Source: Opitutia bacterium
Lineage (GTDB): Bacteria > Verrucomicrobiota > Verrucomicrobiia > Opitutales > T3Sed10-336
Length of the DNA: 59,346 nt
Direction of reading: 5' to 3'
NCBI GenBank assembly: GCA_003558065.1
Contig: PWMU01000195.1
Location: forward strand, 1-59,346
Shown: one piece after another, positions 1 to 59,346 of the stretch
Position numbering within the stretch: the first letter of the stretch is position 1
Layout: every line of letters begins with the position of its first letter
Program-made: the position numbers and the translations under genes
Notes under the pieces: model-generated
Databases searched by the model: none
What the model was told of the DNA's origin: nothing
The model's input: the letters and a program-made list of their open reading frames with translations, nothing else

Positions 1-2
1 CT

Positions 3-278
3 GCGGCCGACCTTGACAAGCCGGCATTTCTGGAGAGACTCAAAACGGTAAAAGACGAACGCATCCGGCAAACAGCCATGACACTCGAACAACAATTTCG
101 CCAGGAAGGACGCCAGGAAGGCGAGCGCCTCCTGTTAGAGCGCCAGCTAACCCGGCGGTTTGGTCCGCTTCCCGAATGGGCTTCCCGGAAGCTTGAAGAG
201 GCGAACCCCGCTCAACTGGAAACGTGGGGCGAAGCCATTCTCGAGGCTCCCTCATTGGAAGAGGTTTTCCGGAATTAA
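3..278 (+). CDS. C-terminal end of a Rpn/PD-(D/E)XK-type protein with DUF4351 (partial)
   Basis: An open frame enters from the window edge and ends at 278; only about 91 residues are visible. The last 50 residues (LLERQLTRRFGPLPEW then EVF near the end) match the DUF4351 tail found at the C-terminus of many Rpn family recombination-promoting nucleases and putative transposases. The 'EGRQEGERLLLERQL' run before it is typical of the linker helix in those proteins. The catalytic PD-(D/E)XK part lies outside the window, so nuclease activity cannot be judged. An internal ATG at 78 is probably not the real start because the frame stays open upstream and its residues are charged and helix-like. It sits beside a toxin-antitoxin pair and a broken RHS gene, which fits an accessory patch. 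Confidence 0.7.
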   Translation, partial: AADLDKPAFLERLKTVKDERIRQTAMTLEQQFRQEGRQEGERLLLERQLTRRFGPLPEWASRKLEEANPAQLETWGEAILEAPSLEEVFRN

Positions 279-438
279 CACAAGCGATCAAGGGCACGGA
301 CAGGGTTGGCATCCAAGGAATTTCCCAACGCTTCCCACCAACTCATGTCGTTCGATCTCTTGCGTCTTTCCATAAGCCCAAAACCGAATTGTAAGAATCC
401 GATAGATTCGCTCACACAGAACAGCGACGCGCCAAACA

Positions 439-720
439 TTATTCTTTTCGGCTCTTCGATTCGCTGAAATCGCCGGAGATATAGCGGTGTAGTATACTGG
501 TGACCAAGGTTTGATACGGGATTCCATAGCGGTTGGCTTGTCGCTGCAATCGAGCCAGGTCCCTTGATGAAATACGGATATTGATTCGCCTATCCTTATT
601 CAGCGTCTTCCTTGCGGCCTCCATGAAGCGCTGCTTTTCTCCTTTCGTCGGAGGACGGGCTTCAATGAGTCCTTTTTCTTCCAGTTCCAAAAGCTCTCTT
701 TCATATTTATCAAATTTCAT
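439..720 (-). CDS. CopG/BrnA-type antitoxin
   Basis: A 93-residue basic and acidic protein. The N-terminal half is charged and helical (KFDKYERELLELEEKG); the C-terminal half holds the ribbon-helix-helix-like core RINIRISSRDLARLQRQA followed by GIPYQTLVTSILHRYISG, as in CopG-type antitoxins paired with BrnT-like toxins. It should bind and neutralise the toxin encoded just upstream and repress the shared promoter. Its ATG overlaps the end of the toxin gene by 11 bp, so the two are co-transcribed and probably translationally coupled; a good Shine-Dalgarno GGAGG lies inside the toxin gene. Toxin-first order is the usual one for BrnT/BrnA. Function is inferred from family resemblance only. Confidence 0.8.
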   Translation of the reverse strand: MKFDKYERELLELEEKGLIEARPPTKGEKQRFMEAARKTLNKDRRINIRISSRDLARLQRQANRYGIPYQTLVTSILHRYISGDFSESKSRKE

Positions 721-991
721 CGCTCTCCTCCTTCAATAATCTCTTGGTCGCTTGCCGACTTGGAATGATTGTCTTTAGAAACTTGACCCCCTTTGACTCA
801 ACGTACGGAACAAGATAAACATATTGATCCACACACACATACAGAATCTTTTGGCCAGGATATTTCTCCTGATTTGGATGTGCGCCAATCAGCAACAGAT
901 CCCCTTTTTGTACATGGAAAAGAATGTCTTGAAACCCAATCCCTCTTTCCTTTCTCAGCCATAAATCTTTTTCATCCGACCATTCAAACAT
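710..991 (-). CDS. BrnT-like toxin
   Basis: A 93-residue protein beginning FEWSDEKDLWLRKERG, the typical BrnT-like opening, and continuing through a beta-rich core (ILYVCVDQYVYLVPYVE) to LKTIIPSRQATKRLLKEE. BrnT toxins have a RelE-like fold and act as ribonucleases. The LKTIIPSR ending is shared by a subgroup often annotated simply as toxin or BrnT family. It is the first gene of a two-gene minus-strand operon with the antitoxin. The pair sits 7 bp beyond the decayed end of an RHS gene, so it may have arrived with, or helped maintain, an accessory segment. Activity is not shown by the sequence. Confidence 0.78.
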   Translation of the reverse strand: MFEWSDEKDLWLRKERGIGFQDILFHVQKGDLLLIGAHPNQEKYPGQKILYVCVDQYVYLVPYVESKGVKFLKTIIPSRQATKRLLKEESDEI

Positions 992-997
992 CGCATT

Positions 998-2250
998 TCA
1001 AACGATGATCCTTTGGATGCCGTTTGTCAACCAATCGGTGTGCCTTTTGTACATAGGGATCTCGCGAACCGGCGTTAGGCCGACTCTGTGAAAATTAAGG
1101 CCGTTTTTCACGGTAAGTCGTTGAACAGGTTCTTTTCTCGATTTGAGCTTCGACGCCGCTCGTGCAGGATCAGGTCGTCGCATGCCCCGGGTCCCCCACA
1201 CGTACCGGCGTTCGGCGACCGTTTCGCTTCCCAGGCGTTCTTCGAGCACCTGCCACTGATCGGAGTAATAATAGTGCCGGGTCGTGCCGCCTGTTTCCTT
1301 GGTGATGCGCCGGTGGGTGGCGTCGTAGGCATAGGCGGCCACCGTGCTGCCGCCGCTTTCTTTGACCTCCACCAGGCGGTTCCAGGCGTCCCACTTGAGG
1401 CTGTAGCTGTCCGAGGGAGAGAGCGGTCGGGGGATTTCGGTCATGTTCCCGGCCTTATCGTGGTCCGGGGTGGGCCAGCTCGGGCCGGTACTTTCGCTGA
1501 TGGAGTCGATCTCGTTGGCCATCGTGTGCTGGCGGTTCTGGTCGAGGGTGGTCGAGCCGTTCTCCTTTGCCCATGGCTTCAACCAGGTTCCGCGAGAGTG
1601 GATTCATTGGCTTTTTTCGTCCGTAAGTCGGCGGATGATTGCCGGAACCCTAAGCGCCACAAGCCCGGCGTGGCTGCGTTACGCTTTGCGCCCCGCTTGA
1701 TCACGTATTCCAATACGCTCCCTTCACGGGTCTTGAGCAGGCCTTGCCATCCGAACTTCTGGCTGCTTTTGAAGCACATGGGGTAGCCGGTGTTCTCCCC
1801 GTGCCAGTTGCCGGTGGGGTCAAAGTTCCAGTTCTCCTCCCAGGCGGGGGTGCCGTCGATGCCGGTCTTGTTCGCATTGAGGGTGCCCCGGGCCAGCTCG
1901 GTGACTTGGTAGAGCCCGTCGTAGCTGTAAAATTCGTCCCGGCCGCCGTTGGCTACGGTGTTTTCCCGCCAGATGCGGTTAGAGGCGCGGTTCCCGGCAA
2001 GCACGGGACAGGTTGCGCCGTACATAAGGCGTTCGAGGTCGTTGAACCCTTTCACCCGGCGCTGGTCGATCACCCGCCTCCCGGCCAGCCGGGAGTCCAG
2101 GCCCACGTACGGATCCCCGCCCTCGCCACTTTGGCCACTGGCAAAGTAACTGAACTCCACCCCGGGCTCGTCCTTATAGTTGGTGATCACGGGTCTATTT
2201 TGGCCCAGGTAGCGGTATTCAAGTCTGTCCGGGATACCCGGACGATGCAA
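998..2250 (-). pseudogene. RHS/YD-repeat protein, broken
   Basis: Two minus-strand fragments carry RHS/YD-repeat signatures. The upstream fragment (2250-1799) has FYSYDGLYQVTELARG and NWNFDPTGNWHG. The downstream fragment (about 1570-1185) has LDQNRQHTMANEID, WDAWNRLVEVKE, YAYDATHRRITKE and RRYVWGTR. They are separated by about 225 bp of unrelated sequence that shifts the frame and adds stops. A second frameshift near 1185 moves the expected 'DDLILHERR' continuation into another frame, after which homology stops. There is no start codon or upstream domain: a stop lies at about 2254, directly beside the end of apbE. This is a remnant of a large secreted or polymorphic-toxin-type RHS gene, not a working gene. 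Confidence 0.85.
1572..1795. repeat. Palindrome-containing insert inside the RHS remnant
   Basis: About 225 bp lie between RHS sequence that would otherwise be continuous (FDPTGNWHG on one side, ENGSTTLDQ on the other). The insert holds short inverted repeats: GTATT/AATAC separated by CC near 1708-1719, and a nested imperfect hairpin from AAGCG to CGCTT with inner GCCAC/GTGGC around 1651-1685. There is no transposase. It looks like a small non-autonomous palindromic element (MITE or REP-like). The exact ends and any target duplication cannot be fixed by eye. Confidence 0.5.
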
Positions 2251-2299
2251 GGATCAAGGCGGGCCGTGTTCGGACCCGTCAAGCGGAAACCTGCGGGGC

Positions 2300-3295
2300 T
2301 CACTTGGGGAACCCCGATGAGAGCGTCTTTACCGGGCACGGTTCGGTGATCCGCAGGATCAACGCCTCGATTCCGGGAAGGAATTCGACCAAGGCGAGAC
2401 CTTCGAGGGAGCCCATCACACTGATCGCGGTGGCGAGGGCGTCGGCGGTAGCGGCGTCCGGCGCGATTACGGTCACCGCCATCCGGCCGGTCAACCCCAG
2501 GCCGGTACGGGGGTCGAGAATGTGAGAGTACCGGATTCCTTCGATCTCCACGAACTGCTCGGCATCGCCGGATGTCGAGACGGCGGTGTTGGCGAGGAGT
2601 CGCGGGGAGACTCCCGCGTTCCCGGTCCCGCCGCCCGGCGCAATCCCCACGCGCCAGCCGCGGGCCCCCGGAGGCGGGTCGCCGATGGCCAGGTCGCCGC
2701 CCACGGCGACGAGGGCCTGAGAAAGCCCGGTTTCCCGCAGGACGGCGAGCGCTGCATCCGCGGCATACCCCTTGCCGATCCCACCGGGGTCGAGGCGCAT
2801 CCCCTCGGCAAGCAGGGTGACGGTGCCAGCTTCCCGATCGATGCACAGCTTCCGGTACCCGGTCGCCCGCCGCGCCCGCTCGATCATCTCCGGGTCCGGC
2901 AGTGTCGCGGACGCCCGCGCTTCGCGCCAGAGGCGCGCCAGGGGACCGACGGTGATATCGAACGCGCCGCCGGTCAGGACGGAAATCGCGCCGGCCCGGG
3001 CGAGCACCGCCAGGAGGTCGTCCCCGACAGCAACCGGGGTTCCCGGCGGCTGGCGGGAGAGGCGCATGAGTTCGCTTTCCTCGTCGTAGTCGCTCAATAT
3101 GGAATTCAATTCCCGGATACGCGCGAACGCCCGATCTACGCCAGCCCGGGCGGGCTCTTCCCCGGGTGCGTAAACGGTAATCGTCACCCGGGTACCCATG
3201 TGCGGTTCGGTGAAGCGAAACCGCTCCAGGTCCGCCGCGTGGCCAAAAGTCGCGGCCGCCAGCAAAGTCAGGACCGAACCGAGCGCCGTTTTCAT
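2300..3295 (-). CDS. apbE: ApbE family FAD:protein FMN transferase
   Basis: A protein of about 331 residues with a signal peptide (MKTALGSVLTLLAAATFGHA) and the ApbE fold: MGTRVTITVY near the N-terminus, DPGGIGKGYAADAAL in the middle, LVAVGGDL, and the metal and substrate motif STSGDAEQF...YSHILDPRTG, followed by TADALATA. ApbE enzymes move FMN from FAD onto Thr/Ser of exported redox proteins in the periplasm. I chose ATG 3295 rather than the TTG at 3304 that overlaps the previous stop, because it gives a clean signal peptide and has GAGG just upstream. It is the last gene of the minus-strand sugar cluster. No obvious FMN-binding target protein is encoded nearby, so its substrate here is unknown. 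Confidence 0.9.
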   Translation of the reverse strand: MKTALGSVLTLLAAATFGHAADLERFRFTEPHMGTRVTITVYAPGEEPARAGVDRAFARIRELNSILSDYDEESELMRLSRQPPGTPVAVGDDLLAVLARAGAISVLTGGAFDITVGPLARLWREARASATLPDPEMIERARRATGYRKLCIDREAGTVTLLAEGMRLDPGGIGKGYAADAALAVLRETGLSQALVAVGGDLAIGDPPPGARGWRVGIAPGGGTGNAGVSPRLLANTAVSTSGDAEQFVEIEGIRYSHILDPRTGLGLTGRMAVTVIAPDAATADALATAISVMGSLEGLALVEFLPGIEALILRITEPCPVKTLSSGFPK

Positions 3296-3300
3296 TTCCC

Positions 3301-4275
3301 TCAAACGTCGCAGAGCGTGATCGCCTCGTGGAGACCCATGTAGGGATCGCGAGTGGGAAGAAACTCCTGGCCGACGTAGCCGGTGTAGCCGACCTCCAGC
3401 AGCGCCTCCATTATCGGCCGGTAGTTCAGTTCCTGCGAGTCGTCCGGTTCGTGGCGGCCGGGATTGCCCGCGGTGTGCACGTGCCCGATGTAGTCCCGGT
3501 GCTCCCGGATGCGGCGAATAATATCACCCTCCATGATCTGGGCGTGGTAGATGTCAAAGAGCAGCTTCAGCCGGGGGGAACCGACGCGCTTGATTATGTC
3601 GACACAGTAATCGACTCGGTCGCCCTGGTAGCCGGGATGACCCTTCATGGGATGGCTGTCGTCCCGGGTATTGAGATTTTCCAGACAAAGGGTCACTCCT
3701 TTTTCCTCGGCATACCCCACCACTCCCTTGAGACCTTCAACGCAATTTGCGGCGCCTTCTTCCGGATCCATCCCGCGGCTGGACGCATCGTGCGGGTCGA
3801 CCGCGCTGAAACCGGTGAAACAAATGACATTCGGGACTCCGTACTCCGCGGCGCCGTCAATCGCTTTTTTCGTGACCTCAATGACCTCCCGCCGGAAGGC
3901 CGGATTGTTGAAGCCGCGCAGGAAGGGAGGATCGGGTGCCATGTCAATCTGCCCGATCGCACAGGTGAGCCCGTGCTCCCGGAGGACGGGATATTGATCG
4001 GCAGTGAGCAGCTCAACGCTTTCGACGCCGAGTTGCTTCGCAGCCGTGCACGTTTGTTCCAGGGACCACTTCTCGCCAAACAATTCAAAACACCATTGAA
4101 CAATCGATTGCTTGATCCGGCCTTTCTTCACCGCCTTCTCCCGGTTCGCGGTTTCGGAACGGGCAATATCGGCAAAGGCGACGGGGCCGGCGGCCAGGAG
4201 CCCGGCGGTGCGGAGCAACATATTCCGGCGGCTGATCGGAACCTGGAAAGGCGAGGCGTTTTTTCGAGTTGTCAT
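3301..4275 (-). CDS. Tat-exported TIM-barrel sugar isomerase/epimerase (hydroxypyruvate isomerase-like)
   Basis: A 324-residue protein with a Tat leader (SRRNMLLRTAGLLAAGPVAFA) and an AP-endonuclease-2/xylose isomerase-type barrel: QWCFELFGEKWSLEQ at the start, VTLCLENLNTRDD in the middle, LLFDIYHAQIMEGD and IGHVHTAGNPGRHEPDD, and VGQEFLPTRDP at the end. The Glu, Asp, His and Glu in these motifs are the usual metal ligands. The family includes hydroxypyruvate isomerase (Hyi) and sugar epimerases; which reaction is catalysed cannot be read from the sequence. The Tat signal puts it in the periplasm next to the similarly exported Gfo/Idh protein. A 123-bp gap separates it from that gene; apbE follows 5 bp downstream. 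Confidence 0.85.
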   Translation of the reverse strand: MTTRKNASPFQVPISRRNMLLRTAGLLAAGPVAFADIARSETANREKAVKKGRIKQSIVQWCFELFGEKWSLEQTCTAAKQLGVESVELLTADQYPVLREHGLTCAIGQIDMAPDPPFLRGFNNPAFRREVIEVTKKAIDGAAEYGVPNVICFTGFSAVDPHDASSRGMDPEEGAANCVEGLKGVVGYAEEKGVTLCLENLNTRDDSHPMKGHPGYQGDRVDYCVDIIKRVGSPRLKLLFDIYHAQIMEGDIIRRIREHRDYIGHVHTAGNPGRHEPDDSQELNYRPIMEALLEVGYTGYVGQEFLPTRDPYMGLHEAITLCDV

Positions 4276-4398
4276 ACTAATAAATCCAATAGGACAGGAA
4301 TTTGATCATTTGCCCGAAACGGCGGGGACCTTGCATTTTCATTTTTATTTTCAAAGGACTCCTAACAGGTACGGGACCCGGAGGCACCCGTTCGCGGT

Positions 4399-5715
4399 TC
4401 AAAGCACAACCGTGCTTCCCGGCTGGGGAACCGGGTAACGGCCGTTTTCATCCGGAAGCGTGGGCGGATCCGCATCCCAGGCGAACCGATCCGGACTGAT
4501 ACTCAATTTTGAATCATACGCATCCTCCCACGAAATCATTCTGTTTGAGTAAGTGCACATGCGGCCCATAATCGCCGTCAACGTGCTTTTTGCGCTGTAG
4601 TCGACCTCGTTGAAAGGCTTGTTGTTTTGAATGGCGTCGAAAAGGGCGTCCTGCTGGGCCTGGTAGGGATTGGTGTCGTCACCCTCATAACGCCATTTCC
4701 TTTCCCCTTCGATCCGGTACCCGCTTATATCGGCACGCCCCCTCGTCCCCTGAGCGTATTCGGATACGGTGGCCCATCCCGGTTGGTGGCGGCATTGGCT
4801 GTAGAAGCGGGAGCCGTCGGCGTACTCGAATTCGACGAAATGGTGATCGAAGATCTCTCCGTGATCCGGCCCGTCCCTGACCTGGCGTCCGCCCTGTCCC
4901 TGCGCCCGGACGGGAAAGCCGTCCTTGATCCAATTGATTACATCGATGTTGTGAACATGCTGCTCGACAATGTGGTCCCCGCACAGCCAGTTAAAATAGT
5001 ACCAGTTGCGCATCTGGTATTCCATTTCCGTCCATGCCGGTTGACGGGGACGCACCCAGACGCCCTGGCTGTTCCAATAGCCGCGCATGGAAACCAGATC
5101 CCCGATGGCACCCTCCCGCAGCCGCCGGACTGTTTCGAGATAACCGTTCTGATGCCGGCGTTGAAATCCGACGCCGACCTTGAGGTTCTTCTCTTGCGCC
5201 TTCTTGCCGGCCACGAGCACTCTGCGAACCCCGGGAGCATCGACCGCGACCGGTTTCTCCATAAAAACATGTTTTCCGGCCTGAACCGCCGCTTCGAAAT
5301 GGGCGGGCCGGAATCCGGGGGGCGTGGCGAGAATCACCACATCGGCCAGGGCGATCGCGTCCTGGTACCCCTCGAAGCCGACGAAGCGATGATCGGCGGG
5401 GACATCAACCTGGTCCGGGTTAAGCGATTTCAATCGTTCCAGGCTGTCTTCAAGCCGGTCCTCAAAGGCTTCGGCCATCGCGACGAGCTTGACGTTCTTT
5501 CCAGTGTTCATCGCCTGGGCGGCGGCGCCCGTACCGCGCCCCCCGCAACCGACCACCGCAATCTTCAGTGTATCGTCTCCCCCTGCCGGACCGGGGACGC
5601 CGCGGGCGATTCCGGGCAGTGTGGCGAGCAGCGCTCCGCCTGCAAGGCTCGCCGAAGCGGATTTGAAAAAGCCGCGGCGCGTGACCGCGGAAGGCTTACC
5701 GGTTCCAGTATTCAT
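4399..5715 (-). CDS. Tat-exported Gfo/Idh/MocA family oxidoreductase
   Basis: About 438 residues. The N-terminus has a Tat signal (TRRGFFKSASASLAGGALLATLPG). A Rossmann NAD(P)-binding motif follows (IAVVGCGGRGTGAAAQ), then the family EKP motif (HVFMEKPVAVD) whose Lys is catalytic, and a C-terminal alpha/beta substrate domain (DHIVEQHVHNIDVINWI, HHFVEFEYADGSRF). Members oxidise or rearrange sugars and glycosides using tightly bound nicotinamide. Start chosen at ATG 5715: it has GAGGAA at good spacing and gives the Tat signal near the N-terminus, overlapping the SUMF1-like gene by 20 bp. Periplasmic location with a TIM-barrel partner suggests an exported glycoside-processing step. Confidence 0.9.
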   Translation of the reverse strand: MNTGTGKPSAVTRRGFFKSASASLAGGALLATLPGIARGVPGPAGGDDTLKIAVVGCGGRGTGAAAQAMNTGKNVKLVAMAEAFEDRLEDSLERLKSLNPDQVDVPADHRFVGFEGYQDAIALADVVILATPPGFRPAHFEAAVQAGKHVFMEKPVAVDAPGVRRVLVAGKKAQEKNLKVGVGFQRRHQNGYLETVRRLREGAIGDLVSMRGYWNSQGVWVRPRQPAWTEMEYQMRNWYYFNWLCGDHIVEQHVHNIDVINWIKDGFPVRAQGQGGRQVRDGPDHGEIFDHHFVEFEYADGSRFYSQCRHQPGWATVSEYAQGTRGRADISGYRIEGERKWRYEGDDTNPYQAQQDALFDAIQNNKPFNEVDYSAKSTLTAIMGRMCTYSNRMISWEDAYDSKLSISPDRFAWDADPPTLPDENGRYPVPQPGSTVVL

Positions 5716-6751
5716 ACATTTCCTCGGGTGAAGGGATTTCAAGCGGGCGAACAATCCGGAACCCGAGCCACGGCGCGTTGGTGTGGTACCAGCGGCTTTG
5801 GGGCAGTTGGGGATCCATCATTTTCCAATCCGGGTGTGAAGCGCGACGCGCGGCGCTGCGGAGATCCAGAGGGCCATCGTTCCAGGAACCGCCGCGGACG
5901 ACGCGAGGATACTCGGTCGCCGCTTTTTCCCATGGATTGACCGCCACCTGATCCTCAAACTTCTCATACCGATCAGCCCGGTACTGGTCCAGGGTCCATT
6001 CCCAGACATTTCCGTGCATGTCGTAAAAACCCCACGGATTCGGCCTCTTTTGGCCGACGGGCCGGGACTGTGAGCCGCTGTTACCCCGGTACCAGGCAAA
6101 ATCATCGAGATCCTCGGGGTCGTCACCAAACGACCACAGGGTTTCGGTGCCGGCACGCGCGGCGTACTCCCATTCGGCTTCGGTGGGAAGTCGATAGAAA
6201 TGTCCGGTCTTCGCGCTCAACCACTGGCAATACTTGTTGGCGGCATGATGGGTCATGCTGACGGCTGGAAAACCGTCGGTACCCATGCCGAAAGTCATGT
6301 CGAGGTACGGCGGAGACGGTCGCGACACGGCATCCACGGTTTCTTCTGACTCGTAACCCTCGATCCCATGCATGAACAAGTTGAATTCGTTCCAGGTCAC
6401 CGGGACCTCGCCCATCCAGAATGCGGCAACCTCCACCCGGTGCCGAGGCCCCTCGTCGGGCGCTCGGCCGACTTCGCTTTCGGGACTGCCCATGACAAAG
6501 TCCCCCGCCGGGATGAAAATCATTTCATATGAAACCCGCGAACCGGGAATGGATACCGAGTACGGCTCCTTCTTCACTTCATCGGCCAATTCTTCCTCCT
6601 GTGCGAGAATAGCCGCATGAATCTCGCGCACGAGTTCCATTTCATCGGGATCGACCTCGGCGCTGGAGGATGCCGTGACAAGCCGGGCCATTAGGCCAAG
6701 CATGCCCGCGGCGGCAATCGCGAAACGCGGTGGTAATCGAAAGGAGTGCAT
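5696..6751 (-). CDS. SUMF1/FGE-domain protein, secreted, lacking the FGE cysteines
   Basis: About 351 residues with a signal peptide (hydrophobic stretch near residues 10-28). The sulfatase-modifying-factor fold is clear: FIPAGDFVMGSPESE, HRVEVAAFWMGEVPVTWNEF, YRLPTEAEWEYAARAGTE, NPWGFYDMHGNVWEWTLD, VVRGGSWNDGPLDLRSAARR and a final LGFRIVRP. In true formylglycine-generating enzymes the segment after GGSW carries the active cysteines; here it reads NDGPLDLRSAARR with no Cys, so cofactor or structural use of the fold is more likely than formylglycine formation. No sulfatase is encoded nearby. The ATG shares one base with the stop of the ThuA gene (TGATG), showing tight operon linkage. Confidence 0.88.
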   Translation of the reverse strand: MHSFRLPPRFAIAAAGMLGLMARLVTASSSAEVDPDEMELVREIHAAILAQEEELADEVKKEPYSVSIPGSRVSYEMIFIPAGDFVMGSPESEVGRAPDEGPRHRVEVAAFWMGEVPVTWNEFNLFMHGIEGYESEETVDAVSRPSPPYLDMTFGMGTDGFPAVSMTHHAANKYCQWLSAKTGHFYRLPTEAEWEYAARAGTETLWSFGDDPEDLDDFAWYRGNSGSQSRPVGQKRPNPWGFYDMHGNVWEWTLDQYRADRYEKFEDQVAVNPWEKAATEYPRVVRGGSWNDGPLDLRSAARRASHPDWKMMDPQLPQSRWYHTNAPWLGFRIVRPLEIPSPEEMYEYWNR

Positions 6752-8388
6752 CAATCGAGGTGCTTCTCAAGATAGTCGTCGCTCACGGAACATGTAACGC
6801 CCTCCTCCGGAACTTCGGCGCCCGTAATCCAGACCAGGGCGTTCAGGGCGACTTTCCTGAAATTCTCATCGCCCCAGTTCTCGTGAAAATGCCCCCCGGT
6901 AAACCCGAAGCCGCGTCCCCCGTCCACGCGTTCCACCGCCCAGGCCAGGGTTTCGGTCTCGCCCTTGGCCTCCACGATGTGCGGGTAAGGGCCCTGCGGG
7001 CTGACGTACGGACCGTCACGGGTTTCGTCGGAGGGTTTGGCCCGCAGGATTGGTGTGATTCCCTCCATGCCCTCCCGAAAGCGAATATTGAAATACCACT
7101 CGTCCCGTATGGAAAACGGTTCCACGCCCCGGGTAATCGGATGCCCCGGAAGGTCGTTGAATTCAGCCTTCCAAATCGGGTTCACCGAATAATGCGTCTC
7201 ATAGTGGCCGCCGATCCAATCGACGAACTGCGGGCCGCCCCGTTCCACGGGCACTTCGGTGGCGTAATGAAAAGCGGCCAATCCCACGCCCTCCTCCATC
7301 AGCGCCTGCATCGTTTCCAGGCGCTCCCCCTGAATCACCGGATGCCTCCCTCCGCCGTCCATGTAGAGGAGAATCCCGTCGGCGGCGTCGAACGCCCCGG
7401 GATCCTCAGGCCAGCCGTTGTAGTGCGCGACGACCTCGAGGCCGGAAACATGCTCCAGGCAGTCTTTCAGAAGCCGGACTCCCGCATTGTGTTCGTGGGT
7501 GCCGCGCCCGTGACTCGGCGCACCCGCCACAAGGACCAAACGCCTGAACGAATGGTCCGCCGATCCATAGCCCTCCTCCGGGGTGCCGTCATCCCGGAGT
7601 TTGCCCACCGACCACAAAAGTCCGCGGGCCACCAGGTCGAGGTACTCTTCCGCCTCCATCGTTTCATTGTGATGCCCGATCGTGGTGCCGAAGATGCGCC
7701 CTTCTCCGTACTGGTTCGTCCAGATTGTCAGGTGATGCTCCTCAGTATCCACCCCGAAAGCGCGACCCAGGAGCGTGACTCCCTCGCGCACCTCTTCGAT
7801 CATATAAAGCTCTCCCCGGGGCGTCTCCCATTCTTCGGGGAACCCCTTCATTACCGGATGATCGGGTTTCAGATTTTCGACCGTAAACGGCCGGTGCGCT
7901 TCATGGCGCGTGGTGCGCACCCCCAACAGGTCCCGCCAGGCCTCCGTTTCGGCGTGTCGATAGCTGTGCATGGCGCAGTGAAGCACGACAGCAGGGAGGC
8001 CCGCTTCATGGACGCGGGTTATTCCTTCAATGAATTCAACGTCGGTGACGTTGGAATAGCACATGTTGTACAAAGCGACGTCGAAGCCCTCGGCCCATCC
8101 GGATTCCCGCTGGCGCCGCGGCTTGTGACGGCTTTGTTCCTGGTTGCCGCCTTCCATTCCCTCGAGATCGATTGTCCATTGCACGTTGGCGCGGGCACTT
8201 ATGCCCTCGGCCAGAATGTGTTGCTGTGCCTCGTAATCATGCCATCCGCCTCCGGTGATCATCAGCGCCTGAATCGGTTCCGTCTCTGAGGCCGTTGCCG
8301 TTGCGGTTGCCGCAAATGCGAAACACAGGACCGGCAGCGCCGGGAGTCCGAGAATGAGATTACGTCCGTGTACTGGGAACAAAGTCAT
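6751..8388 (-). CDS. Secreted protein with two tandem ThuA domains
   Basis: About 545 residues. A signal peptide (LILGLPALPVLCFAFAATATATA) is followed by a first ThuA domain, about residues 40-285 (ALMITGGGWHDYEAQQ, LPAVVLHCAMHSYRH, DHPVMKGFPEEW, IFGTTIGHHNET), and a second, about 290-535 (LVLVAGAPSHGRGTHEHN, GLAAFHYATEVP, GHPITRGVEPF, GFGFTGGHFHENW). ThuA domains are class I glutamine amidotransferase-like and linked to trehalose and other sugar use; their chemistry is poorly defined. Start chosen at ATG 8388, which places the signal peptide correctly; an open frame continues upstream to 8535 but its residues are unlike a leader. First gene of the minus-strand cluster. Confidence 0.85.
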   Translation of the reverse strand: MTLFPVHGRNLILGLPALPVLCFAFAATATATASETEPIQALMITGGGWHDYEAQQHILAEGISARANVQWTIDLEGMEGGNQEQSRHKPRRQRESGWAEGFDVALYNMCYSNVTDVEFIEGITRVHEAGLPAVVLHCAMHSYRHAETEAWRDLLGVRTTRHEAHRPFTVENLKPDHPVMKGFPEEWETPRGELYMIEEVREGVTLLGRAFGVDTEEHHLTIWTNQYGEGRIFGTTIGHHNETMEAEEYLDLVARGLLWSVGKLRDDGTPEEGYGSADHSFRRLVLVAGAPSHGRGTHEHNAGVRLLKDCLEHVSGLEVVAHYNGWPEDPGAFDAADGILLYMDGGGRHPVIQGERLETMQALMEEGVGLAAFHYATEVPVERGGPQFVDWIGGHYETHYSVNPIWKAEFNDLPGHPITRGVEPFSIRDEWYFNIRFREGMEGITPILRAKPSDETRDGPYVSPQGPYPHIVEAKGETETLAWAVERVDGGRGFGFTGGHFHENWGDENFRKVALNALVWITGAEVPEEGVTCSVSDDYLEKHLD

Positions 8389-8694
8389 AGTCTGGCCGGG
8401 TTTGGAGGATTTGAAACGCTTAACGGGAGTATGCCCGGCACGATAGTGATGACAAGCGGATTGCTGCGGAGAGTCAACATCGCCTTCATGTTCAATGAAA
8501 ACCGTGTTGATAGGAAGACCGTTGAGAATAGCCATTAACCAAAGAGAAAAAAACTTTGGGTGGCGTCGGCCGACGTGATACTCTTATAGTCGGTTTCAAA
8601 GAGCACCAACTGCGGACGCCTCCCTCGCGGACCGGGTTTCCCGGGCGGGTGGAGCGGTCACAACGGCGGTGACTCGCACGGAAAAACACCACAG
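8389..8694. other. Divergent intergenic region
   Basis: 306 bp between the ThuA cluster and the subtilase gene. On the minus strand TTGTCA and CATACT, 16 bp apart (8455-8429), could be a sigma70 promoter for the ThuA cluster. Near 8651-8690 the sequence GGAGCGGTCACAACGG and a following GACTCGCACGG weakly resembles the longer intergenic element described at 32,481-32,664. No RNA gene or good reading frame was recognised. Confidence 0.4.
8429..8455 (-). promoter_or_regulatory. Possible sigma70 promoter of the ThuA cluster
   Basis: On the minus strand, TTGTCA (8455-8450) is followed 16 bp later by CATACT (8434-8429), about 41 bp before the ATG at 8388. The -10 match is only four of six, so this is tentative. 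Confidence 0.35.
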
Positions 8695-11600
8695 ATGACC
8701 CGCAGTTCCCGCACAGTCGTTCTTGTTCCCTTGATGGCCCTGCTGGCGGTTGCCGCCTGGTTTCTTTTCAGTGATCCGGAACCGGGACGGAACGATTCCG
8801 GATTTGAACGCCAGAGCGGCACTCCGGAAGCGCCCGGCCATTCCGGTCGGGAGAGTCCGGGTTTGCCCGAGGTTCCACCCATCGTAGAACGGGGACCGGG
8901 ATTTGAGCACCCCCCCGCCCCCGAAGAAGGGCAAGCGCCTCGCCCGCGGAGAGGTGCCCCCCCCCCTTTGGCCGGCGAGGAAACGGCCCGCCCGACCCTC
9001 CCGTCCGCCCCCGCTCTCGAACGGCCTTCCCTGCCCGTCCGGCGCCTGTCGGCACCCGCCAACGAGGCGGAGCGCCAGAAGCTCTCAGGTGAAGTGCGTT
9101 CCTACCTCGATTCGCTGCAGCAGGAGGCCCGCGAAAAAGCCCGGCAGCTCGGTTACCCGGTTCACATCCGGGACGCCGAGGGCCGGCCGCTGGAGCTGGT
9201 GGCGGTCAGGGACGGAAAACCGGTTTACCGGACCACCTTCAACGCCACGGCGGCCGCCGCCGCCCGCGTTTATCCGCTGCTGGAACCGGGCCGGGGCGAC
9301 CCCGATTACGAGCTGTCGGGCAAGGGAGTGACGGTCGGGGTGTGGGACGAGGCCCGGGTCCTTGATTTTCACCGTGAGTTTGAGCTCGGACAGGTCACCA
9401 ATCAACAGGAGCAGCCCTTCTACTCGCATCATTCGACGCATGTGACGGGCACGATCGCAGCGCGGGGAACGAGCCGGAATGCGAGGGGAATGGCACCCCG
9501 CACCCGGGTTGAGGCCTACAACTGGAACCAGGCCCTGGCCGAAATGACGGAACGCGCCCCTCTCTACCCGGACGAACCCGGAACGGTCCCGCTCGCCAAT
9601 CATTCCTACGGGCTCGTCGCCGGCTGGTTCTTCCGTCCCGACCGGGATGCGTTTGTTTTTACCGGCTTCGAGCGTTTCGGGCGGTACGACCAGTTCGCTT
9701 ACCTGACCGACCTGGTCGCCCACGCGGCGCCTTACCAGCTTTCGGTCTGGGCTGCGGGCAATCACCGGAGCGGCGATCCGCAGCCGGGCGATCCGGTGCT
9801 GGTGAATGACAATCCGGTCGCTTATGACCCGGAAATCCATCCGCCGGGAGATGCCGAGTATAAACGGGGATTCGATACGATAAACTCGTTTCAGATCGCC
9901 AAAAATGTCCTCACTATCGGCGCGGTTAATTTCTCTACCGCCGACGGACGCTCAACGGATCTCAACGAAGCCAGAATGACGCCCTTCAGTTCCTGGGGGC
10001 CCACCGACGACGGTCGCGTCAAACCCGACCTGGTAACACACGGAGTCTCGGTCTTCTCACCCGTCGCCCTCGACGGCTGGTACGGGCGTGCCAGCGGAAC
10101 CAGCATGTCGGCTCCGGCAGTCACGGGGTCGCTGTCCCTCCTGACCGAACACTACGGAAACCGCTTTCCGGGACATGCGCTTCGCGCGAGCACCCTGAAA
10201 GCCCTTTTGGTGCACACCGCCGACAACCTCGGCAACCCCGGACCCGATTCGCGCTACGGCTGGGGGCTGATCAACGCCCGGGCGGCGGTTGAGCTTCTCA
10301 CCGACCATGTGGAATCACCCCGCTCGAACCTGGTGGTCGAAGACTTTGTTTCCAGCGACCGGAATACAGTAACCTATCAAATTGAATCCAATGGGGAGCA
10401 ACCGCTCCAGGTGACGCTTGCCTGGACCGATCCCCCCGCCGAACAGCCGGTGGAGGAATCCGACGACCGAACGCCGACGCTGGTCAACAATCTGAACCTG
10501 AGGGTCATCGCGCCCGAGCAGGAGACCACTTATTACCCGTACCGCCTCAACCCGGAAGTCCCGGCGTCCCCGGCGACGACGGGAATCAACGAGGTCGACA
10601 ATGTGCTGCGCGTCGACATCCCCTCCCCTGCCTCCTCCGGAACCTATTCGCTGGCTGTCGATTATGAAGGCGCCTTGTTCGGCGGGGAGCAGATTTTCTC
10701 GCTCATCGCAAGCGGTGGCGACGCCCCCTCCCCGCTTGCGGAAGCACCGTCAGTATCCGGCATCAGTCCGGCGAGCGCCGCCAACAGCGGTTCAACGATC
10801 ATGGACCTTTCCGGAACGGACTTCCTCCTGGGCACCGACCTTCGTCTTACGCGCTCCGGAGAGGATCCGATTAAAGCATTCGGTATCGAGGCGATGCCGG
10901 AACGGGTGAGCGCCCGGTTCGATCTTTACGGCGCCACGGCCGGCACGTGGGATCTGGAGGTTCATTCTCCGGGTGAGGAAGCCGTGGTGATCGAGGAAGC
11001 CTTTGAAGTCGAACCGGATTGCCATTTTTCCCTGGAGCCCGATTCCGTCGAGGTGTCCTCCTCCGGCGGCTATTTTTCCGCCCGGTTGGAGAGCTCCTCC
11101 GACACCTGCGAGTGGACTCTTGAAAGCAGCGAGGACTGGTTGCTCTTCCTGACCCCCAGGAGCGGCACCGGGGATGCGGAAGTGATCTACAGCGTGGGAA
11201 ACCATGGAGGAAGCGCCGTCCCCCGCAGCGCCGAAATCACGATCGGCGGCCGCACCCGCCTCGCCGTCAATCAAGAAGGCGTGCCGCCGGTTACCCTGAA
11301 TGAGGCCGAGCCCCGTGCCGGTTTCATCACCGGCCGTGAGCGACAGGCGGACTGGAAATACTACCGCTTCGATGTTCCCCATATGACTTCGGGAGAAGTC
11401 GCGTTTCTCCTGGATTCGCTTACAGGAGATGCGGACCTGTACGTGCGCCACGGCGAGAAACCCACCCTCGACGAGTATGATTGTCGTCCCGTGCTCGGCG
11501 GCACGCAGGATGAGTTGTGCGGGTTCGCGGACCCCGAGCCGGGCACGTGGTGGATCGGTGTCAACAACTGGGATACGGGCCGGATCGACTACGTGATCTC

Positions 11601-12030
11601 AGCGAGTCTGTTCATCGAGGAACTCCTCTATGAGGACTGGGCAAAGAACGTCTTTACGGAAGACGAACGGAACGACCCGGCTATCTCGGGCCCGGGCGCC
11701 GATCCCGGCGATTTTGGCATTCCCAACCTTATCCGCTATGCCCTGGCACTCGATTCCCGACATCCCGAAAGCGACAAGCTGCCTCGCGCCGGAGTAATGC
11801 ACGAAGAAGGAGAAACGTATTTATATATAGAATACACCGAGAAAAAAGCGGCGACCGATGCGGTTCTTCGGGTGGAGGTCTCGGAGGATCTGAGTGAATG
11901 GAATTCCCTCGATGGAGTGGTGAAAACGGTCGACGAGGACGCGGCCACACGCACTGTCCGGGTGCGCAAACCCGAGCCTGTGGCGTCGGGTGCCGCCGGT
12001 TTCCTCCGGCTCCGGGTTACGATGTGGTGA
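8695..12030 (+). CDS. Secreted subtilase (S8) with BACON, PPC and C-terminal tail domains
   Basis: 1,111 residues. Signal peptide or anchor at residues 7-25, then a Pro-rich spacer to about 115 and a propeptide-like region. The S8 catalytic domain spans about 205-540: Asp218 in GVTVGVWDEA, His246 in HSTHVTGT, oxyanion Asn356 in WAAGNH and Ser470 in SGTSMSAPA. Note 'VWDEA' in place of the usual DTG around the Asp. A jelly-roll-like domain follows (about 540-675), an IPT/TIG-like segment (680-770), a BACON domain (about 776-862), a pre-peptidase C-terminal domain (about 866-965, ending WWIGVNNWDTG) and a tail module (968-1111, IPNLIRYALALD, SEDLSEWNS, FLRLRVTMW). It is a large exported protease for degrading proteins outside the cell. 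The tail is shared with the convergent WD40 protein. Confidence 0.92.
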   Translation: MTRSSRTVVLVPLMALLAVAAWFLFSDPEPGRNDSGFERQSGTPEAPGHSGRESPGLPEVPPIVERGPGFEHPPAPEEGQAPRPRRGAPPPLAGEETARPTLPSAPALERPSLPVRRLSAPANEAERQKLSGEVRSYLDSLQQEAREKARQLGYPVHIRDAEGRPLELVAVRDGKPVYRTTFNATAAAAARVYPLLEPGRGDPDYELSGKGVTVGVWDEARVLDFHREFELGQVTNQQEQPFYSHHSTHVTGTIAARGTSRNARGMAPRTRVEAYNWNQALAEMTERAPLYPDEPGTVPLANHSYGLVAGWFFRPDRDAFVFTGFERFGRYDQFAYLTDLVAHAAPYQLSVWAAGNHRSGDPQPGDPVLVNDNPVAYDPEIHPPGDAEYKRGFDTINSFQIAKNVLTIGAVNFSTADGRSTDLNEARMTPFSSWGPTDDGRVKPDLVTHGVSVFSPVALDGWYGRASGTSMSAPAVTGSLSLLTEHYGNRFPGHALRASTLKALLVHTADNLGNPGPDSRYGWGLINARAAVELLTDHVESPRSNLVVEDFVSSDRNTVTYQIESNGEQPLQVTLAWTDPPAEQPVEESDDRTPTLVNNLNLRVIAPEQETTYYPYRLNPEVPASPATTGINEVDNVLRVDIPSPASSGTYSLAVDYEGALFGGEQIFSLIASGGDAPSPLAEAPSVSGISPASAANSGSTIMDLSGTDFLLGTDLRLTRSGEDPIKAFGIEAMPERVSARFDLYGATAGTWDLEVHSPGEEAVVIEEAFEVEPDCHFSLEPDSVEVSSSGGYFSARLESSSDTCEWTLESSEDWLLFLTPRSGTGDAEVIYSVGNHGGSAVPRSAEITIGGRTRLAVNQEGVPPVTLNEAEPRAGFITGRERQADWKYYRFDVPHMTSGEVAFLLDSLTGDADLYVRHGEKPTLDEYDCRPVLGGTQDELCGFADPEPGTWWIGVNNWDTGRIDYVISASLFIEELLYEDWAKNVFTEDERNDPAISGPGADPGDFGIPNLIRYALALDSRHPESDKLPRAGVMHEEGETYLYIEYTEKKAATDAVLRVEVSEDLSEWNSLDGVVKTVDEDAATRTVRVRKPEPVASGAAGFLRLRVTMW

Positions 12031-12060
12031 CGGAAGGGTAATGCCGGCGGATCACCCGGA

Positions 12061-14664
12061 TCAGGGATCCCGCGGGGTCACCCGCATCCGCAGAAAGAGC
12101 GGGGTGGATTCGTCCTCCCCGGGTTCATGGACCAACGTCACGGTCCGGGTCGCCACATCCCGTATCACTTCGATTGAACTGTTTCCGGTCTCATGAAAAG
12201 GCGCCGACCCCAGTGCTCGGGCCACGGTCGTCCAGGACCGCAGGTCCTCTGACGCTTCGAGTTCGATAACAACATCGTCGCGCCTGGTGTGCCTCTCAAA
12301 CACCGCCGTAAAACCTCCCTGCCCGTCGAATCCGGGGTGCAACGGCACATTCTGCATTCGCTGGTCGGCATCGATACCCAGAGCATATCTCAGAAGATTC
12401 GGAACCCCGTCTCCCAGGGTATCCGCCTCAGGTGCCCGTTTGCCGGGTTCTTCAAGTACGCTTGCCCAATCATCGTAGGTGGTCGGGGGGTTGATAACGA
12501 CGTCCCAAAGTCGAACGGTTCCATGGAAGCTTGCCGTCACGGCCTTCGCTCCGTCCGGAAGAAAGCCCGCAAACCGGGCTCCCCCGGCTTCGGCTGCGAA
12601 CGTCCGCAGCAATTCGCCCGTACGCGTATTCCGGATCTGCGAATCGGCGCCGAGGCTTCCGATGAGGATCCGTTTCTCGTCAGGGGAAAACGCCACAGAC
12701 GAAACCGGACCCAACCCCCCTTCAAACGTTCCCAGCGTAACTCCTGTCTCCACGTTCCAAAGGTGTACGGTCGAATCCATGCCTCCGGTCAGGACGCTTT
12801 CGCCATCGGCGGAAAACCTCGCGGCCAGAATCCGGCTGCCGTGGACATTGAAACTCTCCAGCGCCTCCCCTGTAGCCGCATCCCAAATACGTGCCGTACC
12901 GTTGGTGCTCCCGGTCAGGATCCTGGTGCCATCGGGAGATATTGCAGCCGCACTGTACCACTCGCCGGGCTGTTCGAAACGTTGATAGACCTCCAGGCTT
13001 TCCGGATCCCAGAGTTTGGCCATTGCGTGTAAACCGTCGGCCGACAGCACCCGGGATCCGTCCGCGGAAAAGGCAATGCCGACAAGCCGCCTGCCATGTT
13101 CCTCGAAGCTGTTCAAGAGCTCACCGGTCCGCGTATCCCAAAGGTTGACCGTTCGATCAACAGCGCCCGCCAGAATCCGGCCGTCCGGAGAGAAGGCAAC
13201 CCTGATGACGGGATCGTCCCCTTCTTCGAATACGCGGAGAAGGGCGCCGCTCTTCAGATCCCAGAGCCTGGCGGTGCCGGCACTCCCGCCGGTCACAAGT
13301 TTTCGACCGTCGGGAGAAAGAGCCGCCGAACTGATCGAATCGTCCGCGTTGGAAAAGGTCAGCATCGAGTCGAAAAACACTCCTCGTCCCGAGAGCGGAA
13401 TGGCTGTCTCCCCGTCCGTCACGTCGGAACGGAGAATGATTTCCCCGTCGAAAGTTTCCTCACGCAAAGGTGAGAACCTGACGACGAACTCCCTGGGCCT
13501 GCCCGGAATCAGGGGAGCGCCGTCATTTGGGCCAACGGAAAATCCATCCGGCACATCGATCGAATCCACCGTAAAGGGAACGCTGATCCGGTTCGTTACC
13601 GTAAAAGTCAGTTCCGGTGTTTCGCCGGCCACGACGGGTCCGAATTCCAGGTCCCCCAGGGTCCTCATCGCCAGGGCTGCCGTATACGTTCGCCAGAGAC
13701 GGGCGTTGCCGTCGCCGTTGCCGGTCAACACCCGGAGTCCGTCCGGAGAGAACGCCACCGAGGTGACGGCGGTGCCTTGTTCGGCATACGTTCGCATCAC
13801 TTGGCCCGACAGGATGTCCCAGAGCCGAACCCGCCCCTCCTGATTTCCGGTCAGCACTTTCCAGTCACCGGGCGCGAATTTGACGGAATGAACGGAAGGT
13901 TCTTCAAGCCTGCGGATCTCGTCTCCCGTTTCGATCTGCCAGAACCGGACCGTGCCGTCAAAACTCCCGCTCACCACAACTCTCCCGTTCGGCGAAAAAG
14001 CCACCGAACGCACCGAACGGGTGTGTCCGGAGAACGTCCTCAGGACCTCCCCCGTCCCCGCATCCCACAATTTCGCGGTCTGATCCGAACTGCCTGTGAC
14101 GATCGTCGCCCCGTCGGGCGCGAACGCCACCGAGCGCACCCAGCCGCCGTGGCCCTCGAAACGCCGGATCAGGGCGCCGGATTCCACGTCCCACAACCTG
14201 GCGATGGCATCGCCGCTCCCGGTCAGAATCCGGGTCCCGTCCGGCGAGAATACAGCCGAATACACGGTGTCGTCGTGGCCCTCCAATTCACCTGACAATG
14301 CCCCGGTTTCGACATCCCAGAGTTTGGCGGTACGATCCGTGCCGGAAGTCACGACCCGGCTCCCGTCGGGAGAAAACGCAACCGACCAGACCCAGTCGCT
14401 CCCGTGCTCGAATACCCGCAACGCCTCGCCGGTTTCGGCGCTCCAGAGCCGCGCGGTTCCGTCAAAACTGCCTGTAAGGACTTTATCTCCATCGGGCGAG
14501 AACACCGCGGAATGCACCGGAAGGCGGTGCTCGTCAAACTGTTGAAGCGGTTCCTGAGCGGCCTGGAGAATGTGGGGGAAACCCGTCGACAAGAGGGCCG
14601 CTCCGAGAATGAAACCGTTCCGGACTTTCCCGAAGGGCCGTTGGCGGGAACTCCCTGCCGGCAT
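12061..14664 (-). CDS. Secreted double WD40 beta-propeller protein with a central Ig-like domain
   Basis: About 867 residues from ATG 14664, with a signal peptide (RNGFILGAALLSTGFPHILQA). I count 14 WD40 repeats, each with an (A/S)FSPDG-type core and a RLWD-type end: seven at about 35-332, then an Ig-like/choice-of-anchor D (HYDIN-like) domain at about 333-432 (LEFGPVVAGETPELTF, VVRFSPLREETF), then seven at about 433-722. The tail (725-867) has VPNLLRYALGID, ASEDLRSWTT, ATRTVTLV and FLRMRVT. Two complete seven-bladed propellers joined by one Ig-like domain suggest a binding scaffold outside the cytoplasm. An open frame extends upstream to 14793, but the chosen start gives a proper leader. It converges on the subtilase gene with a 30-bp gap. 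Confidence 0.88.
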   Translation of the reverse strand: MPAGSSRQRPFGKVRNGFILGAALLSTGFPHILQAAQEPLQQFDEHRLPVHSAVFSPDGDKVLTGSFDGTARLWSAETGEALRVFEHGSDWVWSVAFSPDGSRVVTSGTDRTAKLWDVETGALSGELEGHDDTVYSAVFSPDGTRILTGSGDAIARLWDVESGALIRRFEGHGGWVRSVAFAPDGATIVTGSSDQTAKLWDAGTGEVLRTFSGHTRSVRSVAFSPNGRVVVSGSFDGTVRFWQIETGDEIRRLEEPSVHSVKFAPGDWKVLTGNQEGRVRLWDILSGQVMRTYAEQGTAVTSVAFSPDGLRVLTGNGDGNARLWRTYTAALAMRTLGDLEFGPVVAGETPELTFTVTNRISVPFTVDSIDVPDGFSVGPNDGAPLIPGRPREFVVRFSPLREETFDGEIILRSDVTDGETAIPLSGRGVFFDSMLTFSNADDSISSAALSPDGRKLVTGGSAGTARLWDLKSGALLRVFEEGDDPVIRVAFSPDGRILAGAVDRTVNLWDTRTGELLNSFEEHGRRLVGIAFSADGSRVLSADGLHAMAKLWDPESLEVYQRFEQPGEWYSAAAISPDGTRILTGSTNGTARIWDAATGEALESFNVHGSRILAARFSADGESVLTGGMDSTVHLWNVETGVTLGTFEGGLGPVSSVAFSPDEKRILIGSLGADSQIRNTRTGELLRTFAAEAGGARFAGFLPDGAKAVTASFHGTVRLWDVVINPPTTYDDWASVLEEPGKRAPEADTLGDGVPNLLRYALGIDADQRMQNVPLHPGFDGQGGFTAVFERHTRRDDVVIELEASEDLRSWTTVARALGSAPFHETGNSSIEVIRDVATRTVTLVHEPGEDESTPLFLRMRVTPRDP

Positions 14665-14878
14665 TCCTCTTCCGCGATTTCCCCTGCCTTCCACCGTGCC
14701 GTTCCTCACCCCACGATTATCGCCCGAAAAACCGGTCCTGAAAAGCAAATAGTCCTGCCCGGAAAAAACGGTGTCCTCCCGGGACCCGTCCAATGAGGGA
14801 AAGGGGGGATTCGAGCAGGACGGATTTATAATTTTGGTTGTAAGAAGCGTCGGGACAGCGTACTATGACTGCGGGCAA

Positions 14879-16306
14879 ATGAGACGAACACCCGCAGGGA
14901 ACGCCTCCGTTCTTCGGTTGGTTTCAGCCGGATCGACGGTGTGGTTGCTTGTGTTGGCGGCGGCGGCGGGAATCCTGACGCTGGCCGCTTCCTCTGAAAA
15001 AAGAGAATCCCCTGACGCTTCCCCTGCTTTCCTCGTGGAAGTGGAGGGGCCGATCGGCCCGGCAACCGACCTTTTTCTCGAACGTTCGATGGAAAAGGCC
15101 GAAGAGGCGAACGCGCCCGTCGTGATCATCCGCATGGATACACCCGGGGGCCTGGAGAGTTCGATGCGAACTTTGGTACGAAAAATCCTCGACTCGCGGG
15201 TTCCGGTCGCGGTCTATGTCGCGCCGGAAGGAGCCCGCGCCACGAGCGCGGGCACGTACATCCTGTATTCCGCCCACGTGGCGGCGATGGCTCCGGGAAC
15301 GCATGTCGGTGCGGCGACACCGGTACAACTCGGCGGAGGCATGGCACCTGGCGAAGACGCCGGAGAGAACGAAGATGAACCGGCGCCCGACCGCGGAAGC
15401 GCCGCCGAACGCAAGATGGTCAGCGATGCCGCGGCCTTCATCAAGGGGCTCGCCGAACTCCGTGGCCGTAACGCCGAATGGGCGGAAAGGGCCGTCCGCG
15501 AAGGAGTCAGCCTGACCTCGAGAGAGGCTCTCGAGGAGAACGTGATTGATTTACTCGTTTCCGACGTCCCCTCGCTGCTTGAAGAGATGGACGGGATGAC
15601 CGTGAGCGTGCGGGGCGAGGAGCGGGTGCTCTCTATCCCCTCTCTCGAATACCGAACCATCGAACCCGACTGGCGCACGCGCCTGCTCTCGATCATCACC
15701 AATCCCAATGTAGCCTACATCCTGATGCTGCTGGGCATTTACGGGCTGATCCTCGAATTCGCCAATCCCGGAGCCCTGGTGCCCGGTGTGACGGGCGCGA
15801 TCTGTCTCCTGCTGGGTCTCTTCGCCCTGCAGTTGCTGCCCATCAATTACGCCGGTCTCGCCCTCATTTTTCTCGGTGTTGCGCTGATGATCGCCGAAGC
15901 GTTCGCTCCGAGTTTCGGAGCCCTGGGAATCGGGGGTGTCATCGCCTTTATTGCCGGTTCCATAATGCTCATTGACACCGACATTCCCGGCTTCGAATTG
16001 TACCGTCCGCTCATTGCCGCCTTCGCCGGAATAAGCGCGGTGATCTTTATCTTCGTTATGGCAATGGCCCTCAAGGCCTGGCGGCGCCCGGTTGTCAGCG
16101 GCCGGGAGAGCCTGGTGGGAAGCCTGGCCACGGCCATCGAGGATTTCGATCGCGAGGGCCGTGTATCCGTGTTCGGGGAGTCCTGGCAGGCAAAAGCGGC
16201 TACGCCCGTACGCAAAGGCCAACCGGTAAGAATCACCGCCGTCGACAATCTGGTCCTTACTGTCGAACCCGAGTCAACCACATCAGAAAAAGGAGACGCA
16301 CCATGA
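14879..16306 (+). CDS. Long-form NfeD membrane serine protease
   Basis: About 475 residues. Signal or TM segment at about 18-36, then a ClpP/SppA-like protease domain at about 45-245 ([29 protein letters not shown] with Ser123; [18 protein letters not shown] with Lys179), which is the Ser-Lys dyad known from PH1510-type NfeD proteins. Several TM helices follow ([43 protein letters not shown]) and a C-terminal OB-fold NfeD domain ([26 protein letters not shown]). Start at ATG 14879, just before the hydrophobic leader. The stop overlaps the slipin ATG by 4 bp (ATGA), the classic NfeD-slipin pair; NfeD proteases cleave the C-terminal region of slipin/stomatin partners. Confidence 0.92.
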
Positions 16307-17091
16307 CCACAACCTACACCATCGGAATCATCCTCGCCCTGCTGGTTTTGCTCGTCGCTTCGGCGATTTACGTGCTTCGCGAGTACGAGCGTGGCGTCGT
16401 CTTTCAACTCGGGCGTTTTTGGAAAGTCAAAGGTCCCGGGCTGGTCATCGTGATCCCGGTCATCCAACAACTGGTGCGGGTCGACCTGCGCATCATTGTC
16501 ATGGATGTTCCCGGTCAGGACGTGATTTCCCGGGACAATGTCTCGGTAAAGGTCAACGCCGTCGTTTATTTCCGCGTTGTCGATCCCCAAAGGGCCATCA
16601 TCAACGTCGAACGGTTTTACGAGGCCACGAGCCAGTTGGCCCAAACGACGCTGCGTTCGGTGCTCGGAAAGCACGACCTCGACGAGATGCTGGCCGAACG
16701 CGACAAATTAAACGCCGATATCCAGGAGATTCTGGATTCCCAAACCGATGCGTGGGGAATCAAGGTCTCGAACGTGGAGATCAAACACGTGGACCTCGAC
16801 GAATCCATGGTGCGCGCGATCGCCCAACAGGCCGAGGCCGAGCGCGCGCGAAGGGCGAAGGTCATTCATGCCGAAGGGGAACTCCAGGCCTCCGAGAAAC
16901 TCGCCAGTGCCGCGGAAATCCTCGCCCGCCAGGAAAATGCCATCAACCTGCGGTACATGCAGACCCTCACCGAAATCGCCAGCGAAAAGAACTCGACCAT
17001 CGTCTTCCCGATGCCGGTCGATTTGTTCCGTGTTCTTGCCGACCGCGGCAAAGAGGGGCAACCGGGGCCGAGCCGCAAGGAAATGGAGTGA
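16303..17091 (+). CDS. Slipin (SPFH/stomatin family) membrane protein
   Basis: 262 residues. An N-terminal TM segment ([19 protein letters not shown]) is followed by [20 protein letters not shown], the standard slipin opening, the SPFH domain ([38 protein letters not shown]) and a helical region rich in Ala/Glu/Arg ([17 protein letters not shown]) ending in [13 protein letters not shown]. It forms large membrane-bound oligomers that organise or protect membrane domains. It is translationally coupled to the NfeD protease and lies 66 bp ahead of an ABC export module, consistent with a membrane-stress role. Confidence 0.95.
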
Positions 17092-17157
17092 CCCCCAACA
17101 GCCAACCATCAAACAGAGATAAACTTACACCCGCTTTTCTCGCCGAAGCCGCAAGAC

Positions 17158-17841
17158 GTGATCCTTCGCGCCGATGATGTACAGAAGTCCTATGGGACCG
17201 TGAGGGTTCTGCGCGGCGTCAGTCTCAAACTTGATGCCGGTGAACGGGTCGCCGTGCTCGGTCCTTCCGGAAGCGGCAAGAGCACCTTTCTGAACTGCCT
17301 GGGGGGAATCGACCGGGCGGATTCGGGACGGATTGAAATTCAGGGAGTCACCCTCAACGGACTCGATGAAGCCGGTCTGGCGCGGCTGCGCCGCGAATCA
17401 ATCGGTCACGTCTTCCAGTTCTTTCACCTGCTGCCGACGCTCACCGCGGACGAAAACATCGCTCTCCCCCTTCAACTGCTGCACTGGAAGCCGGACGCGC
17501 GCCGGCGGCGGGTAGACGAGCTTCTTGCCGCCGTCCGATTGGAAAACCGCCGGTCGGCCTACCCGGATACCCTGTCAGGAGGGGAGCGCCAGAGAGTGGC
17601 CCTCGCACGGGCTCTGGCCGCCCGCCCCGCCCTGCTCCTTGCCGACGAACCCACGGGGAATCTGGACGACCGTTCCGGTCAGACGGTGCTCGACCTCCTG
17701 CGTGATCTTACAGACCGGTCGGCTACCGCTCTCGTTCTTGTTACCCACAGCCGGGCCGCCGCGGCGATCTGCCACCGCGTTCTCGACCTGCACGACGGCC
17801 GCGTTATCCGCGATCACCCTGGTGTGGATTCGATTTCATGA
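17158..17841 (+). CDS. LolD-like ABC transporter ATP-binding protein
   Basis: 227 residues with GTG start. Walker A is LGPSGSGKSTFL, the Q-loop lies in HVFQFFHLLPTLTADENI, the signature is LSGGERQRVALARAL, Walker B is LLLADEPTGNLD, and the H-loop is VLVTHSRAA. This is the MacB/LolD class of ATPases that drive FtsX-type permeases in mechanotransmission rather than classical import. It precedes an FtsX-like permease by 45 bp and an AttH-like lipocalin, so the three likely work together in moving lipids or lipoproteins. Confidence 0.94.
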   Translation: MILRADDVQKSYGTVRVLRGVSLKLDAGERVAVLGPSGSGKSTFLNCLGGIDRADSGRIEIQGVTLNGLDEAGLARLRRESIGHVFQFFHLLPTLTADENIALPLQLLHWKPDARRRRVDELLAAVRLENRRSAYPDTLSGGERQRVALARALAARPALLLADEPTGNLDDRSGQTVLDLLRDLTDRSATALVLVTHSRAAAAICHRVLDLHDGRVIRDHPGVDSIS

Positions 17842-17886
17842 CATCACCGTATCGATAGCCGGCGCCCGCCCCGGATTTTCGTTATT

Positions 17887-20535
17887 ATGAGACACGAATA
17901 CTCGGAAAATCGTTGGCGCGAGACCGCGTTACTCCTGCGGTGGTTTTCCTGGCGCAATGCCCGCAGGCATTGGGCTCACAGTCTGCTGATCCTTTTTCTG
18001 CTGGCCCTCGGGGTAGCGTCGGCCCTGTCCATCAGGCTGGCGAGCCGGGCGGCTTCGGAAAGTTTCGCGTTGTTTACCGAGTCCCTTGCCGGAGAGACCG
18101 ACTGGGTTATTTCCGCTCCTTCGGGACACCTTTCGACCGATGTCCTTCCGGAGATTCGTGAGGCCCTGTCGGAGCAGGAGGTCTGGATCGGCCCGGTCCT
18201 TGAAACGACCGCCGTGCCGGCCCCGGAAGAGGACTTCGAACCGGCCGGGAGGGAAAAAAATCGCGCTAGGCTCGTCGGTCTCGACACGGTGGGGATTCTC
18301 AATTTTCCCGCCCCGGAAAACTACGATTTTTTTCGGGAACGGGACGAAGCGGGAGCGGTACCGGAGCTGACCGGGTCCACTCAAGGCGTGGTCGCCGGAG
18401 CCGCTCTGGCGGAGAAGCTGGATTGGCGAAAAGGCGAGGAAAGAACATTCTGGATCGCGGACCGGCCCGTCAGCCTTCGACTCAAGGGGCGGCTCGACGC
18501 TGAGAGCCGGTCCTCTCCCCGCCTGCCGGCGGCCGGAAACATCCTGGTCGCGGATATCGCAAGCGTGCAGCACTGGAGCGGCCGGGAGGGACAACTCGAC
18601 CGTGTGGAGTTCCGCGTGAAACCGGGACCGAACCTTGACGAGCGGCGCGAACGCGTGCGGGAAATCCTCTCGGCCACCTCGCACGGCCGCTGGGTATTGG
18701 AAACCGAGGAATCGAGACGGCGCAGCGGGGAAATCATGACCCGTGCCTTCCGGCAGAACCTCACGGTCCTTTCCCTGATCGCTCTGCTGGTGGGCTGGTT
18801 TCTCATCCTGCAGGCCCTCGACGCGGCGGTGGTGCGCCGCCGGCAGGAGATCGCCGTCCTGAGGTCCCTGGGCGTCACCGCGGCCATGGTCCGGAGAATG
18901 TGGATACTGGAGTCACTCGTAATCGGCCTGCTGGGGGGAGGCGTGGGGATTCTCTTGGGCTGGATCGGGGCGCAGTGGAGCGTACGGATTGTCGGACAGA
19001 CGATCGACACGCTCTACCACGCTACCGCTGTCGAGGGAGCGCGCCTGTACACAGGAGAGGCCTGGGGCGGACTGGCTCTGGCCGTGGCGGCGGCGGTGGC
19101 CGCAGGGTGGAAGCCGGCCCGGGATGCGGCCCGTATCCCACCCGCCCAGTCGATGCATGAAGGCAATCGCGTGCAATGGCTCTCTCCGCGCCGGGCCGCC
19201 GGCCAGGGTGCGCTCTGGGCTGGACTGGCAGCGGTTTTCGCAGTTCTGCCTCCCCTGACTTTGGACGGCGGAGCCCGCCTCCCGCTTCCGGGATATCTGG
19301 CGGCGTTTGCATGCATTCTGGCGATGGCCCGTGTCGCCCCCCTCCTGCTGCCTGCCCTCGCGCGCCTCCAGGGGGAGGCGATTCGGGGAACCCCCCCTTT
19401 GTGGGTGGCCCTGGCCCGATTCCGCCGACCGACCACACGGCACGGGCTCGCCATTGGAGGCCTGGTCCTGGCGGCCGGCATGGCCGCGGCCATGACTCTC
19501 TTGATCCACAGTTTCGACCGTTCCGTTCAGAGTTGGGTTGAAGGGAATCTGCAGGCTGATATTTTCGTCAGCACCCGCGGGGGTGACAATGCCACCGCAG
19601 CCGGCCGGATCGGGCCGGACACGGTCGAAGAACTTGCCGCTCACCCCGGGGTCGACGCAGTGGACCGGTTCCAGAGCTATTCCCTCCGCCTCGATGAGGG
19701 GAACCCCACCAGGCTGGCCGGAGCGGACCTTGAGTTGAGGCTGGAACGGACCGACCTGATCTGGCTTCAGAGACCCGGCCCTTCGCGCCTCACACAGAAG
19801 GAACCGACCGGAGCTCCCGCCCTTGTAACGGAAAGCTTTGCGCGTCGGTTTGGAGCGTGGCGCGGAAATCGCCTGGAGATTTTCACCCCCTCGGGTCAGC
19901 AGATGATACAGATCGAAGGCGTATTCGCCGATTACGGCAACGAACACGGACAGATCCTGGTCGATTACTCCATCCTGACCGAATGGTACAAGGAAGAGCG
20001 CGTCAGGAATCTGTCGGTCTACCTCAAGCCGGAGACACCTGCGACCGCAGTGCAGCAGGAATGGAGCTCCCGGTACGGGGGGCTCGTTTTCAGGAACAAT
20101 GCCGAGCTGCGGGAAGCGGTTTTCCGGATATTCCGCCAGACCTTTGCCATCACCTACGCCTTGCAGGGTCTGGGAGTCCTGGTGGCAATCGGCGGGATCG
20201 CGTTTGCGCTCGCCGGAGCCGCGCTGGAGCGAAGGGACGAGGATTTCGGCCTGCGGTCCATCGGGTTTGCCAGAAGCACCGTCGCTGCGTCCGCCCTGGT
20301 GGAAGGCCTAGGGATCGTTCTCGCCGGGATTGCCGGCGGAATCAGCCTCGGGTTTGTGCTGGGCGCGCTGTTGATCTATGTGGTTAACCGGCAATCCTTC
20401 GGCTGGACTCTCGCCTGCGAAATTCCCTGGGGCCCGCTGGCCCTGTTCGCCCTGGCCCTGCTGGTGACCGGCGCCGTCGTCTCGGGAATGACCGGCCGAT
20501 GGTCCGTGAGACTCCCCTCGGAAAAGCGGGACTGA
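17887..20535 (+). CDS. FtsX-like ABC permease with two permease domains
   Basis: 882 residues. A first TM segment (about 20-40, LLILFLLALGVASALSI) is followed by a large extracytoplasmic domain (about 45-290), three TM helices including LIALLVGWFLILQAL with the coupling region RRRQEIAVLRSLGVT, further TM helices near 440-540, a second extracytoplasmic domain (about 545-750) and a final three-helix FtsX domain with EDFGLRSIGFARSTV. The duplicated architecture is that of AttF/AttG-type or LolCE-like permeases fused in one chain. Together with the LolD-like ATPase and the AttH-like protein it resembles the AttEFGH set. Confidence 0.9.
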   Translation: MRHEYSENRWRETALLLRWFSWRNARRHWAHSLLILFLLALGVASALSIRLASRAASESFALFTESLAGETDWVISAPSGHLSTDVLPEIREALSEQEVWIGPVLETTAVPAPEEDFEPAGREKNRARLVGLDTVGILNFPAPENYDFFRERDEAGAVPELTGSTQGVVAGAALAEKLDWRKGEERTFWIADRPVSLRLKGRLDAESRSSPRLPAAGNILVADIASVQHWSGREGQLDRVEFRVKPGPNLDERRERVREILSATSHGRWVLETEESRRRSGEIMTRAFRQNLTVLSLIALLVGWFLILQALDAAVVRRRQEIAVLRSLGVTAAMVRRMWILESLVIGLLGGGVGILLGWIGAQWSVRIVGQTIDTLYHATAVEGARLYTGEAWGGLALAVAAAVAAGWKPARDAARIPPAQSMHEGNRVQWLSPRRAAGQGALWAGLAAVFAVLPPLTLDGGARLPLPGYLAAFACILAMARVAPLLLPALARLQGEAIRGTPPLWVALARFRRPTTRHGLAIGGLVLAAGMAAAMTLLIHSFDRSVQSWVEGNLQADIFVSTRGGDNATAAGRIGPDTVEELAAHPGVDAVDRFQSYSLRLDEGNPTRLAGADLELRLERTDLIWLQRPGPSRLTQKEPTGAPALVTESFARRFGAWRGNRLEIFTPSGQQMIQIEGVFADYGNEHGQILVDYSILTEWYKEERVRNLSVYLKPETPATAVQQEWSSRYGGLVFRNNAELREAVFRIFRQTFAITYALQGLGVLVAIGGIAFALAGAALERRDEDFGLRSIGFARSTVAASALVEGLGIVLAGIAGGISLGFVLGALLIYVVNRQSFGWTLACEIPWGPLALFALALLVTGAVVSGMTGRWSVRLPSEKRD

Positions 20536-20553
20536 TCCTGTTACAAAAAACAA

Positions 20554-21714
20554 ATGAAATCACAACAATCCGAAATCCTGATACGTACCCTCACCGTCAT
20601 TTGCCTGGCCCTCGGCGGCCCCGGGGCGGTCCTTGGAAAGTTGAACGGCGATTTCAACGGAGAGGGCTACCGCATTCCGTCAAACCCGGATGCGCTGGAG
20701 TTCCCGCAAGCACACGGCAGCCATCCCGATTTTCGCCTTGAGTGGTGGTACCTCACCGGTCACCTCTACACCGAAACCGAGCGGAGGTTCGCCTTTCAGG
20801 CCACATTCTTCCGGTACGCGGATCCTCCGGAAGAACGACGGAACCTGATTTCCAACAGGGATTTTGGTGCCGGCCTGATTCATCTCGCCCATATGGCTAT
20901 TCTGGATACGGAAAGCGGCGAGCATGCACATCGGGAACGAATCAACCGGGAAGGCTGGGACGCCGTGGCAAAGGAAGGCGGTCTGGACATCCGGAATGGA
21001 AACTGGTCCCTGAGAATGACCGATGAAACCCGCGAAACATTGGAATTGCGCGGCACTGCCGGCGCCGGGAATGAGTTCACCCTCGAGTTGGAACCGGAGA
21101 AGCCCAGGGTTTTCTTCGGCGAACACGGCCTGTCCCTGAAAGGTGAAGAGCCGACCTCCCGCAGTTACTATATCAGCTTTCCCCGCCTGCGAGCCGAAGG
21201 CTCCCTTTCCTGGCAGGGCGAACGCCACGGCGTTTCCGGCCGGGCCTGGATGGATCACGAAATCAGCAGCGGCCAACTGACAGACGAACAGATCGGGTGG
21301 GATTGGGCCGGCATCCAGTTGGATGACGGAAGAGAGATCATGACCTTCCAACTGCGCCGGAAAGACGGCGCAATCGACCCGTTTTCCTACCTTGGGTGGG
21401 TCGACCGGAACGGAGAACTCCGGCATTATGGCGCGGGAGAATTCCACTGGGAGTTGGGCGAGGAATGGGAAAGTCCCGAGACCGGCGCCCGGTATCCGCT
21501 GGGCATCGTCGTGGTCGCACCGGACCCCGAGCTTGACGGCGCCGAGACCCGCCTGACGCTGAAACCTCTGGTCAAGGAACAGGAATTTGTGGGTCGGGGC
21601 GGCCTGGCCTATTGGGAAGGCGCTTGCGATGTTCTCGATCGGGACGGCGAAAAGGTGGGCACCGCTTTCGTCGAAATGACGGGGTACGCGGGCAGTCTCC
21701 AGGGGCGGTTGTAG
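20554..21714 (+). CDS. AttH/CrtC-like lipocalin-fold protein
   Basis: 386 residues with a signal peptide (about 10-28). The family hallmark HPDFRLEWWYLTGHLYTE lies near residue 55, followed by FAFQATFFRYAD, SRSYYISFPRLRAEG, GRAWMDHEISSGQL with the conserved WMDHE, WDWAGIQLDDGREIM and GWVDRNGELRHY. The fold is a double lipocalin barrel shared by AttH and carotenoid 1,2-hydratase. Beside an ABC ATPase and FtsX-type permease, the AttH role is more likely: a periplasmic partner that handles a lipophilic substrate. Its start is 18 bp after the permease stop. Confidence 0.9.
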   Translation: MKSQQSEILIRTLTVICLALGGPGAVLGKLNGDFNGEGYRIPSNPDALEFPQAHGSHPDFRLEWWYLTGHLYTETERRFAFQATFFRYADPPEERRNLISNRDFGAGLIHLAHMAILDTESGEHAHRERINREGWDAVAKEGGLDIRNGNWSLRMTDETRETLELRGTAGAGNEFTLELEPEKPRVFFGEHGLSLKGEEPTSRSYYISFPRLRAEGSLSWQGERHGVSGRAWMDHEISSGQLTDEQIGWDWAGIQLDDGREIMTFQLRRKDGAIDPFSYLGWVDRNGELRHYGAGEFHWELGEEWESPETGARYPLGIVVVAPDPELDGAETRLTLKPLVKEQEFVGRGGLAYWEGACDVLDRDGEKVGTAFVEMTGYAGSLQGRL

Positions 21715-21757
21715 GGTCGGGCGGTCCCGGAGGGTGCGGAAAAGTCCCTCCTGCCCT

Positions 21758-22513
21758 TCACTCCTTCACAGTCGCCAGGTACTCCTCAAACCTTCGTGCG
21801 TCTTCCGGAGTGTCGATACCGATGGTCGCCTGATCGGTCACAACCACGGCAATCGGGTGACCGTTTTCAAGCACCCGCAATTGCTCCAGGCGCTCGATAC
21901 GTTCCAGTTTTCCCGGCGGCAGATGGGTCAGGATTTTCAGGAAATCCCCCTGATACGCGTAAAGGCCCAGATGACGGTAAGAGGCGTGCCGCCGGAACCA
22001 CTCCGAATCGATCGTTTCAGCTTCATCGCGTGGATAAGGAATCGGCGCTCTCGAAAAGTACAGGGCCCGCAGGTGTTGATCGATGACCACCTTGACCTGG
22101 TTGGGATCCAGGAAATCCTCTTTTCGTTCGAATCGAATGGCCAAGGTTGCCATCGGGGCTTTACCGCGGACAGCGGCCGCCATCGAACGGATCTGTGCTC
22201 CGGTTACCAGGGGCTCGTCCGCCTGGACATTGATCACGTAACGTGCCCGGAGCCTGGCGTTGGCCTCAGCGATCCGGTCCGAACCGCTCGGGTGATCGGG
22301 CGAGGTCATCACGAACGAATACCCGGCCTCCCGCAGCACGGAGGCCAGTTCCGGATGGTCGACCGCGAAATAGAGGGGTAGCCGTGGAACCTGTCCGGCG
22401 ATTCGGTCGGCGACATGAAGCAGCAGGGGTTTGCCGGCGATTTCGTAAAGCAGCTTTCTCGGAAATCGAGTGGACTCCAACCGGGCGGGTACAATGATGG
22501 CGGTCTCTTTCAT
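21758..22513 (-). CDS. kdsB: 3-deoxy-manno-octulosonate cytidylyltransferase (CMP-Kdo synthetase)
   Basis: 251 residues, the usual length. The nucleotide-binding start AIIVPARLESTRFPRKLL, then GKPLLLHVADR, the DHPSGSDRIAEA motif and NVQADEPLV with its metal-binding Asp all match KdsB. It activates Kdo as CMP-Kdo for lipid A/LPS core synthesis, which supports a Gram-negative outer membrane. It converges on the lipocalin gene with a 43-bp gap. No other Kdo genes are adjacent. Confidence 0.96.
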   Translation of the reverse strand: MKETAIIVPARLESTRFPRKLLYEIAGKPLLLHVADRIAGQVPRLPLYFAVDHPELASVLREAGYSFVMTSPDHPSGSDRIAEANARLRARYVINVQADEPLVTGAQIRSMAAAVRGKAPMATLAIRFERKEDFLDPNQVKVVIDQHLRALYFSRAPIPYPRDEAETIDSEWFRRHASYRHLGLYAYQGDFLKILTHLPPGKLERIERLEQLRVLENGHPIAVVVTDQATIGIDTPEDARRFEEYLATVKE

Positions 22514-22626
22514 CGCCCCCAGTCAACCACAACCCAGTTGAACGTAAAGGTTTTCTCTCAAAATAGAATAGGAGTTTCCCCGATGCCATATAAAGCATTT
22601 CACCGATTCCCTGATGCGTGAATACG

Positions 22627-22646
22627 GGTTAGTGTTCCACCTAACC
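22627..22646. other. Short inverted repeat
   Basis: GGTTAG and CTAACC are separated by 8 nt, and a CAGGA/TCCTG pair follows at 22652-22675. The two hairpins lie ahead of the degenerate nucleotidyltransferase gene. They could be a leader structure or operator; nothing more can be said. Confidence 0.35.
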
Positions 22647-22711
22647 AACTACAGGATAGTCACCGACGAGTCCTGTCTCATTCAGTCCAACCCAAACGGA
22701 GTTTAAAAGCC

Positions 22712-23101
22712 ATGGACCAGATAACGATAGACGAAGTTGTCAGGCAACTCAGAACCGCCTTGTGGCCGATTGCGATCTACCGCTTTGACGACAACCCGAA
22801 TGAACCGGACGCGGGGAGCCGGCGGGATATCAACCTCTGCGTCATTGTTCCCGATGACCAGGAGAGCACGTACCACAAGTCACTCAAGGCTTACAGCAGC
22901 CTGAGGGACCTGCCCTTCCCGAAAAACATTGTCGTGCGTCATCAGAGCGATTTCAGAAAGCGATCACAGTGGCTGGATTCCCTCGAATGGGAAATCACAA
23001 CGACGGGTTGTCTGATCTACGGGCAAACTGAAAGCGGGAACCGGCCTCGACCTGTCCCGCGGGAGAAAGAGCTCGCTTCAGATAGCCGCCAATTCTGTTG
23101 A
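22712..23101 (+). CDS. Degenerate MNT-type nucleotidyltransferase
   Basis: 129 residues. The overall pattern fits a minimal nucleotidyltransferase (INLCVIVPDDQES, KAYSSLRDL, NIVVRHQSDF, LEWEITTTGCLIYGQT). In active members the segment after IYLF reads GSxARG and ends SDxDLLV; here it is YRFDDNPNEPDAGSRRDINL, so the GS pair and the second catalytic Asp (Asn instead) are lost. It is probably inactive, perhaps an antitoxin-like or decaying protein. The C-terminal 20 residues after LIYGQTE look unstructured, and the next gene begins in the same frame after a single TGA, so a recent frameshift or fusion event is possible. Confidence 0.6.
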   Translation: MDQITIDEVVRQLRTALWPIAIYRFDDNPNEPDAGSRRDINLCVIVPDDQESTYHKSLKAYSSLRDLPFPKNIVVRHQSDFRKRSQWLDSLEWEITTTGCLIYGQTESGNRPRPVPREKELASDSRQFC

Positions 23102-23149
23102 GCGCTTCATCGAGAAGGGCGAGTCCGGCGACTCTCCTGGCAGGCACTT

Positions 23150-25426
23150 TTGATTTGCTTATGGCGGGAGAACACCTTTCCTGTACGCGTGGACAAGACA
23201 CGAACCTGCAGGAATCTCCTCTCAGCGTGGCATGACTCATCCGAGAGCCATTGGTACTCCATCTCCGGCCCCGGCTCACGCGGGTGTTACGGGAGCGGCT
23301 ACAATGCCTGGGGCGTTCAAACCAACCAGAAGTACCTTTCGGCGATGGCCATGCTGGGCGCGACCAGTCAGGGGGAGCGGGCCGAACGGGCGACAGAACG
23401 GGCTTTGGCCGCACTCCGGTTCAGCTGGTGGAGTCACCTCTCCGGCCCGGGCGCCTGCACGGACGGCACCCAGTGGGGACACACCTGGATCAGTTCCCTG
23501 GGTATCGAGCGGATGATGCACGGGGTGCGGACGCTCGAGCCGGAGTTCACGGACGAGGACCGGGAAAACTTCTCCCGCCTCCTGGCAAGCGAAGCCGATT
23601 GGATCTGTTACGAACATGTACGGGGTCAACATGCGGGCATTCGGGCGGGCCTCTGGGGACGGGACGGCGACAATCACCCGGAATCCAACATCTGGAACGG
23701 GGCTCTGCTCTGGCGCGCCGCCGAACGCCACCCGGACCACCCCCATGCCGGCGACTGGCGCGAGCGGGCCCATGCGTTCTTCGTCAATGGAATCAGTGTT
23801 CCTTCGGACGCTGTTTCGGACGAGTCTCTTGGAGGCAAGCCCGTAAAGGAACGGCACATCGGGCCGAACTTTTTCCCCAATTACGCCCTCGATCATCACG
23901 GCTACCTGAATGTCGGGTACATGATCATCTGCCTGAGCAATATTGCGTTTCTCCACTTCGATCTGAAGAACGAGGGCCGCACCCCGCCCGACTCCCTCTA
24001 CCTCCACTGTGGCGAACTCTGGAACACGGTTCGGCGAATGATCTTCGCCGACGGGCGGCTCTCCCGGATCGGGGGCGACAGCAGAGTGCGCTACGCGTAC
24101 TGCCAGGAATACCTCTTGCCCAGCCTCCTCTTCGCCATCGATCATCTCGGCGACCCCCACGCGCCGGAACTGCTCGGCAAACAGCTCGCCAACATCGAAA
24201 CGGAAGCAACGTTCAACTGCGACGGCAGCTTCTTCTCCCGGCGTCTCGACTACTTGAAGCGGAATGATCCGGTGTATTACACGCGGCTCGAATCGGACCG
24301 GGCCTGCGCCCTCGGCATGGTCCTAGCCTACGCTCCTCTTACCAGTAACACGATTCCGGCCCCCGAAGGCCCGTTCGAAGAGTCCGTCGCGGGCTTGTGG
24401 TGCGAACACGACCACGCGGCGGCAATGCATCGCTCGCCCTCCCGGCTCGCCTCCTTTGCGTGGCGGTCCTACGACCTCGCCCAGGGAATGTGTCAGCCGC
24501 CGGACGACGGAGACCTCGCCGAGTGGACCCAGAATCTGGGCGGCGGCATCGTCTTCCTGGGCAACCGCCCTCCTTATCCGAAAACCTCCCGGGGACGACA
24601 GCTTCTGCGCGCGCGGGTCCGTGAACTGGGCGCCAGGAACGGATTCCTGACCTGGGGGGCGATCGAGGAAGGCCGGAACCTGGTCCTTGGTGAGGGCTGG
24701 CGCGCGGAACGCAGCGCGGAGCACCAATTGGTCTTTGCGGCGCTCCCGGACGGGCAAACCGTGGTCGGACTCCAGTTCTGCCGGAATGATCCGCGACGGT
24801 CCTACGTCGGCGAAATCAAGGGCCTGCGCTTCAATCTGCCCAACGACCTGTTTAACGGATTCTCCCGTCGTCTTGTATTGCCCGCGGAAGAACGAATCCT
24901 GAAAAGCCCGCCGGAGACCGACGAAGTTGTCGTCCTCGACTCGGCCAGGGCTCTCGTCGAAGAACGAATCGCGATCGCGGGGCTTTACGGGGCGGAAAGC
25001 CTTGCCGTCCACCGGTCCCCGGTCCGCCGGGGCGGCGCTTTTCGCTCCCTTTACGTCGACGAGCTCTGCTACGGATGCGAAGTGGGAGCGCGTTCCCTGG
25101 ACACGGGCGAGGTGTTCCTCGATACCGGCTGGCTCGTACGCTCGCAGTCCACGCCGGTCGACCCCGTTTCGTTTTTCGAAGGAGACCCGGGCAAGCGCCT
25201 TCCCGCACCCGGGGAAATCCGCGCCGTGAGGATCGCCGGCACCGACGGCGCCACCTACTTTTTACTGGCGAACTTCGGTACCGAAGAAGTAGCCGTCCCG
25301 GTCGAAGCATTCGGCGGGGCGGCCCGGAACGGCCTTCTTGACCTGGTTACCGCGGCGGAATCACACTCCCCGGAACCCGTTGTACTCACTCCGGGCGCAG
25401 CCCGGCTCTTTCGCGCGCGTTCCTGA
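23150..25426 (+). CDS. Large unassigned protein, possibly an (alpha/alpha) toroid carbohydrate enzyme
   Basis: 758 residues, no signal peptide. The N-terminal 450 residues are helical, rich in Trp and His (HWYSISGPGSRGCYG, AWGVQTNQKYL, WGRDGDNHPESNIWNG, FFPNYALDHHGYLNVGYM, YAYCQEYLLPSLLF), and the C-terminal 300 are beta-rich, resembling the toroid plus beta-sandwich layout of polysaccharide lyases and heparinase-like enzymes. I do not recognise a named family. The start is uncertain: the only in-frame start before the conserved part is TTG 23150, and an in-frame TGA at 23099 ends the preceding gene. The gene may be 5'-truncated. It converges on psd. Confidence 0.6.
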   Translation: MICLWRENTFPVRVDKTRTCRNLLSAWHDSSESHWYSISGPGSRGCYGSGYNAWGVQTNQKYLSAMAMLGATSQGERAERATERALAALRFSWWSHLSGPGACTDGTQWGHTWISSLGIERMMHGVRTLEPEFTDEDRENFSRLLASEADWICYEHVRGQHAGIRAGLWGRDGDNHPESNIWNGALLWRAAERHPDHPHAGDWRERAHAFFVNGISVPSDAVSDESLGGKPVKERHIGPNFFPNYALDHHGYLNVGYMIICLSNIAFLHFDLKNEGRTPPDSLYLHCGELWNTVRRMIFADGRLSRIGGDSRVRYAYCQEYLLPSLLFAIDHLGDPHAPELLGKQLANIETEATFNCDGSFFSRRLDYLKRNDPVYYTRLESDRACALGMVLAYAPLTSNTIPAPEGPFEESVAGLWCEHDHAAAMHRSPSRLASFAWRSYDLAQGMCQPPDDGDLAEWTQNLGGGIVFLGNRPPYPKTSRGRQLLRARVRELGARNGFLTWGAIEEGRNLVLGEGWRAERSAEHQLVFAALPDGQTVVGLQFCRNDPRRSYVGEIKGLRFNLPNDLFNGFSRRLVLPAEERILKSPPETDEVVVLDSARALVEERIAIAGLYGAESLAVHRSPVRRGGAFRSLYVDELCYGCEVGARSLDTGEVFLDTGWLVRSQSTPVDPVSFFEGDPGKRLPAPGEIRAVRIAGTDGATYFLLANFGTEEVAVPVEAFGGAARNGLLDLVTAAESHSPEPVVLTPGAARLFRARS

Positions 25427-25457
25427 ATCGAGTCGTTTGCCGCCACGGCTTTCAGGG

Positions 25458-26381
25458 TCAACGTTGCCCGCGTTCGGCCCCGGAGGCAGTCCCCAAACGG
25501 TCGCCCATCCGGGCGTAGGTCTCCATGCCTTCCTGGGTGTGACTCACAAGATCCTCGTCGAATTCGATCCGGTCCCTTTGGAACAGCAGAATCACGCAGG
25601 ATCCTCCGAATCGGAAGAACCCTTTCTCCTCGCCCTTGAGCACCTGCCGGTCCGGTGAATACGTCTGCACCACGCTGCCGACACAGGTCGCACCGATCTC
25701 CAGGCACAGGACCGTACCCCACGCGACCGTCTCGAGCCGCGTCAGGAAACGACGGTTTCGCCAGAGGATGGAGAGGCGCCTGCGAAGGGCCAGCGGATTC
25801 ACCGAATAAAGATCACCCGGAATCTCCGAAGCCGGCCCGGGGCGCCCCGCGCAGGGAAAATGAAACCGGTGGTAGTCGACCGGACACAGACGGGAAATGC
25901 TCATGGCCCCGCCCGCGTAGCCCTTCGCCAACTCGCGATCCCCCAATAACCCATCGAGGGAAAATCCCTGGCCCTTGGCGTAAACGCGATCCACACGATC
26001 AAGATCGGGAAAAACCAAATGCCGCCCATCCGCCGGAAAGACGGCGATTCCCTCGCCTTCCGCCACAGGCCTGCTCTCCGGTTTCAATTTTCTGCAGAAA
26101 AACGCGTTGAAACTCCTGAAGCTCCTTGCCGGCTCCGCGAACTCGTTTTCATCCACGCCGTACCGCCGAATAAACGGCCCGATCTTCCCTCGACTGGAGG
26201 GCCGGTCCATTCGCCAACCGTAAAACCGGGAGAAAAAGCCGCGCCTGATAAGCGTCGCCAGCAAGAGCCGGCCGGGCAGTGTTTCGTAGGTCCACCGAAG
26301 CCAGCGCTCGCCGTAAACCTTTTCCGTCTCGGTCCGGCCCCCGTACCGGTCATAATAGAAAATTTCGTCCTCTTCCGGCAT
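25458..26381 (-). CDS. psd: Phosphatidylserine decarboxylase-type proenzyme
   Basis: About 307 residues from ATG 26381, with GGA upstream. Motifs: SFNAFFCRKLKPESRP, VFPADGRHLVFPD with the catalytic Asp, VDYHRFHFPCAG with the catalytic His, EIGATCVGSVVQ, and the self-cleavage region FFRFGGSCVILLF where the chain splits before Ser to form the pyruvoyl group. Most bacterial enzymes have LGST at this point; the GGS form with a following Cys occurs in the larger eukaryote-like branch. It makes phosphatidylethanolamine at the inner membrane. An open frame extends upstream to 26543 but contains no family residues. Confidence 0.9.
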   Translation of the reverse strand: MPEEDEIFYYDRYGGRTETEKVYGERWLRWTYETLPGRLLLATLIRRGFFSRFYGWRMDRPSSRGKIGPFIRRYGVDENEFAEPARSFRSFNAFFCRKLKPESRPVAEGEGIAVFPADGRHLVFPDLDRVDRVYAKGQGFSLDGLLGDRELAKGYAGGAMSISRLCPVDYHRFHFPCAGRPGPASEIPGDLYSVNPLALRRRLSILWRNRRFLTRLETVAWGTVLCLEIGATCVGSVVQTYSPDRQVLKGEEKGFFRFGGSCVILLFQRDRIEFDEDLVSHTQEGMETYARMGDRLGTASGAERGQR

Positions 26382-26649
26382 AATCACGGTTCCACGTCGA
26401 ACCCTCCGACGCAATCCCCACAGGCTTCTGCCCTGAAGCAGAAAAATCGAGCCATTTTTGAAGAGTGGCATGGGTTGCCAACGGGTGTCTCCCATGCCGG
26501 GCACGTTCGGCGAACACACCCATTCGCCGGGACGACGCCTCATAAATAATCGGTTTTGTTAAATTAAAAGCTTCTGGCGACATTCTTTTCCCCTTATTCG
26601 ACTGGTAAACTGTCCGATAGGATGAGAGAATAAAGAACCGAGGTTCCGC

Positions 26650-27363
26650 ATGACCGGTGCCATCACCGAATCCTTCGTCACGAGAAAAAGGAAATTCCCG
26701 GGAACGAATTTCTCCGGAAAGCCCCGCCCGGGTTTCACTCTGATCGAGTTGCTGACGGTCATAGCGATCATCGGCATCCTGGCGGCCATACTGATTCCCG
26801 TACTCGGCTCGGTCCGTGAAGCGGCGCGGCAAAGCGTCTGCCAGAGCAACCTGCGCCAGTGGCATCACTCTTGGATTCTTTACGCCAACGACAACGACGG
26901 CAGGGTCCCGCCGGCCCAATACTACGAATCGGCAACTTCCAACAGCACGACCTGGGTCATTTCTTTCGGCATTTATCAGGGTTACGATTTCCAGGGTATG
27001 GGGGGTAATTCTTATTGGCTGGACGGCCGCAGCGACACCACAGGTACCTGTCCCTCCGATACGCACGACCACGGATACGGCGACACCTACGTGAGCTACG
27101 CCTACAACACGGGGATTTCGGGCGTTCAATGGAACTCAGGCGCCAACCGCCCGGGGTTCACTCCCATTGAGCGGATCAAACCCAACACGATCGTATTCGG
27201 CGACGGAAACGACAGCTGGAACTTCATCCCGGGACATGACAACCGCGTGCTCAACTACCGCCACGCGGGCAAGGGAGTCGCCGTTCTTGCCGGGGGAGCC
27301 GTCTATGTCGCACGCAGGGACGCCGAAGAGGATCCTCCGCAGGAAATGTGGTATCCGGAGTGA
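26650..27363 (+). CDS. Prepilin-type pseudopilin (type II secretion G/H-like)
   Basis: 237 residues. A 33-residue leader ends in the prepilin peptidase site before FTLIELL, followed by the hydrophobic helix ending [11 protein letters not shown], and then [35 protein letters not shown]. The C-terminus contains [20 protein letters not shown], the 'H-x-G' ending common in verrucomicrobial and planctomycetal DUF1559-like pseudopilins. These are exported, processed and assembled or kept as surface proteins; many copies per genome are normal. A close paralogue follows 44 bp downstream. Confidence 0.9.
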
Positions 27364-27407
27364 TTTACGCTTGTGCTTCCCGCCCAACAGGTGCTTTTCT
27401 AAAACCA

Positions 27408-28097
27408 ATGAAGACGAATCCTCAGCTGTCCGGGAAAACCGGAACAACCGGCTTCACCCTGATCGAGCTGCTGACAGTTATCGCCATCATCGGCATCCTG
27501 GCGGCCATACTGATTCCCGTTGTCGGTGCCGCGCGCGAACAGGCGCGCGCGGCCTCCTGCCGGAACCAGCTGCGGCAGCTCCATACCGGGTTCCTTCTGT
27601 ATGCAAACGACAACCACGATCGCTTTCCCGTCGATGCATCCGGACGGGGAACCTGGACCGAAGCCGTCGCCCCGTACCTCGGTGTGCGGGACTTGAGAAA
27701 CACCGGCGGTGGCGAAGAGCATTTTCAATGTCCTTCACGCATGGACGACACCGATAACTGGTGGTGGTGGGAATCCCATTACGGGATCAATTATTTGCTT
27801 TCGGGGCCGTGGTATTCCGACTGGCTTTACGGGGAACCCCGCAGGCTGACCGATATCGAGCTCCCGTCGCGGGTCATGGTCTTTCAGGACAACTCCCACC
27901 GCAATCGCGCCTCGATGCCCTGGGCCTTTCAGGGAAATCCCGAACGTCTGAAACAGGTGTTCGTTCACAGTGGAAGGACTCATATGGTGTTTATGGACGG
28001 TCACGTCGATGCTATGGATCAGAACGCGTACCCTCTCGATCACACTCAGGTGAGCGGTCTGGACCGTGCCCCCTACCCGTTCGGCTATCTCGATTGA
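27408..28097 (+). CDS. Prepilin-type pseudopilin, paralogue of the upstream gene
   Basis: 229 residues from ATG 27408, chosen because it gives a short basic leader (MKTNPQLSGKTGTTG) before FTLIELL. Helix ends AAILIPVVGAA, then REQARAASCRNQLRQLH, GFLLYANDNHDRFPVD, FQCPSRMDDTDNWWWW, and the ending VFVHSGRTHMVFMDGHVDAMD. The last motif (HMVFMDGHVD) is the standard ending of this family. The DNA for the leader helix is identical to the upstream gene over 35 bases, suggesting duplication or gene conversion. Confidence 0.9.
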   Translation: MKTNPQLSGKTGTTGFTLIELLTVIAIIGILAAILIPVVGAAREQARAASCRNQLRQLHTGFLLYANDNHDRFPVDASGRGTWTEAVAPYLGVRDLRNTGGGEEHFQCPSRMDDTDNWWWWESHYGINYLLSGPWYSDWLYGEPRRLTDIELPSRVMVFQDNSHRNRASMPWAFQGNPERLKQVFVHSGRTHMVFMDGHVDAMDQNAYPLDHTQVSGLDRAPYPFGYLD

Positions 28098-28104
28098 CAG
28101 AGGG

Positions 28105-28129
28105 AAAAATCCCGGGGCCGCGCCCGGGA
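28105..28129 (-). terminator. Rho-independent terminator for the hydroxyacid dehydrogenase gene
   Basis: TCCCGGG and CCCGGGA (28110-28129) are separated by GCCGCG. Read on the minus strand the stem is followed by ATTTTTCCC, so it should stop minus-strand transcription after 28173. Plus-strand transcripts of the pseudopilin genes also pass through the stem but have no U-tract there. Confidence 0.7.
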
Positions 28130-28172
28130 GTAAAACAGTCATTCCCCGGTCTTCAAGAGACTAATCTCCTTC

Positions 28173-29216
28173 CTACGTGCTCCTGTCGTAAACCTCCGGC
28201 GTGATCACTGATTTCAAAGACCCGTCCTCCAGGTAGGCTTTCAGGTTCTCCATCGCAAAGGTCCCCGCGTCGCGCCGCCGGTCCTGGGTCGGGCCGCCTT
28301 GGTGGGGGCAAAGCATGACATTCCGCAAGCCTCGCAAGGGCGAGTCAGCCGGCAGGGGTTCCTTCTCGAAGACATCCAACCCGACGTGCAGCCGACCTTC
28401 GGCGGCCAGCCGGGCCAATGCGGCCTCGTCCACGACCGCACCCCGTCCCACATTCACAAATACACCGTCTTCGGGCAAAAGCCGGAGCAATTTCTCGTCG
28501 ACGATGTGATGGTTGGCCGGAGTCTTCGGGGCGAGCTCCACCAGGACCTGGGACGAGGAAAAAAGCTCGTCCAGGCTGTTTGCACGACGCACGCCCAGGG
28601 ACTCCAAAACGTCGTCGGGCACCCGTGGGGAATAGGTGCTGATCTCAACCTCGAACGGCCGCAGGAGCGGCACGAGCTGCCGGGATATCGCTCCGAAGCC
28701 ATGCAGCCCGACGGAACGGCGAAAGAGACTGTACACCTTGCTGTCCTTCGACTTCCAGGCCCCTTCGTTGTGCATGGCGTGAGTCCAGTAAACCGTGCGC
28801 CGAAGACAGGAGAGAATCAACATCAGTGCCGCCTCGGCCACCGTCCGGCTTATGGAGTCGCCCCAGTTGGTCACCAGGAGCCCTTTCTCCAGCAGCACCC
28901 TGGGAACCATACGTTTCACGGTTCCCGTCAGGTGGCAAACGTACCGGGGATACATCTCCCCGGTATCGGCCAGACTGGCCGGAAGTGGCGGTGTCGACCA
29001 AGCCGAAACCAGAACATCAGGCCGTTCCGAGGCGAGAAAAGCTTCCCACTCCCCCGGATCCACGGACGCCGAATCGACGCGTCGAAAGCCAGGCAAAGAG
29101 GACAGCCACTCCCCGCTCTCGCCAGGTAAAAAATCGGCCCACTCCAGATCGGAAAGTACGGCCAGAATCTTGATCTTTTGTTGATTCACCCCTGAAGCAT
29201 TGGTGAAAGAAGGCAA
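28173..29216 (-). CDS. D-isomer-specific 2-hydroxyacid dehydrogenase family protein
   Basis: About 347 residues. A short N-terminal catalytic lobe is followed by the NAD domain with GLHGFGAISRQLVPLL, then the catalytic Arg in VNVGRGAVVDEAAL, the Glu in LDVFEKEPLPADSP and the His in MLCPHQGGPTQD. The substrate cannot be read from sequence. Two starts are possible, TTG 29216 (with GGAG upstream) and GTG 29189; the first is given. It is transcribed away from the unknown gene at 29,325 and the two share a promoter region that contains a perfect palindrome. Confidence 0.88.
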   Translation of the reverse strand: MPSFTNASGVNQQKIKILAVLSDLEWADFLPGESGEWLSSLPGFRRVDSASVDPGEWEAFLASERPDVLVSAWSTPPLPASLADTGEMYPRYVCHLTGTVKRMVPRVLLEKGLLVTNWGDSISRTVAEAALMLILSCLRRTVYWTHAMHNEGAWKSKDSKVYSLFRRSVGLHGFGAISRQLVPLLRPFEVEISTYSPRVPDDVLESLGVRRANSLDELFSSSQVLVELAPKTPANHHIVDEKLLRLLPEDGVFVNVGRGAVVDEAALARLAAEGRLHVGLDVFEKEPLPADSPLRGLRNVMLCPHQGGPTQDRRRDAGTFAMENLKAYLEDGSLKSVITPEVYDRST

Positions 29217-29270
29217 AGACTCCAGCCAAAACCGTTACCGAAATCAGCGAGAAAAAGGTCGCAACCCCTG

Positions 29271-29292
29271 GCACCGATTCTAGAATCGGTGC
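29271..29292. promoter_or_regulatory. Perfect 22-bp palindrome, probable operator
   Basis: The half-site GCACCGATTCT is followed directly by its exact reverse complement with no spacer. It lies between two divergent genes, 55 bp from the hydroxyacid dehydrogenase start and 32 bp before the ATG at 29325. No T-run follows on either side, so an operator for a dimeric regulator is more likely than a terminator. No regulator gene is adjacent. Confidence 0.6.
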
Positions 29293-29324
29293 TGCATTAC
29301 GATTCACCGGCGAAACACTGTTTT

Positions 29325-30101
29325 ATGACAAATCAAGGCGACCAACCCAACCCCGGCAGTTCCCGGGAGCTCAATCTGAAGAAGATGGCCGAGCAATTCG
29401 CGATCGGCCTGCAGCGTCATTTCGATATGCTCGCATTCAACCTTGCTTCCCGCGAATGCGTGACCGAGGAGGCGTACGCCCATCGCGTCCGCGTCCCACA
29501 AATCATGCCCGCCGCCTCCCTGCACCACAACTTCGAACAGATGCAGGCTTACGCCGGAGACCTGTTGTCGCGACAGCTCCTCAGCGACGCCCTCAACCTC
29601 GCCGTTCATTGCATGAACAACGCCCACCTTTTCCTCACTCTCGTTAAGGCGAAGCGGGAACACGGCGCCTTGCATCAGGATGCTCAACGCGGAGCTCAGG
29701 AGGCGCAACAGGAGTTTCTGAAGGTGCCGCTCGATCAAAAGTTCAATCGGCTCGAAGAGCGTTTCGGTATTATGTGCGAGCTGGAGGATTCCCTCGTTTC
29801 AATGGGGTTTGCCCTGCAGGCCTTGAACCAGCAGAAAGGTCTCGTCAGGGAAGCCCAACTTGACGATGACGGCCAATTGATCCTGGAACTCAAGGTCGCC
29901 AAAGCCGGAACCAGCGGGGGCGACCTCTGGCGGCGCCCGGACGACCTGGAAACTTCCAGGAAAGTCTTCAGCGAAGGGGAAAGAATCCGTTTCTCCGATA
30001 CCGAGCTTCAGAACATCCTGCTTACTATCGGCGTCTTCGGCCGCCAGCTGTTCGCTTCGGTTTCGCAATACGTCCGCGACAACCACGAGGAATCGCGGTA
30101 A
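29325..30101 (+). CDS. Conserved-looking hypothetical protein, helical
   Basis: 258 residues from ATG 29325. Not recognised. The sequence is mostly helical and soluble with no signal peptide: LKKMAEQFAIGLQRHFDML, NFEQMQAYAGDLLSRQLL, ALNLAVHCMNNAHLFL, FNRLEERFGIMCELEDSL, FALQALNQQKGLV. A stretch near residue 205 (LKVAKAGTSGGDLW) is the only low-complexity part. Codon use matches its neighbours. It follows a 22-bp palindrome and precedes a DoxX-family gene by 81 bp. A coiled or helical-bundle regulatory or scaffold role is only a guess. Confidence 0.6.
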   Translation: MTNQGDQPNPGSSRELNLKKMAEQFAIGLQRHFDMLAFNLASRECVTEEAYAHRVRVPQIMPAASLHHNFEQMQAYAGDLLSRQLLSDALNLAVHCMNNAHLFLTLVKAKREHGALHQDAQRGAQEAQQEFLKVPLDQKFNRLEERFGIMCELEDSLVSMGFALQALNQQKGLVREAQLDDDGQLILELKVAKAGTSGGDLWRRPDDLETSRKVFSEGERIRFSDTELQNILLTIGVFGRQLFASVSQYVRDNHEESR

Positions 30102-30182
30102 CAAAGCTGATTCCCCGGCGCCAGGCGATTTCCGAGGCCTTTCGTGATTGCCCGGAAAGCCCGCATTTGCTGGACTTCCGGA

Positions 30183-30620
30183 ATGAAAGCAACCGTATTC
30201 AACAAAACCCTGCCGGACCGGACATTCCGGGGAATGATCTTTCTACGTGTTGCAGTCGGTCTTATTTTCATTCTGGCCGGAATCCGCAAGTTTCTGGAAC
30301 CCGCCGAAATGGGCGCCGGCCGGTTCGCGGAAATGGGACTGCCGGCGCCTGGATTTCTCGGCCCCTTTGTCGGGCTGTGTGAATTGCTGGGCGGCCTCGG
30401 GGTTCTGCTCGGACTTTACACCCGTCTTTCCGCCCTCCCCCTGGCCATCACCATGGTCTTCGCGATCTTTCTTACAAAGCTCTCCAACTTCGCCGACGAC
30501 GGCTTCATCCAGGGCCTGCACGCCATGCGCCTCGACGGCATCCTCCTTCTGAGCAGCCTGTACCTGATCTACGCGGGTTCCGGCACCCTGGCTCTCGACC
30601 GGAGATTCCGAAGGAAATGA
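30183..30620 (+). CDS. DoxX family membrane protein
   Basis: 145 residues from ATG 30183. Four TM helices are visible: MIFLRVAVGLIFILAGI, GFLGPFVGLCELLGGLGVL, LPLAITMVFAIFL and GILLLSSLYLIYAG. The RKFLEP and CELLGGLGVLLGLYTR motifs fit DoxX/DoxD-like proteins, which are small quinone-linked or redox-related membrane proteins of mostly unknown function. It converges on the sulfite reductase gene with 78 bp between them. Confidence 0.85.
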   Translation: MKATVFNKTLPDRTFRGMIFLRVAVGLIFILAGIRKFLEPAEMGAGRFAEMGLPAPGFLGPFVGLCELLGGLGVLLGLYTRLSALPLAITMVFAIFLTKLSNFADDGFIQGLHAMRLDGILLLSSLYLIYAGSGTLALDRRFRRK

Positions 30621-30698
30621 ATCAAGACGCGGCGTTCCTCCGCCGCTAGAGCGAATGGTGCTCGGTTACCCTTATCCGAGCCGCATTCCCACTAGAGC

Positions 30699-32387
30699 CT
30701 AACCCGCCGCTACGGCCAGTTCCTTGCGCATGCAGAAATCGCCGAAGCGTTCGCCGTTTTCCCGTTCGCGGGCGTAGTCGCGGATCATCGGACGCAGCCG
30801 TTCGTAAATGTCGTCCAAGGTGATGTTGGCCGCGACCTCTGTCCCCAGGCGCGTCCCGTCGTGGCGGGCACCCAGGTAGAGATTGTATTTGCCCGGCGCC
30901 TTTCCGACAATGCCGATTTCGCCGAGGTACGGCCGCGCGCAACCGTTCGGGCAGCCGGTAATCCGTATACTGACCGCGTCATCGCGTAAACCCGCCTTCT
31001 CCAACTCGTCCTCCAATGTGGCGACCACCTCGTGCAGTATGCGCTCACTTTCCGCCAGCGCCAATCCGCAGGTCGGCAGCGCCGGGCAGGACATGGCATT
31101 GAGCCTGAGGCCGGTCTGCTCGATGGACTGATCAACAGCGTGCCGCTTCAGGATCGCCTCGATCTCGCCCTTCCGCTCGTCGGACACCCCGGTGATCATC
31201 ATGTTCTGGTTGGGCGTCAGGCGGAAATCGCCGTCGTGGATCTTCGCAATGTCGCGCAACGCGCTTTTCCAGTTCAGGCCGTCGGCGTCCTTGATACGAC
31301 CGGACAGGATAAAGGAATTGAAAACCCATTTTCCGTCGGTCCCCTGAAACCATCCGTACTGGTCCGCGTAGGAGTCGAATGAATACGGACGCGACTCCTC
31401 AAGCTCCCAGCCGAGACGGCTGTTAACCTCGCCGATAAACCAGTCGAGCCCGCCCTCTTCAATCGTGTATTTGAGACGCGCCCGCTTGCGGTCGCTGCGG
31501 TTGCCGAAATCGCGCTGGGTCGTGACCACCGCCTCCGCCACCTCCACCGCTTTGTCCACCGGGCAAAAACCGATGGGCCGCGCCAGCAGGGGATAGGTGT
31601 CCTTTTTCCCGTGGGTCATTCCCATCCCGCCGCCGGCGAGAACGTTGAAACCGGCCAGTTTCCCCTCGTTGACGATCGCAACAAAACCGAGATCCTGCGA
31701 AAAGATATCAATGTCGTTGCTCGGCGGAATGGCCATCCCGATCTTGAACTTGCGCGGCAGGTAAGTCTTGCCGTAAATCGGCTCCACTTCCTCTTTCTCC
31801 TCGGCCACCTTTTCTTCGTCGAGCCAGATTTCAAAATAGGCGCGGCTCTTCGGAGTCAGGTGATCACTTATCTTCTGCGCGACCCGCTGAACCTCTTCAT
31901 GAACGGAGGAAGCGAAGGGATTCGGGTGGCACATCACGTTGCGGTTGACGTCCCCGCAAGCCGAAATGGTATCCATTCCGGCCGCGTAGAGCGTCTGAAT
32001 GGTCGGCTTCAGATTGCCCTTGAGCACCCCGTGAAGCTGAAACGCCTGGCGGGTGGTCAGCCGAATGGTGCCATTGCCGTGTTTGTCGGCAAGTTCGTCC
32101 ACTGTGAGGTATTGCCCGGGTGTCACGATGCCGCCCACCGCCCGGATACGCATCATGAAACTGAAAGCCCGTTCCAGCTTCGCCTTGCGACGCTCCATCC
32201 GTTTGTCCCGGTCGTCCTGCTGGTAAAGTCCGTGAAACTTGGACACCTGCGTGTCATCGGACGCGATCGCGCCGGTACTTTCGTCGGCAAGACTCTCCAG
32301 GAGCGTGCCACGCAGGTTGCGGCTCGCCGCCTTTATTTCCTCGACCTTCGAGGGCTTTTTTTCAGGTGCTTGGCTTTCCGAAATCAT
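30699..32387 (-). CDS. cysI: Assimilatory sulfite reductase hemoprotein (CysI-like)
   Basis: 562 residues. The repeat structure of nitrite/sulfite reductases is clear: GTIRLTTRQAFQLHGV, AGGGMGMTHGKKDTYPLLA, FRLTPNQNMMITGV, and the siroheme/[4Fe-4S] ligands MSCPALPTCGLALAESER (Cys-x5-Cys) and ITGCPNGCARPYLGEIG (Cys-x3-Cys) with GKAPGKYNLYLGA. It reduces sulfite to sulfide with six electrons. The length and the VGKAPGKYNL motif match the NADPH-linked beta subunit, but no CysJ flavoprotein is adjacent, so the electron donor is unknown. Confidence 0.93.
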   Translation of the reverse strand: MISESQAPEKKPSKVEEIKAASRNLRGTLLESLADESTGAIASDDTQVSKFHGLYQQDDRDKRMERRKAKLERAFSFMMRIRAVGGIVTPGQYLTVDELADKHGNGTIRLTTRQAFQLHGVLKGNLKPTIQTLYAAGMDTISACGDVNRNVMCHPNPFASSVHEEVQRVAQKISDHLTPKSRAYFEIWLDEEKVAEEKEEVEPIYGKTYLPRKFKIGMAIPPSNDIDIFSQDLGFVAIVNEGKLAGFNVLAGGGMGMTHGKKDTYPLLARPIGFCPVDKAVEVAEAVVTTQRDFGNRSDRKRARLKYTIEEGGLDWFIGEVNSRLGWELEESRPYSFDSYADQYGWFQGTDGKWVFNSFILSGRIKDADGLNWKSALRDIAKIHDGDFRLTPNQNMMITGVSDERKGEIEAILKRHAVDQSIEQTGLRLNAMSCPALPTCGLALAESERILHEVVATLEDELEKAGLRDDAVSIRITGCPNGCARPYLGEIGIVGKAPGKYNLYLGARHDGTRLGTEVAANITLDDIYERLRPMIRDYARERENGERFGDFCMRKELAVAAG

Positions 32388-32794
32388 AATTACAGAAAAC
32401 GTAAACTCACCTTTCCCGCTCCCGCAAGTGTTTTTTTAGTACCTAAGGTGATTTACTCAAGATAATGCGGATTCGAAGGGGGGAATCGTGGACGGAGCGT
32501 GAGTATCGCAAGACAGGCGGGGAAGGACTCGCCTGAGGGAGCGGTTGGATCCCACAGCGACTCACGGTACACCGCCGTCCGGGCAATCCCGAGCCTGCCG
32601 GACAGGACGGCTCACGGCTCAGCTGGAAGGCGGAATCTCAGTCCCGCAGGAGTGACAAGCCCCCTTTTCCAACGGCGGTGAGGTGAACGCAGGGACCTTG
32701 CTCAGGATCGATGGCTATGACGTGCTCCCGGAGGCGCCCGGCTCCCGGTCCCCTGGCGAAGAGTGGAATCAGCTGGTTGGTGAGAGTCAAAAAA
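32388..32794. other. Intergenic region between clpB and cysI
   Basis: 407 bp without a convincing gene. It contains a GC-rich structured stretch (32,481-32,664, annotated separately) with a strong hairpin: GTCCGG and CCGGAC near 32577-32602 enclosed by CCGTCC/GGACGG. The part just before cysI is AT-rich and likely carries its promoter. I compared it with cobalamin, TPP and SAM riboswitch consensus sequences and found only partial matches. Confidence 0.5.
32481..32664 (+). repeat. Dispersed intergenic element, copy A
   Basis: About 184 bp that matches an element at 42,511-42,683 in the opposite orientation. Shared landmarks occur in the same order: GGGAATCGTGGAC (copy B GGGAGTCGTGAAC), GGGAGCGGTT identical 56 bp later (53 in B), a CGGAAT block about 90 bp after that (84 in B), and AGCCCCC about 120 bp on (112 in B). 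Between them copy A has a strong GC-rich hairpin. Non-coding repeat or RNA; function unknown. Confidence 0.5.
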
Positions 32795-35395
32795 TCAATC
32801 CGCGGGCGGTTCCGGTTTCATCAGGAGCTGGTCATTCTCAACCTCGAACCGCACTTTGCAGCCTTCGGCAATCTCGCCGCCGATAAGCCCGCGGGCGAGT
32901 TTGTTTTCGACCTGCTTCTGGAGGAATCGCTTGAGCGGACGGGCGCCGTAGACCGGATCGTAGCCCTTTTCGCCCACCCACCGGCGCGCGTGCTCGTCGA
33001 GTTCCACCTCGATGCGCCGGTCGGCCAGGCGCTCGTTGAGGTCGACCAGGAGCAGATTGACGATCAAGCTGATTTCCTCGAGCGACAGCGGTTTGAAGAG
33101 AATCATGTCGTCGACCCTGTTGAGAAACTCGGGACGGAATCCGGCCCTGAGCTCGGCGAATACCTGCTCGCGCACCGATTCCGGGATGCTGTGGCCGGTC
33201 ACGCCTTCGGTGAGGAAGCGACTGCCGACATTGGAGGTCATGATAATGACCGTGTTCTTGAAATCGATCGTGCGCCCGTGCGAGTCGGTGATCCGTCCGT
33301 CGTCCAGCACCTGTAACAGGACGTTGAATACATCATTGTGGGCCTTCTCGATCTCGTCGAAAAGAATGACGGAGTACGGCTTTCTGCGGACCGCCTCGGA
33401 AAGCTGCCCGCCCTCTTCGTAGCCGACATACCCGGGCGGCGCCCCGATCATGCGGGCCACCGAGTGTTTTTCCATGTACTCGGACATATCGATCCGGATC
33501 ATGTTGTTCTCCGAATCAAAAAGGGTACGGGCCAACGTTTTGGCCAGCTCGGTCTTCCCCACCCCGGTGGGACCCAGGAAAATGAAGCTGCCGATCGGGC
33601 GACGGGGATCCTTGATGCCGGAGCGGGCGCGCAGGATGGCTTCCGAGACAGCGGCGACGGGCTCGTCCTGGCCCACCACCCGCTCGTGCAGCACCTCTTC
33701 CAGGCGAAGCAGTTTTTCCTTCTCGCCTTCGAGGAGCCGGGTCACCGGAATGCCGGTCCACTTGGAGATGATTTCGGCAATCTCCTCCTGGGAAACCTCT
33801 TCCTTGAGGAGCACCTTTTCCTTCTGCGTCTCCTCGCTGCGTTTCAGTTGCTCTTCGAGCTGGGGAAGCTTTCCGTGCCGCAACTCGGCCAGTTTATTCA
33901 GGTCGTAATTGCGCTCGGCGCGCTCCATTTCCAGCTTCACCTCGTCAATTTCACCGCGGATCTTCTGGACCTTCTGGACCTCCTCCTTCTCCTCTTCCCA
34001 TTGCCGCCGCAACGTATCCGCTTTCTCGCGGGCCTCGGCCAGTTCCTTTTTCAAGGTCTCGAGACGCTGCTTGCTGGCCTCGTCCTTCTCCTGTTTCAGC
34101 GCGGCTTCCTCAATCTCGAGCTGCATGACCTTGCGGGTCAATTCGTCGAGCTCCGTCGGCATGCTGTCCATTTCGGTCCGGATCATGGCGCAGGCCTCGT
34201 CGACCAGGTCGATGGCCTTGTCCGGAAGGAAGCGGTCGGTGATGTAACGGTTGGAAAGGACGGCGGCGTTCACCAGGGCGTTGTCCTGGATGCGAACTCC
34301 GTGATGAAGCTCGAAGCGTTCGCGCAGGCCGCGGAGGATGGAAACGGTATCCTCGACGGTGGGCTGATCGACCGTAACAGTCTGGAACCGGCGCTCGAGA
34401 GCGGCGTCTTTTTCGATATTCTTGCGATACTCGTCGAGTGTCGTCGCGCCGATACAATGGAGTTCTCCCCGGGCCAGCATCGGTTTGAGCATATTGCCCG
34501 CATCGATCGCGCCCTCGGCCTTGCCGGCCCCCACGATAGTGTGTAATTCATCGATAAAGAGCAGTATGCGTCCCTCGCTGTTTTTGATTTCCTGAAGAAC
34601 GGCTTTGAGCCGCTCCTCAAATTCCCCGCGGTACTTGGCGCCGGCCAGCAGGGATCCCATGTCGAGTGCGAAGATCGTCTTGTCTTTCAACCCTTCGGGC
34701 ACGTCGCCCCGAACCACGCGTTGAGCGAGCCCCTCGACGATCGCGGTCTTCCCCACCCCGGGTTCGCCGATCAGGACCGGGTTGTTCTTGGTCTTGCGCG
34801 AGAGGATTCGAATGACCCGGCGGATTTCGGAATCGCGTCCGATGACCGGATCGATCTTCCCCTTCTTCACCATCTGCACCAGATCGACCCCGTATTTTTC
34901 GAGCGCCTCGTAGGTCGCTTCGGGATTGCGGCTCGTCACGCGCTGGCTCCCCCGCACCTCGGTGAGGGTCTTGAGCACTTTCTTCCGGTCGAGAGCGAAA
35001 CTTTCCAGGAGCTTCTTCAAAGCGGCCGGTTTAGCCGCCTCCAGAAGCCCGAGAAATAAATGTTCGGCACTTACAAATTCGTCCTTGAGGCTCGCTGCCT
35101 CCTTTTCCGCCCGGGTCAGCACATCATTGAAGGCTTGCGTGACGTAAATCTTCGAGGTATCGACGCTCCCGGTCACTTTGGGAAGCCTGTCGAGCTCCCG
35201 GCCGAGCGCCAGTTCAAGGGCGTTCGGGGTCACATCCATCTTCTTGAGCAGGCTCGGAACGATGCCGTTATCCTGCTCCAGAAGGGCCGCCAACAGGTGC
35301 AGCGTGTCCACTTCGTTATGGTTGCGACGGCGCGCCTGCTGCTGCGCGTCCATGATCGATTTCTGGGCGTTTTCAGTAAGTTTGTTCGAATCCAT
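32795..35395 (-). CDS. clpB: ATP-dependent disaggregase ClpB
   Basis: 866 residues, the usual length. N-terminal Clp repeat domain, first AAA+ ring with GEPGVGKTA and [15 protein letters not shown], a long coiled-coil middle domain (about 400-525, rich in Glu/Lys/Arg), second AAA+ ring with [28 protein letters not shown] pore loop and [11 protein letters not shown]. With DnaK/DnaJ/GrpE it dissolves protein aggregates after heat stress. No IGF/L loop for ClpP binding is seen, as expected for ClpB. The region upstream has no chaperone genes. Confidence 0.97.
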
Positions 35396-35876
35396 AAAAA
35401 ATCCTTTCTCCTGTAGAGCTTCGTTTTCTTTACGCGATTCTTCTGCAGGAAGCGTTCCCTTTCGAAACCCTCGACGGCAGAAGACTCATCATTTTGCAAG
35501 TAACTTTTCACCAAACTATTAAGAAGATTATCCGGATCCACTTCTCCCGTGAGCAAAGAAACGAAGTGAGTCAGAATGTCCCTCGCACAATCCAGGGAGC
35601 GCGTTTCTGTCACGGTGGTGGCTTTCCGGACCGGAGCGCGCCCGCCCACCCCGAATCCCGGCAGGACGCCGACGGCCGGGCAGCTCCTCAGCCAAATAGT
35701 GGAACATCAAGGCCGGTCGGGGCTCCGGACTGCAGATCCGGGATCCCGAGGGCAAGGAACATTGGCGCCCGGATCGTGTTTGTAGTTAGAAGGTTCCGCG
35801 CCCGGCATACCGGACGGAAGAAAAGAAAACCCCGTTTCGCCTTTTACGGGAAAGAATAACATTTTATGCTGACATC
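35396..35876. other. Divergent intergenic region between clpB and the histidine kinase
   Basis: 481 bp. The 170 bp nearest clpB are AT-rich compared with the surroundings and probably carry its promoter. A minus-strand open frame here (about 35,400-35,597, starting GTG ACAGAA) reads like protein (DILTHFVSLLTGEVDPDN) but runs into clpB out of frame, so I do not call it. At the other end TTTACG and TATGCT about 16 bp apart (35,843-35,870) could be the kinase promoter, placing the transcript start almost on its GTG. Confidence 0.4.
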
Positions 35877-37376
35877 GTGTTGAGGAAAAAAATCACCGCC
35901 AATACCAGCCTTCCCGTGCGGCTTCTGCTGTTCATGGTGCTGCCCCTGCTTCTGTCCCTGCTCGGCCTCGGGTACCTGGCGCTTGCACGATTGGAAAACC
36001 AGGTCGAGTCCCAAATGCAAAAGGATGTCGAGTTGGTTGCCCGGGCGGTGCAGGGTCCTTTGAGCCGGTCCCTCGAACGGGAGCGTGGGGGAACGGTCCA
36101 GGAAACACTGGATTCGGTCTTCGACATCGGCCGCATCTACGGCGCCTACCTTTACAGTGAACGGGGTGAAGTGATGGCTGCGGCGGGAACCGTATCCACC
36201 AACAGGCAATTGGAAGACCGGATTACGCGGGTGGTGGAAACCGAAAGGCGCACGGGCGAGTACGGGCAGGTGGACGGCCGCGAGGTCTACTCCTACTTCG
36301 TCCCCTTGAAAGGTTCGAACGGGCAGGTCATCGGTCTGCTTCAGATCGCCCGCCGTCAAAGCGAAATCCAGGAATACCTGAACGAAGTCCGCGGCATCAC
36401 GGTTTTTTACCTGCTGGTCGGCACCGGGCTGATGTCGGGGATTATTCTCTTCGGCTACCATGGAGCCATGGGCCGGTCTCTCGGAAAGCTCCGCAAATCA
36501 ATGAGCCGGGTGCGCGAAGGCGACCGGAATCACCGCGCTTCCGGCGACGGCCCCCGGGAAATTTCGGAACTTGCGAAATCGCTCAACCGGATGCTGGATT
36601 CCATCGTCGCGGCCGAACGGAAGATCGAGGAAGGCCGCGTCGCCCAGGCCGACCTGACTGAAAAGTTAAAGTCGTCTCAGAAGCTGGCGGCCCTCGGCGA
36701 GATGGCAGCCGGCGTCGCCCATGAACTGGGGACCCCTCTCAGTGTTCTGGACGGAAAAGCCCAGCGGGCGATGCGCCCCTCCCGGAAACCGGAGGAAATC
36801 CAGGGCTACCTCAATGAAATTCGCGAAGATGTGCGCGCGATGGAGAATATCGTTCGCCAGCTCCTCGAATTCGGACGCCAGTCCAACGGCCGTTATCACC
36901 GGATCCGGGCCGACCAGGCGGCCGAACGTGCACGCAGGAACGCCGAACAGACCGTGGAACGCAAAGGCTGCCTGCTGCAATTGACCGGACCGATCCCCGG
37001 GCCTCAATTGGTCGGTGATCCGATACGCATCGAGCTCGCCTTGAAGAACCTCTTTCAGAACGCCTTGCAGGCCTCGGCGGACGGCGTGGTTCATGTCACC
37101 TGGAAACAGAATGGCGAAGAGGGAATCACGTTCACGGTCTCCGACAACGGTCCCGGGATCCCGCCGGAAATGAGGGAAAAGATCTTCACCCCCTTCTTCA
37201 CGACCAAAGAAAGCCAGCGCGGCCGCGGCCTCGGACTGGCGATCGTTCAACAGGTGGTGACCGAACACCACGGCCGGGTCAATGTCACTGAATCGCTGTC
37301 GGGCGGCGCCTGCTTCCACCTGTATTTTCCCTTGTCCCGCCCGGAGAAAACCCTCGTAACAGTGAACCCGGAATAG
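35877..37376 (+). CDS. NtrB-like sensor histidine kinase
   Basis: 499 residues, GTG start. TM1 at about 14-35 ([21 protein letters not shown]), a periplasmic sensor domain at about 36-175, TM2 at about 176-200, a HAMP segment ([16 protein letters not shown]), then the H-box [15 protein letters not shown] with His282, the N-box [10 protein letters not shown], and ATP-lid motifs [12 protein letters not shown] and [14 protein letters not shown]. It autophosphorylates on His282 and passes the phosphate to the sigma54-type response regulator that begins 4 bp downstream. The sensor domain resembles no ligand-binding domain I can name. Confidence 0.93.
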
Positions 37377-37380
37377 AATC

Positions 37381-38847
37381 ATGGCCAGACTGGAGACCGA
37401 AAGCATGAACGAGACCGAAACGGACCATTCCAGCGGCGCGGGCACGGCAGCGGAACGCATTCTGGTCGTCGAAGACGATGAACAGCTTCGTAAAATGCTG
37501 ACTCAGGAAGTCCAGGAAGCCGGCTACCGGGTTCACGCCGTGGCTTCCGCCGAGGAGGCTCTCCCGGCTGTCGGCCAATGGCATCCGGACCTTGTGATCA
37601 GTGACCTGAGGCTTCCCGGGAACGACGGCTTTTCGCTGTTAAAGGAGGTCCGTACCCGAGCTCAGCCGCCGTGCTTCCTGGTCATCACGGCTTTCGGGAC
37701 CATTCCCGAGGCGGTCGAAGCCCTCAAGTCGGGCGCGGACAATTTCCTGACCAAGCCGCTGGACTTCGATCACCTGCTCCTTTGCCTCGAGCGGGCCCTG
37801 GAAGTCCGCCGGCTGCGCCTCGAGGTCGAACATTTCCGCAGTTCGCAGCGCACCCCCCGGTTTCACGACATCGTCGGTGCCAGCAAGCCGATGCAGAAAC
37901 TCTTCTACCAGATCCAGCAGATCGCGAAGGCGAGCGGGCCGGTTATGATCTACGGGGAAAGCGGCAGCGGCAAGGAACTGGTCGCCGAAGCCATCCATCG
38001 CGAGAGCGACCGCAGAGACGGCCAGTTCGTCCCCGTCAACTGCGCGGGTATCCCGGAGAACCTCCTCGAAAGCGAATTCTTCGGTCACGCCGCCGGCGCC
38101 TTCACAGGCGCCCAGAAAGCCAAGAAGGGGCTTTTTGAAGAGGCACATAAGGGCGTGCTCTTTCTTGACGAAGTGGCCGAGCTCCCTCAATCCCTGCAGG
38201 CCAAACTGCTGCGCGTCCTCCAGGATGGCAGGATCCGGCCGGTTGGTTCCAATCAGGAAAAAACGGTGGATGTCCGGGTGGTGGTCGCCACTCACCGCGA
38301 CCTGCAAAAGGCGGTTTCGGCCGGCAGCTTTCGCGAGGATCTTTATTTCCGCCTCGAAACATTCATGCTCACCATTCCTCCCTTGAGAAAGCGCAAGGAC
38401 GATCTGGAATTGCTGGCCGTCCGATTCCTCTCGCAATACAGCCGGGAACTCGGGAAGAATGTACGCGGGTTCTCTTCGGAAGCGCTGGATCTGCTGCGCA
38501 ACTATGCATTCCCCGGCAACGTGCGGGAGCTGCAAAATGCCATCAAACGCGCCGCGACCTTCTGCGAGGACAGTTCCGTCCGCGCCGAAGACCTGCCCGA
38601 ACGTATTCGCGGAGGTTCCGCGATCCCCGCCGCCCCGGATGACGTCTCGCGATCCCTGCCCGTCCCCCTCGTCGACGACCAGCGCATCGCCCCCCTGGAA
38701 GAATTGAAGCTGCGCTATGTCCGCCATGTCCTGGATCAATGCCACGGGAATAAGCGTCGCGCGGCGGCACTTCTTGGAATCGGCCGGCGCACGCTTTACG
38801 AGTACCTGAAGAAACTCGATCTGCCCGACGGCGAAGCCTCCGAGTGA
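37381..38847 (+). CDS. Sigma54-dependent response regulator (NtrC family)
   Basis: 488 residues. Receiver domain (RILVVEDDEQL, phosphoacceptor Asp75 in LVISDLRLPG, Lys in NFLTKPLD), AAA+ domain with GESGSGKELVAEAIH, the sigma54 contact loop GAFTGAQ, VLFLDEVAELP and the arginine-finger region LRKRKDDLELL, and a C-terminal Fis-type helix-turn-helix (RRAAALLGIGRRTLYEYLKKL). Phosphorylation by the upstream kinase should drive ring assembly and open sigma54 promoters. The intergenic region just downstream carries palindromic sites and a sigma54 promoter, so its first target is probably the next gene. ATG 37405 is an alternative start. Confidence 0.95.
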   Translation: MARLETESMNETETDHSSGAGTAAERILVVEDDEQLRKMLTQEVQEAGYRVHAVASAEEALPAVGQWHPDLVISDLRLPGNDGFSLLKEVRTRAQPPCFLVITAFGTIPEAVEALKSGADNFLTKPLDFDHLLLCLERALEVRRLRLEVEHFRSSQRTPRFHDIVGASKPMQKLFYQIQQIAKASGPVMIYGESGSGKELVAEAIHRESDRRDGQFVPVNCAGIPENLLESEFFGHAAGAFTGAQKAKKGLFEEAHKGVLFLDEVAELPQSLQAKLLRVLQDGRIRPVGSNQEKTVDVRVVVATHRDLQKAVSAGSFREDLYFRLETFMLTIPPLRKRKDDLELLAVRFLSQYSRELGKNVRGFSSEALDLLRNYAFPGNVRELQNAIKRAATFCEDSSVRAEDLPERIRGGSAIPAAPDDVSRSLPVPLVDDQRIAPLEELKLRYVRHVLDQCHGNKRRAAALLGIGRRTLYEYLKKLDLPDGEASE

Positions 38848-38866
38848 CCCCTGGCCTTTCGGTACA

Positions 38867-38914
38867 TGTGCGGATTCCGCACAGGGAAATCGAAGATTTC
38901 TGCACTCCTGTGCG
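38867..38914 (+). promoter_or_regulatory. Probable upstream activator binding sites
   Basis: TGTGCGGATTCCGCACA (38867-38883) is an 8-bp perfect inverted repeat around one base. A third half-site, CCTGTGCG (38907-38914), is the exact reverse complement of CGCACAGG at 38878-38885. Between them GAAATC/GATTTC (38886-38900) forms a small hairpin. The array lies about 140-155 bp ahead of a sigma54 promoter and just after the activator gene, the normal position for an enhancer bound by an NtrC-type protein. Confidence 0.65.
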
Positions 38915-39016
38915 CCCTCGAGTCCGATCTGAGACTTCAAGTTAGATTTTATTATTAACTATATATATGTGGCTTACGAAATCCGTCAGCACGATCCCCA
39001 CCCCGCCGCCACCTTC

Positions 39017-39031
39017 TGGCATACGACTTGC
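39017..39031 (+). promoter_or_regulatory. Sigma54 (RpoN) promoter
   Basis: TGGCATACGACTTGC matches the -24/-12 consensus TGGCACG-N4-TTGC at the key GG and GC with exact spacing. The expected transcript start is near 39,043, just before the ATG at 39046, which would make the mRNA essentially leaderless. Confidence 0.7.
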
Positions 39032-39045
39032 TTTTACAGTGGGTC

Positions 39046-39729
39046 ATGAAACTGCAACTCAATATATCACGCACACCCTGGAAACTGATCACAGTGACCG
39101 GGCTCTCGCTCAGTTTGATTGGGACCGGGCTGTTCGCCCAGCCCCAGCAACCCGAGGCCGAACCGCCTCCGCAACCCGAACAGCCGCCTCAGCAGCAGGC
39201 ACCTGAACCGCCCGGCGACGACATTCAGGCCGAGCTTCAGGAGATTCAGGGTCAGCTCCAGGAAGTCACCCAAAGACTCATCGCCATTCAGGAACAGGCT
39301 CTGGAACAGGATGACATTGCCGAAGCCCGGGAGGAGTTCCAGGATATGATCAGCGACAAAATGCTGGCCGAGGCCCCTGAAATGGAAGAGGAAATCGAGC
39401 GCCAGCGCGAGCTCGGCGAAGAGATCGATGAACTCGACCGCCGGGAGGACGCTGCCGAAATCCAGGAGCTGGAAGGCGAATACCAGCAGCTCCAGCAGCA
39501 GTTGGCCCCGGTGGAACAGCAGATCTCCCAGGACGAGGAACTGCTCGAAGCCCGTGACGAGTTTAACGAAACGCTCATGAGCGCCATGAACGAGATCGAC
39601 GAGGCCACCGACGAATTGCTCGACCAGTACGAAGAGCTGCAGAACCAGTTTGCCGGACTTCAGCAACAGTTGATGCAGCAGCAGGCTCCGCAGCAGGCTC
39701 CGCAACAGGCACCACAGCAGCAGCCCTGA
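39046..39729 (+). CDS. Secreted Gln/Pro-rich coiled-coil protein, sigma54-controlled
   Basis: 227 residues. A signal peptide (KLITVTGLSLSLIGTGLFA) is followed by a Pro/Gln-rich segment (residues about 31-58), a long heptad-rich region (about 60-210) dominated by Glu, Gln, Leu and Ile (QAELQEIQGQLQEVTQRLIA, EIQELEGEYQQLQQQLAPVE), and a short repeat tail (QQAPQQAPQQAPQQQP). No enzyme motif and no cysteine. It is strongly acidic. It is preceded by a sigma54 promoter and the matching two-component system, and followed by a strong terminator, so it is a single-gene transcript. A periplasmic scaffold, stress chaperone or envelope filament is possible; no named family is recognised. Confidence 0.8.
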   Translation: MKLQLNISRTPWKLITVTGLSLSLIGTGLFAQPQQPEAEPPPQPEQPPQQQAPEPPGDDIQAELQEIQGQLQEVTQRLIAIQEQALEQDDIAEAREEFQDMISDKMLAEAPEMEEEIERQRELGEEIDELDRREDAAEIQELEGEYQQLQQQLAPVEQQISQDEELLEARDEFNETLMSAMNEIDEATDELLDQYEELQNQFAGLQQQLMQQQAPQQAPQQAPQQQP

Positions 39730-39824
39730 GTAACGGTTGCTGCCTCAGGAAATGAAATAGTTGTGCCGTTCAGGTACTCAGGTACAAGGTAAACACTGAC
39801 ACACAACACGTAAATTGAGAAGAG

Positions 39825-39858
39825 AAGGCCGGCGTGGAAGCGCCGGCCTTCTTATTTT
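39825..39858 (+). terminator. Rho-independent terminator of the coiled-coil gene
   Basis: AAGGCCGGCG and CGCCGGCCTT form a perfect 10-bp stem around TGGAAG and are followed by CTTATTTT. It closes the sigma54 transcript. Confidence 0.9.
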
Positions 39859-39908
39859 CAAGATCCTTTCGGAATCCCGGGGCCCGTTCAGGTTCAGTTC
39901 ACTTCACT

Positions 39909-40703
39909 TCATTCCTCCTGAACCTCACTCAGGTACAGGAGCGCGATGCATTCGCTCAAGTGTTCGCGCGGAACACACAGATCGCTCTCCATCGGATTCC
40001 GCTGGCCGAACATCCCGTGTCCGGCATGGCCCAGCCAATGCTGATCCCGCTCAATGCTCGCATCAAAGCCCGTGCTTTCCAGGAAGCTTCGTAAAACCTG
40101 AAGGCGATCGGGAACTTCGGAGTAAAGCCGGTACCAGCCGCTCCGGTCCTTCTCGGGCATGACGAACTCGGTTTGTCGCCAGAGAAAAAAAAGAGTCCGA
40201 AACGCCAGGGCAAAGGAATCCGGCTCGTTTACCAGTGCCTCCACCAACTCGTCGAATCCCCACCAACGCAGGTCCGAAACCTCCAGCGGATCCGGTTGCA
40301 GCCGGGGTCGCCGGGTGAGCTTTTCCACATAGATCTGGACCCACTCCTGTTCGGTCATTTCGTTCGCTTCAATCAACAAGACCGGCGCGGGGTCGGAACA
40401 ACGGTAACCGATTTCCTCCTCCGCTTCACGAAACACCGTTTCGTCATAGCCGCAGCCGGCGGTCACGTGCCCGGAGACCGACGAATCCCAACGACCGGGC
40501 CAATCCGCCTTCCACTGCGAACGTCGCTGCAGGAGAATCTGATTCCGGTCATTGACCATGAAAAGGTGCACCGCCCGGTGGAGGCTGCCGTCCGCGTGAA
40601 CCTCTCGGCGCGAAGCCCGGCCAATGACCCGGTCCTCGCCGTCAACAATGTCCAGGAGTTCGTCGGGATGGCCGCCGGAGGACTTCGCTGAAAAAGGCGT
40701 CAT
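39909..40703 (-). CDS. Nudix hydrolase with an extra C-terminal domain
   Basis: 264 residues from ATG 40703 (a GTG at 40709 is in frame). The N-terminal part (DELLDIVDGEDRVIGRASRR, RAVHLFMVNDRNQILLQRRS) matches the IPP-isomerase-like Nudix group. The Nudix box is GHVTAGCGYDETVFREAEEEIG: the REAEEEIG core is intact but the first conserved Glu (AGE in relatives) is Cys. After about residue 185 an added domain (LYSEVPDRLQVLRSFLEST, LCVPREHLSECIALL) resembles the small DUF2007-type signal-transducing domain. The fusion suggests a regulated or targeted hydrolase. Substrate unknown. It is followed downstream by the terminator of the convergent coiled-coil gene. Confidence 0.85.
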   Translation of the reverse strand: MTPFSAKSSGGHPDELLDIVDGEDRVIGRASRREVHADGSLHRAVHLFMVNDRNQILLQRRSQWKADWPGRWDSSVSGHVTAGCGYDETVFREAEEEIGYRCSDPAPVLLIEANEMTEQEWVQIYVEKLTRRPRLQPDPLEVSDLRWWGFDELVEALVNEPDSFALAFRTLFFLWRQTEFVMPEKDRSGWYRLYSEVPDRLQVLRSFLESTGFDASIERDQHWLGHAGHGMFGQRNPMESDLCVPREHLSECIALLYLSEVQEE

Positions 40704-40794
40704 ATGCACGTCAACCTACCCCGGGAATCGTCCCGCGCAAGAACAGACCGCCAAATGAATGCCATCGTCTCAAAAGACTTCTCCGGTCTCCTGG

Positions 40795-42114
40795 TCAATA
40801 CATCAGGACCCGTCGCCGTCGATCGGCGAAGTCGCGGAACCCGTCCGAGGCCCGCCAGCGAGCGATGATTTTCTCAGGCGCTTCACGATCGTTAAGCGCG
40901 TCGAGCACCCAGCCCGCCCCGATGGATCCGCGGATCCGTTCGGTGCTGAACTCATCCGGATGGACCTCCAGCAACGCATCCAGCATATGAATCCCGGCCG
41001 CCACGGGGCTGACCGAATGGCGGTCCGTGATCACGACCCGGAATCCGTGACAGACTTCGCCGACGTGAGGGTAGCCGGGATTCCGCCGGCCGGAGATATC
41101 CGTGGCGGAAGGAATAAACGTCGAATACATGAACCAGAGTCCGGGCAATTCGCGCGCGTTGAGATTGTCGGCAAGCGCTCTCCCGTCGACCCAGGGCGCC
41201 CCCAGGTATTCAAACGGACGGTCGGTGCCGCGGCCGACCGAAAGGTCGTGATTTCCCTCGGTGAGCGCGACCATCGTGTAAAGCAACTCCTCGTCGACCG
41301 AACGCATATTCGGCGAGGGATTCACCCAGGGAAGCCCGGTTTCGTCAAAGTACCTGTCCCGTTCCCACCCCTCCATGGGAACCACTTCCAGATCGGGGCG
41401 GATGTCATGAAATTCGTGGTACAGCTTTGCAATCTCCCCCACTGTCATCCCGTGCGCGACCGGCATGCGCACGAATGAGGTGAAGCGGCCGACCAGGTCG
41501 TCATCCTGAATGGGCCCGTCGAACCAGTTGCCTTGAATCGGATTGGGACGATCGAGGACGATAAACCGGATCCCGTGCTCTTCAGCCTTGCTCATGAATT
41601 CACCCATGGTCGAAATGTAGGTATAAAAACGGGCGCCGATATCCTGCATATCAAAGACGGCCACATCGATCCCCTCCAGCATATCATCAGTCGGAACCCG
41701 AGTTTGACCGTAAAGACTGTAGATAGGAAGACCGGTCTCCTCGTGAACACCGTCTTCAACCGCTTCGTCTTTGGTCCCTCGGAAGCCGTGTTCCGGCGAA
41801 AACAGAGCCGCCAATTCGACGTCCGGGTTCTCCCGGATCAGATCGAGCAGGTGTCGGCCCCGGCGGTTGATGGACGAATGATTGCCGATCAGGGCAACGC
41901 GTCCCGCGGTCAACCGGTCGAACCCGTCGCGCTCGAGCACATCCAGCCCGGTCAGCACCTGCCGTCGCTGGTCGGCTTCCAGCCGGTTGTGCCCGCCTCG
42001 CTCGGAATCCGGCCGGTCGCCACCGGCTGTCGCACATCCGAGTACGCCACAAGCCGCTACCGCCGCCATTAGCAAACGCAGCCGCAAAGTCCAGTCAATC
42101 CGTTCAACTTGCAT
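40795..42114 (-). CDS. namZ: NamZ-type exo-beta-N-acetylmuramidase (DUF1343), lipoprotein
   Basis: 439 residues with a lipoprotein signal ending LLMAAVAACGVLGC. DUF1343 motifs: GRVALIGNHSSINRRGRHLLD, AALFSPEHGFRG, YSLYGQTRVPTDDML, VAVFDMQDIGARFYTYIS, IVLDRPNPIQGNWFDGP, PVAHGMTVGEIAKL and SVGRGTDRPFEYLGAPW. Characterised members (NamZ) remove terminal MurNAc from peptidoglycan fragments and serve cell-wall recycling. AAGGAG sits well spaced before the ATG. No MurNAc kinase or transporter is adjacent, though a SIS-domain protein and phosphoglucomutase lie 10 kb away. Confidence 0.93.
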   Translation of the reverse strand: MQVERIDWTLRLRLLMAAVAACGVLGCATAGGDRPDSERGGHNRLEADQRRQVLTGLDVLERDGFDRLTAGRVALIGNHSSINRRGRHLLDLIRENPDVELAALFSPEHGFRGTKDEAVEDGVHEETGLPIYSLYGQTRVPTDDMLEGIDVAVFDMQDIGARFYTYISTMGEFMSKAEEHGIRFIVLDRPNPIQGNWFDGPIQDDDLVGRFTSFVRMPVAHGMTVGEIAKLYHEFHDIRPDLEVVPMEGWERDRYFDETGLPWVNPSPNMRSVDEELLYTMVALTEGNHDLSVGRGTDRPFEYLGAPWVDGRALADNLNARELPGLWFMYSTFIPSATDISGRRNPGYPHVGEVCHGFRVVITDRHSVSPVAAGIHMLDALLEVHPDEFSTERIRGSIGAGWVLDALNDREAPEKIIARWRASDGFRDFADRRRRVLMY

Positions 42115-42267
42115 ATCGCTCTCCTTAAATTCTCGTTTTCGGAAAGCTTAAACTCATCACAGCTCAAGCGATCCCGCCAGCCTGAAATTACACCGCGCGT
42201 CATCAGGTTTTCGAATTCTTTTCCCCTTCAAGTGCAAGACCAGTCCCCTCTTGAGAGCTGGGGGGGG

Positions 42268-42283
42268 CCATGCGCAAGCATGG
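42268..42283 (+). other. GNRA-tetraloop hairpin
   Basis: CCATGC, loop GCAA and GCATGG form a perfect 6-bp hairpin, with TGTGTTTTCC some 10 nt later. It could be a weak terminator for plus-strand readthrough or part of an RNA leader. Confidence 0.4.
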
Positions 42284-42510
42284 TGGGGTGTGTTTTCCTA
42301 AAACTTGATGAAGGAAAGTAAGAAAACCCCGCCCGGATCAATCGCCGACCGCCCGCCGGACATAGCACGCCGGAACGTTTTCTGGGACGTCGTCCCGCGG
42401 GTAGAGCCGTTCCGGATCATCAGGGTGAGCAAAGGCTGCAATAAAGGGCCGCGGGCATCGAGCTTTTTTTTGTCGTCTTTTCAGGACGATTTCCCCTTCA
42501 CTTCCTGCGT

Positions 42511-42683
42511 GGGGGCTGGTTCAATTCGCGAGGCGGCATTCCGCGCAGGGAAGCACGCTCCGCCGTTCACGCGGCACCGATTGGTTCCGTGCAGGGACTC
42601 CCATCTGAGCGAGGGGTTGGAACCGCTCCCTTCCCGGCCCGCAGAGACGGACTCCCCGCACGATCCACCGGTTCACGACTCCC
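42511..42683 (-). repeat. Dispersed intergenic element, copy B
   Basis: Read on the minus strand it starts GGGAGTCGTGAAC, reaches GGGAGCGGTT after 53 bp and ends CAGCCCCC, paralleling copy A at 32,481-32,664 in order and spacing. It ends only 19 bp ahead of the dehydratase ATG. Function unknown. Confidence 0.5.
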
Positions 42684-42702
42684 TTATCCACCCGCAAAAA
42701 CC

Positions 42703-43962
42703 ATGAAGATCCAGGACATTCGCGCGACCACAGTCACTGTTCCCCTCGAAGCCCCCCTGAGGCACGCCAACGGCTGCCACTGGGGGCGTTTTGTCCGCAC
42801 GGTCGTCGAAGTGGAGGCGGACAACGGATTGATCGGCCTCGGCGAAATGGGCGGCGGCGGCGAATCCGCCGAAGCCGCGTTCCGGGCGTTGAAGCCCTAC
42901 CTGGCCGGAACCGATCCGTTTCGCCTCGAGGAAATGCGTTTCCGGATCTGCAATCCAACCGCCTCCCTCTACAACAACCGCACCCAGCTCCACGCCGCTC
43001 TCGAGTTTGCCTGCCTGGATCTCATGGGGCAACACCTGGGGCTGCCGGTATCGGAACTGCTCGGCGGACGGGTACGAGAACAGGTCGGGTTTGCCTCGTA
43101 TCTCTTCTACCGGTATCCGAATCTCGACGGTGTTTTCGAAGTGAGGACCCCTGATCAGCTGTTGGCCGAGGCCGACCGCCTGAAAGAGCGGTACGGATTC
43201 ACCGCCCACAAACTCAAAGGAGGCGTGTTTCCCCCGGACTACGAGCTGGCCTGTTACCGGAGTCTCGCGGAACGCTTTCCCGATGACCGCGTTCGCTACG
43301 ATCCCAACGGGGTCCTGAGCGTCGAAGAAGGTATCCGCTTCGGCCAGGCTATCGAAGACCTGTACAATGACTACCTTGAGGATCCGTCCTTTGGCCTGGC
43401 CGCCATGGCACGGGTTCGGGGGATGGTGCGGGTTCCTCTCGCCACGAATACCGTGGTAATCAACTTCGAACAACTGGCCCAGAACATTCTTCAGATGGGG
43501 GCGACCGGCGCGCCGCCGGTCGACATCGTCCTGCTCGACACCACCTTCTGGGGCGGCATTCGCCCGTGCATCAAAGCCGCAGGGTTGTGCGAGACCTTCA
43601 ATCTGGGAATCGCCGTTCATTCCAGCGGGGAACTGGGAATCCAGCTGGCCACCATGCTGCATCTGGGCTCGGTCCTGCCGAATCTGACTTTTGCGGCGGA
43701 CGCTCACTATCACCACCTGCTCGACGACGTCATCGAAGGCGGTCCGTTCACCTACAACGCCGGCCGGATCGCGGTGCCTCAGGGGCCGGGCCTGGGGGTC
43801 CGCCTGGACCGGGATAAGCTCAACCGGTATGCGGAACTTTTCCGGGAGCTGGGAGGCTACCCGTACGACCAGGATCCCGGCAGGCCCGGATGGGCGCCGC
43901 TCGTCCCGAACGAACGCTGGGCCGATCCCGAAGACGCCACCCGTCCGGATCCGTTGAAATGA
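42703..43962 (+). CDS. Glucarate dehydratase-like enolase-superfamily enzyme
   Basis: 419 residues from ATG 42703. Enolase-superfamily pattern of the glucarate dehydratase group: N-terminal cap ([30 protein letters not shown]), the KxK base in [28 protein letters not shown] metal region, [13 protein letters not shown], and the catalytic His in [13 protein letters not shown]. It should dehydrate a sugar diacid or related acid. The importer genes start 79 bp downstream, so the two probably form one sugar-acid uptake and catabolism unit. No later pathway gene (such as a keto-deoxyglucarate aldolase) is visible. No good ribosome-binding site precedes the ATG. Confidence 0.88.
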
Positions 43963-44041
43963 ACACGGATCACTTTCTGCTTGTCCGGATTCACAGTCTT
44001 CGCCAACGTTTTTGTACAAACCCGCCAGAGTCTCGCCCGCT

Positions 44042-45661
44042 ATGTTTGGCTTTAAAAAGCACGTGTCCCACTCAGGCGCCTTCGGCGACGGCCGGTTTTG
44101 TTCATTCTTTTCACCCGGCCCTGGAGGCGTGGTAACTCTCGCTTTCTGGCTGCTGTTAAGCGCCTGCGCCCCCTCTCCGGACGAGGTGGAGGACCGGGCC
44201 GATGGACTCGAAGCCCCGCCGCCCGCCGAAACGGAGGACCAGGACAAGGATCCGGAAGCCCTTGTCCGCGAGGGCAAACGGGTCATCCGCATGATTCCGG
44301 GAGAGTACATGCCGGGACGGCGGCCCCAGGGCGTCGGCGAACGTCTCCGGGAGCTGGAGAAACTCGTCGACGAGTACGAACGGCTCAATCCCGACGTCCG
44401 CGTCGTCATGCAGCAGGTCGGCGGCGCCGATTTGACCGAAGGCGAGTATATCGCCACCCAGATCATGGGCGGCATCGCACCGGATATCGTGCAGATCAAT
44501 GCCGAAGTGGTCTGGCAGGATGTCGACAAGGGATGGTGGGTTCCGTTCGACACCTACCTGAACGAACCGAACGCCTACGCGGAGGACGGAGGACCGGGAT
44601 CCGAGGCCTGGATGGATGTATTCGCCAACAAACTTCTTACCCGCGCCAAGCAGGCGCCCGACGGCAGGCTTTATACCCTGACCTACGACATCGTCGAAAC
44701 CGCTATCTACTACAACCGGGACATTTTCCGCCGCCTCGACCTCTCCCCCCCGACTACATGGGCGGAATTCATTGAGATTCAAAGAAAGGTCAAAGACGCG
44801 GGCATGATTCCGATCGGGATGACCGTGGATCACGCGGTCGACTGGAGCCAGGATTTTTTTTTCGACCAGTTTTTTTACCCGATCATCGACCGGCTCGACC
44901 TGCGGGAAATGGCCCCGGAACTGGCCGACTACTACCAGGGTTACCTCTTTACCGATGAACTGTGCTGGGGAATTCTCAATGAAACCATTTCGGCGGAGGA
45001 ACCGCGCTACCGCGAGATGTGGCGGGTCATGCGCGAATGGCGCGACTATTGGCCGCGCGACATCGTCAGGAGCAACCTGGACCGTATGTTCCTTTTGCAG
45101 CGCACCCCGATGGTTTGGAGCACTTCGGGGTTCGTCCGCCGCCTGATGTACGATCCCCTGGTGGATTTCGAATGGGGAGTCTTTTACCTGCCGCCGATCA
45201 CCAAAGAAACATCCCCCCAGGCCTCCGGCGTCGACCCCGCCGTCATCGGAGGATCAGGAATGCAGTACTCGGTCACACGGACCGCGAAACAGCGCGACGA
45301 ACAGGATCCCGGGCACCTGGAGCAGGTGATTGATTTTCTCCAGTTTATGACTCTCCCGAAAAACGCCGTGCCGGTCGTCAACGAAGCCAGCCTGTTCGTT
45401 CCGAACTTCGCCGGCGCGGAACTCGCCCCGGAACTGGAGCCCTTCCTGGAAATCATCGACAAACGTTACACCACAACCAAATGGAGGGACACGCTGGACC
45501 GCCGATGGCTGGACCGGAATCGTCGCCTGATCGAACTCTTTCTTGGAGATGCGCTTTCCCTGGACGAATTCATGACACTTATGGATGAGAATAACCGGGA
45601 CACCGCCCGCCGCATTGCGGATCGGGAAGGCTGGACTTTCGAAGAACCCCACTGGCAGTAA
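44042..45661 (+). CDS. Extracellular solute-binding protein of a sugar ABC importer (lipoprotein)
   Basis: About 539 residues from ATG 44042. The hydrophobic leader ends LLLSACAPS, a lipobox, though a basic and polar stretch of about 30 residues precedes it. Then an acidic linker and a family 1 binding-protein fold: LEKLVDEYERLNPDVRVVMQ, MGGIAPDIVQINAEVV, TLTYDIVETAIYYNRDIF, PPTTWAEFIEIQRKVK and VIGGSGMQYSVTRTAK. It catches the substrate and passes it to the two permeases that follow at 21 and 1,355 bp. The ligand is not known; the neighbouring dehydratase suggests a sugar acid or its oligomer. Confidence 0.9.
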   Translation: MFGFKKHVSHSGAFGDGRFCSFFSPGPGGVVTLAFWLLLSACAPSPDEVEDRADGLEAPPPAETEDQDKDPEALVREGKRVIRMIPGEYMPGRRPQGVGERLRELEKLVDEYERLNPDVRVVMQQVGGADLTEGEYIATQIMGGIAPDIVQINAEVVWQDVDKGWWVPFDTYLNEPNAYAEDGGPGSEAWMDVFANKLLTRAKQAPDGRLYTLTYDIVETAIYYNRDIFRRLDLSPPTTWAEFIEIQRKVKDAGMIPIGMTVDHAVDWSQDFFFDQFFYPIIDRLDLREMAPELADYYQGYLFTDELCWGILNETISAEEPRYREMWRVMREWRDYWPRDIVRSNLDRMFLLQRTPMVWSTSGFVRRLMYDPLVDFEWGVFYLPPITKETSPQASGVDPAVIGGSGMQYSVTRTAKQRDEQDPGHLEQVIDFLQFMTLPKNAVPVVNEASLFVPNFAGAELAPELEPFLEIIDKRYTTTKWRDTLDRRWLDRNRRLIELFLGDALSLDEFMTLMDENNRDTARRIADREGWTFEEPHWQ

Positions 45662-45682
45662 TACGTTTCCGCTTTCTCATCC

Positions 45683-47002
45683 ATGGATTTCTGGTCGAAT
45701 ATCTTTATCGTACGTCTGATCAAGGAAATCCTCCGGGCACTCATGGGGGTTGTCGAACAGGCCCGGGCCTACTGGGAGGCCTACATATTCGTCGGGCACG
45801 CCGGCACGTTCCTGGCCTGGGCGTTCCTGGCCTTTATCGCCATTCTGGTCCTCCGGTGGGGATTCGCCAGGGCAGGTGCCCTGGCTTACGAAGCCGAAGG
45901 CGGACCCGGCCACCGCGCTTACCGGGTGATCGCCAACAGCCTCATTCTGGTTTCCTTTCTGCTGCTGATTGCGGCGGCGTTCAACCTGCAGCCGGGCAAC
46001 CTGGTTCAACTGGCGGTTTTCATTCCCTTCATCACGATTGTCGGCGCCCATATTGCCTGGTTTGCCGCGGACCGATTGGCCCGGATGAGCGGGTGGCGGG
46101 CGGGCGGGCGCTTTCTGGAGCGTGTGGCGGCCAATCGGACCGCGTACTACTTTATCCTCCCCACGCTGGTGATGCTGGGGGTCTTTAATTATATCCCGGC
46201 CGGAATGATCGTATTCCTTTCCTTCAGTGAATACGAAGTCGGGGGAACTCCCGAATGGGTGGGCCTGGAAAATTTTGTCCGCCTCTTTACTGAAGACCCG
46301 GTGTTCTGGAAGAGCATGTTCAACATGCTCCTTTTTGTCGGTTTCCAGACTGCGGTCACCCTGACAGTCCCGTTGATTGTCGCGGAGCTGATCGTACACC
46401 TGAAAACCGAACGCGCGCGGTATTACTGCCGGGCAGTGTTCCTGCTGCCGATCGTTGTGCCGATGGTGATCATTTTCCTGATCTGGGAGTACTTCTACTC
46501 GGACACCGGTCTCGTGCCGCTCCTGGGTCACGCACTCGGCTTCGGCGACGCGCTGGAGGGCCTGCTCAGCCGCCCGCAAACCGCCCTGTTCGCGGTTATG
46601 CTGGTCGGTTTTCCGTTCGTCCACGGAGTCAACCTTCTCATCTACTATGCGGGGCTGAGCAATATTTCCGAATCGGTATGGGAAGCCGCAAAGCTCGACG
46701 GGGCCACCCCCTTCGCGCGGTTCCTGTACATCGACATTCCCCTGCTCGCGCGCCAGTTCAAACTCTTGCTTATCCTGTCCATCATTACCGGGGTTCAAGC
46801 CTTCGAAAACGTGCTGGTGATGACCGATCAGGGCGGACCCGGCTGGCAGACCATGCTGCCCGGCCTCTACATGTACCGCTCGGCCATGGCGTTCCGCGAG
46901 TTCGGCTACGCGTGCGCGGTGGGACTCTTTCTCTTCCTCATCGTGCTGAGCTTGTCCCTTATGGTAAACCGTTACTTTTCCGATAAAGAGAAACACGACT
47001 GA
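45683..47002 (+). CDS. Sugar ABC transporter permease (MalF/UgpA type)
   Basis: 439 residues. Beyond the usual six-helix permease core (from about residue 150: AYYFILPTLVMLGVFNYIP ... VPMVIIFLIWEYFY) it has an N-terminal extension of about 145 residues with three more hydrophobic segments, including FLAWAFLAFIAILVL and LILVSFLLLIAAAF. The EAA loop reads WEAAKLDGATPFARFLYIDIPLL. It pairs with the next gene. Confidence 0.93.
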   Translation: MDFWSNIFIVRLIKEILRALMGVVEQARAYWEAYIFVGHAGTFLAWAFLAFIAILVLRWGFARAGALAYEAEGGPGHRAYRVIANSLILVSFLLLIAAAFNLQPGNLVQLAVFIPFITIVGAHIAWFAADRLARMSGWRAGGRFLERVAANRTAYYFILPTLVMLGVFNYIPAGMIVFLSFSEYEVGGTPEWVGLENFVRLFTEDPVFWKSMFNMLLFVGFQTAVTLTVPLIVAELIVHLKTERARYYCRAVFLLPIVVPMVIIFLIWEYFYSDTGLVPLLGHALGFGDALEGLLSRPQTALFAVMLVGFPFVHGVNLLIYYAGLSNISESVWEAAKLDGATPFARFLYIDIPLLARQFKLLLILSIITGVQAFENVLVMTDQGGPGWQTMLPGLYMYRSAMAFREFGYACAVGLFLFLIVLSLSLMVNRYFSDKEKHD

Positions 47003-47016
47003 ACCGTTTTCCCGCA

Positions 47017-47838
47017 ATGAGAAACCTTTCGACAGGCCGTATCCTCCAACTCGCCCTCCTCGGCATCCTCATGGTGCTGACCTTTTACCCGTTTCTTTTT
47101 CTGCTGATGAATTCCCTCAAGACGACACCGGAGTTCTGGATGAACCCGTGGTGGTTCAGCGGGTCTCCGGAATGGGTCAACTACGCCGATGCCTGGGAGG
47201 CCATCGCACCCTTTATGGCGAACAGCATCGTGATTACCGTTCTCGCCACGGTCGGCGTGCTGGTCATGGGCTGCCTCACCGGGTTCGCGTTCGCGCGGTT
47301 CGACTTTCCGGGAAAACAGGTATTCTTCCACGCGATTCTCGCCATGATGATGGTTCCGGCGGTGCTGATGCTGATCCCCTCGTTCATTCTGGCCGACCGG
47401 CTGGAGCTGATCGACACGTACTGGGTGATGCTGCTGTTTTATATTTCCGGGGGTCAGGTCCTCGCCATCTTCCTGCTCCGCAATTTTTTCGAAGCCATCC
47501 CTGAGGATTTTTTCAGTGCTGCCAAGATCGACGGCGCCACCACGTTTCAAATGCTGCGCTTCATCGCCCTCCCCCTCTGCAAGCCCATCCTGGGGACCAT
47601 CTCCATCATCACCGCGATCGCGGTATGGAATAATTTCCTGTGGCCCCTGGTCACGACAAGCCGGACCGACTTGAAGGTCATCACCAACGGAATTCTGGAG
47701 TTTGCCACCGAGTATGGAGCCAATTACGGTACGATGTTCGCCGGCTACATCATTTCCGCGCTGCCGATGCTCGTGGTGATCCTTTTCTGCATGCGCGCGT
47801 TCATGCGGGGACTCGCGGCCGGGGGAGTAAAGAACTGA
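47017..47838 (+). CDS. Sugar ABC transporter permease (MalG/UgpE type)
   Basis: 273 residues, typical length. Six TM helices and the EAA motif FSAAKIDGATTFQMLRFIALPL. Starts 14 bp after the first permease. The ATPase is absent, so a shared MsmX/MalK-type ATPase elsewhere must power the importer. It ends 5 bp from the stop of the convergent pseudopilin gene. Confidence 0.94.
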   Translation: MRNLSTGRILQLALLGILMVLTFYPFLFLLMNSLKTTPEFWMNPWWFSGSPEWVNYADAWEAIAPFMANSIVITVLATVGVLVMGCLTGFAFARFDFPGKQVFFHAILAMMMVPAVLMLIPSFILADRLELIDTYWVMLLFYISGGQVLAIFLLRNFFEAIPEDFFSAAKIDGATTFQMLRFIALPLCKPILGTISIITAIAVWNNFLWPLVTTSRTDLKVITNGILEFATEYGANYGTMFAGYIISALPMLVVILFCMRAFMRGLAAGGVKN

Positions 47839-47843
47839 TTCCC

Positions 47844-48653
47844 TTACCGCCGCCCTCCGCCGCCGGTGCGGCGGTCGACGCCGTAGGCGAGAAAGTCATA
47901 AAACTCCAAAAAGTTCATTCCCGAAACCGCATTGGCGCGATCGAGGGGCACCTGGCTGACCTGCCCGCCCAGGTGAAGGACATTGATCGCGTTGTGCGAA
48001 GGCAGCGTGTACTCCTCGCGGAAGATATTGCCCTGCCATCCGAAATCGAAAAGCAGGGGGTTGTTCGGATCTTCGGTCACTCGTTCGTTGGCCCGGTAGG
48101 AGGTCGGACCGGTCGCCCAGCCCCGCGGTCCGTCGCCGACAACGTAGAGCCAGATGTAACCGCTCCGCTCAATCTGCCGGCTGGAACTGAAGGGGCCCGG
48201 CTGCTTATACTCAGGGTCATCGAAAACCGCCGGATCCAGGCTGGGACAGATCAGGATATTCGCGTCATCCAGATAATCGACGTTGCTGACCCGGGCAATC
48301 CTCCGGTTGGCATTGTTCTCGGGAATCCCTCCGCGCTGTTCGGAAAGCAAAAAGCCCAGGCCCCGGTCCCGGACCAGGCTTCCGACCTCCGACTCGATGC
48401 CGGGACCGCCGCCGGATACGCCCCCTACATTGGGAGGAATGAGATCATTATTATCCTCCGCAAACAGATGAATGGCGTTGCCGATCTGTCTGAGGTTGCT
48501 GACGCACTGAGAAGCGCGGGCGGAATCCCGGACGGCGCTGACTGTCGGAATCAGGATAGCGGCTAGAATTCCGATGATAGCTATTACGGTCAACAGCTCG
48601 ATCAGGGTAAAGGCGGGGGCGCGAGTGGCGCGGGAACAGGATAGGGTTTTCAA
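47844..48653 (-). CDS. Prepilin-type pseudopilin, third copy
   Basis: 269 residues. Basic leader ([13 protein letters not shown]) then [51 protein letters not shown], and a Gly/Arg-rich end (RRTGGGGRR). The ending [15 protein letters not shown] replaces the usual 'DGHV' motif. The first codon in this frame giving a correct leader is TTG 48653, without a good ribosome-binding site. It is less similar at the DNA level to the two tandem copies at 26,650-28,097. Confidence 0.85.
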
Positions 48654-48783
48654 GAAATGCTATTTTGCTGGTTTGCGTGGGGGGATAAGTTCCTTCCGTC
48701 AAGGTGGAATCTTTTCTTTCATTCGTCAAGCTAAAGCCCTTGATTCGCCAACGAAAATTCGGGTCTCTTTCCCGCTGTCCGGG

Positions 48784-48811
48784 TTGTCAAATGACCGGTA
48801 TTCGGTATAGT
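48784..48811 (+). promoter_or_regulatory. Sigma70 promoter of the small coiled-coil gene
   Basis: TTGTCA and TATAGT are 16 bp apart, each matching five of six consensus bases, 58 bp ahead of the ATG at 48869. Confidence 0.6.
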
Positions 48812-48868
48812 GGAAAAACGGGTTCGGCCGGGCGCCGGCCTGATTCGTGAAGCCAGCGAGGAAATCCT

Positions 48869-49159
48869 ATGAATCCAGACAATCCAACGTACGAACAAAA
48901 GATGGAAATCCGTCTGAAGGAATGGGGCGCCGACATCGAAAAACTCAAGGAACGGGCCGAAGAGGCCCCGGATGAGGTGAAGCGGTTCTGCATGGACCGG
49001 ATTGGAACGCTTGAAACGATGCGGCGAACCGGCTTTGCCCGGCTGCGAGAAATGAAACAGACCGGCGATGATGCCTGGGAGGAAATCCGCTCCGACCTGG
49101 ACGCGCACTGGGACGAGATGCGGAAGACTTTCACCGAGACTTATGAGAAATTGAAGTGA
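48869..49159 (+). CDS. Small coiled-coil protein (sll1863-like stress family)
   Basis: 96 residues, highly charged, a single helical heptad pattern throughout (QKMEIRLKEWGADIEKLKER, ARLREMKQTGDDAWEEIRSD, WDEMRKTFTETYEKLK). The 'EWGADIEKL' and 'GDDAWEEI' phrases are typical of short coiled-coil proteins annotated as sll1863-like. GAGGAA lies at good spacing before the ATG, and a good sigma70 promoter lies upstream, so this should be well expressed. Function unproven. Confidence 0.75.
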   Translation: MNPDNPTYEQKMEIRLKEWGADIEKLKERAEEAPDEVKRFCMDRIGTLETMRRTGFARLREMKQTGDDAWEEIRSDLDAHWDEMRKTFTETYEKLK

Positions 49160-49182
49160 GCGGCGGGCCGCCCGCCCGTGTC

Positions 49183-50955
49183 CTACCACGTCAGCCGCCG
49201 CCAGGCCCGATTCAGGAACACGATTCCGACGATCGAAACGACCGTCAGCAGGATGGCCTGAAGAATTTCACCGTAAATCCAGAACCCGGTGGCAAAAAGC
49301 GCTCCGTAAATCGACACGCACCCGAGGAACATGCACAGGATCCCGGAGGGCACGTGCCATCCCTCGCCTTCCGGTTCCAGCGAGATCCCTTCGCGGGCAG
49401 CCTGGTCGCGAACCTTTCGCCAGCCCGGGCCGCCCGGCCGGACTTTTCGATAAAAGGAGTACAAGGTCTCTTTTGAAGCGGGCGGCGTGATCAGCGTCAC
49501 GGTCACCCAGGAAACCGTCGTGATAGCCACTCCGATCAGCAACCGCTGCCACGAGGCGGTCTCCGGCAAAAGAAAATGAAAGTAAAGGGCGACGGCAAAG
49601 GACACCACCATCGCCGTGATTTCGGCGATCGCCGTGATCCTCCACCAGAACCAGCGCAGAATAAAGATCAACCCGGTACCGGCTCCGATCTGTAGAATGA
49701 TCGAAAATGCCTCCAGCGCGTGGCGCAGGCTCAGCGCGAAAAGGATAGCCAGAAGCAGGATTACCACCGTCGACACACGGCCCACGAAAACCAACTCCTT
49801 CTCGCCGGCTTCGGTTCGAACAAAGCGCTTGTAAAAATCGTTCACCAGGTACGAGGCCCCGAGATTGATATGAGTGGAGGCGGTTGACATGTAGGCGGCA
49901 ATCAGAGACGCCATCGCCAGCCCCAACAATCCCGGCGGAAGATAGGTCAGCATCGCCGAGTATCCAAGATCCTCTCCGACGATGCCGATGGGCAGATCGG
50001 GAAAGGCATCTTTCAGTGAATCCAGGTCGGGAAAGACCACCAGCGAACAGAGAGCGACTATAATCCACGGCCAGGGACGCAGGGCGTAGTGGGCGACATT
50101 GAAGAGAACCGAGGCAGCGGCGGCCCCCTTCTCATCCCGCGCCGCCAGCATCCGCTGGGCCTGGTAACTTCCGCCCCCCGGTTCCGCCCCCGGATACCAG
50201 ACACTCCACCACTGCACCGCCAGGGGTATGATCAGAACGGTCAGCACCAATTCCCAGTTATCGAAGTCCGGAAGAATCGAGAGCCGGTCGCGAACGTTTT
50301 CATGTTCGAGCAGAGGCCCCAGGCCCCCGATCTCGGGAATCCCCACCAGCCACCACGCGGCCAGGATGGAACCGGTCATGGCCCCGATAAAAAGCAGCAG
50401 GTCGGTCAGCAGCACGCCCCGGAGTCCTCCGGCCGCACTGTAGATGACCGTCACGGTACCGGCGATCAGTCCGGTCTGCCACGGCTCCCACCCCAAAATG
50501 ACACCGGCGATCTTCATCGCCGCCAGGGTCACGCTGGCCATCACCAGAACGTTGAACATCAGCCCCAGGTACAAGGCCCGAAAACCGCGCAGGAAGGCGG
50601 CCGGCTTGCCGCTGTAGCGCAGCTCGTAAAACTCAATGTCGGTAAATACTCCCGAACGGCGCCACATTCGGGCGTAAATAAAGGCGGTCAGCATCCCGGT
50701 CAGCAGAAAGGCCCACCACACCCAGTTGCCCGCCACCCCATGAGTCCGAACGATATCGGATACAAGGTTCGGGGTGTCCGCCGAAAACGTCGTCGCCACC
50801 ATCGATACCCCGAGCAGCCACCACGGCATATTCCGGCCGGCCAGAAAAAACTCCGTCGAGTTCCTGCCCGCACGTCGCCTGACCGCCAAACCGATCCAGA
50901 CGCAAACCACAAAATAACCGGCAATGAGTACCCAATCGAAGGGGTGTAATTGCAT
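49183..50955 (-). CDS. Sodium:solute symporter family (SSF) transporter
   Basis: 590 residues from ATG 50955. About 13-14 TM helices. Family landmarks: FDWVLIAGYFVVCVWIGL, TEFFLAGRNMPWWLLGVSMVATTFSADTP, and INLGASYLVNDFYKRFV near the middle. It takes up an organic solute with Na+. The C-terminal region has two extra helices. It converges on the small coiled-coil gene and follows the phosphoglucomutase gene downstream by about 106 bp; substrate unknown. Confidence 0.9.
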   Translation of the reverse strand: MQLHPFDWVLIAGYFVVCVWIGLAVRRRAGRNSTEFFLAGRNMPWWLLGVSMVATTFSADTPNLVSDIVRTHGVAGNWVWWAFLLTGMLTAFIYARMWRRSGVFTDIEFYELRYSGKPAAFLRGFRALYLGLMFNVLVMASVTLAAMKIAGVILGWEPWQTGLIAGTVTVIYSAAGGLRGVLLTDLLLFIGAMTGSILAAWWLVGIPEIGGLGPLLEHENVRDRLSILPDFDNWELVLTVLIIPLAVQWWSVWYPGAEPGGGSYQAQRMLAARDEKGAAAASVLFNVAHYALRPWPWIIVALCSLVVFPDLDSLKDAFPDLPIGIVGEDLGYSAMLTYLPPGLLGLAMASLIAAYMSTASTHINLGASYLVNDFYKRFVRTEAGEKELVFVGRVSTVVILLLAILFALSLRHALEAFSIILQIGAGTGLIFILRWFWWRITAIAEITAMVVSFAVALYFHFLLPETASWQRLLIGVAITTVSWVTVTLITPPASKETLYSFYRKVRPGGPGWRKVRDQAAREGISLEPEGEGWHVPSGILCMFLGCVSIYGALFATGFWIYGEILQAILLTVVSIVGIVFLNRAWRRLTW

Positions 50956-51061
50956 CGCGATAAAACAGGAGGGTTTCCGCTGCAAGTCAATCGGAAATCA
51001 GCGGGCGGCCCCTGTACTCGCTGTCTAACAGTCCGGAGCTTTTCTGCTTTCCACCCGCCGC

Positions 51062-53023
51062 TCACTCCGAGCGACGTGCGGCGTCTTCTTCCACGGCCCG
51101 GCGCAGTCGGCTGACGTGTTCCACCGTCGCCGCCTTGACCTGGGCGAGGTCCTTCTTCTCCGCGACTTTGTCGCTGGCGAAGAAGTAAAACTTGATCTTG
51201 GGCTCGGTGCCGCTGCCGCGGACGGCGTAGGAATAGCCGTTGGCCAGCTCCAGAAAGTAAAAGCCCTGGGGCGGTATCGGCGCGCCGTCCGCGTCCTGAA
51301 TCTCGTCTTTGCCGAAGTCCGTTACGCGGCCCACGGCAACCCCGTTCATTTCCGCGGGAGGATTGGAATGATAGGAATCGAGGATCTTCTTGATCCGGGC
51401 CGAACCGGCGGCGCCTTCGTAAACAACCTGGCCCAGGGCCTCATAATAGAATCCGTACTTGAGGTAAAGGTCATCCATCAGTCCCGTCAGGGTCTTGCCT
51501 TGAGCTTTCGCCTGCGCCGCGAGTTCACAAAACATAATGACCGCGGAGTTGCCGTCCTTGTCCCGGACGTCGTCGCCGGCCAGGTACCCGTAGCTCTCTT
51601 CGCCGCCGAAGACATAGAACGTGCTGTACTCCATCAGCAACTCCGCGCGCTTGCGGAACGGCGTGGCGTCGTAGTCGATCGCGAGCTGCTCGGCCTCGAG
51701 CATCCGCTGCCTGAGCATCTTCTCATAACCGTGGATTTTGGCGCCGATCCACTTGAATCCGGTCAGCGTATTGATAACCTTCAATCCGTGAGCCCGGGCG
51801 ATCGCCCCCTGCATCGGGGTCGTCACAAAGGTCTTTATCAGGGCGGCCCGGTCGCTTCCCTGTTCCGGGAGGACTTCCAGATCCTTGTAACGCAGAATCC
51901 GGTATTCCGCCAGTAGAGATCCGATCTGATTGCCGGTGAGCAACTCCATGGAGCCGCTTGAATCACGCACCGCAACCCCCATCCGGTCAGCGTCCGGATC
52001 GGTGGCGACCACGATGTCGGCGTCCGTCTCTTCGGCCAGCCGGATGGCCATCGACAACGCTTCCGCGTTTTCGGGGTTGGGGGATTTGACGGTGGAAAAC
52101 GCTGGATCCTGCTCCATCTGCTCCGGAACGGTTTCGAAATCTACGTTGAACCGCTCCAGCAACGGAACCGTCGCCGCAGCCGCCGTTCCGTGAATCGGGC
52201 TGAAGACCACCTTGAGGTCGCTCCTGTAAAGCAGGTCCGGATCGAGCACCGTGCGCGCGACCGATTCGATGTAGGCCTGGTCGACACTCTCGGGCAAAAT
52301 CACCACGCCGGATTGCTGTTTTTCAAGGAACGCCGACAGTTCCTTCAATTCGACCCGGTTGACCTCCTCGATGATGCCGCCCGCATGCGGCTCCACAACC
52401 TGCCCCCCGTCCTCGAAATAAATTTTGTAGCCGTTGTCGTGAGGGGGATTGTGGCTCGCTGTCACCACGATCCCCGCTGTGGCCCCGAGATAGCGCACCG
52501 AGAAGCTGAGCTGGGGTGTCGAACGCGGACCGGGGAAAATGAACGCCCTGCCGCCGAGACGCGCCCAGGTCGACGCCGAGAGCTCACACAAATGCCGGGA
52601 GAAATGGCGGACATCGTGGGCGATCACGAGCGTGGGAATGTCGAAACGGCCCTTCCGGGCAAGATAACTTTCGGTGTAGCGAAAAACACCCACCGTGGCG
52701 CGGATGACATTAAGGTCGTTGAGAACGTTCGGCCCCACCGCCGGGTGTTCCGGGGTTTCGCCGGCAGCGGCGGTTCCCTGCTCGGCAGCCGTCACCACGC
52801 CGCCGATGGTGCGTCCCCGCATCCCGCCGGTACCGAACGCCATATACTGGTAAAACCGGTCGTCCAGTTCGGACCACGCTTCCCGGTCCACCAGCTCGCC
52901 AATGGAGGCCTCCGCCCATTCCGGCAGAAACCCGCCTTCCAGCCAGGCTTCCAGATTTTTCACCGTCGATTCGAGCAGATCACCCTTTTTTCCCGCCTGC
53001 CTGATCTTCCCTAAAGCCTTCAT
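51062..53023 (-). CDS. Phosphoglucomutase/phosphomannomutase family protein
   Basis: 653 residues from ATG 53023 (GGGA at good spacing). The N-terminus has FGTGGMRGRTIGG, the phosphoserine loop is GIVVTASHNPPHDNGYKIYF, the metal loop VATDPDADRMGVAV, the sugar loop FGGEESYGYLAGDDV, and the phosphate loop VRGSGTEPKIKFYF. Length and motifs match the long phosphoglucomutase branch (PgcA/PGM2-like), which interconverts glucose-1-P and glucose-6-P. An open frame continues upstream to 53176, but that part has no conserved residues. Confidence 0.92.
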   Translation of the reverse strand: MKALGKIRQAGKKGDLLESTVKNLEAWLEGGFLPEWAEASIGELVDREAWSELDDRFYQYMAFGTGGMRGRTIGGVVTAAEQGTAAAGETPEHPAVGPNVLNDLNVIRATVGVFRYTESYLARKGRFDIPTLVIAHDVRHFSRHLCELSASTWARLGGRAFIFPGPRSTPQLSFSVRYLGATAGIVVTASHNPPHDNGYKIYFEDGGQVVEPHAGGIIEEVNRVELKELSAFLEKQQSGVVILPESVDQAYIESVARTVLDPDLLYRSDLKVVFSPIHGTAAAATVPLLERFNVDFETVPEQMEQDPAFSTVKSPNPENAEALSMAIRLAEETDADIVVATDPDADRMGVAVRDSSGSMELLTGNQIGSLLAEYRILRYKDLEVLPEQGSDRAALIKTFVTTPMQGAIARAHGLKVINTLTGFKWIGAKIHGYEKMLRQRMLEAEQLAIDYDATPFRKRAELLMEYSTFYVFGGEESYGYLAGDDVRDKDGNSAVIMFCELAAQAKAQGKTLTGLMDDLYLKYGFYYEALGQVVYEGAAGSARIKKILDSYHSNPPAEMNGVAVGRVTDFGKDEIQDADGAPIPPQGFYFLELANGYSYAVRGSGTEPKIKFYFFASDKVAEKKDLAQVKAATVEHVSRLRRAVEEDAARRSE

Positions 53024-53218
53024 ACCAATCCCGAAATTCAAGGTTGCCTTCAAATTGCACTGAAAACAGGGATTCCCCTGCCTTCGCGCTTCCATCTCAA
53101 GAGCCACCGCCCCTGCAGGCAATCCGAAAACCGGCGGATTTCCGCGTTTTTTAGATTGGAACCTCCCCGAATTCATCTCCAGTATGCCCCTTCCGCACCA
53201 TTAACCCAGAGGCCACCG

Positions 53219-53947
53219 ATGACCCGACTCTCCGAATCCTTTCATGCCGAAAATCAGAAGTTGCTGGACAGTGTTTTCCGCAAGAACTTCGAACAACTCA
53301 AGCAGCTCGGCCCGAAAATCGGCCGATCGATCGCCAACGATGGCATCCTCCATCTCTTCGGCAGCGGTCACTCCGCCATGGTCGCGCTCGAAATCATCGG
53401 GCGGGCGGGAGGCCTTGTTCCGGTCAGCGGCATCCAGGACCCCGCCGAGGGAAGAATGGAAACGCTCCCCGGTTACGGTACCCGGTTGCTCGAGCGTTAC
53501 GCCCGCGTCTTCGGGATGAACGAGGGCGAGTACCTTGTGGTGGTCTCGAATTCAGGCAAAAACCATTCGCCGATCGAAGTCGCCCTGGAGGCCAGGAAAC
53601 GCGGGCTTTCCGTCATCGCGGTCACCTCGCTGGAAATGTCCGGGCAATCAGCGGTCGCCCATGAAGGCGGCAAGCGGCTCTACGAGATCGCCGATTACGT
53701 CCTCGACAACGGGGGCGTCATGGGCGACGCCAGGATTCCGGTCCCCGGTACCGAGCTGACGGTGGGTCCGACCTCGACCTTCTCGGGGGCCCTCCTCATG
53801 AACCTCCTGGTGCTCGAAACCGTCCAGTACCTAAACGACAACAAACTCCCGCTCCCCATCCTGCGCAGCCAGAACCTTGAGGGTGGAATGGAGTTCAATC
53901 TCGAGATGGCCGAGAAGTACCGGGGCCGCCTGAGCCGCCCGCTGTAG
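53219..53947 (+). CDS. SIS-domain phosphosugar-binding protein (UPF0309-like)
   Basis: 242 residues from ATG 53219 with AGAGG upstream. SIS fold: GILHLFGSGHSAMVALEII, YLVVVSNSGKNHSPIEVALEAR, GLSVIAVTSLEMSGQS. The SNSGKN motif binds the sugar phosphate. The ending matches uncharacterised UPF0309 proteins rather than MurQ or GlmS. It is transcribed away from the phosphoglucomutase gene across 195 bp, and may act on a related sugar phosphate. Confidence 0.87.
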   Translation: MTRLSESFHAENQKLLDSVFRKNFEQLKQLGPKIGRSIANDGILHLFGSGHSAMVALEIIGRAGGLVPVSGIQDPAEGRMETLPGYGTRLLERYARVFGMNEGEYLVVVSNSGKNHSPIEVALEARKRGLSVIAVTSLEMSGQSAVAHEGGKRLYEIADYVLDNGGVMGDARIPVPGTELTVGPTSTFSGALLMNLLVLETVQYLNDNKLPLPILRSQNLEGGMEFNLEMAEKYRGRLSRPL

Positions 53948-53977
53948 GGGTTCGAAAGAAGCCAATCCGGGGAGGTG

Positions 53978-54051
53978 TGGTCGCTACTGGACTCGAACCA
54001 GTGACTTCTACCGTGTGAAGGTAGCGCTCTAACCAACTGAGCTAAGCGACC
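53978..54051 (-). tRNA. tRNA-Val (anticodon CAC)
   Basis: The minus strand folds as a standard cloverleaf: acceptor GGTCGCT/AGCGACC, D arm with AGCTCAGTTGGTTAGAGC, anticodon stem CTACC/GGTAG with loop TTCACAC (anticodon CAC, Val GTG codons), T arm GTTCGAGTCC. The 3' CCA is not encoded. Confidence 0.97.
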
Positions 54052-54112
54052 TCATAGCCTGATTCACCCCAAACAACTCCTCCGGCCAACGCAAGTCAAG
54101 ACATCCCGGCAA

Positions 54113-54148
54113 CCTGTCGGACTTGGCCTACCGGCTTCGTCCGACAGG
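54113..54148. repeat. REP-like hairpin downstream of tRNA-Val
   Basis: CCTGTCGGAC and GTCCGACAGG form a perfect 10-bp stem around 16 nt that holds a smaller GCC/GGC pair. Seven T follow 12 nt later, and a second imperfect palindrome AAGATACGG/CCGCATCTT lies at 54168-54192. It looks like a repetitive extragenic palindrome; it could also end plus-strand transcripts. Confidence 0.55.
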
Positions 54149-54281
54149 CTGCTGATGGAGTTTTTTTAAGATACGGCAAATTACCGCATCTTGCCGCGAA
54201 ATTTTTGCGTTAAATTGCCCTGGGAGGGTCTTTTACACTGCCGGAACCCGGGGAGTGGTGTCCGCTGAACTTCGGATCCCC

Positions 54282-54932
54282 CTATTTGCGGGTCTTCACC
54301 GCTCGTTTCCGTTCAGGAAAACAGGTCCTGCAGATCTCGCAGACGGTTCCGTCACATCCCCGCGCGGTGCAATGCTGGCGTCCGTAAAATATGATCCGGA
54401 GGTGGAGGTTGCTCCAACTCTCGCGGGGGAAAAGCCGTTTCAAATCCCGTTCCGTCTCCGCGACATTGCGGCCGGAGGTCAGTTTCCAGCGTTGCGCCAG
54501 CCGGTGAATGTGGGTGTCCACCGGAAAAGCCGGCTTGCCGAAAGCCTGTACCATGACAACCGAGGCCGTCTTGTGACCGACTCCCGGGAGGGACTCCAAT
54601 TCTTCGAAGGTATCCGGCACACGCCCCCCGTGCTTCTCCAGGAGCAATTCGGAAAGTCGGTGAATCGCCCGGGCTTTCGCCGGCGCCAAACCGCAGGGCC
54701 GAATGATCGACTCGATTTCGCCGACGGAAAGTCCGGTCATGGCCTCCGGCGTGCGTGCGCGCTCGAACAGGGCGGGCGTGGTTCGGTTCACCCGCTCGTC
54801 GGTGCACTGGGCGGACAGCAGCACGGCGATCAACAGCGTATAGGGATCGGAGTGTTTCAGGGGAACGGGTGCCGACGGATAGAGCTCTTCGAGTTTGCGA
54901 AGAATGTAGTCGGCGCGTTCCTGTTTGGTCAT
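54282..54932 (-). CDS. nth: Endonuclease III
   Basis: 216 residues from ATG 54932. Helix-hairpin-helix and catalytic Lys in LESLPGVGHKTASVV, catalytic Asp in FPVDTHIHRLAQRW, and VLLSAQCTDERVN. It removes oxidised pyrimidines and nicks the DNA strand. The iron-sulfur loop is unusual: CTARGCDGTVCEICRTC has Cys spacings of 4, 4, 2 and 2, not the usual 6, 2 and 5, so cluster binding may differ. An open frame extends upstream to 55037 without family residues. Confidence 0.93.
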   Translation of the reverse strand: MTKQERADYILRKLEELYPSAPVPLKHSDPYTLLIAVLLSAQCTDERVNRTTPALFERARTPEAMTGLSVGEIESIIRPCGLAPAKARAIHRLSELLLEKHGGRVPDTFEELESLPGVGHKTASVVMVQAFGKPAFPVDTHIHRLAQRWKLTSGRNVAETERDLKRLFPRESWSNLHLRIIFYGRQHCTARGCDGTVCEICRTCFPERKRAVKTRK

Positions 54933-55087
54933 GGCAGAGCAATCTCTGAAAACCCGGGCCCAAAAGCCAAGCTTAATCCCACTGAAACGGCCCGCATAAG
55001 CCGGCCGGCGCCCGTTCCGGGCCGAACGCGGAAGCAACCATCAGCAAAAACAGTTGATCCCCCCACCTTTCCCATTATAGTCGCAGG

Positions 55088-58033
55088 ATGCTAAAAGTCG
55101 AAGAGTTCGATAAGGAAAAAAGGTCCGGGCAGGGCGCCAATTCCGGGCAGGAAAGCCCTGCGGATTTGCTGGCTCCCACCGATTCTTTCCCCCGCCGGCA
55201 CATCGGCCCGGGGGATGCCGACGTCCGGCGGATGCTCGATTGTCTGGGATACGCCTCCCTTGACGAGTTGATCGACACAGCGGTTCCGTCCGACATCCGT
55301 TTGTCCGGGCCCATGGACCTGGGCGATGGCATCGGCGAACAGGAAATGCTCGAGGAAATCAAGGCAATCGCCTCCCGTAACGAGATTCACCGTAGCTTTA
55401 TCGGCATGGGGTATTCCGACTGTGTCACTCCGCCCGTGATCCAACGCAACATTCTGGAAAATCCGGGCTGGTACACCCAATACACGCCCTACCAGCCCGA
55501 ACTCGCCCAGGGCCGGCTCGAGGCACTCCTGAATTTCCAGACCCTGGTCATCGAACTGACGGCCATGGAAATAGCAAACGCCTCCCTCCTCGACGAGGGT
55601 TCCGCCGCCGCCGAAGCCATGACGATGGCCTGGGGAATCAAAGGCAAGCCGGACCGGAACGTCTTTTTCGTCTCGGAACGCTGCCACCCCCAGACCATCG
55701 GGGTCGTCCAGACCCGGGCCCGCGCGCTCGGTATCGAGATCCGGGAGGGCGATCACGACTCGTTCGAACCGGACGAGTCGGTATTCGGAGTCCTGTTACA
55801 GTATCCCACCGGCGACGGCGCGGTCCTGGATTACGAAGATTTCATCCGTCGAACCCATGAAGCCGGAGGCCTCGCCGTGGTCGCCGCCGACCTGCTCTCC
55901 CTCACGCTGCTTCGGCCTCCCGGCGAGTTCGGCGCCGACATCGCCGTCGGCAACACTCAGCGCTTCGGGGTTCCTCTCGGTTACGGCGGACCGCACGCCG
56001 CCTATTTCGCCACGCTCGACAAACATAAACGCCGTATGCCCGGGCGCCTGATCGGGGTTTCGCACGACTCCGAAGGCAATCGGGGACTCCGGCTTTCGCT
56101 GCAGACCCGCGAACAGCACATCCGCCGCGACAAGGCGACCAGCAATATCTGCACCGCCCAGGTTTTACTCGCGGTCATGGCCTCCATGTACGCGGTTTAT
56201 CACGGTCCGGACGGGCTCAGAACCATCGCCCGGCGGATCCGCATGTTTACGCTCGTTCTGCGCGAAGCGCTGCAGCAACTCGGCTACGATACCGGCTCCG
56301 ACCCGGTCTTCGACACGCTGCGGGTGAAACTGAAGGAGTCCAACAGCGAGGATCTGCTGAAATCGGCACAAAAGAGAGGCATGCTCCTGAGGTCCCTCGA
56401 TCCGGAAACGATCGGGATCTCCCTGGATGAAACGACCCGGGAACAGGACATCCTCAACCTCATCGCCGTTTTCGCCGACGCCAAAACCTCTTCCTCCTTT
56501 AATGTAGCGGAAACCGCCGAAAAGGTTTCCCTCGGCTACCCCGCCCCCATCGTGAGAACTTCGGATTTCCTGCGGCATCCGGTTTTCAACAGCTACCACA
56601 CCGAAACCGAAATGCTCCGTTACATGCGGCGGCTGGAGGCCAAAGAGCATTCGCTCACGGAATCCATGACTCCCCTGGGCTCGTGCACGATGAAGCTCAA
56701 CGCCACCGCCGAAATGATACCGGTCACCTGGCCGGAGTTCGGGAAGCTTCATCCCTTCGCCCCCGTCAGCCAGGCCGAGGGCTACCAGATTCTCTTCAAG
56801 CAGCTTCAGGAATGGCTCGCTAAGATCACCGGATTCGAGGCGGTCTCACTCCAGCCCAACGCGGGATCGCAAGGCGAATTCGCCGGCCTTCAGGCGATCC
56901 GCAACTACCATGAGGAGCGCGGCGAAAGCCACCGGAATATCTGCCTCATTCCTGTTTCCGCCCACGGCACCAACCCGGCCAGCGCCATCCTCTCGGGCAT
57001 GAAAGTGGTCGCCGTCCAGTGCGACGACCGGGGCAATATCGACCTGGACGACCTGCGGTCGAAAGCGGAAACCCACGCGGACCACCTGGCCGCGCTGATG
57101 GTCACCTATCCGTCCACCCACGGCGTATTCGAGAAAGGGATACGACAGGTCTGCTCGATCATTCACGAACACGGCGGCCAGGTCTATCTGGACGGCGCGA
57201 ATCTCAACGCCATGGTCGGACTCAGCACCCCGGCCGCCATCGGGGCGGACGTCTGTCACCTCAACCTGCACAAGACCTTCTGCATCCCCCACGGCGGCGG
57301 CGGACCCGGCGTCGGCCCGATCGCCGCGGCCGAACACCTGGCGCCGCACCTACCCGGCCACCCGGTCGTCCCAATCCCCGGCGCCCGGAGCATGGGACCC
57401 GTCGCCGCGGCTCCCTGGGGAAGCGCCGGAATCCTGGTGATCTCGTGGGCGTACATCCGGATGATGGGCGGACCCGGGCTGACCCGGGCCACCAGGGTCG
57501 CCATCCTCAATGCCAATTACATCGCCAAGCGGCTGGAACCGTACTACCCGGTCCTCTACCGCGGCAATCAGGGCCTCGTTGCGCACGAATGTATCATCGA
57601 TTTCCGCGAATGGAAAACACGGGCCGGCATCGAGGTGGAAGACGGCGCGAAACGCCTGATGGATTACGGCTTCCACGCACCGACCATGTCCTGGCCGGTG
57701 CCCGGCACCATGATGATCGAGCCCACCGAAAGCGAATCCAGGGCGGAACTCGACCGTTTCTGCGACGCCATGATTGCCATCCATGACGAAATGAAGGCGG
57801 TCGAGGACGGTGAGATGGACCGGAACGACAACGTCCTCAAGAACGCGCCGCACACCGCGTCCCTGCTCGCCAAAGCCGACTGGAAGCATCCGTACTCCCG
57901 GGAACAGGCCGCCTACCCGGCCCCATGGACCCGGGAACACAAGTTCTGGCCGCCCGTCGGCCGGGTGGACAATGTGTACGGCGACCGCAACCTGGTCTGT
58001 ACCTGCCCGTCGGTCGAGGAGAGCAGCGGATGA
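55088..58033 (+). CDS. gcvP: Glycine dehydrogenase (decarboxylating), single-chain P protein
   Basis: 981 residues, the full-length fused form. [15 protein letters not shown] near the start, [49 protein letters not shown]-like sequence in the second half, and the PLP-binding Lys729 in [17 protein letters not shown]. It decarboxylates glycine and loads the aminomethyl group onto GcvH. No gcvT or gcvH is adjacent, and the 50 bp ahead of it are too short to hold a glycine riboswitch. The first 30 residues are an unconserved charged extension. Confidence 0.97.
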
Positions 58034-58268
58034 TTTAAGCCACCATACCGCCGGCCCTTGCCAGTGGCAAAATTCGTTTATTAGCATCGGCCCCGGGGCA
58101 GCGGTTAAAATCAGCGCATACGGGCGGCACCGCTTCGAACGACCCGCGCTCATCCCGTCATACGGCGGGATGAATGCAAGGAACGTCACAAAAAAAGGCG
58201 CCCCTTCCGAAGAAGAGGCGCCTGATTGAGTTGTTAATCCTGCGTCGTGGTCAGGAAGGCCGGGGGCG
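58034..58268. other. Convergent intergenic region between gcvP and groEL
   Basis: 235 bp. It holds a TTGCC/GGCAA hairpin at about 58,059-58,071 followed by a T-rich stretch, which may end gcvP transcripts, a 7-bp hairpin CATCCCG/CGGGATG at about 58,151-58,172, and the groEL terminator. Confidence 0.5.
58190..58223 (-). terminator. Rho-independent terminator of groEL with UUCG loop
   Basis: On the minus strand AGGCGCCTCTTC and GAAGGGGCGCCT form a 12-bp stem (one G-U pair) around a TTCG tetraloop, followed by seven T. A strong terminator 46 bp after the groEL stop. Confidence 0.93.

Positions 58269-59346
<1,078 letters not shown>

Follow-up and report, generated by a model that had tools for sequence, protein, structure and literature searches.

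Two large genes stand face to face in the window, by which we mean the whole stretch of DNA analysed (59,346 nucleotides of an Opitutia bacterium genome). One encodes a subtilase and the other a WD40 beta-propeller protein, and both end in a similar tail. The features of the window that we refer to are the following:

8695..12030, plus strand: subtilase, 1111 aa, with an N-terminal hydrophobic export signal, a Peptidase_S8 domain, a PPC domain and the C-terminal tail
11611..12027, plus strand: subtilase tail domain, modelled over 139 residues (pairwise alignment, AlphaFold2)
11629..11742, plus strand: predicted helical half of the subtilase tail (model residues 7-44), with a degenerate GDG-x-PN-type loop, GPGADPGDFGIPNLIRYAL (AlphaFold2 secondary structure)
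11785..12024, plus strand: predicted beta-sandwich half of the subtilase tail, with six strands over model residues 59-138, of which FLRLRVT is the last (AlphaFold2)
12031..12060, no strand: convergent intergenic gap of 30 bp between the stop codons
12061..14793, minus strand: WD40 beta-propeller protein, 910 aa from the longest start (PF00400, 13 stretches, E=1.6e-112)
12064..12501, minus strand: tail domain of the WD40 protein (profile A2, E=1.1e-25)
26626..27360, plus strand: pseudopilin frame of 245 aa, the first of two in tandem (TIGR02532 above cut-off; no adjacent tail gene)
27240..28094, plus strand: second pseudopilin frame of the tandem, 285 aa (TIGR02532; no adjacent tail gene)
47847..48659, minus strand: third pseudopilin frame of the window, 271 aa (TIGR02532; no adjacent tail gene)

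The subtilase begins with MTRSSRTVVLVPLMALLAVAAWFLF and contains, according to Pfam, PF00082 (E=2.2e-32, aa 231-524) and PF04151 (E=3.7e-13, aa 887-957). The true start of the WD40 protein likely lies further in than the longest frame, at MPAGSSRQRPFGKVRNGFILGAALLSTGFPHILQA, which we judge by inspection to be a Sec-type signal. A common tail of about 140 residues had been proposed for the two proteins in the original prediction, and the alignment bears this out: 143 residues align with 29% identity (E=6e-14 for a single comparison), and all the proposed landmarks are present and in order, namely a Trp after a short linker (YEDWA / YDDWA), (I/V)PNL(I/L)RYAL, SEDL-x-(E/S)W, ATRTV and FLR(L/M)RVT. 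The genes are also convergent as described, with their stop codons exactly 30 bp apart. The further claim that the tail ends exactly at both C-termini is nearly right, the tails stopping 2 and 4 residues short of the stop codons. A profile of the two tails found no third copy in the window, and no terminator or strong RNA hairpin beyond chance was detected across the 30-bp gap at 12031-12060 (z = 0.33).

The adjacency and convergence of the two genes might suggest that their tails are alike through recent local duplication or gene conversion; we rule this out as having next to no probability, since the identity of 29% equals the median over all pairs among 63 tails of this genome, and when 62 other tails are ordered by closeness to one window tail, its partner takes only place 30 to 36, with at least 29 closer ones elsewhere. 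As the window tails are no closer than the median tail pair, the adjacency of the pair says little, and their face-to-face arrangement has no special meaning.

Fold and affinities of the tail

The tail is predicted to be a discrete domain, made of a helical GDGxPN segment followed by an Ig/FN3-like beta-sandwich. In the AlphaFold2 model (60 tails; mean pLDDT 95.3, pTM 0.86) four short helices occupy residues 7-44 and six strands residues 59-138. Near-invariant positions are two Trp, G and N in GDGxPN and, in the last strand (FLRLRV), F and R. The best structural alignment by VIA-align was with the FN3 domain of the IL-3 receptor beta (Z 8.3, rmsd 3.0, 81 residues), a score that a common arrangement can give by itself. 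Foldseek gave no match to the model at E<=0.001, its top matches being to CBM21 (E about 0.01); a PDB sequence search with the tail returned nothing below E=0.5, and the PDB profile matches of the sandwich half, to CBM32-like domains, have E values of 0.56-0.69.

Judged by E value rather than by curated cut-offs, none of 63 tails has a convincing match in Pfam, where the best is DUF3999 (E=1.4e-4, 14/63), or in NCBIfam, where the best is Amuc_1099_fam (E=8.1e-5, 2/63). For the two window proteins no listed Pfam or NCBIfam match covers the tail, the best 25 of 61 Pfam matches being considered for the WD40 protein. Membership of the F5/8 type C (CBM32-like) family is not supported, as F5_F8_type_C matches 2 of the 63 tails with a best E value of 0.043. 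Dockerin and thrombospondin type 3 repeats are both missing from the Pfam list for the 63 tails; among calcium-loop-like matches, EF-hand_8 occurs once (E=0.087) and the TSP3-containing MtsD of NCBIfam in two tails (E=0.0086 or weaker). Nor is the tail a type IX secretion (T9SS) sorting domain by sequence, no such model being found among the six NCBIfam families that the 63 tails match at E<=0.1. For the T9SS translocon SprA, 0 of 53 genomes gave a match to the model, but so did 0 of 14 control genomes, and the result carries no weight. We found no paper describing the tail in the open-licence PMC literature searched.

The tail family in the genome and in Verrucomicrobiota

A profile built from the two window tails gave 82 matches at E<=0.1 in the whole 4.13-Mb genome. 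With a profile of 63 tails (A2), scored on 150 of 183 candidates, we obtained 105 matches at E<=0.01. About a hundred proteins, otherwise unrelated and mostly with signal-peptide-like starts, carry the tail at their very C-terminus. It ends within 10 residues of the stop in 67 of the 73 frames that have one, a count that leaves out six frames running off the sequence. Among tail genes with their own 5' end, 61 of 70 have a signal-peptide-like start; the same holds for 10 of 33 window genes and for 46 of 79 neighbouring ORFs. The rule used is home-made and loose, scanning up to 140 codons; since it accepts so many of the neighbours, it is the contrast with the 33 window genes that carries the argument. 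Among the nine tail genes scored negative, several show a signal by eye (L050, L074, L084 and L093; here and below L stands for loci, G for genomes, with G000 the present one, and C for contigs of the present genome). The original prediction had likened the tail to a sorting or surface-attachment signal and staked this on its occurrence at the ends of exported rather than mainly cytoplasmic proteins; the counts do not refute it, and we regard the interpretation as partly supported, with surface attachment a possible role.

The heads that precede the tail are diverse. Single-linkage clustering divides 75 heads into 30 sequence clusters, the largest with 21 members, and 102 Pfam families match 69 heads at E<=1e-5, the most frequent, Laminin_G_3, in 6 of 69. 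They include subtilase, WD40, GH115, chondroitinase B, Laminin_G, FAD oxidoreductase, M14 peptidase and LRR types.

The six non-terminal tails among the 73 frames include those of L035, L085, L074 and L057, the last with its tail near the N-terminus. In L035, L085 and L074 (minus strand) the tail is internal, and after it comes a module of about 225 residues, similar in all three, that starts DDFE/EDFE. Tandem double tails at the C-terminus were seen in L047 and L092, and also in L111 and L112. The tail of L038 holds a 247-residue insertion, and in that of L100 (contig C195, frame residues 359-810) about 320 residues are inserted where the helical half meets the sandwich half, as if the halves were separate units tolerating insertion. 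Three tails of G000 (C125:20201-20620, C190:3825-4235 and C21:161-553) read through an in-frame stop codon; these are decaying copies, assembly errors or extensions beyond the real end.

Tails at E<=0.001 occur in 29 of 53 relatives (own genome included) and in 8/8 genomes of the same family; in an even sample of the phylum we found them in 39 of 96 genomes (E<=1e-6). The position is again terminal in 91 of 97 matches from 80 loci of other genomes. An early scan of the contigs of named genomes with the two-tail alignment found no relative. In the later named-genome scan, the best 80 of at least 344 relatives are all verrucomicrobial by title except L171 ('bacterium'), and include Akkermansia muciniphila. 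A. muciniphila CSUN-56 has five tail matches and another Akkermansia eight; among seven proteins scanned from the Akkermansia group, the heads include BNR-repeat (sialidase-like), GH18, sulfatase and raffinose-synthase-like types. The closest tail loci come from MAGs of family T3Sed10-336, and the closest relative genome, of the same genus, is PXDC01, soda-lake MAG T3Sed10_319 (its match coordinates are those of G001). According to passages of PMC13274419, this family was described in 2026 as Verruconatronumaceae.

Pseudopilin genes beside tail genes

We clustered 612 neighbouring ORFs from 181 loci and obtained one outstanding family, present in 19 loci, which consists of prepilin-type proteins. 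TIGR02532 scored above its cut-off in 8 of the 8 neighbour pilins scanned, and TIGR04294 (H-X9-DG) in 2 of 8; these models describe the neighbouring pilins, not the tail. The genome has 74 matches to PF07963, the prepilin cleavage/methylation motif, at E<=1, and 72 of them exceed the cut-off. With the window tails as query (82 tail frames), 26 of the 74 pilins are no more than 500 bp away from a tail frame, and 23 of these 26 share its strand; with profile A2, 30 of 74 lie beside tail genes. Several pilins first counted as unpaired adjoin proteins with a shorter variant tail ending in RRFFRV or similar, whose homology to the sandwich half is supported by hhalign (probability 96%, E=1.8e-9). 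Including variant tails raises the count to 37 of 74 (34 of the 37 on the same strand), against an expectation under uniform placement of 3.0 (flanks only) or 8.2 (conservative), with gene extents estimated from open frames. This last count is partly circular, as profile A5 was seeded with five variant tails that came from beside pilins, and thus 26 of 74 is the unbiased figure. Tail genes are co-oriented neighbours of pseudopilin genes much above chance, which gives the tail a putative partner of secretion type, as the original prediction had proposed to look for. Gene order was established for 21 pairs: in 15 of them the pilin lies upstream of the tail gene, in the other 6 downstream.

The pairing is replicated in two of three other genomes: it involves 9 of 31 pilins in IMCC26134 (expected 0.7 or 2.7) and 4 of 53 in G045 (expected 0.3 or 0.8), while in G039, with 1 of 45, there is no association. 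No prepilin motif was found near the Akkermansia tail genes in the fetched loci. Across 53 genomes the raw numbers of tails and pilins correlate (rho 0.72), a value that is inflated by kinship and shrinks to 0.32 for densities; the tail counts entered were at least 76 for G028 and came from fuller profile searches for G000, G001 and G004. At the level of families, of which the order has 28 in this comparison, tail density and pilin density show no correlation (rho -0.01). We saw no sign that tails diverge together with their paired pilins, either in 21 pairs (Mantel r=0.125, p=0.096) or in the 17 that remain once near-duplicates are removed (r=-0.13, p=0.87).

The majority of tail genes (in the main list, 71 out of 101) have no adjoining pilin, and the subtilase/WD40 pair is among them, the nearest prepilin match being about 12 kb off. 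The three pseudopilin frames of the window belong to the same class as the pilins beside tail genes elsewhere in the genome. A block of the unpaired pilins lies in assembly-type clusters (C116, C170, C14, C78 and C65). Three of these contigs, C116, C170 and C14, hold similar cassettes of small pilin-like genes with a companion of 430-490 residues, perhaps copies of a minor-pilin operon (cf. the Verru_Chthon cassette models). A GspD-type secretin was detected in 52 of 53 genomes, the present one included, and tail-less genomes also have one; the GspD-like gene of this genome (C170:7558-9366, E=3.0e-94) scores below the curated cut-off of the family.

A candidate export or display domain

We tentatively suggest, from gene content and arrangement, that the tail is a promiscuous C-terminal domain of Verrucomicrobiota for outer-membrane export or surface display, working with a pseudopilin-based secretion system. 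Sec export, a folded C-terminal domain, an adjoining pseudopilin and a GspD-like secretin would most simply point to a type II-like client, either released or kept on the surface. Location and mechanism we infer as follows. Sec would carry the tail proteins across the inner membrane. Once they are in the periplasm, a type II-secretion-like machine would recognise the folded tail; its pseudopilus would be built partly from the encoded pseudopilins, and it would push the cargo out through the GspD-type secretin or retain it at the cell surface. On this view the two window proteins would be clients that lack their own pilin gene. Because most tails are unpaired, G039 lacks the pairing, densities do not correlate and no co-divergence was found, we put the chances of this export or display role at somewhat under even, and a plain accessory module for binding is the main rival. 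Further points against the export or display role are the six non-terminal tails among 73, the insertions that some tails carry, the secretins of tail-less genomes and the lack of a prepilin motif near the Akkermansia tail genes in the fetched loci.

According to that rival, which we consider rather unlikely, the tail is adhesive or stabilising (binding, for example, cell-surface or environmental polysaccharide) on proteins that are already secreted; it would have no export role, and pilins would adjoin it through shared polysaccharide-use operons. The weak carbohydrate-binding-type likeness of the sandwich half (CBM21, CBM32-like, and F5_F8_type_C at E 0.043 or weaker) fits this, as do the tandem double tails of L047 and L092 and the few internal tails. 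However, all the carbohydrate-binding similarities are below significance, heads such as WD40, subtilase, FAD oxidoreductase and LRR have no common substrate, and the strict C-terminal position (67/73) exceeds what an accessory module needs.

Improbable, in our view, is that the tail is a sorting domain for a dedicated machine unrelated to pseudopilins, comparable to the C-terminal domain of type IX secretion in Bacteroidota. The logic is the same: many unrelated cargoes that start with a Sec signal end in that domain (e.g. PMC4804311), a beta-sandwich, and here too a predicted Sec signal at one end is combined with a predicted Ig-like beta-sandwich at the extreme C-terminus, behind many unrelated heads. 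The tail differs in matching no T9SS sorting model of NCBIfam, in its additional helical GDG-type half, in its occurrence in Verrucomicrobiota, and in lying beside pseudopilin genes rather than a shown T9SS, an association that points elsewhere. We give a slightly smaller chance again to the idea that tail and pseudopilin genes adjoin only because both families expanded through duplication of the same chromosomal segments. Near-duplicate pairs do exist (their removal reduces 21 pairs to 17), and passages of PMC13274419 attribute many pseudopilin copies of a relative to duplication; yet the heads of pilin-paired tail genes span many clusters, the pairing recurs in IMCC26134 and G045, and tail and pilin distances are uncorrelated where joint duplication should correlate them.

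The export or display role finds a parallel in Verruconatronum alginivorum, a cultured member of family T3Sed10-336. In the passages of PMC13274419 that bear on it, this organism has a T2SS and at least 67 homologous PulG-like pseudopilins, one pseudopilin is over-expressed on alginate, and the authors suggest export of alginate lyases by the T2SS. By analogy, these data offer independent support for export. The pilin expansion was first reported there; the tail and its pairing with pilins are new here. The word 'c-terminal' occurs 0 times in the main text of that paper, and its passages on pseudopilins hold no tail-pilin pairing. A second parallel is TcpF, whose secretion, according to PMC9565799, depends on a pilus and involves the minor pilin TcpB; there a soluble exported protein has its gene together with that of the minor pilin handling it. 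That system has one cargo and one pilus, whereas here there are many cargoes with a common tail and many pseudopilins as their putative partners.

Verrucomicrobiota owe their role as major degraders of polysaccharide and mucin to secreted enzymes, whose passage through the outer membrane is poorly known. The tail profile identifies some hundred exported proteins in a single genome, and it reaches the sialidase-like (BNR), GH18 and sulfatase proteins of Akkermansia. What the T2SS reads in its substrates is, to our knowledge, unsolved. The tail might conceivably be a visible type II secretion signal, a modular one on about 100 cargoes that docks on cargo-encoded pseudopilins, so that a pseudopilus of interchangeable subunits would export or display many proteins; we regard this more specific proposal as unlikely. 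If the tail is what the machine reads, the recognition question becomes a simple experiment of tail deletion or tail transplant.

PEP-CTERM and GlyGly-CTERM signals are short motifs with a transmembrane helix and a basic end. Like the tail, they recur at the C-termini of many exported proteins, Verrucomicrobia included (PMC1569441, PMC3237569). Neither fits the tail, which, unlike these signals, has no hydrophobic C-terminal helix of the membrane-anchored kind: none of 63 tails contains a 19-residue stretch of mean hydropathy >=1.6, the maximum being 1.18. Two proteins encoded near pseudopilin genes, at L238:3771-4604 (plus strand) and L213:315-1793 (minus strand), end in a hydrophobic stretch followed by basic residues, which we take to resemble PEP-CTERM, and these ends may belong to a second sorting system beside the tail.
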